Positions 1-43,042 of a stretch of DNA of 43,042 nucleotides are shown piece by piece. How positions within the stretch are numbered: the first letter of the stretch is position 1; each line of letters opens with the position of its first letter. Origin of the DNA: Bacteroidota bacterium (GTDB taxonomy: Bacteria; Bacteroidota; Bacteroidia; Chitinophagales; Chitinophagaceae); NCBI GenBank assembly GCA_005882975.1, contig VBAS01000088.1:48075-91116 (forward strand), in the 5' to 3' direction. Below the pieces are notes generated by a model. That model saw only the letters and a program-made list of their open reading frames with translations, did no database searches and was not told the DNA's origin. The position numbers and the translations under genes are program-made.

Positions 1-969
1 TGGCCGGAGACCTTTTACTGAAGCAAATCGGGTTGCATCTGCAGCGCTATGAAGTTCATTGATCTCGTTCACATAAAAGGAGAGAGATTTTTCTTTTAGA
101 CCTTTGCGTAATAATTTTTTAAAAGACGCATCATTAATTCCGCCGGTCTCCATCTGTGTATTCACCAGCAATTGAAAATATTTAACTACATCCTTTCTTG
201 TTTCGAGTATTTCTTCCGGGGTAATTTTATTTTCTGCTATTTGTGTAACAAAAGGCAACAACTCCGCCGCGTTTTTATCCGCAGCAAGAGATATAAGTTG
301 TTGCAGGTATATATTATTAGTGTTCCGGATCTTATCCTGTAAAGGTTGTTTGCCCTGGCTGAGATAAGAAACTGTTTTAGAAGGATCATTTACTGCAGCG
401 ATCACCAATAAAGAATCAGCATATCGAAAGCCAGGATTGTTCTCTAAAAAACTAAGTATGAATTCAGGTAAGGAAGCTACTCGTTTATAAACTGCAATAT
501 CATCAAGCAAAGGATATTCTTTGTATTGACTAAATGCGGCAGATAATACCTGGCTGCGGTTTTGACTTGCCGGCAACAAAACATCGGTAAACGATCTATT
601 GTAAAGCAATGCAATTAAAATATTCCTATAAGATAGTAACGCACCGTGAATATCATACACTTCAGATCGTTGCCGTGTTATATTTTTAGCAAGCTCGTTC
701 ATAAAATAACCAAGACTAAGTATTGCTTTTTCTTTTTCTGCAGCTTTTAAAGCAGTATCGGAAATAATAAAAGTATAAATACTATCTATTTCTAATTTAA
801 CCGAACGGGAAAGTTGATGCACAAGAATTGAATCAATTGAAATTCGATCGAGTTCACGGAAAAACTTACCTTCTTCTTCTTTTAAAACTTTAGTTGCAGA
901 AGATTGGGCAACTACCAATAGGGGCTGCACTAAAAAAAGTAAAATAAAAAAATGAAAGATTTTCTTCAT
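1..969 (-). CDS. Secreted hypothetical protein, C-terminus cut by window edge
   Basis: An open frame of 323 codons runs from an ATG at 969 down to base 1 with no stop, so the C-terminus lies outside the window. The N-terminus (MKKIFHFFILLFLVQPLLVVAQ) is a clear signal peptide with a cleavage site typical of Bacteroidota (VVAQ/S). The visible mature part is rich in Leu, Lys, Glu and Ser, looks mostly alpha-helical, and has no motif I recognise. I do not know its function; a periplasmic or surface location is inferred from the signal peptide. It is divergent from the OmpA-family gene at 1347 across a 377-base gap. Confidence 0.75.
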   Translation of the reverse strand, partial: MKKIFHFFILLFLVQPLLVVAQSSATKVLKEEEGKFFRELDRISIDSILVHQLSRSVKLEIDSIYTFIISDTALKAAEKEKAILSLGYFMNELAKNITRQRSEVYDIHGALLSYRNILIALLYNRSFTDVLLPASQNRSQVLSAAFSQYKEYPLLDDIAVYKRVASLPEFILSFLENNPGFRYADSLLVIAAVNDPSKTVSYLSQGKQPLQDKIRNTNNIYLQQLISLAADKNAAELLPFVTQIAENKITPEEILETRKDVVKYFQLLVNTQMETGGINDASFKKLLRKGLKEKSLSFYVNEINELHSAADATRFASVKGLRP

Positions 970-1346
970 AGATAATTGCTCCGATCGCCGCAATACAATT
1001 TGTCTCTATACACTTTTAAAAAACGTGCCAAATTGTTTAAACAAGAAATTTCATCTTAATCGCACAGTTTAATACAGGGAACATTTATTTGTAGAGTTAT
1101 TTACTGATTACTAAGAAAAGTTTGATTAAGTATTGGAAGAACACCCCTTTCGTTATAGAATATTTTAGCAACAAGATTTTTTTTATGTCTGAACTTTTTT
1201 ATCCAACTATGCTGATTTAGTGCCGATAACATCGGCAGGCAGTGCAACATTGAAAAAATAAAGTTGTATTGGTATAAATTTTGGAAATCCACATTTTATA
1301 AAATTTATACCCAAAAGGAAACAATTATTAATCTAAAAATTACTTT
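970..1346. other. Intergenic region between divergent envelope genes
   Basis: No convincing gene lies here; the small reverse frame at 1101-1292 has no family features. The region must carry the promoters of both divergent neighbours. A perfect short palindrome, TGCCGAT AAC ATCGGCA, sits at 1221-1237, about 110 bases upstream of the OmpA-family start; it has no T-tract on either strand, so an operator is more likely than a terminator. The stretch TATAAATTTTG at 1273-1283 loosely resembles the Bacteroidota -7 box (TAnnTTTG), but I cannot find a good partner -33 box. Confidence 0.35.
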
Positions 1347-2774
1347 ATGAAGAAACTATCTCTGTTTGTTCTGTCTTGCTGCACATTTGCTACAATGTTT
1401 TCCCAGAACATAGTAAAAGAACATTATACCGCTTCCGGTGGATTGCTAGGAGCAGCAAATTTTAGCCAATTCAGAGTTACCGGTAACAATCCCTTAAACA
1501 TCGATTATAATTTTGAGGGGGGATGGTCAGGCGGCGCATGGGTAAATTTTCCTATGAGCCAGGGCTTTTCCATTGAACCACAATTAATGTATAGTTCGTA
1601 TGGCTATCATTCTAATAATGCATCATTAACTGCATTATTAGGAGATGGGAAGATCAGGTATATTTCTGTCCCATTGATCCTGAAGTTTCATACCGGTGAT
1701 AAGTTTGCAATAACAGCCGGCCCGCAACTAGATTGGTTCTCCTCTTTTGAAGACAAAAATAACAGGGCCCAGGAAGATGATTTTAAGAAAACAAGTTTCT
1801 CTGCTTTTGGAGGATTTGAAATACTTCCTCATGGACGAGTAACAGTTTTTGGCCGTTATATTTTGGGAATTAGCAATATGGATAATTCCGGCACTCACGG
1901 CGATGAGATGAAATATAAAAATCAAAATATACAAGCTGGACTGAAATTAAAATTGTTTGGTAAAAAAGTAGAAGCTGATTCAGATGGAGATGGAGTAATT
2001 GATAAGAATGATAAATGTCCAAATGTTGCAGGGCTTGAACGATATAATGGTTGTCCGATCCCTGATACTGATGGTGATGGAATTAATGATGAACAAGATA
2101 AATGTCCCAATGAGAAGGGTACCGCCAAATACAATGGTTGTCCCATTCCGGATACTGATAAGGATGGTATCAATGACGAAGAAGATAAATGCCCTAATGA
2201 GGCTGGTTTAGCAAAATATAATGGATGCCCGATCCCTGATACTGATAAGGATGGCATCAATGATGAAGAAGATAAATGTCCAAGCGAAGCAGGGCCTGCA
2301 AGCAATAACGGCTGTCCGATAGCAGACAGAGATAAAGACGGTATTAATGATGATGAAGATAAATGTCCTGATGTACCCGGTGTAGCGAAAAATTTTGGTT
2401 GTCCAGACGCACCTCAAGTTCCTGCTGAAGTAAGCAAAGCTCTTGCTGCCGCAGGTCAAAGCATTTATTTCAGTTCGAACAGTGCAAAATTAGCAGCAGC
2501 TGCAACTGCCTCCTTAAATAAAATAGTAAAGGTGATGAAAGATAACCCAGAGCTTAAAATAAAAATTGAAGGAAACACTGATAATGTTGAAAAGAATGCA
2601 GATAATTTAAGTGAAAGCCGTGCAAACGCAGTAAAAACATATTTGGTGAGCAAAGGTATAAACGCAGATCGTATCGAAGTGGAAGGAGCCGGTTCAACAA
2701 TGCCAATAGGAGATAATAACACTACTGCAGGACGCAATAAAAACCGGAGAGTGGAGATAAAAGCAACTTATTAA
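1347..2774 (+). CDS. OmpA-family outer-membrane protein with thrombospondin type 3 repeats
   Basis: A 475-residue envelope protein in three parts. Residues 1-20 are a signal peptide (ending TMFSQ). Residues about 25-208 look like an eight-stranded outer-membrane beta-barrel of the PorT/OmpW-like type. Residues 211-353 hold five Asp-rich calcium-binding repeats of 29 residues (DxDxDGxxDxxDxCP, each with a Cys pair). Residues about 370-475 are an OmpA C-terminal domain that binds peptidoglycan; TDN at 411 and the NRRVEI end match the family. The protein should tie the outer membrane to the cell wall, with the repeats as a rigid calcium-stabilised spacer. A strong terminator follows at 2819, so it is probably transcribed alone. 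Confidence 0.92.
   Translation: MKKLSLFVLSCCTFATMFSQNIVKEHYTASGGLLGAANFSQFRVTGNNPLNIDYNFEGGWSGGAWVNFPMSQGFSIEPQLMYSSYGYHSNNASLTALLGDGKIRYISVPLILKFHTGDKFAITAGPQLDWFSSFEDKNNRAQEDDFKKTSFSAFGGFEILPHGRVTVFGRYILGISNMDNSGTHGDEMKYKNQNIQAGLKLKLFGKKVEADSDGDGVIDKNDKCPNVAGLERYNGCPIPDTDGDGINDEQDKCPNEKGTAKYNGCPIPDTDKDGINDEEDKCPNEAGLAKYNGCPIPDTDKDGINDEEDKCPSEAGPASNNGCPIADRDKDGINDDEDKCPDVPGVAKNFGCPDAPQVPAEVSKALAAAGQSIYFSSNSAKLAAAATASLNKIVKVMKDNPELKIKIEGNTDNVEKNADNLSESRANAVKTYLVSKGINADRIEVEGAGSTMPIGDNNTTAGRNKNRRVEIKATY
1977..2408 (+). repeat. Five tandem 87-base coding repeats (TSP type 3)
   Basis: Five in-frame copies of an 87-base unit encode the Asp-rich repeats of the OmpA-family protein, with repeat starts at residues 211, 240, 269, 298 and 327. 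The middle copies are the most alike at the DNA level (the shared start GATACTGATAAGGATGG recurs), which is the pattern expected if copy number changes by slippage or recombination. Confidence 0.85.
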
Positions 2775-2818
2775 TGAGGTTGAAAAGTTTGCTATAAATA
2801 GACCCTAAAGGAAAATCG

Positions 2819-2850
2819 AGGAGACTGAAAATTCAGTCTCCTTTTTATTT
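2819..2850 (+). terminator. Rho-independent terminator after the OmpA-family gene
   Basis: An 11-base perfect stem, AGGAGACTGAA with TTCAGTCTCCT, is followed directly by TTTTATTT. It lies 45 bases past the stop of the upstream gene and 104 bases before the next start, on the same strand. Confidence 0.85.
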
Positions 2851-2953
2851 CCCTTATTTAGTAAATAAAGGCAGTAATTGGGGAAAACCATAAGTAAGTT
2901 TCCAGTATAATAACAAGTATTATTTTATTACTTTTCTTCCACAAATCCGCCTG

Positions 2954-4573
2954 ATGAAAAAAGTTGTTTACTGCTTTATTCTATTTCTATACTTTCAACA
3001 TTCATTTGCCCAGCTTTCTGTTGATACGACTCATAGCGACACAGCACGCCTTATCCAACAAAAAGAAAATATCATTACATCAGCTACTATTGTCAAAGTG
3101 GAAAATATGGGTGCCCTTATCAATACTCCCCTCTCTGAATTAAGACCGACAATTTCGGCAGATGGTAACTTATTATTTTTTATTCGGGAGAATGATCCGT
3201 ACAATACAAATTATAATTCTGTTCGTAACTCACAGGATATTTGGTTTACTATGCGTGATAGTTCTGGAATATGGAGCGAAGCCGTGCATCTTGGTTATCC
3301 TCTTAATACTACTTATTATAATTCTGTATTCTGGATCTCTCCTGATAACAATAGAATTTTAATCAGAGGCGCTTTCGTGAATGGTGATTATGCAGGCAAT
3401 GGTGTAAGTATGTGCTGGCTGCAGGAAGATGGTTATTGGAGCAAGCCGGAAGCTTTGAGAATTAGAAATTATGCTAAATATGACAGAGGCTTACGCTCAG
3501 GAGCAACCATGGCGCATGATGGAAAAACACTTTTACTTTATATGTCAACTGAGAAAGGAAGTTCTTTTAATGATATTTATGTATGTTTTTTACTTCCGGA
3601 TGGAACATGGTCTGAACCAAGATCTCTTGGTAAAAAGATCAATATGGAAAAATATGATGAAATGACTCCTTATCTCGCATCAGATGGTGAAACGCTTTAC
3701 TTCAGTAGTGATCGTCCCGGTGGTTTGGGTGATAATGATATATGGTTGGCTAAGCGTCTTGATAAGACCTGGCAAAAATGGAGCTACCCTGTTAATCTTG
3801 GCAGTCCTATCAATACTCCGGAATGGGATGCATTCTTTACCCTCGATGCTGGCGGAGAGTATGCTTATTTAACCAACAGCGAAGGTGGATACGGCGAATC
3901 TGATATTGTAAAAGTGAAATTGCTGGAAAAAGAAAGACCAAAGCCGATCGTAATGGTAACAGGAAATGTTTTCAATGCAAAAACAAAACAGCCTTTATGT
4001 GCTTCACTGATATATGAAACACTGCCTGATGGTTTAGAAGCAGGAAACGGCGTATCAAGTGCAATAGATGGTTCTTTTAAGATCGTATTACCTTATGATA
4101 AAAATTATTTGATAAGAGCAACTGCTGATAAATTTTTTGCGCAATCAGAAAACCTGAATCTTGATTCGCTGGTAAAAATTGGTTACAGGGAAATACATAA
4201 GGATCTCTACCTCGTTCCTATCGAGATCGGGCAAGTAGTAAGACTTAACAATGTATTTTTTGATTTTGATAAATGGGACCTGAGACCGGAATCATTTGTA
4301 GAACTTGACAGAGTAGTTAAATTACTGGAAGAAAACCCCGCCATTGAAATTGAAATGAGTGCACATACCGACAGTTATGGATCGGATGAATATAATTTTA
4401 AATTAAGTGACAACCGTGCAAGATCAGTTATGGAATATATTATTTCAAAAGGCATTACTACCAATCGCATCACCGCGCATGGTTATGGTGAAACAGTACC
4501 TGTAGCTCCTAATGATACACCAGAGAACCGCCAGCTAAATCGAAGAGTGGAATTTAAGATTCTAAAGAATTAA
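2954..4573 (+). CDS. OmpA-family protein with WD40-like (PD40) repeats and a carboxypeptidase-like domain
   Basis: A 539-residue secreted envelope protein with a signal peptide at residues 1-20 (ending HSFAQ). Residues about 60-330 carry repeated PD40/TolB-like blades; the marks are repeats such as LRPTISADGNLLFF, MTPYLASDGETLYFSSDRPGG and DNDIWLAKR. Residues about 333-405 look like a carboxypeptidase-regulatory-like beta-sandwich (VTGNVFNAKTKQPL). Residues about 425-539 are an OmpA peptidoglycan-binding domain (FFDFDKWDLRP, HTDSYG, NRRVEF). This architecture is common in Bacteroidota, including the PorE-type component of type IX secretion and gliding complexes, but many paralogues exist, so I do not assign a symbol. 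It sits downstream of another OmpA-family gene, with a terminator between them. Confidence 0.88.
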   Translation: MKKVVYCFILFLYFQHSFAQLSVDTTHSDTARLIQQKENIITSATIVKVENMGALINTPLSELRPTISADGNLLFFIRENDPYNTNYNSVRNSQDIWFTMRDSSGIWSEAVHLGYPLNTTYYNSVFWISPDNNRILIRGAFVNGDYAGNGVSMCWLQEDGYWSKPEALRIRNYAKYDRGLRSGATMAHDGKTLLLYMSTEKGSSFNDIYVCFLLPDGTWSEPRSLGKKINMEKYDEMTPYLASDGETLYFSSDRPGGLGDNDIWLAKRLDKTWQKWSYPVNLGSPINTPEWDAFFTLDAGGEYAYLTNSEGGYGESDIVKVKLLEKERPKPIVMVTGNVFNAKTKQPLCASLIYETLPDGLEAGNGVSSAIDGSFKIVLPYDKNYLIRATADKFFAQSENLNLDSLVKIGYREIHKDLYLVPIEIGQVVRLNNVFFDFDKWDLRPESFVELDRVVKLLEENPAIEIEMSAHTDSYGSDEYNFKLSDNRARSVMEYIISKGITTNRITAHGYGETVPVAPNDTPENRQLNRRVEFKILKN

Positions 4574-4645
4574 ACCTTTTTATGCTGGCTAACACAACTC
4601 CCGGATAAAACCGATTATGTATCTTAACCATCCTTTCAAAAAAAC

Positions 4646-4960
4646 ATGGAGATACTTTCAACATGGTCGGTTATCAACTTAATATTAGTATTTACCGGCG
4701 CATTTATTCTTGGGCTTGCAAAAGCAGGTCTTCGTGGTATTGACATGCTTAATGTAACATTAATGGCATTAGTATTCGGGGGCAAAGCATCCACCGGTAT
4801 TGTCTTACCATTATTATGCGCTGCGGATATAGGTGCCGTACTTTATTATTACCAGCATGCGCAATGGAAACATTTCTGGAAACTTATACCGTGGATGGCA
4901 GCAGGTATTTTGATCGGTGTTTATAAGCAATTATTATGCTCACAGTTATTATCATTGTGA
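4646..4960 (+). CDS. TauE/SafE family permease, N-terminal half (frame-broken)
   Basis: This 104-residue frame encodes the first half of a TauE/SafE-type permease, a family of polytopic proteins that export sulfite, sulfoacetate and related anions. Visible marks are the first helix with GAFILGLAKAGLRGID and the second and third helices up to AAGILIGVY. After that the frame runs into an off-family tail (KQLLCSQLLSL) and stops at 4958-4960. The second half of the same family continues in another frame from 4936, overlapping by 25 bases. Family members normally have about 20 extra residues between the third and fourth helices, so the lesion looks like a deletion plus frameshift. The product is probably non-functional unless the two halves assemble. 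Confidence 0.7.
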   Translation: MEILSTWSVINLILVFTGAFILGLAKAGLRGIDMLNVTLMALVFGGKASTGIVLPLLCAADIGAVLYYYQHAQWKHFWKLIPWMAAGILIGVYKQLLCSQLLSL

Positions 4961-5352
4961 TAATAGAGTTCGTTAAATCGGAAAATGTTCCTACACATCC
5001 TCTCTTTGCTGCAAGTACAGGTATAATGGCGGGAGTGACTACCATGCTTGGAAATTTAGCCGGTGCCTTTTCCAGTCTTTATTTCCTGGCAATGCGAATG
5101 CCGAAGAATCATTTTATTGGAACATCAGCCTGGTTATTCCTGGTCATTAATTTATTTAAACTTCCATTCCAGGTATTTTATTGGAAAAATATTACGATCA
5201 ACAGTTTAAAAACTGATTTATTACTACTCCCTGCATTAGCTCTTGGTTTTTTTATCGGAATAAAAATAGTCAACCGGATCAAAGACGATCATTATCGAAA
5301 AGTCGTGATCGTACTTACATTGATCGGAGCAGTTGCGATCTTTTTAAAATAG
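4936..5352 (+). CDS. TauE/SafE family permease, C-terminal half (frame-broken)
   Basis: This 138-residue frame continues the permease begun at 4646. It opens at an ATG inside the off-frame tail of the first half and reads through four or five hydrophobic segments. These include the family-typical stretches TMLGNLAGAFSSLYFLAMRM, PKNHFIGTSAWLF and INLFKLPFQVF, which are well conserved in Bacteroidota homologues. Together the two frames supply about eight membrane segments, as in an intact protein, but lack the loop before the fourth helix. It could be a pseudogene, an assembly error, or less likely a split permease translated by coupled re-initiation at the overlap. Confidence 0.68.
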   Translation: MLTVIIIVIIEFVKSENVPTHPLFAASTGIMAGVTTMLGNLAGAFSSLYFLAMRMPKNHFIGTSAWLFLVINLFKLPFQVFYWKNITINSLKTDLLLLPALALGFFIGIKIVNRIKDDHYRKVVIVLTLIGAVAIFLK

Positions 5353-5476
5353 CCACGGTCTATGTGGAATTAATTTCCCATTTTAAAAAGGCAAATCAGG
5401 CAGGCATTTTGCATGTGGATTTTATCCCTGTATTCTTTCATCAGTATTTCCAGATCATTCACTCAAAAACAACTTT

Positions 5477-5860
5477 ATGTCAAACGTAACTGCATTTAAA
5501 AAAAACCCTGCAAAAAAAGTCCTGGTAGTTGAAGATGAAGGCGAAATAGGTTTATTGCTTAATATGATCCTTAATGAAAAGGATTTTGAGTTAGACTATG
5601 TAAGCAACCTTTTATCTGCTGACGAGTATCTTCAGAAAGAAGAACCTTCAGTTATCATATTGGACAATAAATTACCAGATGGATTTGGTGTTGATTTTAT
5701 CAGCTATATCAAGAAAAAATATTCTGCAATCAAGATCATCATGATCTCTGGCTTTGCCTCGGCAAAAGATGTGGCTTTGGAAAATGGAGCTGATCTGTTT
5801 TTCGAAAAACCCTTCTCTAAGGCCGAGTTTAACAAATCCATTAGTCAGCTTGTATGTTAA
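5477..5860 (+). CDS. Single-domain response regulator (receiver domain only)
   Basis: A 127-residue CheY-like receiver with no output domain. The acidic pair E19-D20 (VVEDE), the phospho-acceptor D63 (IILDNKLPDG) and the conserved K111 in FEKPFS are all present. The position usually held by Thr or Ser is S91 (MISGFAS). It should accept phosphate from a histidine kinase, but no kinase lies in this window, so its partner is elsewhere. It is flanked by the broken permease and a small charged protein on the same strand, with gaps over 60 bases, so an operon is uncertain. Confidence 0.9.
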   Translation: MSNVTAFKKNPAKKVLVVEDEGEIGLLLNMILNEKDFELDYVSNLLSADEYLQKEEPSVIILDNKLPDGFGVDFISYIKKKYSAIKIIMISGFASAKDVALENGADLFFEKPFSKAEFNKSISQLVC

Positions 5861-5926
5861 GTAAAAACTCGCCGTCATTTAATCAATTTTTATTGATCTG
5901 AATTTTTTATACTGTAAAAATATCTT

Positions 5927-6127
5927 ATGGCTCGTCAAAATAACAAGAAGAACCCGAAGAAATTAAAAGAAGCGGAATCAAACCATGAGGACGATTTTAA
6001 TACCGGCAGTCATTCACCTTCGTCTGTAAGAAAAGTTGGAGCCGGTTATGATGACACTGGTAAGGGCAATGATCCACTAACTTCAAAGAGTGTAGATAAA
6101 AAAGAACGTGGCCGTAAAAAAAGGTAA
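5927..6127 (+). CDS. Small highly charged, probably disordered protein
   Basis: A 66-residue frame starting at ATG 5927, rich in Lys, Arg, Asn, Asp and Ser, with no hydrophobic core and a very basic tail (KKERGRKKR). I do not recognise a family. It may bind nucleic acid or be a stress-related disordered protein, but that is inference from composition only. The frame is backed by plausible codon use and by its fit in the gap between the receiver gene and the convergent helicase gene, whose stop lies 20 bases away. Confidence 0.55.
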   Translation: MARQNNKKNPKKLKEAESNHEDDFNTGSHSPSSVRKVGAGYDDTGKGNDPLTSKSVDKKERGRKKR

Positions 6128-6147
6128 AGGGAAAAATGAATAAGGCA

Positions 6148-7977
6148 TTATAGCTCAAATTCCCAAACAGTTCGATACACTCCATATTTTTCGATATAAG
6201 TTAAGAATGCATTGTAAAAAACATCGGCTCCTATTGTGGCGCTGTCACCAATAATAAATAATTGTTCTTTTGCTCGTGTGATGGCAACATTCATACGACG
6301 ATAGTCTTTTAAAAAACCAATCTCTCCATCATCGTTGCTTCGTACTAATGATAGAATAATATTTTCTTTTTCCTGTCCCTGGAAACTGTCAATAGTACTG
6401 ATGCGAAGTTGCTTTGGGAAAAGCTCTTTTGCCGCAGCTACCTGACCTGCATATGGTGAAATAAATGCCGTCTTTAACGGATCAATTGATTCTGTTTCGA
6501 ATAGTTTTTGAACGATCGCTAACTCACCTTTGTTCTGCAGGCTGCTACCATCAGCGCCATGTTCTTCATGATTACCAGAGCCAGCTGTATCGATAAAAGT
6601 TATATGCGTTCCTGTATTTCGTAAATGTGCCGGGCTCAACAACTCGTTATTGTAAAAATAATTACTGCTGAATCCGGCAATTACTTCTTTCATCCTGTAT
6701 TGTGTATTGAGTAAAAAAACCGGATCAACGGTTTTAATAGCGACCTCCAATATGGAAATATTAAATCCAAGTTTTGCTGCTTCATAACTTAATACTGTAG
6801 GAGGAAGCTGCCAATGGTCACCGGCCAATACGATCTTTTCAGCTAATGGAAATATGCACCATGCTAATGGCTCGATACATTGACCTGCTTCATCAAGGAC
6901 GAGTGTTTGAAAATGAACACGATCAATTCCGGCATCATACAATCCAATCGGCGTTCCAGCGATCACATCCGCTTCTTTAAATAATTTTTCTTCATTATAA
7001 GCCTGTAGTTTCTTTATCTCGAGTCGTATATTTTTTACTTCTTTGAACAATAGTTGACGCTGCTCTCTTTCTGCTTTTCCAAAACTGCGTTTGTATTTCA
7101 GCGCCATCTTTCTAAATTCTTCAGCTCTTTGTTTTAATTGTTTAATTTCTTTTTGCTGTTTACTGTTTGCCAGCCTTCCTTCTGGCGTATGAGCAAAGAT
7201 CGCTTCATCTGCTTTGCTTGCATTGCCAACTCTTAATAATTTAACGCCTTGCTGAAGTAAACCTTTGGCTATATTATCTACTGCTGTATTACTCGGCGCT
7301 GATACCAATACCTTTTCGCCATTGTTGATAAGGTGTATAATAGCCTCGATCAGCGTGGTGGTCTTTCCTGTACCCGGTGGGCCATGCACAATCGTTATTT
7401 GTTCGTTTTGAGTGATAGCAGCAACTGCTTGCTGTTGACTTTCATTTAGCTGACGATTACGAAAGCTGAGCGAAGTATTTTTTAAAAGAGGATCACCAGA
7501 GGTTTTTGTTGTATTATCATGTAACCGTTCAAATAATTTGAATAAAGGTTTGTCGTTCTCTAATTCATTCAACACCTTTTTCATGATGCTTGTAGTTCGG
7601 GTATCAGGAGACAGCTTAATACCCACGCCATCATCTTCAATCCAATCAGGAAAATCGGGAGCAAACAAACGGAATTCCCCATTCTTTCCGTCCAAACTTA
7701 ATAATACACCTTTCACGGGTTCTTCACCTGCAATGAAACATTCAATGGCGGCGCCATCTCTAAACATATTCGCTTCAGGTGGAAAGTTCAGCTTGAAACT
7801 TATTTCAGGGTAATCGGCATAACCAAAAGTTTTCCGTGTAACGATGATCGGATGCAACGCTAGGCCTTCCGCTTTTAAGGATCTTAAAGTATGCTGTTGA
7901 TCCAGACTAAAACGCTGCAACTGCTCTTTTTCCTCAAGCTCAATGCATCGTAATAATATTTGAATATGCGGGTGCAT
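6148..7977 (-). CDS. Superfamily 1 DNA/RNA helicase, IGHMBP2/Upf1-like
   Basis: A 609-residue ATP-dependent helicase. An N-terminal beta-rich region (residues about 40-125) resembles the 1B-type domain of the IGHMBP2/SMUBP-2 group. Helicase motifs are complete: Q-motif-like LNESQQQAV near 178, Walker A GPPGTGKT at 199-206, motif Ia APSNTAVDN near 227, Walker B DEAGQ at 362-366, motif III LAGDHWQLPPTV, motif IV NTQYRM, motif V STIDSFQGQE and motif VI MNVAITRAKEQL. A charged, probably coiled segment (270-335) sits where the family has its stalk. It should unwind or remodel nucleic acid in the cytoplasm; the true substrate cannot be read from sequence. It stands alone, convergent with 5927 and divergent from 8084. 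Confidence 0.92.
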   Translation of the reverse strand: MHPHIQILLRCIELEEKEQLQRFSLDQQHTLRSLKAEGLALHPIIVTRKTFGYADYPEISFKLNFPPEANMFRDGAAIECFIAGEEPVKGVLLSLDGKNGEFRLFAPDFPDWIEDDGVGIKLSPDTRTTSIMKKVLNELENDKPLFKLFERLHDNTTKTSGDPLLKNTSLSFRNRQLNESQQQAVAAITQNEQITIVHGPPGTGKTTTLIEAIIHLINNGEKVLVSAPSNTAVDNIAKGLLQQGVKLLRVGNASKADEAIFAHTPEGRLANSKQQKEIKQLKQRAEEFRKMALKYKRSFGKAEREQRQLLFKEVKNIRLEIKKLQAYNEEKLFKEADVIAGTPIGLYDAGIDRVHFQTLVLDEAGQCIEPLAWCIFPLAEKIVLAGDHWQLPPTVLSYEAAKLGFNISILEVAIKTVDPVFLLNTQYRMKEVIAGFSSNYFYNNELLSPAHLRNTGTHITFIDTAGSGNHEEHGADGSSLQNKGELAIVQKLFETESIDPLKTAFISPYAGQVAAAKELFPKQLRISTIDSFQGQEKENIILSLVRSNDDGEIGFLKDYRRMNVAITRAKEQLFIIGDSATIGADVFYNAFLTYIEKYGVYRTVWEFEL

Positions 7978-8083
7978 TTGGTGAAAATAAGATGGAAGGA
8001 AAGAATAAAAAAATAAAGCAAATCAATAGAATTCCAGGAGTTATCATTTAAAATTTTAAATTGGTAGTACTAAATATTTAAAG

Positions 8084-8740
8084 ATGAAGACCAAATCCCT
8101 GTCCGTTAAAATTTCTCCTGCTATCGGTTCTGTATCTGCTGAATGTTTTGTTCCGTCGAAAAGCAAATGTATCATGACACTTGCTCACGGCGCAGGTGCA
8201 GACATGCATCATTTTTTCATGGTCACATTGTCTCAATCACTTTCTGAAGCAGGCATTGCTACGATGCGTTTCAATTTTCCATTTACTGAAAATAAAAAAG
8301 GAAGACCAGATACTCCTGTGGTTGCTCATCAAACAATTGAAGCAGTAATTTTAAAAGCACAAAAATTATTTCCAAAACTTCCACTTTTTGTTGCAGGGAA
8401 ATCTTTTGGAGGACGAATGACTTCACAATGTCTTGCATTGCATCCTTATGATAACATAAAGGGAATTATTTTTTATGGCTTTCCCTTACATGCACCTGGC
8501 AAACCTTCGATAGAAAGAGCCGAACATTTAAAAGACGTCAGGTCACCAATGTTGTTTTTACAAGGATCAAGAGATGAATTTGCCACATGGAAATTGATAG
8601 AAAAGGTAACCTCATCACTTCCGCTTGCTGAACTTATAAAAATAGAAGGAGCCAATCATGGTTTTAAAGCCGGTAAACAGGATATCATAAAACTACTTAC
8701 AACTATTACAAAAGATTGGATAGAAAAAATGATTGATTAG
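8084..8740 (+). CDS. Alpha/beta hydrolase, KANL3/Tex30-like
   Basis: A 218-residue cytoplasmic alpha/beta hydrolase without a signal peptide. The nucleophile elbow is GKSFGG with S107, the likely acid is D164 (GSRDEFA) and the base H192 (GANHGFK). The early LAHGAGADMHH supplies the oxyanion region and matches the KANL3/Tex30 or dienelactone-hydrolase-like group. The substrate is unknown. It is a single gene between the divergent helicase and a bidirectional terminator. Confidence 0.85.
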   Translation: MKTKSLSVKISPAIGSVSAECFVPSKSKCIMTLAHGAGADMHHFFMVTLSQSLSEAGIATMRFNFPFTENKKGRPDTPVVAHQTIEAVILKAQKLFPKLPLFVAGKSFGGRMTSQCLALHPYDNIKGIIFYGFPLHAPGKPSIERAEHLKDVRSPMLFLQGSRDEFATWKLIEKVTSSLPLAELIKIEGANHGFKAGKQDIIKLLTTITKDWIEKMID

Positions 8741-8810
8741 GAAAGTAAAAGGTCTCGGGCAGTGATCAATTTCGGATTAATCAGCGGGGCAGAAAACATT
8801 TTATTAAAAA

Positions 8811-8837
8811 AAAGGGCCGCCCCGAAGGCAGCCCTTT
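8811..8837. terminator. Bidirectional terminator between convergent genes
   Basis: The hairpin AAAGGGC-c-GCC / GGC-a-GCCCTTT, with loop CCGAA, sits between the stop of the hydrolase (8740, + strand) and the stop of the susD-like gene (8853, - strand). A-rich and T-rich flanks on both sides allow it to work in either direction. Confidence 0.8.
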
Positions 8838-8852
8838 AATTAAAAATTTATT

Positions 8853-10277
8853 TTATTTATCCCACCAGACACGAGTATTTAAATCATCGGTTCCACCATA
8901 TGGAAATGCAGAAACTGCGGCATTGTAATTAGTAGTATTGTTAGATCTTTCAATAGTTGGGTAACCTTCCCTTCTTGGTATCTTGTCACCATTTGCACCT
9001 GGCGCTGCAATTAATAAAGGATAACCTGTTCTTCTCCATTCAGCCCATGATTCATAACCATGTAAAAATAAATGTATCCATTTCTGAACAGCAATCTGCT
9101 TAATTGCATTTGCAGGATCGTATAACACTTTCGGCTGGGCAATATAGGTACTTGCACCTGTTGTGCTACCGGTCCATTGAAGTATTGAGTTTTGAATAGC
9201 AGATTCATAATTTGTTTTCGCCGTTGCATCACCACCTGTTATCCAACCCAATTTAGCAGCCTCAGCTTTTGCAAACAATGCTTCTGCATAAGTCACCAAA
9301 TATACCGGTGAATTTTGCAAACGAAGTTTATCGCCCAATAAGGAAAAGTTTGTTGGAGTAACGGTTGTCGTTAAGCCATAATCAAGTCCTACATAAGTGC
9401 CGGATAAAGGACCTGATGTAGCTTTATTTGCAAAAACCGGCAACCGTGGATCAGCCACAGATTGCATTGTATCAACCAATGGTTTACTAACAGCATACCA
9501 AAGCCTGCCCATGACATTCATTTGCGTGTACCAGAAATTTTCATTGTTCTTATCCAGTAAATGAGGATAAGCAAAATTGTCAGTGTTTGCCGTCATGATA
9601 CCATTGATAGATGCTTTGTTAAATTCGGCTGCCCCTTTAACTGCATCAACTTTTGAAAGACGAAGAGCCATTAACATGTGCACAGTGTTTCCAAATTTTT
9701 TCCACTTGGTCATGTCACCATTGTACATGATGTCATTCTTGATATTGCCAGTTACAATAGCAGCATTCGCTTCATCAAGCAAAGCGAAAAGACTATTGTA
9801 AATATCCTGTTGCTTGTCATATTTAGGAGTGAAATTATCCTGGCCTTTTAATGCTGTTGAATAAGGAATATCACCCCAGCGATCAGTTAAAAACCAAAAA
9901 ATATAAGCCTTTAAAATTTTAGCCGCGGCAATCTGGTTTACAACCGGTCCTTCATTGGCATCAAGAGTGGGAGAAGTAATAACTGTTTCCAGATCCATTA
10001 ATGGACCGGTATACCATCCATTAAAATTAAAGTTAATGGTAGTATATCTTGAATTATCCGTAAAAGAGGTATTAGATAAATGCTGGGGATAATGAACTCC
10101 AAAAGCCGAAGAACTTATATCAGGTAATGATCTTTCCGCACTTGCAATAAGCTGTGTACCTGATGCCTTTGTTGGCCTGTTCGGATCAACATTCATACTT
10201 CCGTCAAATTTTTGGCAACTACTCATCAACACTAATGTGGTGAGTGATATATATATTGATTTGTTTATTTTTTTCAT
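8853..10277 (-). CDS. SusD/RagB-family (SusD-like_2) outer-membrane lipoprotein
   Basis: A 474-residue nutrient-binding lipoprotein. The signal peptide ends in a lipobox with the acylated Cys at 21 (LMSSC/QKFDG). The mature start (NVDPNRPTKAS) and the C-terminal part (LPVFANKAT, YAEALFAKAEAAKLGW, ESWAEWRRTGYP) match the SusD-like_2 branch of the family. It should cap the neighbouring SusC-type barrel and capture the ligand at the cell surface. It follows the susC-like gene by 13 bases, so the two form an operon. No glycosidase or peptidase gene is directly attached, so the substrate cannot be inferred. Confidence 0.93.
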   Translation of the reverse strand: MKKINKSIYISLTTLVLMSSCQKFDGSMNVDPNRPTKASGTQLIASAERSLPDISSSAFGVHYPQHLSNTSFTDNSRYTTINFNFNGWYTGPLMDLETVITSPTLDANEGPVVNQIAAAKILKAYIFWFLTDRWGDIPYSTALKGQDNFTPKYDKQQDIYNSLFALLDEANAAIVTGNIKNDIMYNGDMTKWKKFGNTVHMLMALRLSKVDAVKGAAEFNKASINGIMTANTDNFAYPHLLDKNNENFWYTQMNVMGRLWYAVSKPLVDTMQSVADPRLPVFANKATSGPLSGTYVGLDYGLTTTVTPTNFSLLGDKLRLQNSPVYLVTYAEALFAKAEAAKLGWITGGDATAKTNYESAIQNSILQWTGSTTGASTYIAQPKVLYDPANAIKQIAVQKWIHLFLHGYESWAEWRRTGYPLLIAAPGANGDKIPRREGYPTIERSNNTTNYNAAVSAFPYGGTDDLNTRVWWDK

Positions 10278-10290
10278 AATGCTGTATATA

Positions 10291-13200
10291 TTAAAATGAA
10301 AAGTTTAAGCTTACGCCATAAGAACGGACAGTTTGAAACTCACCTTTTTCCAGCCAGCTAATAGAGCCGCTGTTATAGGATAATTCTGAAGGCTCTAATC
10401 CTTTTGGTGCTTTTTGCCAGATCATAGCCGGGTTGCGTGCTAAAAGAGCAATCTTTACAGATTTAAAAGGTGTTTTTGATAAAATATCTTTATCAAAAGT
10501 ATACCCGATACTAACTTCCCGCAATTTGATATAGGATGCATCAAAAAGCCATTCTTCATAGATACGGGTTCCGATTGTATTTCTAAAATATGACCTGGCA
10601 TCTACATAAGCAGTTACTTCCTGTCCTGCTGGTGAAATACCAGTTACTTTTACTCCACCTCCGCTTGCTATCGGATCCCTGACATTTGATCCCTTATCAT
10701 TTAAAGCGGCTGTCTCCGCTGCCTGGCCAGATTTTATTGCCAACATTTTAGTCCAGCTGAAAAACTGTCCACCTGATTGGAAATCTATCATAGCACCTAT
10801 GTCGATCTTCCATATTTTAAATGTGTTCAGGAAACCACCTGTAAAATCTGGCAATACACTTCCGAAATTATGATTGGTCTCAAACAGTGGAAGATTAGCG
10901 GCATCTAACTTTATCATTCCGGTTTTTGTATCACGCAAATATGCCTGTCCTACTAAGCTTCCAAAAGGCTCGTTAACAGTTGCATTTAAAAAGATAGGAA
11001 CACTTGAATAAGTATTATTATCTAACTGGTAAACATTAATGCCAGGATAAAGTTCTTTTACCATACTCTTGTTCCGCGCAAAATTTAAAGTGGTGGTCCA
11101 GGAAAAGAAATTCGATTGAAAAGGTTTGGCATTAAGAGATATCTCAAATCCTTTATTTTCTATTAACCCTGCATTTACTACTGTTGCGGAATAACCACTT
11201 GAACCGGGAACATCAAGCTGTATGATCTGATCTTCATTTTTTTGATGATACAAAGTAAAATCTACGCCTACCCTGTTATTCAAAAATCTTAACTCAATGC
11301 CTGTTTCAATTGATTTTCCAAAAGATGGTTTGATATTAGGATTTGTCAAAACATCAGGAACAGTAATTGGATTTATTGTAGCTGCCGCACCCGTATACGT
11401 TGTACCTACGCTAAAACTTGTTCCGGTTTGATAAGGAGGCAGATCACCACCTGCTATTGCATAGCTTGCCCTTATCTTACCATATGTTAACGGCTTCCAC
11501 TTTAATAACTCGCTAAATACAATGCTGGCAGATACCGATGGATAGTAATAAGAATTATTATTTACAGGCAAACTTGAGGATACATCATTTCTGATGGTTC
11601 CATCAATAAAGTAGATATCCTTATAACCGAAGGAAGCCATTCCATAAAAACTTCTTACTTCTTTACGGCGAATGAAGGATGAAATAGTGGGCCGATCTTT
11701 TGAGCCGGCAAGACTATAAAATGCAGGACTTACAAGACCGCCAACTGTATTGCCACTTACAGAGGTGAAGTCAACTGTATATTTATTTGCCCCGACATTC
11801 AAATTCATCGATATGTCGCCGAATGCTTTATTATACTGACCTAAAAATTCATAGTTAAATTCTTTACTCTGGTATTTTCCTACAGAATAACCTTCATCAA
11901 GTCTGCCACCTAAAGCTTCTTTATGAGAAACATTTTGTGTGTACATGTCGGCTCTGAGGAAACCGCTTAATTTCAGTCCTGGCAAAAGCTGGTAACTAAT
12001 ATTTACGTCACCAAAAACCCGATCTCTGCTATCATCATTACTATTAGCATAAGCATCAAAATAAGGATTGTTCCAATCACTCGGACGGTTATTGGTAATA
12101 AGGCCGGCTGTAGTTGGATTTACATTCCAATTCATTATAGTACCATCATAGTAACGATAATTTTTCAATCTTTCCATATCTAAATTTCTCTGAAACCATT
12201 GTACCTGGCCGGTTGCAGTTCCCTGGTAACCTTGCGACGGTCGTGTAGCCTTATTATTACTAAATGTTGCATTTACACCAACCGTCAATTTTTTTGTGAT
12301 ATTTAATGAAGTACTTAAACCTAAATTATTTCTTTTTAAAGAAGTGCCGGGCATTACACCTTTTATATAAGCATTATTGTAACTCAGTCTAAAGTCCATA
12401 TTCTCACTGCCTCCTGTAACTGAAATATTGTTATTAAGATTATAACCCTTTTCGAAATAATCTTCAACATTAGTTGGATGAGGTACAAACGGTGTAAGCT
12501 TTCCAAACTCAGGATCCTGCGGATAGAAACTGTAATACATGCGAACAGGAGTTCCATCCATTTTAGGTCCCCAACTTTCATCATTACCATTTACGAATTT
12601 ATCACCGTTTGCAAGCGTTCTAAAAACCTGGTCGTTTCCAACACCATAAATATTTTGAAGTGGCAAAAAATTTCCGGTTTTTTCCATCAGAAACGCAGAG
12701 CTATATTGAACATCTACTTTTTTAGGTCCTTTTTTTCCCTTCCTTGTTGTAATGATGATAACTCCATACTGCCCTCTTAATCCATATAGTGCTGAAGCCG
12801 CAGGACCTTTTAAAACATTTATGGATTCAACATCATCCGGATTAATATCCTGAGCGATATTACCGAGATCAGGTCCATTGCCGTTTGATGAACCAAAGTT
12901 TGCATTTGAAATTGGCGTACCATCTACTACAATAAGAGCCTGATCATTTCCATTTAAAGAATTCACCCCACGTATTTTAATTTTTTGGGTACCTCCCAAA
13001 CTTGCGCCAGATGAGCCTACCACCTGCACGCCGGCGATTTTACCTGATAAAGAACCAAGCACATTTTGCTCCTTTGTTAAAGTAAGATTCTCACCTTTTA
13101 CTTGTTGCGTAGAATAGCCTACGGCACGTTCACTTCGTTTAATGCCTAGCGCAGTTACTACAACCTCAGTCAAAGAACCTTTGGCTCCCAAACTTACATT

Positions 13201-13476
13201 ATAAGAGTTACTGCTACCTACCGCAACTTCTTGTGACTGTCTGTCAACGTGAGAAAAAATCAACACTGGATTTGCTCCCGTTACTGTAATGGTAAATTCT
13301 CCTTTTTCATTGGTTGTTGTTCCACTGGACGTTCCTTTTTGAAGAACAGATACGAATGATAATGGAATTCCAGATTCATCGCTAACAATTCCGGTTATTT
13401 GCCGGCTTTGACTAAATGCGAGATAAGGCATAGAAAGAAAAAAAATGGACAATACAAAAAGCAGTAGTTTCTTCAT
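10291..13476 (-). CDS. SusC/RagA-family TonB-linked outer-membrane transporter
   Basis: A 1061-residue TonB-dependent channel. I chose the ATG at 13476 because it opens a typical signal peptide (MKKLLLFVLSIFFLSMPYLA, then FSQ); the frame is open further upstream to 13590 but that part is not signal-like. In order: a carboxypeptidase-like beta-sandwich (QITGIVSDESGIPLSF), the SusC-typical EVVVTALGIKRSER stretch, the plug (KIKIRGVNSLNGNDQAL, then VVDGTPI), and a long barrel ending in Phe (YGVSLNFSF), the C-terminal signal for barrel insertion. It imports a ligand across the outer membrane with its SusD partner, 13 bases downstream, using energy from TonB/ExbBD encoded elsewhere. Confidence 0.94.
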   Translation of the reverse strand: MKKLLLFVLSIFFLSMPYLAFSQSRQITGIVSDESGIPLSFVSVLQKGTSSGTTTNEKGEFTITVTGANPVLIFSHVDRQSQEVAVGSSNSYNVSLGAKGSLTEVVVTALGIKRSERAVGYSTQQVKGENLTLTKEQNVLGSLSGKIAGVQVVGSSGASLGGTQKIKIRGVNSLNGNDQALIVVDGTPISNANFGSSNGNGPDLGNIAQDINPDDVESINVLKGPAASALYGLRGQYGVIIITTRKGKKGPKKVDVQYSSAFLMEKTGNFLPLQNIYGVGNDQVFRTLANGDKFVNGNDESWGPKMDGTPVRMYYSFYPQDPEFGKLTPFVPHPTNVEDYFEKGYNLNNNISVTGGSENMDFRLSYNNAYIKGVMPGTSLKRNNLGLSTSLNITKKLTVGVNATFSNNKATRPSQGYQGTATGQVQWFQRNLDMERLKNYRYYDGTIMNWNVNPTTAGLITNNRPSDWNNPYFDAYANSNDDSRDRVFGDVNISYQLLPGLKLSGFLRADMYTQNVSHKEALGGRLDEGYSVGKYQSKEFNYEFLGQYNKAFGDISMNLNVGANKYTVDFTSVSGNTVGGLVSPAFYSLAGSKDRPTISSFIRRKEVRSFYGMASFGYKDIYFIDGTIRNDVSSSLPVNNNSYYYPSVSASIVFSELLKWKPLTYGKIRASYAIAGGDLPPYQTGTSFSVGTTYTGAAATINPITVPDVLTNPNIKPSFGKSIETGIELRFLNNRVGVDFTLYHQKNEDQIIQLDVPGSSGYSATVVNAGLIENKGFEISLNAKPFQSNFFSWTTTLNFARNKSMVKELYPGINVYQLDNNTYSSVPIFLNATVNEPFGSLVGQAYLRDTKTGMIKLDAANLPLFETNHNFGSVLPDFTGGFLNTFKIWKIDIGAMIDFQSGGQFFSWTKMLAIKSGQAAETAALNDKGSNVRDPIASGGGVKVTGISPAGQEVTAYVDARSYFRNTIGTRIYEEWLFDASYIKLREVSIGYTFDKDILSKTPFKSVKIALLARNPAMIWQKAPKGLEPSELSYNSGSISWLEKGEFQTVRSYGVSLNFSF

Positions 13477-13740
13477 AAAAGCATATTTATTAGTTATAAA
13501 GCAAAATGAAAAGTCTTGGTGTATTTTGGTAGGAATAAGGTAAAAGGCGTCACGCAAAATCCGGCAAAAAATACACACAAAACAGCACATGCATGCATAA
13601 AGGGTAAGTTTTTTTTAATAATTTTTATTCTTTTTAAAGAAAAACGCAAAAACGCAAAACCCAAATACCCTTAACTTTATTGAAGAGATATGGAATTTAT
13701 AGAATGATAAAAGGAGTCAATGGTAATAACCATGTGCAAA

Positions 13741-13769
13741 AAACAAGGGGGCAGTTTTACTGCCCCTTT
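13741..13769 (-). terminator. Terminator after the broken sorbosone-dehydrogenase gene
   Basis: On the minus strand the hairpin AAGGGGCAGT / ACTGCCCCCTT is followed by a T-rich run (GTTTTTT). It begins a few bases past the stop at 13776 and separates that gene from the susC-like gene. Confidence 0.8.
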
Positions 13770-13775
13770 ATAATT

Positions 13776-14768
13776 CTAATTCTGTACTACTATTTTTTTT
13801 GTTGTCGTACCTGTTTCATTTTCGATCTTTAATAAATACAATCCGTTCTTTAAATAGTCGATATTTATTTGTTGAATTGTTTTTCCGGTGATCTGTTGTT
13901 GTTTTACTAATCTGCCGCTTGCATCATAGAATTTTAATGTCGCAGTTTTTGAATTGGTGCGAACATTTAAAATATCTTTTACGGGATTAGGATAAACATT
14001 TACACCCATTTCAATTACAGAATTATCCTTTTTGGTGATAAACGTTGCCCGTGCTGCAGCGCCATCTGCAATTACTAATTGTGGCCTGTTTGATGCAGCT
14101 TCTTTTGAATTAAATATAACCTGGTTATTTGAAGAATTCCCATTGATCAATTTTATAGTAACTGAACTGATGCCTGTACTTCTTAAACCCGCAATAAGCG
14201 ATGTCAGATCCCATTGATAGTATTGATTTGTCGTGCTGTTAATATTTACTGTAGCAAGGATCGCTGGCTGTGCAGCAGGTTTATTATTCCCCGTGATCGT
14301 GTTCTCCAGCCATGAAGTATTCGTTACATTATGTGCTTCGACTGCAATAGATGGAGTTTGGGTGTTGTTCAATCTTCCATTCACCCTTAAAATAGCAGAA
14401 GACACACTTGCACTGATAGTTGAGATATCAAATTTCAAAAATGTCTCATAGCTTTTATTTGGCGATGAATTTGTTTGATCAATAAGCGAAATAGCGGAGC
14501 CAAAGTTGTTGTTTGCATTTTTGCCACCGTTCACATAAGCATCTGCTATAGGATCAAGTGTAAGAATTGTTCCAGTAATAAAATTAGCTGTGTAGGTAAC
14601 ATCATTAACCGGTGTTGCAAATGTTTGCGATTGAGTTCCTCCCTGGCTCCAATTAATGAATGTATAATTCCCCTGCGGCGATGGCGCCCCGATAGTACGT
14701 AACATACCTTCAACACTTGTGACTGTTAATGGTGCAGTAAATGGTTGCCCGTCCAGTGTTATTTGCAA
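13776..14768 (-). CDS. C-terminal fragment: DNRLRE/CBM96-like module plus type IX secretion sorting domain
   Basis: This 330-residue frame is the detached C-terminus of the protein encoded at 14786-16480. It has no ATG of its own at the front; 14768 is a TTG lying inside a stretch (LNTNPQGL, then QITLDGQPF) that normally follows the end of the upstream part. Residues about 70-235 look like a DNRLRE/CBM96-type carbohydrate-binding beta-sandwich (DAYVNGGKNANNNFGS, TFLKFDIS, NRPQLVI). Residues about 250-330 are a Por-type sorting domain (VNVYPNPVKD, LYLLKIENETG, KKIVVQN), the signal for type IX export and surface anchoring. It is probably not translated alone. Confidence 0.7.
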   Translation of the reverse strand: MQITLDGQPFTAPLTVTSVEGMLRTIGAPSPQGNYTFINWSQGGTQSQTFATPVNDVTYTANFITGTILTLDPIADAYVNGGKNANNNFGSAISLIDQTNSSPNKSYETFLKFDISTISASVSSAILRVNGRLNNTQTPSIAVEAHNVTNTSWLENTITGNNKPAAQPAILATVNINSTTNQYYQWDLTSLIAGLRSTGISSVTIKLINGNSSNNQVIFNSKEAASNRPQLVIADGAAARATFITKKDNSVIEMGVNVYPNPVKDILNVRTNSKTATLKFYDASGRLVKQQQITGKTIQQINIDYLKNGLYLLKIENETGTTTKKIVVQN

Positions 14769-14785
14769 GCCTTGCGGATTGGTGT

Positions 14786-16480
14786 TTAAGTAAAGGTTGT
14801 ATCCCTTGCACCCTGCGCATCTGTCACAACAAGATAAAGACGATAGAATACATTGGTAGAGGCCTCACCGCTATTGGGAATTGAAAAAGATCCGCTTGTT
14901 ACACCATCAGGAGCTGTAGGACCCGGATGCGTATGCGCATCATGATGAAATATTACATACCATTCAAATGCTGAAGCAGGAAGATTCCCCTGTTCAGGAT
15001 CTGTTCCTGTTCCCGAAAAATTAATCACATCTCCGCCTGCATAAGTTGCTCCGGCACCCGGGGTATTTATTGTTGCAGTTGGTAATTGATTGGGAGAAGT
15101 TACAGTTAATACTGCATTGTTACTTGTTGCGCTGCCTGCACTATTGCTTACAACTACAGAATAGTTTCCTGCATCACCTGGTGAAACGACAGGAATAGTA
15201 TAGGTTGAATTAGTAGCACCACTAATATTGTTTGTATTTTTTCTCCATTGATAACTCAACGGTTGTAAACCATTGGCTGTAACACTAAAACTTGCAGCGT
15301 TTCCTTCAGCAACGCTAATACTTTGCGGTTGTGTGGTAATGACAGGTGCATTAGAACCCGTGAAAGTAATTTTATACACAGCGCTATTTGCCCTTGAAAG
15401 AAAATAAAGATTTCCATCTGGCCCTGTAGTTATACCTACCGGACTGCCGGCAATTGATGATGCAAAATTTGTTCTTGTTGCAGTTGTGCCGGATAAAGTA
15501 AGCATATCGATCCAGTTATTACAAAAGTCTAAAAAGAAATATCTGCCAGTGTATTGAGAAGGATAATTACTTGAAGTTGGATTAAAAAAAGTGCCACCGG
15601 TTATTGCACAACCAAAACCAATACCGCTGCCATGCATATAAGTGTAAATTGGATTGGCAAAGGCAGGATTGTTACTTACACCTTCTGCAGTTGGCCAACC
15701 ATAATTCTTCCCACCAGTTGTACAATCATTAACTTCTTCCCATGTGTTTTCCCCTACATCATTTACAAAAATGCGACCGGTTCCTGGTTGAATTGAAAGT
15801 GTGTAAGGGTTACGCATACCATATTCCCAAACTCTTTGTCTTTGTGCAGTTCCGGTGGTAAAGGGATTTCCGGAGGGCACACTGCCATCTGAATTTATCC
15901 GCAAAATTTTTCCAAGATAAGTATCTAAATTTTGTGAATTAGCACTGTTTGCATTTTCACCAACCCCCACATACAATTTTCCATCCGGTCCAAACTGTAT
16001 TGTTCCGCCGTTATGATTGGTAGCGCTGCTTAATGGATCAAGATTTAGCACTACAGATTCACTGCCTGCTATAATTGTATTGCCATTCATTGTGAACCTG
16101 CTAATACGATTATTTGACGCAGAAGAAAGTGTGTAATAAAGATAAATAAAATGATTAGTTGCAAAATTTGGATCAAAAGCAATTCCAAGTAAACCTCTTT
16201 CTCCTGACGAATTTACACTTAGTGTGATCGCAGGTGTAGCAAGTAGCGTCCCATTTTCGATTATTCTCAATGCGCCGGTTTGTTGTGCAACAAATAAACG
16301 ACCATCGGGTGCAAATTCCATTACTGTTGGATTGCTGATACCATTTGCAACAAGCACTTGTTGAAAGCCGGTCGGATATGTTTGTGCATCACTATATACA
16401 GAAGCAAAAAGAGAAGCAATTGTAAATACCAGGCTCAAAGCATTGATAGTGCTTTGAGATTTGTGAAGAACTTTACTCAT
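14786..16480 (-). CDS. Secreted sorbosone/glucose-dehydrogenase-like beta-propeller with Ig domain, frame-broken at the C-terminus
   Basis: A 564-residue secreted protein. A signal peptide (residues 1-33, ending SDAQ) leads into a six-bladed propeller of the glucose/sorbosone dehydrogenase type (about 35-375). The marks are GERGLLGIAFDPNF, NHNGGTIQFGPDGKLYV, YLGKILRIN and WEYGMRNPY. Such enzymes oxidise sugars with PQQ, but many members are uncharacterised. An Ig-like domain (377-460) and an Ig/cadherin-like region follow. The frame then stops after DAQGARDTTFT, and the continuation is in another frame from about 14789. The truncated product lacks the type IX sorting signal, so if exported it would not be surface-anchored by that route. 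Confidence 0.85.
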   Translation of the reverse strand: MSKVLHKSQSTINALSLVFTIASLFASVYSDAQTYPTGFQQVLVANGISNPTVMEFAPDGRLFVAQQTGALRIIENGTLLATPAITLSVNSSGERGLLGIAFDPNFATNHFIYLYYTLSSASNNRISRFTMNGNTIIAGSESVVLNLDPLSSATNHNGGTIQFGPDGKLYVGVGENANSANSQNLDTYLGKILRINSDGSVPSGNPFTTGTAQRQRVWEYGMRNPYTLSIQPGTGRIFVNDVGENTWEEVNDCTTGGKNYGWPTAEGVSNNPAFANPIYTYMHGSGIGFGCAITGGTFFNPTSSNYPSQYTGRYFFLDFCNNWIDMLTLSGTTATRTNFASSIAGSPVGITTGPDGNLYFLSRANSAVYKITFTGSNAPVITTQPQSISVAEGNAASFSVTANGLQPLSYQWRKNTNNISGATNSTYTIPVVSPGDAGNYSVVVSNSAGSATSNNAVLTVTSPNQLPTATINTPGAGATYAGGDVINFSGTGTDPEQGNLPASAFEWYVIFHHDAHTHPGPTAPDGVTSGSFSIPNSGEASTNVFYRLYLVVTDAQGARDTTFT

Positions 16481-16621
16481 AACAGGAAGTTTAAGGTTAT
16501 TATTAACCTCTTACAAGTGGGAGGGATAGGTTTTGACCTGGTTGGTTTTTGTATCCTGCAAAAATCATGCAGAGCTGAACATTGTGTAAAAAATGAATAG
16601 GAGTTTTGCTATCTTGAATCC

Positions 16622-17545
16622 ATGAAAATTATCAAACGAATATTGCTTCTTTTATTAGTGATCATTGTAGTTGTTGGAATTTATTCCTGGGTGAAGTTTC
16701 TTATCTATAACCAGGAAACTAAAACAATGAATGCCTCGGCAAGAAATACGACCGGCCAATTCATAGAACTCACCGCCGGCATTACACATTATGAATCGGG
16801 CGGAGTTGATACAGCCAAAGCCATTATACTGGTTCATGGTTTCAGTGTTCCCTATTATATATGGGATGGAACATATGACAGTCTGGCAAAAGCTGGATTT
16901 CATGTAATACGCTATGATGAATTTGGAAGAGGTTTTTCTGATCGACCCAACGTTGTTTATGATCCTGTTTTTTATAGAACCCAGTTACACGACCTTGTCA
17001 CTTCACTCAAACTAAAAACTCCTGTAAGTTTAGCAGGCGTTTCATTTGGCGGTGCAGTTGTATCTGATTTTGCAGCGCATTTTCCCCAATTGATCGATAA
17101 AATAATTTTGGTTGACCCGGTTTATGCTTTTGGTAAAATAGAGGCTCCGGAGATCGTTGCAAATTATAAAATGGCCATTGATCATGAGAAACAAGCGAAA
17201 GGACAATTAGATGATTTTAAATATCCCGGGCAATTTCTGGGATGGGTTGATAAATACAAAGTGCAGATGCAATACAAAGGATTCAGGCATGCATTGATCT
17301 CTACAAGAAATAATTATTCGGCTGATTCCATTATTTCAAATTACCAGGTGCTCGGCGGTCTTCAGAAAAAAATATTATTAATATGGGGTAAAGAAGATCA
17401 AACTGTTTTATTTCAATACAGTGATTCATTAAGAAAAATAGTACCGGTAGATTTTTTTCCTGTTGATGATGCTGCTCATTTGCCTTACCTCGAAAAGCCA
17501 GCATTGGTCAATCAAAAAATTATTTCTTTCCTGAAAGAAGAATAA
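16622..17545 (+). CDS. Membrane-anchored alpha/beta hydrolase
   Basis: A 307-residue alpha/beta hydrolase with an N-terminal hydrophobic helix (residues 6-22) that probably anchors it in the inner membrane with the catalytic domain outside. The oxyanion motif VHGFS is at 71-75, the nucleophile elbow GVSFGG gives S141, the acid is D259 (WGKEDQ) and the base H286 (DAAHLPYLEKP). The layout is that of the epoxide-hydrolase/meta-cleavage hydrolase branch; the substrate is unknown. It is convergent with the serine hydrolase at 17553, with only seven bases between stops and no terminator between them. Confidence 0.87.
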   Translation: MKIIKRILLLLLVIIVVVGIYSWVKFLIYNQETKTMNASARNTTGQFIELTAGITHYESGGVDTAKAIILVHGFSVPYYIWDGTYDSLAKAGFHVIRYDEFGRGFSDRPNVVYDPVFYRTQLHDLVTSLKLKTPVSLAGVSFGGAVVSDFAAHFPQLIDKIILVDPVYAFGKIEAPEIVANYKMAIDHEKQAKGQLDDFKYPGQFLGWVDKYKVQMQYKGFRHALISTRNNYSADSIISNYQVLGGLQKKILLIWGKEDQTVLFQYSDSLRKIVPVDFFPVDDAAHLPYLEKPALVNQKIISFLKEE

Positions 17546-17552
17546 GGAAATT

Positions 17553-18830
17553 TTATTTTAAACTGGAGTAAACGATCGCTTCAAACTTTCCTTCAAGATC
17601 ACCATGGCTGTTTGGATTCTGTTGTGTCATGAAAAGACAAACAAGTTTTGATTTTGGATCAGCCCAATAAGTTGTACCATAATATCCACCCCATTCGAAT
17701 GAGCCTGCATTCCGTGGACCCTTAGCAGCAGATCTTTCTGAAGTGATACCGAATCCCAATCCCATATTATCGTCGCCAAACATTCCTTCTTTTAGCTGCC
17801 CACTGGTTATCATTTCCACTGTCCTCTTTCCTAATATTTGATGACCGTTATACTTTCCCCCATTCAATAACATCTGCATGAATATAGCATAATCAAATGC
17901 GGTAGATGAGAGACCGGCACCTCCCGAAAAATAACGTTTCTTCATAAGAGGATAATCAGGATCTATATGGCGAAACTCATGACTCCATGGAATAATTTTA
18001 TTTGAAGCATCCTCCGTATATACTGTTGCCAAACGATCAGCTTTAGAAAAAGGCACATTGAAATAAGTGTCTTTCATTCCTAGTGGTTCAAAAATATTTT
18101 TTCTTAAAAAATCTTCCAGGTTCATTCCGCTGATCACTTCTATTAAACATCCAAGCAGATCGCTATTTAATCCATATTGCCATTTTGTTCCCGGCTGAAA
18201 GCTTAAAGGAAGTTTGCCCAACGCTTTCATTCTTTCCAAAAGATCTGCGTCAAAATAACCAAGACCAGAGGGGATATGATTTTTTGAATAGATAGCAGCA
18301 ACTTTTGAACTTCCGATATCTGTATAATCAAGACCTGAAGTATGCGTGAGCAACTGTCGAATGGTTATCTCGCTGGTTGCCGGAATAGTAGTGTAAGTAG
18401 TATCTGCATCATTGAATTTATCCAATACAACCGGATGTTTAAATTCAGGAATGAAGTCTGAAACAGGTTGATCAAGCAATAACTTTCCCTGCTCGTATAA
18501 GATCATGATACCAATACTGGTTATCGCTTTTGTTTGAGACATGATACGGAAGATGGCGTCATTCTTCATCGGTTTTTTTGTAGCGACATCCGCATATCCA
18601 TATCCCTTATATTGCACCACCTGGTTATCTTTTATCACAATAGAAACAGCACCTGTTAACCAGTTTTTACTGATATACTCATTTACCAATCCATCGATCT
18701 TCGCTAATCTTTCATAATCAACAGTATTATTCTTTATGCCAGTTTGTATTACCTGCGACTGACTCACCAGGGACGTAACCAGGTAGACAACCGAAACAAA
18801 AACAGTACGGAGGTTGATGATCTTTATCAT
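17553..18830 (-). CDS. Secreted beta-lactamase-family (class C-like) serine hydrolase
   Basis: A 425-residue serine hydrolase of the beta-lactamase/D-Ala-D-Ala carboxypeptidase/EstB group. A signal peptide occupies roughly residues 1-26. The nucleophile motif SxxK is S98-QT-K101, HTSGL at 163-167 is the usual downstream mark, the catalytic Tyr is Y219 (WQYGLNSDLLG), and the third motif is the WGGYYGT stretch near the C-terminus in place of KTG. The WGG-type third motif points to an esterase-like member rather than an antibiotic beta-lactamase. It stands alone, divergent from the luciferase-like gene. Confidence 0.9.
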   Translation of the reverse strand: MIKIINLRTVFVSVVYLVTSLVSQSQVIQTGIKNNTVDYERLAKIDGLVNEYISKNWLTGAVSIVIKDNQVVQYKGYGYADVATKKPMKNDAIFRIMSQTKAITSIGIMILYEQGKLLLDQPVSDFIPEFKHPVVLDKFNDADTTYTTIPATSEITIRQLLTHTSGLDYTDIGSSKVAAIYSKNHIPSGLGYFDADLLERMKALGKLPLSFQPGTKWQYGLNSDLLGCLIEVISGMNLEDFLRKNIFEPLGMKDTYFNVPFSKADRLATVYTEDASNKIIPWSHEFRHIDPDYPLMKKRYFSGGAGLSSTAFDYAIFMQMLLNGGKYNGHQILGKRTVEMITSGQLKEGMFGDDNMGLGFGITSERSAAKGPRNAGSFEWGGYYGTTYWADPKSKLVCLFMTQQNPNSHGDLEGKFEAIVYSSLK

Positions 18831-18911
18831 AGTAAGTTTTGTATTTAGTTAGAAAGATAAGCAAAATATAAAAATGCTTTTCAACTTAACTTCGCTTACA
18901 AAATCTGTTGT

Positions 18912-19946
18912 ATGGAATTGGGCATAGGAATGTTTGGCGACCTGCACATAAATAAGAATGGAGAAACACAGCCGGCAGGACAACGACTTAAAGAACTGAT
19001 CGAAGAAATAAAACTGATGGATGAGGTGGGTATTGATTTTTATGGTATCGGCGAACATCATCGTCCGGACTATGCCGTATCAACACCTGAAATAATTATT
19101 GCAGCAGCAGCTACGGTCACTAAAAACATAAAACTGGGTAGCGCAGTCTCCGTGTTAAGTTCATCGGACCCGGTGAAGCTTTATCAAAGTTTTGCTACGA
19201 TTGACCTGATCTCCGATGGCCGGGCTGAGTTAATGGCCGGTCGTGGCAGTTTCATAGAATCATTTCCATTGTTTGGTTACAGCCTTGATGACTATGATAA
19301 CCTGTTTGAAGAAAAGCTGGAGTTGCTATTGAAAATAAATAAAGAAAACCCCATTACATGGAAAGGTAAATTCAGACCTGCACTAAACAATCAGCAGGTA
19401 TTGCCACGTGCAGTTAATGATCATCTTAATATGTGGATCGCCGTCGGAGGTACGCCGGAATCAGTGTTGCGAGCAGGCAAACATGGGTTGCCTGTGATCT
19501 TTGCTATCATTGGAGGTGATCCAAAACAATTCAAGCCGTTGTTTGAATACTATAAAAAAGTGTACGAGCATTATGGACATGATATGAATAAATTCCAGGT
19601 TGGTGTACATATGCATGCTTTTTTTGGCGATGACAGTAAACAAATTGCTGATGAGTATTACCCGATCTATTCTTCACAAATGGATAGAGTGGGTCGTAGT
19701 CGTGGTTGGCCTCCTTATCAGAAACAACAATATGTGATTGGTCGCGGTAGCAATGGACATTTAATTATTGGGGATGCCAATGAATCCATTGACAAAATCT
19801 TACATATGCATGAACTGTTTGGCCTCACTCGTTTTTCAGCGCATATGGATGTGGGTGGTCCTTCACACAAATTAATGATGAGATCAATTGAGATCTATGG
19901 AACCATGATCGCTCCGAAAGTGAGAGAGGCGCTGAAGAAAAAGTAA
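18912..19946 (+). CDS. Luciferase-like (LLM class) flavin-dependent oxidoreductase
   Basis: A 344-residue TIM-barrel protein of the bacterial luciferase-like family, probably using reduced FMN or F420-like flavin to oxidise an unknown substrate. Typical elements are the N-terminal strand (MELGIGMFGDL), FYGIGEHHRPDYAVSTPE, IKLGSAVSVLSSSDP, the block around ISDGRAELMAGRGSF, and IAVGGTPES. It is a single cytoplasmic gene with no signal peptide, followed by a good terminator at 19964. The exact subgroup cannot be told from sequence alone. Confidence 0.9.
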   Translation: MELGIGMFGDLHINKNGETQPAGQRLKELIEEIKLMDEVGIDFYGIGEHHRPDYAVSTPEIIIAAAATVTKNIKLGSAVSVLSSSDPVKLYQSFATIDLISDGRAELMAGRGSFIESFPLFGYSLDDYDNLFEEKLELLLKINKENPITWKGKFRPALNNQQVLPRAVNDHLNMWIAVGGTPESVLRAGKHGLPVIFAIIGGDPKQFKPLFEYYKKVYEHYGHDMNKFQVGVHMHAFFGDDSKQIADEYYPIYSSQMDRVGRSRGWPPYQKQQYVIGRGSNGHLIIGDANESIDKILHMHELFGLTRFSAHMDVGGPSHKLMMRSIEIYGTMIAPKVREALKKK

Positions 19947-19963
19947 TAACAGTCTATAAAATA

Positions 19964-19997
19964 AAAGCTGCCATTAACCGCAGCTTTCCTTTTTATT
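19964..19997 (+). terminator. Rho-independent terminator after the luciferase-like gene
   Basis: A perfect 8-base stem, AAAGCTGC / GCAGCTTT, with an 8-base loop is followed by CCTTTTTATT. It lies 18 bases past the stop and, through its A-rich front, may also serve the convergent gene at 20026. Confidence 0.8.
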
Positions 19998-20025
19998 AAT
20001 TGCAAAAAAATCATCCATCATTTTA

Positions 20026-20742
20026 TTATAACGGTTTTACTTTCCCCGAGCCTGAAATACTTGTGCTGATCAACGGGTGCCCACGATAATAAACAGAACC
20101 ACTTCCGCTAATTGTTGCATCAAGTGACTGCGATAAATTTACTTGCATATCACCAGAACCACTGATGTGAGTTGTTGCCTTTTCAGCAGCTACTCCATCC
20201 ATTATCAGTTTACCATTGCCACTAATTCTCAGATCTTCATTCTTAGCTGCACCTGTCTGCACATTAATATCGCCAGAGCCACTGATATCAGCGTTTATTT
20301 TATCAGTTACCGTTGCAGACTGTACTGTAATATTTCCTGTGCCACTTATAGCAATATCCAGGTTTGCACTATTTATATTTCCGATCACTGCCAGGTCTCC
20401 CGTGCCGCTGAGATGTAGATAGTCTGCAGTTGGTGCACTGATATTAACCGTTATTTCTTCATTTGATTTTATACGTACGCCATCTCTCACTTTTACTAAC
20501 AAGTGCCCATTTGATTTAGTGACTTGAATTACATCGAGTATGTTCCGTTGTGCCGTTATTTCAACCTTATAAACCGGATCAATTTTATAATAGATCTTAC
20601 CACCGATACTTGCTGATACACCGGAAAAATCTATGATGTTCCGGGTTTCAGTTTGCAGGTCTCCCTCTCCCACTACTTTTTTGCAGGAAGAAGCTGTAAG
20701 TAAAGCTGCGGCTGCTGCTAACATAAAAACTAGTTTTTTCAT
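20026..20742 (-). CDS. GIN-domain (DUF2807) lipoprotein, putative adhesin head
   Basis: A 238-residue lipoprotein with a lipobox ending at C20 (LTASSC/KK). The mature part is one right-handed beta-helix-like GIN/DUF2807 domain, recognised by the recurring ISGSGDI-type turns (ISGTGNI, ISGSGDI, ISGNGKL, ISGSGSV, ISGSGKV). Such proteins are abundant in Bacteroidota; the exact role is unknown and an adhesin or envelope-stress part is only suggested. A promoter-like site at 20870-20899 matches one in front of the nearby ECF sigma gene, with identical spacing. The gene may therefore belong to that sigma factor's regulon although it is a separate transcript. Confidence 0.88.
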   Translation of the reverse strand: MKKLVFMLAAAAALLTASSCKKVVGEGDLQTETRNIIDFSGVSASIGGKIYYKIDPVYKVEITAQRNILDVIQVTKSNGHLLVKVRDGVRIKSNEEITVNISAPTADYLHLSGTGDLAVIGNINSANLDIAISGTGNITVQSATVTDKINADISGSGDINVQTGAAKNEDLRISGNGKLIMDGVAAEKATTHISGSGDMQVNLSQSLDATISGSGSVYYRGHPLISTSISGSGKVKPL

Positions 20743-20869
20743 TTTATTTTGATTTCTGCTTTGATAATTAAAAATTCAATTTTATACTACAGGATTTATC
20801 AGCCAATTTGATACCTACTCAATCCTTTTTTTAAGATCGGAGATATATCACCCGTATTTTATCCTATAG

Positions 20870-20899
20870 TATAACAACTAAAGAAAGACCTACCCCTAT
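20870..20899 (-). promoter_or_regulatory. Predicted ECF-sigma promoter of the GIN-domain gene
   Basis: Read on the minus strand: ATAGGGGTA (20899-20891), 11 bases, then AGTTGTTATA (20879-20870). Both blocks and the spacing are identical to the site in front of the ECF sigma gene at 24419-24448, while the 11-base spacers differ, which argues for two conserved -35/-10-like elements. The -10-like end lies 127 bases upstream of the GIN-domain ATG. Confidence 0.7.
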
Positions 20900-20952
20900 G
20901 CGTTAGCATTTTTTTTAGAAGAAATTGATTCCGGCATTCCATCCAAACCAGC

Positions 20953-20996
20953 CAGTAACCTTATGGCTGAATTTCAGTAACCTTATGGCTGAATTT
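20953..20996. repeat. Exact 22-base tandem duplication
   Basis: Two head-to-tail identical copies (20953-20974 and 20975-20996) of a 22-base unit beginning CAGTAACC and ending GCTGAATTT. It lies in the last codons of the STN barrel gene. As 22 is not a multiple of three, it shifts the frame and brings in the stop at 20961-20963. Confidence 0.97.
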
Positions 20997-22766
20997 TGTG
21001 GTATTATAGTGCGAAGGAGGGACAGGGAAACGATAGCCGCCAAAAGCCACATCCTGATCAGTTACGTAAACTGAATAAGAAGGACCCCCAAACAGGGAAA
21101 TATATTTTCCAAGCTTGATATTGAAGTTGAGATCGAACCTGTTTAAAAGATTGAGATAGTCCCACGAACCGAGATAGAGGTATTGACAGCTTAATTCAGG
21201 ATTAATAGATAAGGTTTTCTTTTTATTCAATGACAGTTCACTGCCAAGACCATATCCAAAAGAATAAACTTTGTTACTGTCGCTAAGATTTACACCCGCC
21301 CTGAGTATGCTGTACAATTTTGAATTGCCCGTTTTAAAAGCGGCATTCACATTTTCAACCTCATTAGCAGAAAAACTGAGTTTATGATAACCTTTTATAA
21401 TAATATTGATCAAACCAATGCTGTATCCTGCTGATGTATCGGCAATATTAATAAGCCCGATCTGCAGCCCTTTTAATTTTTTTGCATAATTAACAACACC
21501 GGCTATTTGTACACCATTCATTTCTCTATTACTTATGTTAGAGACACCCGCTATTTGCACCCCACTTGCTTTTTCTTTGGAGAAATTTCCAATACCAGCA
21601 ACCTGGAAACCTTTTACACTATCTGATACATGATTATATATTCCGGCTGCCTGGAAACCGTGCATTTTTCCAGTCACAAAATTATTAATACCGGCAGCCT
21701 GGAAACCATATACATTATCCTGAACAAGGTTATTTATACCAGCCACCTGGAAACCTTTTACTTCACCACCTACTGAATTAAATAAACCGGCGGCCTGGAA
21801 ATATTTTACATCTTTTTGATCAATATTAAATAAACCACCAATTTCAAAACCATTTGTTCCTGCCGTGTAACCGCCGAATATGTTCAATGAAAAATTATTG
21901 ATCACCTGTGAATTCAACTGGCCATGAGTACTTACGCCCGGCACAAGTGAAATTTGGAAAGGACGTGTAGTAAAAAAATTCTTTAAATTAAGACTCTGCA
22001 CTTTTTGTTTACCTGAAAGCAAAAATCTTCCTACACCGGTTTGTTGCACTTTGATGGAATCATTGGAAACAGGTAACTGCTGTTCTGTAGTATCTGTGGG
22101 CACTTGTAATGAGTCCGGAGCCAGGTAATCTTCTGGTTTTATCACCGTATTATTTTCCGGAATTTCAACCGGCATCATTGTAATAGACAATTGCTGATCA
22201 AACCGCGGTTGAATTTTTATTGTGGTATCTTCATAAAATTCTTTACTTACTGTCAATTCAGCGGTACTTGTTTTACTGCTTTTGAGTTTTATCTTGAAAA
22301 AACCATCTTCATTGGTTAAAGCCGAAGCAAGCATCTTTTTTTCATAGATACTGGCTTCACTGATTGCAGCGCCTGATTGTTCATCGTACACAAAACCACT
22401 TACTGAATAAATTTTTTCTTCTGTTATTCCCTTCTGTGTCACCAGTGTCATCCTGATCGGGGCTTTACGTATGATGATATAGTTACCACTCTCTCTGAAT
22501 TCGTAAGTGTTATTAAACAATTCGGTGAGAATTTCTTTTACCGTTTTATTCGATGCCCTGAAGCTAACAAGACTGTCTTTCTTAACAATGCTGGAATTAT
22601 AAGAGAAATAAAAATCGCCTTTGTTGCTTAATATCTCAAGCACATTCTCCAGCCGCTGCCTGTTTACATCAAGCGAAATGTTTTTCTGCAGAATAGCCTG
22701 GCTATAAGATGCAGAACTGATAAAAATAAAAAGAATGGTAAAATAAAAAACCGTACTAAGCTTCAT
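20961..22766 (-). CDS. STN-domain outer-membrane protein with LA_2272-type surface repeats, C-terminus altered by a duplication
   Basis: A 601-residue envelope protein, third gene of the sigma/FecR operon (15 bases after the FecR stop). A signal peptide (1-22) is followed by an STN (secretin/TonB short) domain (about 24-107, with LENVLEILSNKGDFYFSYNS) and a carboxypeptidase-like sandwich (about 124-190). A long array of about 20-residue repeats (GFQVAGINN, GVQIAGVSN, GLQIGLIN) then leads into a C-terminal barrel. No TonB-receptor plug is visible. The actual frame ends KVTEIQP. Removing one copy of the 22-base duplication restores KVTGWFGWNAGINFF, a proper barrel end with a terminal Phe, and moves the stop to 20915. 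Barrel assembly is therefore probably damaged. STN plus FecR suggests a signalling role. Confidence 0.87.
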   Translation of the reverse strand: MKLSTVFYFTILFIFISSASYSQAILQKNISLDVNRQRLENVLEILSNKGDFYFSYNSSIVKKDSLVSFRASNKTVKEILTELFNNTYEFRESGNYIIIRKAPIRMTLVTQKGITEEKIYSVSGFVYDEQSGAAISEASIYEKKMLASALTNEDGFFKIKLKSSKTSTAELTVSKEFYEDTTIKIQPRFDQQLSITMMPVEIPENNTVIKPEDYLAPDSLQVPTDTTEQQLPVSNDSIKVQQTGVGRFLLSGKQKVQSLNLKNFFTTRPFQISLVPGVSTHGQLNSQVINNFSLNIFGGYTAGTNGFEIGGLFNIDQKDVKYFQAAGLFNSVGGEVKGFQVAGINNLVQDNVYGFQAAGINNFVTGKMHGFQAAGIYNHVSDSVKGFQVAGIGNFSKEKASGVQIAGVSNISNREMNGVQIAGVVNYAKKLKGLQIGLINIADTSAGYSIGLINIIIKGYHKLSFSANEVENVNAAFKTGNSKLYSILRAGVNLSDSNKVYSFGYGLGSELSLNKKKTLSINPELSCQYLYLGSWDYLNLLNRFDLNFNIKLGKYISLFGGPSYSVYVTDQDVAFGGYRFPVPPSHYNTTKFSHKVTEIQP

Positions 22767-22781
22767 GACTATAAATCTGGG

Positions 22782-23723
22782 TTATTGTAAAATGATCTGT
22801 CCGTCTTCTTTTTTGATAACTGTTATATCAAGTGTGAGGTGTATGACTTCTAATACTTTTTCAAGGGATTCATTATAAAAAGTAGTTGTGATCTGCATAT
22901 TATTCAATTCTTTTCTGCCAATGATTATTTTGGTACCATAAGCTTCGTTCAGCACCTGTACCAGTTTCCATAGAGGAGTATCATCGCAAACAAATTCTTT
23001 TGTACGATAATAATTGTATAGCTTATCAGTCACTTTTTGTTTGGTAGCGACACTGTCGTTTGTATTGATCATTATTTTTTCACCAGGATTTAATTCAACT
23101 GTCTTCCCTGCTCTTGTCACTCGTACAATACCGGTCTCCACAACAACTTCTGTATTCCCATTTTCATTTTTTATATTAAAAGATGTTCCTACTACTGTTA
23201 CCTGTACATCATTTACTGAAATGATAAAGGGTTTTTTCTTATCAGGCGCCACATTAAAGAACGCTTCACCTTTCAAAGCAATAGCTCTTGTATTGCCCTT
23301 GAATTTAGAAGGATAAGTAATAGTTGATCTTTTATTTAATGTAATTACTGAGCCATCCGACAACGTATCGATCAAAACATTTTGCCCGGTTTGAGCAACC
23401 ATTTCTTTTGGCGCAGTATTTTTATTAACCAACATAAATAAAGTAATGCCAAGGCCGGTAATCAAAATGATCGATGCGGCGATCCTAAGCCAGGAAAAAC
23501 GTGGTTTTAAAATTTTAGCAGGCACATGTCCTTCGGTGATCCTGTTCTGAAATCTTTCCCATGCCTTATTCACATCAACATTTGATTCCGAAGCAAGTGC
23601 TTTACTCTGATCCCAGATCTTTTTAAACTGGTTGTAATATTCCTGGTGTGTTTCATTCCCCTTCATCCATTCTGTCACCGATTGTTCTTCGTCAGGAGAT
23701 GCTTCACCAAGCAGGTGTTTCAC
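22782..23723 (-). CDS. FecR-family anti-sigma factor
   Basis: A membrane-bound regulator that holds the ECF sigma factor and relays a signal from the periplasm. The N-terminal cytoplasmic part (HLLGEASPDEEQSV) is of the DUF4880/FecR type. A single membrane helix (ASIILITGLGITLFMLV) follows, then the periplasmic FecR domain (ITLNKRSTITYPSKFKG, AFFNVAPDKKKPF, FIISV) and a C-terminal STN-contacting DUF4974 domain (TTFYNESLEKVLEVI). The start given is a GTG. It truncates the conserved N-terminus, and no ATG, GTG or TTG lies upstream in frame. An ATT at 23777, overlapping the sigma stop codon by one base, would add 18 residues (INTTKLEQNFYHIDDDLL) and fits the family better. Confidence 0.9.
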   Translation of the reverse strand: MKHLLGEASPDEEQSVTEWMKGNETHQEYYNQFKKIWDQSKALASESNVDVNKAWERFQNRITEGHVPAKILKPRFSWLRIAASIILITGLGITLFMLVNKNTAPKEMVAQTGQNVLIDTLSDGSVITLNKRSTITYPSKFKGNTRAIALKGEAFFNVAPDKKKPFIISVNDVQVTVVGTSFNIKNENGNTEVVVETGIVRVTRAGKTVELNPGEKIMINTNDSVATKQKVTDKLYNYYRTKEFVCDDTPLWKLVQVLNEAYGTKIIIGRKELNNMQITTTFYNESLEKVLEVIHLTLDITVIKKEDGQIILQ

Positions 23724-23772
23724 CAGCAGGTCATCATCAATATGGTAAAAATTTTGTTCCAGCTTAGTGGTA

Positions 23773-24360
23773 TTAATTATGAATAAATAATAAAATAAAT
23801 ATCAGGAAGTCAGCCAATTTCACCCGCAACAATTTTAATGCTTTGCTCATTTGGTTCTCCACCGTTTTTATTGAAATACCAAGCTTATCAGCGATCTCCC
23901 GGTATTTCAATTCATCAAAGCGGCTCATTTGAAAAACAGTTCGACATTGTTCCGGCAATTCATTTAGTGCCGCACGAATTTTCTTTTCCAGTTCCCCGGC
24001 CATTATTTTTTTTGCAGGATGTTCCACTTCATTTTTCATATTATAAGCAACACTCAACTGGTGATCTGATCTCACTTTCTGATGTTTAATATAATTAAGG
24101 CTTTCATTGTGCACTGCACGGTATAAATAAGAAGAAACAGACCCTGTTAATGAAAGATTTTCTCCACGGAAATTTCTACTATTTCTTTCCCAAAGCTTAA
24201 AAAACACCTGTTGCACTATTTCTTCCGCCTGTATCTCATCCTTTAGTATGGTAAAAGCATAGGCATGCAGTCGTTTAAAATATGTTTTAAACATCTGTTC
24301 AAAGGATGCTTCATTCCTTTGTGCCAGTAATGTGCCAATGGATTCGTTGTCCAGTTCCAT
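23773..24360 (-). CDS. ECF-type RNA polymerase sigma factor, FecI/Bacteroidota family
   Basis: A 195-residue sigma-70 factor of the extracytoplasmic type. Region 2 (SFEQMFKTYFKRLHAYAF, EIQAEEIVQQVFFKLWE) and region 4 (LNELPEQCRTVFQMSRFDEL, KYREIADKLGISIKTVENQM) are both clear. I start at ATG 24360 (MELDNESIGTLL); the frame is open to a TTG at 24405, but that would place the start close to the promoter element. The ATT proposed for FecR overlaps its stop. It is the first gene of a three-gene operon with FecR and the STN barrel. A matching ECF-like promoter 58 bases upstream suggests it drives its own operon. Confidence 0.92.
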   Translation of the reverse strand: MELDNESIGTLLAQRNEASFEQMFKTYFKRLHAYAFTILKDEIQAEEIVQQVFFKLWERNSRNFRGENLSLTGSVSSYLYRAVHNESLNYIKHQKVRSDHQLSVAYNMKNEVEHPAKKIMAGELEKKIRAALNELPEQCRTVFQMSRFDELKYREIADKLGISIKTVENQMSKALKLLRVKLADFLIFILLFIHN

Positions 24361-24418
24361 TCCTTGTGCCCGGTATAACGGTTCTATTAATAAAGCTGCG
24401 CCCAAAAATACTTTTTAA

Positions 24419-24448
24419 TATAACAACTGAAGGAGCATTTACCCCTAT
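24419..24448 (-). promoter_or_regulatory. Predicted ECF-sigma promoter of the sigma/FecR/STN operon
   Basis: Minus strand: ATAGGGGTA (24448-24440), an 11-base spacer, then AGTTGTTATA (24428-24419), 58 bases upstream of the sigma ATG. The same two blocks with the same spacing recur at 20870-20899. Autoregulation is inferred from position, not shown. Confidence 0.7.
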
Positions 24449-24533
24449 TAAGGTTCAAAAAAATTAGCAGATATATGCAGGAAGAAGGTTTGTGTTGTTA
24501 GGTTGGTGTGACTGTCAAGCAGTTATTTTATTC

Positions 24534-25112
24534 TTATTTTTTTAATGCCCAAAAGATTCCTTTCACATTTGCTTGCCACTGTGACAACAAGCCGACTAGA
24601 ATGATCTCCTCAATTAATTCTAACATGGTAACAATAGTTGCGGCATAAAATAGAATAAGGTTTGGTTCTTCTGTAAAGAATACAAGTATTAAAAAAATAC
24701 CCTGCAACAAAGCCGCGGTTTTTGCAAGATAAGTGTGAAAGTTGGTCATTTTTCTATAACGGATAAAAGCATATGTAGTTTGAATAATAAACAACACAAA
24801 AAGTATGATGAATATGATAACATGTTGTTTTATAAATTCAAGTTTCAAAACAAACAAAGCGATAAGGCCCACCAATACGGTAAGATCATCGCCAATGGAA
24901 TCGAGCTTTGCCCCCAGGATACTGGTGACTTTAAATTTCCGGGCAAGATAACCATCGATCAGATCAGTAAAAAAGCTTATACCCAGCAGCCATTTGAATA
25001 TGCCATACTGTTTGGTAAAAAGCAATATTAATAAAACAGGGGCAGCAATTATCCTGTAAAGCGTAACACAATTAATCACATACCAGGCTTGCTTATGTGT
25101 GTTAGTTTTCAT
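24534..25112 (-). CDS. CDP-alcohol phosphatidyltransferase family membrane enzyme
   Basis: A 192-residue integral membrane enzyme with about five to six helices. The complete family motif is present: D50, D53-G54, A57-R58, G67, D71 and D75 (DLIDGYLAR with GAKLDSIGDD). It should transfer a phosphatidyl group from CDP-diacylglycerol to an alcohol such as glycerol phosphate, but the acceptor cannot be told; PgsA-like and cardiolipin-synthase-like roles are both possible. It is a single gene upstream of the sigma operon on the same strand, with a 129-base gap that contains the sigma promoter. Confidence 0.9.
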   Translation of the reverse strand: MKTNTHKQAWYVINCVTLYRIIAAPVLLILLFTKQYGIFKWLLGISFFTDLIDGYLARKFKVTSILGAKLDSIGDDLTVLVGLIALFVLKLEFIKQHVIIFIILFVLFIIQTTYAFIRYRKMTNFHTYLAKTAALLQGIFLILVFFTEEPNLILFYAATIVTMLELIEEIILVGLLSQWQANVKGIFWALKK

Positions 25113-25258
25113 GGATGATTACGCTGTTTCATGACTCAAAAATTACAATTTATGTGGATAATTCATAGAATAAAATGAAGTATATATTTTCATTGCTGCA
25201 TGGTTGTTGCTTGATAAGCCCGCCGACTCGTATTTAAAATTCCAAATCCAGTTTTGTG

Positions 25259-25498
25259 ATGAGAGTATTTGAAGAAAGAGAAAAAAAACATCTTAATTCT
25301 GTAAGGAAAAACACTGAACTTCTTGTTATTGAACCTCCGAGATCACTTTTTAAAGTGGTTGTGAATAATTACAGACAACAGGAAGGGTTTTTCGATAATC
25401 AGAAGAAAAAAATTGTTGAAACGACTATGAGCGAGGAACAAGGTTTACCACAACAACCCGCCGGTTATCTTAAATTCCCGCAATATGATTGGTTTTGA
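25259..25498 (+). CDS. Small hypothetical protein, 79 residues
   Basis: A 79-residue frame from ATG 25259 (a GTG one codon earlier is an alternative). The N-terminus is strongly charged (MRVFEEREKKHLNSVRKN), the middle looks foldable (LLVIEPPRSLFKVVVNNYR) and the end is Pro/aromatic-rich (LKFPQYDWF). I recognise no family and see no signal peptide. It is isolated, divergent from the phosphatidyltransferase and convergent with the ABC exporter. Confidence 0.5.
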   Translation: MRVFEEREKKHLNSVRKNTELLVIEPPRSLFKVVVNNYRQQEGFFDNQKKKIVETTMSEEQGLPQQPAGYLKFPQYDWF

Positions 25499-25590
25499 AG
25501 CTACATACACCTCATTAAAATAATAATTGTTAGTTGACCAGGATGATGTTTTGCTGCCTTTGAATTCTTGCAAACGGTTGTTTAATTTAT

Positions 25591-27372
25591 TTATTCGTTT
25601 AATGTCCTTGCAATCTTTTCAATATTTAGACTATGGGCCATTGCATCAAATATTGATTTATATGTTCCCGCTTTATCATAAACTGTTTCGTGATCTCCCT
25701 GTTCTACTACTCTTCCTTTTTCTAACACAATGATCTTATCGGCATCTATGATCTGGGAAATACTATGTGATATAATGATCACGGTACGGTCCTTCTTGAT
25801 AGCATCAAGACTATTTTTTATTTGCTCTGTAGCGATCGCATCAAGGCTGGCAGTAGGTTCATCTAAAAAAATAACAGAGGGATCTTTTAAAAACAAACGT
25901 GCAATAGCGATGCGTTGTTGCTGTCCACCAGACAAAAGTTTTGCTTCTGACAAGTACTGCTGTGGTAATTGCAATATTTCGTTATGGATATATGCTTTCT
26001 GCGCAGCAATTTGTATCTCCTCCATGGTTGCACCTCTTTTACCATAACCAATATTCTCAGCGATCGTTCCTTTGAAAATATGACTCTTCTGCAATACAAG
26101 ACCGATCTCATTACGTAATTCTTTTGTATTATAATCTCTGAGTGAAAAGCCATCTAAAAATATTTCACCTGATGTTGGTTCATAAAATTTATCCAGCAGG
26201 TTAATGAGTGTGCTTTTACCTGCTCCCGATAATCCTACCAGTGCGGTGATACACCCGGGATCTATATCCACATTAACATTACGCAAAGCAGGAGTACCAT
26301 TTGGATAAGTAAATGACACATTCTTAATTTCAAAATGGCCATTTATTTTTTCAGGAACATACTTACCTGATTGTTCTTTTTCGTCATCCGCATCCATAAT
26401 ATCAAAGAAACCTTCCGAATATATAAGGGCATCATTTACCTCATCATAGATGCGATGCAGTTGACGAATGGGAGCAGAAACGTTATTGAATAATAGAATA
26501 TGAAACATGATAGCGCCAATCGTCATATTCCCTTCCAATACAAAATAGGCAGTGAGAATGATAATAAAAACTACGCCGATCTGTTCAATGAAGTTTTTAG
26601 CACCATCAAAAATAAAACTTAGTTTCCTGGTTTGCATTTGGTTGGTCGTCATTTCCAACTGCAATGCATTTTGTTTTTCCGACTCTTCTTTTTCCCTGAC
26701 AAAAGATTTGATGACATTGATGGATTCAATGATACTGATTATGCCACTGCTCTTATTCTCCCGGTATGTTTTCATCCGTCGCCGGTAGCCGCCTAATTTT
26801 TTTGCTTGCTGCTGACTGACATAAAAATAAACTGGCACAAGGCAAAGGCCGATCAATCCAACATACCTGTTTGCATTGAACATTAGCAACAGCGCTATTA
26901 TTGAACTTGCAAATAAAGGCAGTATGTCAATAAAAAAATTCTGTACAAGTCTTGTAAGGCTTTCTATTCCGCGGTCAATTCGGGTTTGCAGTTTACCACT
27001 TTCATTTTCAGAAGATGTATAAAAAGCCATTCGATAGCTAAGCACCTTTTCAACTATTTGTTGCGCAAGATCACGGGATACATATATGCGCAATTTTTCA
27101 CCATAAAATTTTTGCCCAAATTGTACAAATGCGTTAACTAACTCTTTTAATAATAAAATAATACTGATAGTAAGAAGAAGTGAAAAGCCTTTATTGAGCG
27201 GTTGATCTGCTAAAGCAAGACCATTAATGTGATCAACAGTGTATCGCAATACGATCGCATTTACCTGGGCGGCAAAAGAACCTATAGCAGTAAGAATAAG
27301 AGTAGCCGTTACAAGTTTTCTATATGGTTTTACATAGGGCCATAAGTGTTTAAAAACATTTCCTAACGTCAT
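25591..27372 (-). CDS. ABC exporter half-transporter, MsbA/LmrA-like (permease plus ATPase)
   Basis: A 593-residue fusion of a six-helix export membrane domain (residues about 15-310) and an ATPase domain (about 345-590). Walker A is GLSGAGKS at 380-387, the Q-loop Q428, the signature LSGGQ at 480-484, Walker B VIFLDEP at 500-506 and the switch His H536. The usual linker before the signature is short here (LPQQYLSEAKLLSGGQ), which I believe is a feature of a Bacteroidota subgroup and not damage. As a homodimer it should export a lipid, peptide or drug; the substrate is unknown. It is a single gene, with a hairpin between it and the TerB-like gene upstream. Confidence 0.92.
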   Translation of the reverse strand: MTLGNVFKHLWPYVKPYRKLVTATLILTAIGSFAAQVNAIVLRYTVDHINGLALADQPLNKGFSLLLTISIILLLKELVNAFVQFGQKFYGEKLRIYVSRDLAQQIVEKVLSYRMAFYTSSENESGKLQTRIDRGIESLTRLVQNFFIDILPLFASSIIALLLMFNANRYVGLIGLCLVPVYFYVSQQQAKKLGGYRRRMKTYRENKSSGIISIIESINVIKSFVREKEESEKQNALQLEMTTNQMQTRKLSFIFDGAKNFIEQIGVVFIIILTAYFVLEGNMTIGAIMFHILLFNNVSAPIRQLHRIYDEVNDALIYSEGFFDIMDADDEKEQSGKYVPEKINGHFEIKNVSFTYPNGTPALRNVNVDIDPGCITALVGLSGAGKSTLINLLDKFYEPTSGEIFLDGFSLRDYNTKELRNEIGLVLQKSHIFKGTIAENIGYGKRGATMEEIQIAAQKAYIHNEILQLPQQYLSEAKLLSGGQQQRIAIARLFLKDPSVIFLDEPTASLDAIATEQIKNSLDAIKKDRTVIIISHSISQIIDADKIIVLEKGRVVEQGDHETVYDKAGTYKSIFDAMAHSLNIEKIARTLNE

Positions 27373-27393
27373 AATGCAATCTAATCAATAATA

Positions 27394-27422
27394 GTATGCA
27401 GCTCCTGAACAGAGCTGCATAC
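27394..27422 (-). terminator. Long-stem hairpin between the TerB-like gene and the ABC exporter
   Basis: A perfect 11-base stem, GTATGCAGCTC / GAGCTGCATAC, with a 7-base loop lies 31 bases past the stop of the TerB-like gene and 21 bases before the exporter ATG. No strong T-tract follows on the minus strand, so it may be a weak terminator, a processing site or a leader hairpin of the exporter mRNA. Confidence 0.55.
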
Positions 27423-27452
27423 ATAATTTTCCAATAACTATTAACTATTGAA

Positions 27453-28151
27453 CTATAATCCAAATACCCTGTTGAACATATTTCCAGTTCTCGAAAATCC
27501 TCTGCCACCGCTAAGCATGGAGATGATCGATCCTAGTCCTAGTCCTCCTCCTCCACCCATACTAAATGGATTTAATGAAGAACTCAGGCCCCTGCTTTGC
27601 CGACCCCTTATAAGATTAGCTAATATCATTGGGCCCGCAATACTTAATAAACCTTTTGTAAGACTATTTATATTGATCCCTGATCTTTTCAATTTATCAT
27701 CTAGTCCAAGCTTTGATAAAAAACTTGGATGAGTAACTTCTTCCGGATCTGGCTTTACTTCTGCCGTTTTTTTGACAAACTGGTCGAGCAGGCTAAACTG
27801 TTGCTGATCGATGCCAAGATAATGAGCTATTTTTTCAACATTCGCCTTCTCTTCATCTGAATAATTTTTATCTGCCTGGCCAAAACTGATAAGGTCAGTG
27901 ACCAACGAAAATTTCAGATCACTGTCTTTTAATATATCAAGACATCTTTTCAGCTCTTGTCCCGTAAGCTCTGTTGCTGCACGACTCACCGCTTTCTTTT
28001 GCTCATCAGAAAGATCAGCTGATTCAGCTAGTGCCATTATATATTCCATTTCTTCTTCTGAAGCTGCCCGATCTGCAGTAGCTATTGATGATACCGCACC
28101 AATATAGGCGCCTTTTTCAAGGTCGCTATAGTCTTTTAGTAATTTTTCCAT
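27453..28151 (-). CDS. TerB-like (tellurite resistance B fold) protein with Gly-rich C-terminus
   Basis: A 232-residue protein. Residues about 5-125 form an all-helical TerB-like domain with the usual acidic surface (ATADRAASEEEMEYI, SFGQADKNYSDEEKANVEKI). A linker is followed by a small hydrophobic segment (LLSIAGPMILANLI) and a Gly/Ser-rich tail (MGGGGGLGLGSIISML) like those of DUF937-type proteins. TerB-fold proteins are thought to act in metal or stress sensing at the membrane, but the role of this one is unknown. It starts with ATG 28151 and has no signal peptide. Confidence 0.75.
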   Translation of the reverse strand: MEKLLKDYSDLEKGAYIGAVSSIATADRAASEEEMEYIMALAESADLSDEQKKAVSRAATELTGQELKRCLDILKDSDLKFSLVTDLISFGQADKNYSDEEKANVEKIAHYLGIDQQQFSLLDQFVKKTAEVKPDPEEVTHPSFLSKLGLDDKLKRSGININSLTKGLLSIAGPMILANLIRGRQSRGLSSSLNPFSMGGGGGLGLGSIISMLSGGRGFSRTGNMFNRVFGL

Positions 28152-28372
28152 AATGAAAGTTGTATTTAATGTTTTATGAAATGATCATACAAAGCTTTTT
28201 ATTGCATTTATTATGCCATCAGGGCAACTGTGAATAATGAAGTCAGAAGTCAAACGTTAAACGAAAATAAAAGTGCTGCTGTGAGTTCAATAAAATGAAG
28301 ACGAGTCATTTGGCAAATTCAAATACTTTTCCTGTAGTTGAGAAATGAGAATTAAGGGGCTTAAAAGATTAT

Positions 28373-29197
28373 TCAATACTTCTTCATGATCTTTATCAGC
28401 ATGTTTGCAATGATCTCATAACCTTTATCTGAGGGATGGAGACCATCATAAGTCATATCGATCGCATCTGTGGGATAAGGATATTCATCTGTTTCAGGAT
28501 TGAAAGGAATATCAATGAAATCAGGATAAGAGTAATTTTTATAAAGACCAGTTGCGGGATCTTTTAAACGTTTATATTTTACCAGGTAATTTACAGCTAA
28601 TTCTTTTTTATGATAGAGATCGACAACCTTAAAATGTTCATACTGCCCGACACTCTCAATGGCTGCGGCAAACTGTTCTAGTGTAAAACCATTCTTTGCC
28701 CTGTATGAACCGTACGCATTATTTTTTGGATTGCTTATATACACGAAATCTGCCCGCTGCATAGGTGTGATCAAAATGATCTTTGCTTTATCATTCAAAC
28801 TGCGGATCTTATCAATAATGATTCGAAATGAACCATACAATGTTTTACTGCCCGTATTGTTTTTATAATCAGTAAAACTTCCCAATGTGTCTGCATGCCA
28901 CCAATCATTGGTACCCAGAAAAACAGAATACACATCAGACTTTACCAACCCGAGCTTTTCAATATTAGTTGCAATTCTTCCTGATGTCCATCCATTGTGC
29001 CCCTGGTTTATAAAATGAATATTCGGCAATGCTTCAGTTACTCTTGTCATATACCCCTTACTGATCCGGTCTCCTGTTTCATTGGGATGATCGTTCAAAT
29101 AAGTAATTGAATCACCAATAGCGGTCGATGTAATTTCTTTCTTTGTAAAAGAAGTAAAGAATGATATTACAATGAATAAGACAAATAGTTTTTTCAT
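28373..29197 (-). CDS. Secreted SGNH/GDSL hydrolase
   Basis: A 274-residue lipase/esterase-fold protein. I start at ATG 29197, which opens a signal peptide (MKKLFVLFIVISFFTSF); a longer frame to 29245 would overlap the neighbour and hide the signal. Block I is GDSI with S30, block II is around NQGHNG, block III GTND has N97, and block V is DGLHPSDKGY with D251 and H254. The family cleaves acyl esters, including sugar acetyl groups; the substrate here is unknown. It follows two tandem paralogues on the same strand with a 32-base gap, so it may be in an operon with them. Confidence 0.88.
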   Translation of the reverse strand: MKKLFVLFIVISFFTSFTKKEITSTAIGDSITYLNDHPNETGDRISKGYMTRVTEALPNIHFINQGHNGWTSGRIATNIEKLGLVKSDVYSVFLGTNDWWHADTLGSFTDYKNNTGSKTLYGSFRIIIDKIRSLNDKAKIILITPMQRADFVYISNPKNNAYGSYRAKNGFTLEQFAAAIESVGQYEHFKVVDLYHKKELAVNYLVKYKRLKDPATGLYKNYSYPDFIDIPFNPETDEYPYPTDAIDMTYDGLHPSDKGYEIIANMLIKIMKKY

Positions 29198-29229
29198 ATA
29201 TGCAGATTCATGATCAACGATCATTCCGG

Positions 29230-29934
29230 TCACTTCAGCTGACACAGGAACTGATACAGTTTTTCAATATCATCCTTTTTATTAAAGTTGACCTTGTTTT
29301 CTTTTAAATAATTTTCAATGGTTCGTTGCTCTTTGGGGAAAAGCTGCAATAATCCTTTTTTACTGGCTGGAACAAACAAGTTGTATTTATCTCCGAAGTA
29401 ATACTGTGTTTCTTTTCGTAACAGAATATCTTCGTTCATTATTAAATTTTTACTTTTTGCTGCATCACGTTCATCTGTATAGGAGCTAAAAGAAGTAACA
29501 GCAACAGTGGTAGTAGGAGTATTGTGAGTTCCTATCTTGCGGATATCGGCAAGCACCCAAAATTGTTTTTCAGTCAACTTTATTGCCCCATCGTTCGCAA
29601 TTTGCCGCAAACATCCTTCACCATAATAAAAAGTGTCCCGGTCAATGATTATGAATTTGATATTCTTTTCGTCAGCCAGTGCAAGAGTATCTCCTTTGGG
29701 ATTGATAAAAAGCATTTGTCCGTACAGGCGGTTATAGTTCATTTTGCCTGCAGCCTTTGAACCATCTCGCAGAAAAACTTTGCCATTTGTGAACTGGGAG
29801 TAATGATATATGTCAGCTGGTGTAAGAACATCCTTAATACTCTGGCCTGTTTTAATGGTGACAATGGTCGAGTCCTGCGCAGACAGATCTGCATAAACGA
29901 TCAAACTAAGAAGCAACGATACCAGTGCTTTCAT
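29230..29934 (-). CDS. Secreted protein of unknown function, tandem paralogue 2
   Basis: A 234-residue protein with a signal peptide (ending YADLSAQ). The mature part has a beta-rich middle (MNYNRLYGQMLFINPKGDT, ALADEKNIKFI) and a helical, Lys-rich C-terminus (FNKKDDIEKLYQFLCQL). I recognise no named family. It is clearly homologous over its full length to the gene at 29980-30705, with well over half of the residues identical by eye, so the pair arose by tandem duplication. A periplasmic location is inferred. The middle resembles the small beta-domains of other Bacteroidota envelope proteins. Confidence 0.72.
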   Translation of the reverse strand: MKALVSLLLSLIVYADLSAQDSTIVTIKTGQSIKDVLTPADIYHYSQFTNGKVFLRDGSKAAGKMNYNRLYGQMLFINPKGDTLALADEKNIKFIIIDRDTFYYGEGCLRQIANDGAIKLTEKQFWVLADIRKIGTHNTPTTTVAVTSFSSYTDERDAAKSKNLIMNEDILLRKETQYYFGDKYNLFVPASKKGLLQLFPKEQRTIENYLKENKVNFNKKDDIEKLYQFLCQLK

Positions 29935-29979
29935 GATATGGCTTAAGTGGTGTATAATAAGTTTGATCGAGTCATTATT

Positions 29980-30705
29980 TTATACCGGCCGTTTTGAAGA
30001 CCGGTTAAGCTGAAGTATGAACTGACACAGTTTTTCAAGATCATCCTTTTTATCAAAGTTGACCTTATGTTCATTTAAATAATTCTCAATGCGCTGCTCG
30101 TCTTTGGGAAAAAGATCGAATAATTTCTTTTTGCTGGCACGGACAAAGTGGTTGTATCTGTCTGCAAAGAAATATTGTGTTTCTTTCCGCAACAAAGTCT
30201 CTGCGTTCATTATTAATTCTTTACTTTTTGCTGCGTCTTGTCCATTTGAAAAATAGCCTACAGAAGTAATAGCTACAGTATTTGTAGGTGTGTTGAACGT
30301 ACCCATCTTTCTGACATCTGCAACTTCCCAAACTTTTTTCTCGGCAAGTTTTATAACGGTATCGTCAGCAATAAGCCTTAAATATTCTTCGTTATAAAAA
30401 AATATGTTCCAATCATTCACGATGTATTCGATGTTCTTTACTTCAGTCAGTGCAAGAGTATCGCCCTTCTCAGTGATGAACAACATTTGATCATACAAGC
30501 GATTATAATTCATATAAGGGTCCGCCACTTTGCCATCTTTAAAAAGGATCTTGCTATATACAAATTGCGGATAAAAATATATGTCAGACGGCTTGAGAAC
30601 ATCCTCGATCTTCTCCCCTGTTTTAACAGTAACATATGTTGAATCCTGTGCCGATATTTCGGTGTAGCCGATCAAAATAAGGAACAACAATAGCAGTACT
30701 TTCAT
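29980..30705 (-). CDS. Secreted protein of unknown function, tandem paralogue 1
   Basis: A 241-residue paralogue of the gene at 29230 and probably first in the transcript. I start at ATG 30705; a GTG one codon earlier is possible. A signal peptide ends TEISAQ. Shared blocks include TVKTGEKIEDVLKPSDIY, MNYNRLYDQMLF, KGDTLAL, TPTNTVAITS and NYLNEHKVNFDKKDD. Its C-terminus has a short extra basic tail (NRSSKRPV). The function is unknown; the 45-base gap to the second copy suggests co-transcription, with the SGNH hydrolase downstream. Confidence 0.72.
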   Translation of the reverse strand: MKVLLLLFLILIGYTEISAQDSTYVTVKTGEKIEDVLKPSDIYFYPQFVYSKILFKDGKVADPYMNYNRLYDQMLFITEKGDTLALTEVKNIEYIVNDWNIFFYNEEYLRLIADDTVIKLAEKKVWEVADVRKMGTFNTPTNTVAITSVGYFSNGQDAAKSKELIMNAETLLRKETQYFFADRYNHFVRASKKKLFDLFPKDEQRIENYLNEHKVNFDKKDDLEKLCQFILQLNRSSKRPV

Positions 30706-30914
30706 CACATTGTTTAATTAATGTATAATAAAATTAATCATAAATCATTAAACAGAGACTGGCAACATTTAATTTGTTTTTTTGCCAAAGAGACACAGTA
30801 TCCATAGAGAAAAATATAAACGTTCTCATGGGTCTAGTATCGCCCTCGTTATTTTGATCTTTCATCCGATAGCTACCGGCTGAAAGATTAACTTCGGAAA
30901 CAAATACTGTTTTC

Positions 30915-31682
30915 ATGAAGATCATTTTTATAATCATTTTACAAACTATTTTCATGAACAATTTTGCCCAACAACCGATCACTTCAGGCGTCTTTCACTG
31001 GAATGACCTGCCTGTTAAAAAAGACAAGGATCGGGAAAGCCGAAAAATTTTCGAAGGCTCTACTCCGGAATTTGAATATTTCGAGATACATGCAACAACA
31101 CAATACAAAGGCGCTGTGCCCAGGCCACCACATGCACAGGACAGCATAGAAGAAGTGATCATTATTAAAGAAGGAACACTTAAATGTACAATTGGTAACC
31201 ATACTTCAACACTCAATACAGGCAGCGTATTGTTAATACCGCCATACGAAGAACAATTTTTTGAGAATACCGGTGACGACCCGGTTACTTATTATGTGTG
31301 TATGTTCAGGTCAAGAAAAGGAGCAGATATGGAACGAAGCAAAAATGCGGGTGGCACATTACTTTTAAAATATGACTCTCTTGCTTATACAGAAAATAAT
31401 AATAAAGGCACTCGTAAATATTTTGACAGGCCAACGGCCATGTGTGATAATTACGAAATGCATATTACATACCTGAAAGAAAAAGGACCGAGCCATGCAC
31501 CACATCAGCATGTGGATACAGAGATCATTTTGATGATCGACGGCGAATCTGAAATGATGATCGATGGGAAAAATTATAAAGCCGGCCCCGGTGATCTGTA
31601 TGTTGCCGTAAGTGGTCAGTTGCATGGCATCAGCAATGCCACCAATAAACCTTGCAGCTATTTTGCTTTTAAGTGGAGATGA
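30915..31682 (+). CDS. Secreted bicupin protein
   Basis: A 255-residue protein with a signal peptide (ending NNFAQ) and two cupin barrels. The first (about 50-130) has PPHAQDSIEEVIIIKEG, with H73 and acidic residues. The second (about 180-250) has a full-looking metal site: H197 and H199 in APHQHVD, E203, and H237 in GQLHGI. Periplasmic cupins of this kind may be isomerases, dioxygenases or sugar binders; I cannot tell which. It is divergent from the paralogue pair. A 32-base imperfect palindrome at 30857-30888 lies just upstream of its ATG and could be an operator. Confidence 0.82.
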   Translation: MKIIFIIILQTIFMNNFAQQPITSGVFHWNDLPVKKDKDRESRKIFEGSTPEFEYFEIHATTQYKGAVPRPPHAQDSIEEVIIIKEGTLKCTIGNHTSTLNTGSVLLIPPYEEQFFENTGDDPVTYYVCMFRSRKGADMERSKNAGGTLLLKYDSLAYTENNNKGTRKYFDRPTAMCDNYEMHITYLKEKGPSHAPHQHVDTEIILMIDGESEMMIDGKNYKAGPGDLYVAVSGQLHGISNATNKPCSYFAFKWR

Positions 31683-31697
31683 ATAAATACCGTAATA

Positions 31698-33221
31698 TTA
31701 TTCAGCAAAAAATTTCCTTATATCAGCAGACAGCTTGATCATGTCCGGTTCATGGAGGTACATCATATGACCTGCTTCGTAATAAGTTTTAGTAACTCTC
31801 TCTTTGATAATACCATTTCTTGAAAAAGTATATTCAGTGTCGAAGAACGGGCAGATCAGATCATAATAACCACTTGCAACAAGTACTTTCATGGCAGTAT
31901 TACGCCGCATGGTTTCAGCTAATTGTCGTGCAACATTTACAGGAAACGGTTCCCAACCTTTTCCATCTGGTGTTGTTCTCCAACGCCATTTTTCATTCAC
32001 TGCACCATTAGAGGTAAGATAAGGCCTGTCCATTGTAATGTTCAATACAGATGCATAATAATGATTCAACGCAGCTGTATAAGCACCATCAACGTGGTAA
32101 CTGGCAGGATCCCCTAAATGTGGTTCCTGCGTTATATCATCCGTTTCATCACCGGTAAATCTTCCATCTAACCGGCCAACAGACAAACCCTGGTCAGCCA
32201 ATAATTGTTTTTGAAAACGTGGCATCAGTATCATCAGGTTCGATCGCAGAATATATTCTTTAGTGAGCCCCGTAAAATACACCAGCTTTTGTGCGATAGC
32301 ATTTTTTTCTGTACTGTCTAATAAATTGCCTTTATATAGTGCAGGTGCATAAACGTTGTAAGTAAACTGCCTGCATTCTTCAACAAATGCTTCCAAAGGT
32401 TTGCCTGCTCCTGCTTTTTTATGATACCATGCTGTAGCAGCCATGCTCGGTAAATAAGTAAGGAACGAAGTAATGTTATCATTTATAGAAGTAGAACCTG
32501 TATAATCCAATGCCTGGGAAATTAATATCAATCCGTTGAGTGACATAGTTTGGCCGTCGCTTTCTAATGTATTGGCCACTGCCACTGCACGGGTGGTACC
32601 AAAACTTTCACCCGCAATATATTTAGGAGAGAACCAGCGTTTATTTTCTGTGATCCATAGCCGTATGAATTTAGCAATTGATGACGCATCTTCATTCAAT
32701 CCCCAATATTCTTCAACTTTACCTTTACCGATAACACGACTGTAACCAGTTCCTACCGGGTCGATAAAAACCAGGTCAGTGAGATCGAGCAATGCATTTT
32801 TATTTTCAGTAAGCACATAAGGTGCAGCGCCATCGTCTTTTTTTGCATCCGCATCTACTTTTACTATTTGCGGACCAAACATTCCCATCTGCAACCAAAC
32901 AGAAGCTGAACCCGGGCCGCCGTTGAATACAAATGTTACCGGTCTTTTTGTAAGATCAGTAAGTCCTTCCTCTGTATACGCTACTGACCAGATAGAAGCT
33001 ACTGCTTCGTCTTTATCATTTTTTAAATGTATCTCACTGGCGGTAGCTTTATAGGAAATGGGCTTTCCTCCGAATGTGCCCTTATGAATAGTTACAAAAC
33101 TTTTGGCTGGTAAAACTGGTAGAGTGCTGTCTTTTTTTTCCTGCGCAAACACAGGGAATGTCAGCATTATAAAAAAGAGGAATTGAAATACTCTTTTTCG
33201 CAAGAAGTATTGGTTATGCAT
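31698..33221 (-). CDS. Secreted serine carboxypeptidase, peptidase family S10
   Basis: A 507-residue secreted peptidase with a signal peptide (residues 1-27, ending PVFAQ). S10 landmarks are present: the oxyanion stretch FNGGPGSASVW at 99-109, the nucleophile elbow GESFGTTRA with S206, the acid in CPFFDTEYTFS near residue 440, and the base H485 in AGHMMYLHEPD. It should remove C-terminal residues from peptides in the periplasm or outside. It is convergent with the bicupin gene, with 15 bases between stops, and is not obviously in an operon. Confidence 0.9.
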   Translation of the reverse strand: MHNQYFLRKRVFQFLFFIMLTFPVFAQEKKDSTLPVLPAKSFVTIHKGTFGGKPISYKATASEIHLKNDKDEAVASIWSVAYTEEGLTDLTKRPVTFVFNGGPGSASVWLQMGMFGPQIVKVDADAKKDDGAAPYVLTENKNALLDLTDLVFIDPVGTGYSRVIGKGKVEEYWGLNEDASSIAKFIRLWITENKRWFSPKYIAGESFGTTRAVAVANTLESDGQTMSLNGLILISQALDYTGSTSINDNITSFLTYLPSMAATAWYHKKAGAGKPLEAFVEECRQFTYNVYAPALYKGNLLDSTEKNAIAQKLVYFTGLTKEYILRSNLMILMPRFQKQLLADQGLSVGRLDGRFTGDETDDITQEPHLGDPASYHVDGAYTAALNHYYASVLNITMDRPYLTSNGAVNEKWRWRTTPDGKGWEPFPVNVARQLAETMRRNTAMKVLVASGYYDLICPFFDTEYTFSRNGIIKERVTKTYYEAGHMMYLHEPDMIKLSADIRKFFAE

Positions 33222-33449
33222 TGGTGGCGGTGGCTGATTGGGTTATAAAAATTATGAGCCCTGGAATTAATTGCTGGTAAATTTATGAATTAACAAACAG
33301 TTGAAAGAAAAAGACTACATTTAACATTCACCACTTTATTCATCCCCTCTAAGCTTGTATAAAGCGAAAACTTTTATTTGATCTTTTGTATTTATTTTTT
33401 AACCACATCCGATCCTGAATTATTTCGGAAAGGATATAAATTTTAAATT

Positions 33450-33734
33450 ATGTTAGTAATTGCGCAACACACCAACATCACTGACCCTGCAGCTTTCTGG
33501 GCAAAGGCACAATCTGTAGTCGGGAATACACCTGCAGGCAGCAGCGTTCTATCTGTTTTCCCATCACAGGATGGAAAGACGGGCACTTGTGTTTGGGAAG
33601 CAAACAGTGCTGATCAACTTCAAAAATTTCTTGATGGTGCATCAGAAGGCCTGGCCACTAATTTTTGCTATGAAGTAAATGAAGTGGCTGGCATTGGTTT
33701 GCCCGATAGAAAAAAAGAAGTCGCATTGAACTGA
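33450..33734 (+). CDS. Small conserved alpha+beta protein of unknown function
   Basis: A 94-residue cytoplasmic protein without a signal peptide. The pattern (MLVIAQHTNITDPAAFWAKA, SVLSVFPSQDGKTGTCVWEA, LQKFLDG) is that of a small ferredoxin-like alpha/beta-barrel monomer, as in ABM or DUF4242-type proteins, but I cannot place it firmly. It has its own terminator (33761), so it is a single-gene transcript. Confidence 0.7.
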   Translation: MLVIAQHTNITDPAAFWAKAQSVVGNTPAGSSVLSVFPSQDGKTGTCVWEANSADQLQKFLDGASEGLATNFCYEVNEVAGIGLPDRKKEVALN

Positions 33735-33760
33735 TCCTATTTTGTGTTTTAAAAATTTAT

Positions 33761-33787
33761 GAGCTGCCAGTGCAGCTCTTTTTTATT
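33761..33787 (+). terminator. Rho-independent terminator after the small alpha+beta gene
   Basis: A perfect 7-base stem, GAGCTGC / GCAGCTC, with loop CAGT is followed by TTTTTTATTT, 26 bases past the stop at 33734. Confidence 0.88.
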
Positions 33788-33828
33788 TAGACAGATTATA
33801 CACTATAGGTAGTATTCAGTTCGGGTTT

Positions 33829-33908
33829 GAACTATAAAGTCATTAAGACACAAAGCTGCACGAAATAAATTCTTAGTGATACTTAGAGCCTTTGTGTCTT
33901 TGTGGTTC
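33829..33908. repeat. Dispersed 80-base repeat with inverted ends, copy 1
   Basis: Runs from GAACTATAAAG to TTTGTGGTTC. It matches copy 2 at 34536-34615 along its full 80 bases with about ten differences by eye, in the same orientation. Its right end is roughly the reverse complement of its left end, so the RNA could fold into one long hairpin. It lies downstream of the RRM gene. Confidence 0.8.
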
Positions 33909-33963
33909 GTGGAGCGATTGGCATTTTATAATTCTCTGCACTCGTATCCACTGCAGGAACCGA

Positions 33964-33999
33964 GAATAAAAAAATCTGCAGGACGAGTATCCCGCAGAT
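33964..33999 (-). terminator. Terminator after the RRM gene
   Basis: On the minus strand the stem ATCTGCGGG / CCTGCAGAT (with one bulge) is followed by TTTTTTTATTC. It lies 34 bases past the RRM stop at 34033. Confidence 0.75.
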
Positions 34000-34032
34000 C
34001 AATTTTAAAAGACATAGCCCGATACTATTATC

Positions 34033-34302
34033 TTACCATCTTTTATTATCGGTACGGGTTGTTTTTTCTTTTGCTACTGAAACTGATAATGCTCTTCCTT
34101 CAATTTCTTTATTGTTCAGTGCCTTCATTGCGGCCTGTCCTTCTGCAACAACATCCATTTCAACAAAACCAAAACCACGGCTTCTTCCGCTTTCCCTGTC
34201 ATTGATCACTTTTGCAGAAGTGACATTACCAAATGGCGTAAACAGATCTCTTAAGGCTTCCTCATTTGTGTGAAAGCTTAAATTTGAAACATACATGTTC
34301 AT
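34033..34302 (-). CDS. RNA recognition motif (RRM) protein
   Basis: An 89-residue single-RRM protein. RNP2 is MYVSNL at 3-8 and RNP1 is RGFGFVEM at 42-49, both with the aromatic residues that stack on RNA bases, followed by a short basic tail (KEKTTRTDNKRW). Such small RRM proteins occur in Bacteroidota and cyanobacteria, where they bind RNA and are often cold-responsive. The gene stands alone with its own terminator and is bracketed by two direct copies of an 80-base repeat. Confidence 0.92.
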   Translation of the reverse strand: MNMYVSNLSFHTNEEALRDLFTPFGNVTSAKVINDRESGRSRGFGFVEMDVVAEGQAAMKALNNKEIEGRALSVSVAKEKTTRTDNKRW

Positions 34303-34625
34303 AATAAATAATTTAAAATAATAAAATAAATACTTCCCGCTTACAACGGAACAGTTGTGACTAAAATCAGAGACAAAGAGTAAAGAAGGATAAATTAATA
34401 CTGAAGGAAAAAGTAAAAAATTTGAAGCGGTCTTATACTGAATGTGAGCCTAATTAAATCGCACATAGTAAAGATAGACTAATAAAAGACAATAAGCTAA
34501 TCTAATTAAACAGGTAGTTTCTCTATTATGATTTTGAACCACAAAGTCACTAAGACACCAGACTGCACAAAGTAAATTCTTAGTGATACTTAGAGCCTTT
34601 GTGTATTTGTGGTTCTTTTGAGAAG
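34303..34625. other. Gene-free gap with repeat copy 2
   Basis: This 323-base gap separates two minus-strand genes. Its right end holds copy 2 of the 80-base repeat (34536-34615). The rest (34303-34535) is AT-rich and without a coding frame; it must contain the promoter and leader of the RRM gene. I see no clear -7/-33 pair. Confidence 0.5.
34536..34615. repeat. Dispersed 80-base repeat with inverted ends, copy 2
   Basis: Runs from GAACCACAAAG to TATTTGTGGTTC; same orientation and length as copy 1. A 22-base core starting CACAAAGTAA is shared exactly, in reverse orientation, with copy 3 at 39584-39677. It ends ten bases from the stop of the PPC-domain gene. Confidence 0.82.
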
Positions 34626-35030
34626 CTATTTTTCATTTACCTGTAATTCTTCCCATTCAGTAGTTCCATCTTTCTTTCTTGTGAATTCATAAGCTGAAGT
34701 AGTGCCGATAACAATTTCTGCTGTTGTATAAATCTTACATCCTTCCAATAAATGACCGCCAATTGTTTTACCGGTACTATCGCTGATGCTAATATGCAGG
34801 TGACTGCCATTAACTGAAACCGTACCTGTAAGACTTACAATTTCAAAATGATCGGAACCACGGGTGCCTTGCTGTTGATTGGCAAAGCGTATCGTATAAT
34901 CAGTAAGGCTGCCTACACAGGTGTTGATCCAGCCGGCTGTAATATTTTTCTCTTTCACAATAGCTTCAATACTCTTACGAAGATCTTCACCGGGCTTGAG
35001 ACGAAAAACATATACCTTATTGTTATCCAT
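34626..35030 (-). CDS. PPC/DUF296-domain protein
   Basis: A 134-residue protein that is one PPC (plant and prokaryote conserved, DUF296) domain. Marks are VFRLKPGEDLRKSI, AGWINTCVGSLTDY, and the core around GSHLHISISDSTGKTIGGHL with its His pair. The fold forms trimers; in plants it is found in AT-hook proteins, while the bacterial role is unknown. The next gene upstream (35061) is 30 bases away on the same strand, so the two are probably one operon. Confidence 0.88.
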   Translation of the reverse strand: MDNNKVYVFRLKPGEDLRKSIEAIVKEKNITAGWINTCVGSLTDYTIRFANQQQGTRGSDHFEIVSLTGTVSVNGSHLHISISDSTGKTIGGHLLEGCKIYTTAEIVIGTTSAYEFTRKKDGTTEWEELQVNEK

Positions 35031-35060
35031 TTTATATTGTTTTTAGTTCCTGCCTTCAGA

Positions 35061-35261
35061 TCATTGACCTATTAATTTCAACGCTGCTTCTTTATCTTTT
35101 TCAAAAATTTTAAGCTCAATGCCAGAGACAGGATCCAGGCCAAGCACATTTTCATCTGTGAGAGATGATGTAATACCATGTTCTTCCAGCTTATTCTGCA
35201 TTGCCTTTGCCTCCATGAGATCTGAAAAGGTTTGCAGTACAATTGTTTTATCCTGTTGCAT
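35061..35261 (-). CDS. DUF2007-domain small protein
   Basis: A 66-residue protein matching the DUF2007 (putative signal transducing protein) pattern: VLQTFSDLMEAKAMQNKLEE, GITSSLTDENV, and a C-terminal ELKIFEKDKEAALKLI. The fold is a small alpha/beta unit related to the regulatory ACT/PII-like type; its function is not known. It is upstream of and likely co-transcribed with the PPC-domain gene. Confidence 0.82.
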   Translation of the reverse strand: MQQDKTIVLQTFSDLMEAKAMQNKLEEHGITSSLTDENVLGLDPVSGIELKIFEKDKEAALKLIGQ

Positions 35262-35433
35262 AATTATTAATTAAGTGAGTAATTTATAGAGGACCACACA
35301 TTGCAAATTATGACAAAATAAAAGATCACCCTGAATTACAACTTGTCCCGCCTTATGCAGGAGACTCAGGCCAGCATTTATTGTATTTTTTATTTATGGA
35401 AAACAAATGGGAACACTACCGACAGCAGAGGAA

Positions 35434-36666
35434 TTAGGAAGGATAAAATTCGTTGAGCCACCCATTTTCTTTTGCCGACACATAGGCTGCATTTTTTCTC
35501 AGCGAAAACTCAGATCTGTTCTTGTATTTTAAGGACTCTTTCCTACATGCCTCTTTATCATCTCTCCAATAACCATTTGGTAGCTTTTGTAATTTCATAT
35601 GAGAACAAAATTCGTTAAGCCATCCATTTTGATGCGATATATCATAAGCCCTAGGACTATTTTTTTGAAACTCAGTTCTTGTTTTATACTTCCATGCTTC
35701 AGTTTTACATTTTTCTTTTGTCCAATAACCCTTTGGCTTTAGTATAGAAGTCATGTGAGAACAAATATCATCAAGCCAACCACTTTTCCGTGACTTATCG
35801 TAAGCACCTGCGCTATTTCTCGCAAACTGAGTTCTTGTTTGATACTTCCGTGCTTCTTTTCTGCATACTTCTTTTGTTAAAGAACCATTTGGTATTTGTA
35901 ATAAAGGCATGTGAAAACATAACTCTTTTAACCATCCATTTTTGCGTACAGCTGTATATGCCGTCCCGTTACTTTTCTGAAATTCAACCCTGCTTTTATA
36001 TTTTAATGCTTCTTTTCGCAACTCATCTTTTGTCCATTTTATTACATTCCCACCAACAGAACCTGCTTTCGATTTATTTAAAACAGACCAACCGTTTTCT
36101 TGATATAGTTTTATATATCTGGCCTCTTGCTTTACCGCATTATCAACAGAAATGTAATCTGTCAGCAGTCTTATTGAAGGATTCAATTCTGTTTGAGTTA
36201 TATGTTTTGTCACTGCATCATCTAGGTCTGCTTTTCTTCTAGTTTTTCGATCTTGTATATTATAAGTTAATCCAACATAAACTGCTCTATCGGGAAATTC
36301 ATAAGAATAAATAAGTTTATGGCGTCTATCGCCCAATCTTATCATGTGTGAGCAAATTTCTTTATACCATCCATTCTTCTTGGCTTTATTACTAGCACTC
36401 CCGCTTTTTTTATTAAACTCTGACCTTGTTTCAAATTTCAATGCTTCTGAGTGACACCTTTCCTTAGTCCAATAATCATTAGGCTTTTTAACAACTGTCA
36501 TATGTGAACCAATTTCATTTAGCCAGCCACTTTTTAAAGCCTTATTATAAGCACCTCGGCTCTTTTCTTGAAATTCATTTCTTGTATTATACTTTTTCGA
36601 TTCCTGATGACACTTTTCTTTTGTCCAGTAATTAGCCGGTTTTTGACGTGGAATCATATGAAGCAT
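35434..36666 (-). CDS. Six-repeat protein with an embedded GIY-YIG nuclease-like domain
   Basis: A 410-residue basic protein built from six copies of a 52-residue unit. The repeats start near residues 13, 65, 210, 262, 314 and 366. The consensus is YWTKExC, EAxKYxTRxEFxK, AYxxAxKNGWL and ExCSHM. Between the second and third repeat lies a GIY-YIG-like domain (about 116-203) with LIYSYEF, VYVGLT, R140, E181 and N197 as candidate fold and active-site residues. The repeats look like DNA-binding helical modules attached to a nuclease, as in some homing or phage-type endonucleases. ATG 36666 is used; ATG 36657 is possible. No intron, integrase or methylase is nearby, so its target is unknown. Confidence 0.82.
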   Translation of the reverse strand: MLHMIPRQKPANYWTKEKCHQESKKYNTRNEFQEKSRGAYNKALKSGWLNEIGSHMTVVKKPNDYWTKERCHSEALKFETRSEFNKKSGSASNKAKKNGWYKEICSHMIRLGDRRHKLIYSYEFPDRAVYVGLTYNIQDRKTRRKADLDDAVTKHITQTELNPSIRLLTDYISVDNAVKQEARYIKLYQENGWSVLNKSKAGSVGGNVIKWTKDELRKEALKYKSRVEFQKSNGTAYTAVRKNGWLKELCFHMPLLQIPNGSLTKEVCRKEARKYQTRTQFARNSAGAYDKSRKSGWLDDICSHMTSILKPKGYWTKEKCKTEAWKYKTRTEFQKNSPRAYDISHQNGWLNEFCSHMKLQKLPNGYWRDDKEACRKESLKYKNRSEFSLRKNAAYVSAKENGWLNEFYPS

Positions 36667-36789
36667 TTAACAATTTGTCGTTAGAATCAGGCAATGAATA
36701 AAGTTAGCAGAATAATAAACAGAACGTACAAGAGTGCGACGCAACGGAAGTTTAATAGTAGTAATACAGCATGGCAAATAATCATCACT

Positions 36790-38460
36790 TCAAAGATTCA
36801 TCTTCTTCATCTCTCCCACCGCATAATCACAAGCTCTTGCTGTTAACGCCATATAATTGAGTGAGGGATTCTGGCAGGCACTGGATACCATGCACGAACC
36901 ATCGGTAACAAATACATTGGGCACTTCATGCAATTGGTTCCATTTATTCAACACAGAAGTTTTGGGATCATGGCCCATGCGTACTGTACCCATTTCGTGA
37001 TTGGCATTGCCGGGGAAAGATATGGCGCCATTCACTTTTATATTTTTAAATCCGGCTCCTTCCAGCATTTCTTTTATCGTCACCTTCATATCCTCATGCA
37101 TTGCTTTTTCATTGTCTTTGAATTCACAATCGAAATTGATCACTGGTCTTCCCCAATTATCTTTTTTGTTTCTATCCAACGTGATACGGTTGTCCGCATA
37201 AGGAAGACATTCACCATAAGCATTCATACTCATTTGCCATGGGCCCGGCTCACACAATGTTTCTTTTAATTCAGCCCCCATCATATTATCAGTCTTTGCC
37301 GAAGTCCTGTATGCATTCGCTCCCACATGATAGCCGCGGATAAAGTCTGTTCTTTTCTCTTTTATATTTCTGAAACGTGGAATAAATAACGGCAAAGGCC
37401 TGGAGCCAAAATAATATTTGTCTTCAAACCCTTCTACCTCGGCGGTTGCGTTTAGTCCTTTATGATGATCCATCAGGTTGCGGCCAACCTGGTCGCTGCC
37501 ATTTCCTAATCCATTGGAAAAACGATTGGATGTTGAATTCAACAGGATGAACGCGGTGGCAACGGTAGAGGCATTAAGAAAAATAATGCGTGCAAAGAAT
37601 TCTTCTGTTTGTTTTGTTTCCGTATCAATGATCTCAATACCGGTTGCTTTTTGTTTTTGTTCATCATAGATCACCCTGTTCACCAGCGAATGTGGCCGCA
37701 CAGTAAGATTGCCTGTGGCATAAGCAGCGGGCATCGTACTTGCATTGGTACTGAAGTATGCGCCCCATGGACAACCACGATGACAAAGATTTCTTGCCTG
37801 GCATTGTCCCCGGCCCTTTACCGGTTGGGTAAGATTAGCCGATCTGCCAATGATAACGTGACGGTCATTAAATTTTGATTCTACCTGTTGCTTGAAATAT
37901 TTTTCCACCACGTTCATTTCAAATGGCGGTTGAAATTTTCCATCGGGCAATGTTGGTATGCCATCTTTATTTCCACTTACACCGATATAGGATTCTACAT
38001 AGTCATACCACGGCGCAATATCTTTATAACGTATCGGCCAGTCCACACCATGTCCATCTTTTAAATTGGATTCAAAATCAAGATCACTCCAGCGGTAAGT
38101 GGCACGGCCCCATAAAAGCGAACGACCACCAACGATATCACCTCTTATCCAATCAAAACGTTTTGTTTCGTCATACTTGTTCTCCTGGTCGTTGATATAA
38201 AAATGTTTGTTATCCTCCCGGTAAGAGAAGTGCCGGCTTTGAATAAAATTATTTTGCTTTTCTTTTTGTGTAAGATTTCCGCGATGTGCAAATTCCCATG
38301 ATGGTGTTGTTGCAGTTGGATAATCTTTTACATGTTCAATATTACGCCCACGTTCAAGCACCAAAACTTTTAATCCTTTTTCGCAAAGTTCTTTAGCGGC
38401 CCATCCGCCGGAGATGCCGGAACCTACTATAATTGCGTCGTATGTGTTTTTATCGGGCAT
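36790..38460 (-). CDS. GMC-family FAD-dependent oxidoreductase
   Basis: A 556-residue flavoprotein. The N-terminal dinucleotide fold is VGSGISGGWAAKE at about 12-24, LERG follows near 35, and the C-terminal GMC part carries NHEMGTVRMG with the likely catalytic His and the ending CQNPSLNYMALTARA. A Cys-rich stretch (CQARNLCHRGCPWG) matches the branch that oxidises sugars or polyols and passes electrons to a cytochrome. No signal peptide is visible; such proteins often ride out with a Tat partner, which I do not see here. It is downstream of the isomerase at 38581 on the same strand, with a 120-base gap. Confidence 0.9.
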   Translation of the reverse strand: MPDKNTYDAIIVGSGISGGWAAKELCEKGLKVLVLERGRNIEHVKDYPTATTPSWEFAHRGNLTQKEKQNNFIQSRHFSYREDNKHFYINDQENKYDETKRFDWIRGDIVGGRSLLWGRATYRWSDLDFESNLKDGHGVDWPIRYKDIAPWYDYVESYIGVSGNKDGIPTLPDGKFQPPFEMNVVEKYFKQQVESKFNDRHVIIGRSANLTQPVKGRGQCQARNLCHRGCPWGAYFSTNASTMPAAYATGNLTVRPHSLVNRVIYDEQKQKATGIEIIDTETKQTEEFFARIIFLNASTVATAFILLNSTSNRFSNGLGNGSDQVGRNLMDHHKGLNATAEVEGFEDKYYFGSRPLPLFIPRFRNIKEKRTDFIRGYHVGANAYRTSAKTDNMMGAELKETLCEPGPWQMSMNAYGECLPYADNRITLDRNKKDNWGRPVINFDCEFKDNEKAMHEDMKVTIKEMLEGAGFKNIKVNGAISFPGNANHEMGTVRMGHDPKTSVLNKWNQLHEVPNVFVTDGSCMVSSACQNPSLNYMALTARACDYAVGEMKKMNL

Positions 38461-38468
38461 TGATAAAT

Positions 38469-38586
38469 GTTTGTGGTTTGTTGTTTATAGTTTGTAGTTA
38501 TGGTTTTAAAATGTGAATGTACTTTAATAAGAAGCAAAGTAAAAAAGGAGGCAAAAACTACAAACCACAAACTATAAACTTTAAAC
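38469..38586. repeat. Imperfect long inverted repeat
   Basis: The left arm (38469-38499) and right arm (38556-38586) are 31 bases each and match in inverted orientation at about 24 positions. They are made of GTTTGTGG/GTTTATAG/GTTTGTAG words. The right arm overlaps the stop of the isomerase gene, and the whole lies between that gene and the GMC start, so a stem could act on the mRNA between them. Confidence 0.6.
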
Positions 38587-39501
38587 TTTAAAATGTTTTT
38601 TCATTGCAAGAGGATAATCAGCCAATGCAGTTTCGGGATCTTCAAGTTCGGGGTGCCAAAGTTTTTCCCATTCAAAACTGTAATATCCTTTGTATCCACT
38701 CTTTGATAAAGCATCAATTGCTTCGAAGATCGGTACCTCTCCTTGTCCTAATCTTGTGTATTGCGGTTTGCCATCTATCAACTTTGCATCTTTTATATGT
38801 GTATGGTGAATATATTTTTTTAAGATCCGGAACATTTCTGACGGAGGTTCTTTTGTGATCGTCCACATATTACATGGATCCCATACCAGGCCAACATTTG
38901 AATGAGCAGCATCCTGCATGATCTTTTCAATATCGTGAGTCCATACAAGATCGCCATGCGTTTCCATCAATACCATTGTGCCACTGGCTTTTGCATAATT
39001 GCCAAGTTCCATTAATCCCTTTGCAATGAATTCCATCGTTTCATCTTTATCGCGGTCTTTTGGAAGCAGGTTAGGATATACTCTTACATTGGGACAATTC
39101 AACTGCTGTGCAAGATCGATAAAGGCTTTGCCATCATTTATATTTTTTTCTCTTTCTGCACCTTCACTAAAATGTAATGTGCTGGATGATCCGAGATCAA
39201 CAAAGCGAAGTTTTTTATCCTTCATTATTTTCAACGTCGCTTCAATACTTTTGGTATTGCTGAACTCAGGACATTTTGGAAGATCGATTTGCCGTTTCAA
39301 TCCACGTAATTCTATACCGGTGTACTCATGCTTTACTGCATAGTCTGTTATTTTTTTAAAGTCCCAATCAGGACATGCCAATGTCGAAAATGCTAAAGGA
39401 AGTTTGTCTTTTTTAAGATCAAATGAATTTCTTGCAAACGCAGCTCCTAAGAGCAGGGCTGATGATGTTTGCAAGAATTCTTTTCGTGTTGATTGGCGCA
39501 T
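38581..39501 (-). CDS. Sugar phosphate isomerase/epimerase-like TIM barrel, exported
   Basis: A 306-residue protein of the xylose-isomerase-like TIM-barrel family (AP endonuclease 2 fold). The N-terminus (MRQSTRKEFLQTSSALLLGA) looks like a Tat-type or Sec signal with only a partial twin-Arg motif. Metal-site residues are in VLMETHGDLVWTH, WDPCNMW, HTHIKDAK and the C-terminal FEWEKLWHPEL. The reaction is likely an isomerisation or epimerisation of a sugar or keto-sugar. It is followed on the same strand by the GMC oxidoreductase, which suggests a shared periplasmic sugar pathway. Confidence 0.88.
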   Translation of the reverse strand: MRQSTRKEFLQTSSALLLGAAFARNSFDLKKDKLPLAFSTLACPDWDFKKITDYAVKHEYTGIELRGLKRQIDLPKCPEFSNTKSIEATLKIMKDKKLRFVDLGSSSTLHFSEGAEREKNINDGKAFIDLAQQLNCPNVRVYPNLLPKDRDKDETMEFIAKGLMELGNYAKASGTMVLMETHGDLVWTHDIEKIMQDAAHSNVGLVWDPCNMWTITKEPPSEMFRILKKYIHHTHIKDAKLIDGKPQYTRLGQGEVPIFEAIDALSKSGYKGYYSFEWEKLWHPELEDPETALADYPLAMKKHFKV

Positions 39502-39583
39502 CGTGAGTAAGTTAGGGATACGAATTTACAAAACAAAAGGTAAGGATAACCGGCATTTGCCTTAGTTTAATAAATATTAAAAT

Positions 39584-39677
39584 AACCACTAAGACACAAA
39601 GTCTCTGAGGATCACTAAGAATTTACTTTGTGAGGCTTGGTGTCCTGGTGTCTTGGTGTCTTGGTGACTTAGTGGTT
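39584..39677. repeat. Dispersed repeat with inverted ends, copy 3 (94 bases, opposite orientation)
   Basis: Bounded by a perfect 10-base inverted pair, AACCACTAAG and CTTAGTGGTT. It shares a 22-base exact core with copy 2 but in reverse orientation. It is longer because a short unit (TTGGTGTC-like) is repeated in tandem about four times. It lies between divergent genes, close to the start at 39737. Confidence 0.82.
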
Positions 39678-39736
39678 CAAATCCAAACTAAGTCACTACC
39701 TAATTTTTTTTAACTTTAAGAACTAAATCACCGATC

Positions 39737-40840
39737 ATGAGTTTAACATCCCGCAGAGAAGTAATAAAAACATTGGCGCTTGGAACAGGAAGCCTTATTC
39801 TTTCTCCCAAAATTTTGAGATCAGCCAATATTTTTAAAAAAGATCGTTTGGGTATTGCATTAGTTGGACTTGGTTATTACAGTACCGATCTGTTGGCGCC
39901 AGCGTTACAACAAACAAAACATTGTTATCTCGCAGGAATTGTGACCGGCACTCCGGCAAAAGCAGAAACATGGAAAACAAAGTATAATATTCCTGATAAG
40001 AACATTTATAATTACCAGAGTTTTGACCAGATCGCCAACAACGATGATATCGATGTGGTGTATGTAGTGCTGCCACCATCTATGCATAAAGAATATGTAA
40101 TAAGAGCAGCGAATGCCGGAAAACATGTGTTCTGTGAAAAGCCAATGGCGATGACAGTAAAAGAATGCCAGGAGATGATAGATGCATGTAATAAAAATAA
40201 AAGATCATTAGCGATCGGTTACAGGTTACATCATGAACCCAATACACAGGAATACCAGCGTATCGTAAGACAAAAACTTTTAGGGAATGTAAAAAGTGTG
40301 GATTGTGCAGCTGGTTACAGGGATGATCGCACAGATCATTGGAAACAAAAAAAAGAAATGGGTGGCGGCGTGCTTTATGATATGGGTGTTTATTCAATAC
40401 AAGGCGCAAGATTGGGGACGAATATGGAACCGATCGCTATTGTTTCCGCAAATACGTCAACAACAAGACCCGAGATCTATAAGAATGGATTGGATGAAAC
40501 AACTACTGCTGTTTTGGAATTCCCTAATGGTGTGAAGGCCACAATTAAAACCAGCTTTGGTGAGAATTTAAATTACATGAATATCGTTTGCGAAAAGGGT
40601 GATATAAAGATCGCACCATACCAGGCTTATTCAGGTGTAAAAGCAACTAGTCCGCTTGGCGAAATAAACAATCCTTACAATACACCATGGCAGCAAGCCA
40701 AACAAATGGACGACGATGTATTATCTATTATGAATGGCAAAGCGATGCTTGTGCCCGGGGAAGAAGGCTTACGAGATATTCGTATTGTGGAAGCTATCTA
40801 TAGATCAGCAGCAACGAAACAAACGGTGAAATTGGTTTAA
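39737..40840 (+). CDS. Gfo/Idh/MocA-family oxidoreductase, glucose-fructose oxidoreductase-like, exported
   Basis: A 367-residue NAD(P)-dependent enzyme with a Tat-type signal (SRREVIKTLALGTGSLIL at 5-22). The nucleotide-binding strand is ALVGLGYYSTD at 41-51, the family EKP motif is at 134-136 (CEKPMAMT), and the substrate-side marks are YRLHHEPN and GGGVLYDMGVY. Exported members usually keep their cofactor tightly bound and oxidise or reduce sugars in the periplasm. It is divergent from the isomerase at 38581 and convergent with that at 40846, five bases from stop to stop. Confidence 0.9.
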   Translation: MSLTSRREVIKTLALGTGSLILSPKILRSANIFKKDRLGIALVGLGYYSTDLLAPALQQTKHCYLAGIVTGTPAKAETWKTKYNIPDKNIYNYQSFDQIANNDDIDVVYVVLPPSMHKEYVIRAANAGKHVFCEKPMAMTVKECQEMIDACNKNKRSLAIGYRLHHEPNTQEYQRIVRQKLLGNVKSVDCAAGYRDDRTDHWKQKKEMGGGVLYDMGVYSIQGARLGTNMEPIAIVSANTSTTRPEIYKNGLDETTTAVLEFPNGVKATIKTSFGENLNYMNIVCEKGDIKIAPYQAYSGVKATSPLGEINNPYNTPWQQAKQMDDDVLSIMNGKAMLVPGEEGLRDIRIVEAIYRSAATKQTVKLV

Positions 40841-40845
40841 ATAAT

Positions 40846-41715
40846 TTAAGCGTACATTTTTTGAATATATGTCGCACTGTCTTTAAATTTATCAGGCGCC
40901 ATCTCAACAAACATGTTTTTTACTCCACCGGTTTTTGCCGCAGCAAAAAATTCTTTCCAGTCAATGATACCCTGGCCAACTGGTACTTCTTTTTTGTCAG
41001 CTGTCCAATCAGATAAATGTGCTGAAATAAACCTGCCGGGATATTTAGTAAAATAATCTGCGGCTTTATATCCGTGCACTATTACCTGTGTCTGGAATTG
41101 CAACTTTACAAGATCTGGATCGAAGCGGGCAAGTAATGCGTCATAGATAAGTTGTCCATCAATTTTTTCAAATTCAAAATCATGATTGTGAAAACCGGCT
41201 TGCAATCCTGCGTTCTTTACTTTTTCTCCTGCTTTATTTAGTTTATCTGCCGCAGCCTGGTAATCACTTATAGTTGCAGTTTTTGGCAACCAGAAAGTAG
41301 AACAGATCATTTGAGTCATACCCAAATCTTTTGCGAATTGGATACGATCATCAATATTCTCATCATTGAACTCATTAGCACCAAAATGACAGCTTGGACA
41401 TTTCATTCCTGCGTCTTCAATAGTTTTTCGAATGTCAGAATTTTTCATTTTTGTGAATGCACCAAAGCCAATTTGTTCATACCCTTTTGGTGAACACATT
41501 TCTATTTGTTTGTAGCCCAGGTTCGCCATCATTTTCAACGTGCCCGAAAAATCAGCGCTGAGTTTATCTTTTATTGTCCATGATTGAAAACCAAGAGGCA
41601 TATTATTAGCTTTAGCGTTTGAAAAAATTTCAGTTGGTAATTTTGATAAAACAAATGCAGCACCTGCAGCTTTTGTTGTTGTTGAGAAAAACTTTCTCCT
41701 GTTTATTTTTTTCAT
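40846..41715 (-). CDS. Sugar phosphate isomerase/epimerase-like TIM barrel, exported
   Basis: A 289-residue TIM-barrel protein like the one at 38581 but only distantly similar. The twin-Arg-like signal is NRRKFFSTTTKAAGAAFVL at 5-23. Metal-ligand regions are AGFHNHDFEF, LQFQTQVIVHG, ISAHLSDW and the C-terminal NMFVEMAPD. It probably acts on a keto-sugar or similar compound in the periplasm. It is transcribed in the same direction as the Gfo/Idh/MocA gene upstream (41838), with a 122-base gap. Confidence 0.88.
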   Translation of the reverse strand: MKKINRRKFFSTTTKAAGAAFVLSKLPTEIFSNAKANNMPLGFQSWTIKDKLSADFSGTLKMMANLGYKQIEMCSPKGYEQIGFGAFTKMKNSDIRKTIEDAGMKCPSCHFGANEFNDENIDDRIQFAKDLGMTQMICSTFWLPKTATISDYQAAADKLNKAGEKVKNAGLQAGFHNHDFEFEKIDGQLIYDALLARFDPDLVKLQFQTQVIVHGYKAADYFTKYPGRFISAHLSDWTADKKEVPVGQGIIDWKEFFAAAKTGGVKNMFVEMAPDKFKDSATYIQKMYA

Positions 41716-41837
41716 AGTAAATTTTTAGTGCTTTGAATTTTACCGCAAAGGCGTAAAGAAATACATCGTAAGATCGCAAAGAGTTCTAAATTTTATTTCC
41801 CCTTAATTATTTTTAATCCTAATAATTGTGGTTCTGA

Positions 41838-43042
41838 CTATATCTGATCAGGGCCCCATCCGCTTCTGTATTCTCTTATCAAATATCTATTCGCATCAGC
41901 CACATTCGTGATCTTCATGGTTGATGCATCATATCTCAGTAGTTTATTTGTTCTTAGTGCAGCTGCATATAAATTGACTGCTTCCGTTAAATATTCTGCT
42001 TCAGAAAAATTACCGGGATATTGTTTACCGGTTTTGCATGCATCCACAAATAATGGAAGCGCAGCAGAAGTTTGTTGTACCTGGTTTTGTGTTGCCGGTG
42101 TTGTATTAACTGGTGCTTCTATTTTTTTACCGGAAATAATTTGCGGATTCTGCACATTGAAACCAGCAAGTATCTTTCCACTATCACCAACAAACATCAT
42201 TCCTTCCTGTGGTAATTCTTTATTGTCACGGGTTAATTCTTCTGGTATTGGTGGTCGCATTCCACCATCGTACCAACAAAGATCAATCGGTCCACGATTT
42301 CCATTCGCAGGGTAACTAAAACGAACTGTACTTGCCATTGGAAATGAAAAATCATTATTGATACGATAAGGAATAGCTCCTTTAAAGCCACAAACATGGC
42401 TGCGATGCGGTTCAACAACTGTTGGTGATGTTAACTTTAATGCATTGAAAACTGTCCATAAACTATAGTGTCCCATATCAGCCATTGATCCTCCGCCGAA
42501 ATCATACCAGCCACGAAAAACCATATGTGTATAATCAGGACTATAGGGTCTGTCAGCTTCAGGGCCTAACCAAAGATCCCAATTGAATCCTTCGGGTACC
42601 GGCGGTTTGTCGGCAGGCAGATCCGGATATTGTGGCCACACGGGACGGTTTGTCCAGTTATGCACTTCTTTTAATGTACCAATTGCTCCCGCATTTATCC
42701 ATGCCATCACTGTTTCCATTGAGCCGTTTGAGTCCCATGGTATCAAATGCGTGATGATCTTAGGATTGTTGCGGGCCATCTCGATCGTTTTTTTGCCTTC
42801 CACCAAACGATTTGAAATTGGTTTATGCACCAGCACATGTTTACCCTTTTTAATTGCCGCCATAGAAAGAACACCGTGTAAATGATCCGGTGTCATGATC
42901 TTTACCGCATCGAGGTCTTTTTGTTTTTCTAAAAGTTCCCGCACATCTTCATATGAGGTGCAGCCCTTATATTTTTCCTGTTTAACTACATTAGTATAAT
43001 AGGCATCAACGATCGCTTTTCCATTGTCTCTTCCACCAGGAA
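41838..43042 (-). CDS. Gfo/Idh/MocA-family oxidoreductase, N-terminus cut by window edge
   Basis: The frame runs from the stop at 41838 to the window end without a start; the readable part opens PGGRDNGKAIVDAYYTNVVK and continues through KIMTPDHLHGVLS, so at least 400 residues are present. The HKP motif (VLVHKPISNRL) takes the place of the usual EKP, as in a known Bacteroidota branch. Later marks are GSMADMGHYSLW and a C-terminal NLYAAALRTNKLLRYD. It likely oxidises or reduces a sugar together with the isomerase downstream. The N-terminal nucleotide fold and any signal lie outside the window. Confidence 0.9.
   Translation of the reverse strand, partial: PGGRDNGKAIVDAYYTNVVKQEKYKGCTSYEDVRELLEKQKDLDAVKIMTPDHLHGVLSMAAIKKGKHVLVHKPISNRLVEGKKTIEMARNNPKIITHLIPWDSNGSMETVMAWINAGAIGTLKEVHNWTNRPVWPQYPDLPADKPPVPEGFNWDLWLGPEADRPYSPDYTHMVFRGWYDFGGGSMADMGHYSLWTVFNALKLTSPTVVEPHRSHVCGFKGAIPYRINNDFSFPMASTVRFSYPANGNRGPIDLCWYDGGMRPPIPEELTRDNKELPQEGMMFVGDSGKILAGFNVQNPQIISGKKIEAPVNTTPATQNQVQQTSAALPLFVDACKTGKQYPGNFSEAEYLTEAVNLYAAALRTNKLLRYDASTMKITNVADANRYLIREYRSGWGPDQI

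Follow-up and report, generated by a model that had tools for sequence, protein, structure and literature searches.

In Chitinophagaceae, sequence comparison revealed a two-block DNA element of constant spacing that is conserved both at the operon of an ECF sigma factor and at a few envelope genes, unlinked ones included. In the window (the whole analysed stretch of 43,042 nucleotides from a Bacteroidota bacterium), the element ATAGGGGTA-N11-AGTTGTTATA occurs twice, both times on the minus strand. The first copy (24419-24448), composed of a −35-like block ATAGGGGTA (24440-24448), an 11-nt spacer and a −10-like block AGTTGTTATA (24419-24428), precedes an operon of ECF sigma, FecR and STN genes. 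The second copy, with the same two blocks (20870-20899), lies behind the STN gene and now ahead of a GIN-domain gene; in relatives, a TonB-receptor gene is located downstream of it. All 19 block positions are identical in the two copies and the spacer is 11 nt in each, exactly as the initial annotation had described. The two elements are very probably promoters of the ECF type read by one sigma factor, and we consider it highly likely that this is the product of the ECF sigma gene at 23773-24405, an identity that we infer from position and co-occurrence.

No match to the motif, with up to three mismatches allowed, was found in 100 dinucleotide-preserving shuffles of the window. The genome from which the window derives (G000; 4,763,382 bases in 465 contigs, 91.97% complete, 6.29% contamination) contains two exact copies and no further sites with one or two mismatches, while the sites with three mismatches (two, compared to four for a reversed control) represent noise. 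The looser core GGGGT-N15-TGTY was confined, within the window, to the same two places, and thus neither search revealed any extra site. The genome scan, which had been proposed in the initial annotation, showed that the motif is not scattered. A chance origin of the pair is ruled out by the shuffles, the genome scan and the constant spacing in relatives. Only two sites are left in this genome because the adjacent receptor gene has been deleted and no gene of the unlinked P0005 type (see below) was found.

The element was then compared across 76 upstream regions of orthologous sigma genes. GGGTR-N14-TGTY was present in 57 of them, and a scan of gap lengths from 5 to 25 nt gave no matches at N13 and N15 and at most two at any other length except N14. 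The top 7-mer of these regions is TAGGGGT (52, compared to 1.8 in random stretches). A score of at least 13 of 19 was reached by 61 regions and missed by 15, whereas 125 of 1640 random 280-nt stretches of the same loci reached 13, some of them through overlap with true sites. The motif is therefore conserved upstream of the orthologous operons at a fixed spacing, in line with the comparison suggested earlier. Behind the STN genes, GGGTR-N14-TGTY was found in 35 of 79 regions, and the last core base was identical at both sites of one locus in 39 of 44 loci.

Among 43 loci of relatives, 38 have the motif ahead of the TonB-receptor gene (at a distance of 23-44 nt in 34 of these 38) and five lack it. 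The receptor has a Plug match just above the cutoff and no STN match. In the window, the GIN-domain gene (DUF2807, PF10988; P0004, 20026-20742, minus strand) follows the second promoter at 127 nt. Its product matches PF10988 with 119.6 bits (gathering score 24.2), as well as the solved structures 3pet, 3jx8, 4opw and others, and contains a lipobox-like TASSC recognized by eye. Where a GIN gene directly follows the STN gene, the motif occurs in four of six loci, the window counted, and is missing in two (L092, L121). Two other GIN genes (L248, L257) lie behind a motif on contigs different from that of the sigma cluster. These observations support the GIN gene as a predicted target of the regulon. 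The 127-nt distance results from the deletion of the receptor gene. The leader is longer than those of the three other loci with the motif and a GIN gene directly behind STN (56, 74 and 77 nt).

A different arrangement was observed in loci of the Pedobacter type. In 13 of 14, one strict GGGGT-N15-TGTY is located upstream of the sigma gene, 19-22 nt from the start of an LA_2272 gene; the sigma gene itself has no motif, and in 12 loci a GIN gene follows the motif-preceded LA_2272 repeat-protein gene, which likewise supports GIN genes as predicted targets. With the exception of this sigma gene, two conserved blocks at constant spacing, shortly upstream of genes, are thus common to the sigma gene and its putative targets. 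The core motif also precedes an unlinked outer-membrane-type gene (P0005 type) in each of the 14 orthologues that share 48% identity or more, ending 13-24 nt before the start; it is kept in none of four distant homologues, L238 scoring 13 of 19 without the core. Away from the STN matches listed, there are 40 exact sites. Downstream of 28 of these lie sigma (8), receptor (11), LA_2272 (6), GIN (2) or P0005-type (1) genes, and a further one is followed by a receptor gene identified by BLAST. When one mismatch was allowed, 11 of the first 20 off-operon sites examined lay before P0005-type or receptor-like genes, and nine before mixed genes or inside reading frames. The predicted regulon is therefore supported as being wider in relatives than the sigma operon and the GIN gene. 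Across 394 genomes, the exact motif was found in 87 of 136 with a homologue of the STN protein P0003 (49 had no exact site) and in 8 of 258 without one (Fisher p = 8e-42; the sequences compared are related, so this value and the counts overstate independence). In four of these eight genomes, a homologue of the sigma factor was detected at E ≤ 1e-25.

The sigma factor (P0001, minus strand) contains Sigma70_r2 and Sigma70_r4_2 domains and belongs to the Bacteroidota ECF subfamily TIGR02985 (168 bits, cutoff 126.4), whose name implies no promoter or regulon. The adjoining gene (P0002, 22782-23774, minus strand) encodes a FecR-type anti-sigma factor with FecR and FecR_C domains, and this arrangement is syntenic in relatives. 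The motif-to-gene distances of 58 and 127 nt given in the initial annotation are correct for the ATG codons chosen there, but the sigma gene probably starts at TTG 24403-24405, 13 nt from the motif. The ATG at 24360 is an unlikely start, as the aligned ATG is absent in 25 of 61 motif-bearing regions; in 52 of the 61, TTG or GTG is the first in-frame start, 11-19 nt past the motif. Among the 35 distinct extensions whose initial TTG or GTG lies exactly 45 nt upstream, none has a stop in frame 0, compared to 28 and 15 in the other frames. Against this start, no clear coding signal emerged when sequence pairs were compared by codon position (differences of 0.60, 0.52 and 0.59), and 7 of the 61 regions have no TTG or GTG at that distance. 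A TAnnTTTG box (24403-24410) overlaps the TTG codon, and transcription of the sigma gene by sigma-A from this box is conceivable.

The same box, adjoining the first promoter, would fit a reading in which the motif is bound by a transcription factor that activates sigma-A promoters. We regard this as very improbable, as no TAnnTTTG box was found on the same strand around the second promoter (20740-20960), and the element is asymmetric, rigidly spaced, close to start codons and follows the sigma operon across genomes. In bacterial promoters, the −35 and −10 elements are separated by a distance comparable to that between the motif cores, which lie 14-15 nt apart. It is also improbable, if marginally less so, that a different ECF sigma factor of the same genome reads the motif and that the local sigma gene is merely among its targets. 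One Bacteroidota species is reported to have a number of ECF sigma factors whose regulons may overlap (PMC9723704), but here the motif tracks the operon (87/136 compared to 8/258 genomes), and in Pedobacter-type loci it adjoins the orthologous sigma gene, which itself has no motif, an arrangement that fits a local regulator.

More weight must be given to damage in the window genome. The STN gene carries, at its 3′ end, a tandem duplication of 22 bp (20953-20996, minus strand), which shifts the reading frame and costs the last predicted beta-strand. Alignment to L035 and L155 revealed a deletion scar (20769-20866, minus strand) composed of ∼70 nt of unmatched sequence (20796-20865) and ∼27 nt (20769-20795) that align with the end of the receptor gene; by this comparison, the receptor gene, ancestrally placed between the second promoter and the GIN gene, is deleted. 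Its relocation elsewhere in the genome was rejected, since the genome has no more than a 36% paralogue and one weaker, partial match. The STN frameshift may have damaged the input side while leaving both promoters intact. The second promoter could then be a decaying relic of a regulon that is defunct here, with the GIN gene driven otherwise. Neither lesion occurs in G264 (L155), which is of the same genus, or in L035; the P0005-type gene was not found in the window genome, yet it was not found in G264 or G027 either. We consider such a relic unlikely: the two promoters agree at 19 of 19 block positions, the sigma and FecR reading frames are open, and L089, L094 and L100 retain the motif with GIN directly behind STN. 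Moreover, the frameshift and the deletion could be errors of an assembly with 465 contigs and 6.29% contamination.

Reading of the motif by the local sigma factor, and its control of the sigma/FecR/STN operon and the GIN gene, as initially proposed, are supported and widened by position, co-occurrence and conservation. The FecR-like anti-sigma factor would hold the sigma factor, and, in the periplasm, the STN domain of P0003 (an outer-membrane protein) would contact the C-terminal domain of FecR. The sigma factor would be released upon a change at the outer membrane; it would then raise its own operon (positive feedback) and transcribe the genes for a TonB-type receptor, the GIN-domain protein, proteins with LA_2272 repeats and a small protein of the outer membrane.

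As in the FecI-FecR-FecA system of E. coli and Fox of Pseudomonas (cell-surface signalling, outlined in PMC11637429), the sigma gene adjoins a FecR/FecR_C gene, an outer-membrane-type protein carries the STN domain, and, in relatives, the motif is followed by a TonB-receptor gene, which the window genome has lost. In contrast to the Fec transducer, which unites STN, Plug and barrel, P0003 (20961-22766, minus strand), a putative transducer with STN, CarbopepD_reg_2 and LA_2272-repeat matches and a C-terminus frameshifted in the window genome, has no Pfam Plug match at E ≤ 0.001, although STN is present, and a small C-terminal barrel is modelled (eight long strands in the predicted structure of orthologue L075). 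The relatives' receptor, unlike that of Fec, has Plug without an STN match. Foldseek searches with the STN-protein model returned nothing under E 0.001. The LA_2272 repeats may form a beta-helix (6f7d, Z 12.5, rmsd 5.2), in a VIA-align comparison of the same candidates where regions outside 118-201 and 457-610 were barely tested and middling Z values are common. The sigma gene also bears the motif itself, unlike fecIR and hasI, stated in PMC9249621 to be not autoregulated.

Bacteroidota commonly encode ECF sigma factors, but for few of these is a promoter known, according to what a 2020 paper states for B. thetaiotaomicron: a motif was known for EcfO of B. fragilis, and for no ECF of B. thetaiotaomicron (PMC7366714). 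SM6 of F. psychrophilum (PMC9723704) is likewise a predicted ECF promoter class before a sigma/anti-sigma pair, but it is set apart by its description (CGT box, several type IX secretion targets) from the −10 core TTGTY and the receptor, GIN and repeat-protein targets found here. The GIN/DUF2807 (Toastrack) protein PGN_1547 of P. gingivalis is reported, in PMC10949514, as an adhesin. Among the results of searches in open-licence PMC papers, no ECF control of a DUF2807 gene was found, nor a title or abstract describing this motif or regulon.

A broader reading seems possible to us, if short of probable: a widespread branch of Bacteroidota surface signalling in which the STN transducer has split off from the TonB receptor. 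This transducer, an outer-membrane protein without a plug (STN, SusC-type N-terminal domain, LA_2272 repeats perhaps forming a beta-helix, small barrel), would report envelope or surface state via FecR, and the sigma factor would run a self-contained regulon (further LA_2272 and GIN proteins, a receptor). The regulon would be autoregulated in Chitinophagaceae, whereas in Pedobacter-type loci a sigma-A box would serve the sigma gene. Across two kinds of locus, sequence alone is enough to recognise a promoter motif, its targets and its likely regulator, and uncharacterised GIN-domain, LA_2272-repeat and STN proteins gain a shared regulatory context. Cultured genera carrying the motif system include Flavihumibacter, Niastella, Terrimonas and Pedobacter, which makes it directly testable.

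Orthologues of the STN protein P0003 served as locus anchors, and the set comprised 82 loci: the 80 best-ranked among 289 relatives from the named collection, the window and the close relative L035. Besides P0003 (STN/CarbopepD_reg_2/LA_2272-repeat), the window locally encodes a TIGR02985 ECF sigma factor, a FecR-type anti-sigma factor and a DUF2807 (GIN) protein. The draft genome consists of 465 contigs (completeness 91.97%, contamination 6.29%). Elsewhere in the window (8853-16480), SusD-like and SusC-like (Plug) genes are followed by genes for two further proteins, one of CBM96 type that carries a type IX sorting tail, the other a glucose/sorbosone dehydrogenase that includes an Ig domain.

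The initial annotation had described two identical copies of a two-block ECF-type promoter motif on the minus strand, ahead of the sigma gene (24419-24448) and ahead of the GIN-domain gene (20870-20899). Both were recovered exactly as described, and a scan of the 4.76-Mb genome allowing two mismatches found no others. The conservation upstream of orthologous sigma genes by which this idea was to be judged was also observed: GGGTR-N14-TGTY was present in 57 of 76 usable regions, where spacings of N13 and N15 never occurred and every other spacing from 5 to 25 occurred at most twice. TAGGGGT was the top-enriched 7-mer (52 of the 76 regions; random stretches taken from these loci gave 1.8). Among 79 post-STN regions, N14 spacing was found in 35, with a minor N20 group in five. 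A score of at least 13/19 was reached by 61/76 sigma and 49/79 post-STN regions, against a background of 125/1640 random 280-nt stretches, part of which overlap true sites. Sequence comparison strongly supports the assignment of the motif as a promoter.

A P0003 homologue (E <= 1e-20) was identified in 136 of 394 family genomes. Exact RTAGGGGTA-N12-GTTGTY occurred in 95 of the 394, namely 87/136 with the homologue versus 8/258 without it, four of these eight carrying a sigma homologue (E <= 1e-25); the reversed control matched in 28/394 by row count. The p-value of this co-occurrence (8e-42) is indicative only, because the genomes are related.

In most loci the motif lies 57-62 nt from the aligned ATG of the sigma gene. 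The sigma protein probably begins further upstream, since the first in-frame start is a TTG or GTG 11-19 nt past the motif in 52/61 sigma regions and the later ATG is missing in 25/61. In the window, the probable start codon of the sigma gene is the TTG at 24403-24405 (minus strand), 13 nt from the motif. ECF promoters have a usual transcription start position relative to the motif, and if transcription begins there, the sigma mRNA leader would comprise only a few nucleotides. PMC9723704 puts leaderless mRNAs at 5.5% of those examined in F. psychrophilum.

In relatives, a TonB-receptor gene with CarboxypepD_reg and Plug domains (24.6 bits versus a cutoff of 23.9) lies downstream of the STN gene, within 1.5 kb in 43/79 loci. 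The motif was found at most 250 nt upstream of this gene in 38 of the 43, at a distance of 23-44 nt in 34 of the 38. The alignment of the window with L035 runs to 20866 and resumes at 20795, where L035 holds an additional 2.3 kb; the segment 20769-20866 is the scar of a ~2.3-kb deletion of the receptor gene, with ~27 nt of the gene's end left. A search of the window genome for a displaced copy returned just a 36% paralogue, along with a partial match that was weaker. GIN directly follows STN, with the receptor gene absent, in six loci; the motif precedes it in four (window, L089, L094 and L100), and was not found ahead of it in L092 and L121.

The 3' end of the window's STN/LA_2272 gene carries a perfect 22-bp tandem duplication (20953-20996), whose frameshift removes the conserved GWFGWNAGINFF-type end of the protein, the last beta-strand predicted in the model of orthologue L075. 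The duplication was not found in the same-genus genome G264, in which (locus L155) the STN end is normal, the motif and the receptor-gene start are present, and the GIN-side sequence follows 2.3 kb further along. With its STN gene damaged, the window circuit may be silent, constitutively on or rewired, or the damage may be an assembly error.

As modelled by AlphaFold (mean pLDDT 78.3, pTM 0.47), L075 comprises an STN part, a transthyretin-like domain resembling the N-terminal extensions of SusC proteins (9hfj, Z 12.4), a linker modelled at low confidence, a region of repeats for which phage tailspikes are tentatively the best match (6f7d, Z 12.5, rmsd 5.2), and a C-terminal barrel of eight long strands resembling OprF (Z 13.5), NspA (Z 12.7) and OmpA (Z 12.1). 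These predicted domains, and the failure of a domain search to find Plug in P0003, suggest an STN transducer other than a TonB receptor, with domain placement uncertain. The best supported reading of the system is an autoregulated circuit: the ECF sigma factor would activate its own operon, FecR would restrain it, the STN protein would supply the input signal, and a set of envelope-protein genes would form the output. We infer the specificity of the sigma factor for the motif, the FecR/STN signalling, the inducer and the function of the targets.

A different arrangement was found in 14 Pedobacter-type loci (L135-L152; Pedobacter, Arcticibacter, Daejeonella, Mucilaginibacter and two others, including L141, labelled Flavihumibacter soli). 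All 14 sigma upstream regions scored below 13, and ten contained, within 150 nt, a TAnnTTTG box, given as the sigma-A consensus in PMC7366714. Judged from sequence, the sigma gene appears to be under this box in place of its own motif, so that feedback wiring would differ between the groups. A single strict GGGGT-N15-TGTY was present upstream of sigma in 13/14, 19-22 nt ahead of an LA_2272-repeat gene, which a GIN gene follows in 12 loci. The link of this sigma, the motif and GIN/LA_2272 genes is thus common to both kinds of locus, and autoregulation is not.

Away from the operon, a one-mismatch scan of 40 genomes gave 74 matches versus 17 with the reversed control (row sums). Of 20 off-operon sites fetched, ten preceded the gene of P0005, a 210-residue outer-membrane-type protein (its PF13505 match is below the family cutoff), one preceded a receptor-like gene, and nine lay ahead of mixed genes or within frames. 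P0005 homologues were identified in 17 of the 40 genomes and were not found in the window genome, G264 or G027. The core motif was present in 14/14 orthologues of at least 48% identity, ending 13-24 nt ahead of the start, and in 0/4 distant homologues. A second set comprised 40 exact sites, taken among the matches listed and lying away from listed STN matches. Their downstream genes encoded sigma (8), receptor (11, plus one by BLAST), LA_2272 (6), GIN (2) and P0005-type (1) proteins, with 11 sites outside these groups; a site leading into sigma is simply the promoter of that gene, in genomes where no STN match was listed nearby. Four motif copies lie within ~6 kb of one cluster in L170 (G042), and three within ~2 kb in L167 (G132), as if each successive gene had its own copy. 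In L267 and L271, secreted-looking proteins of 137-138 aa are encoded 129 nt behind exact copies.
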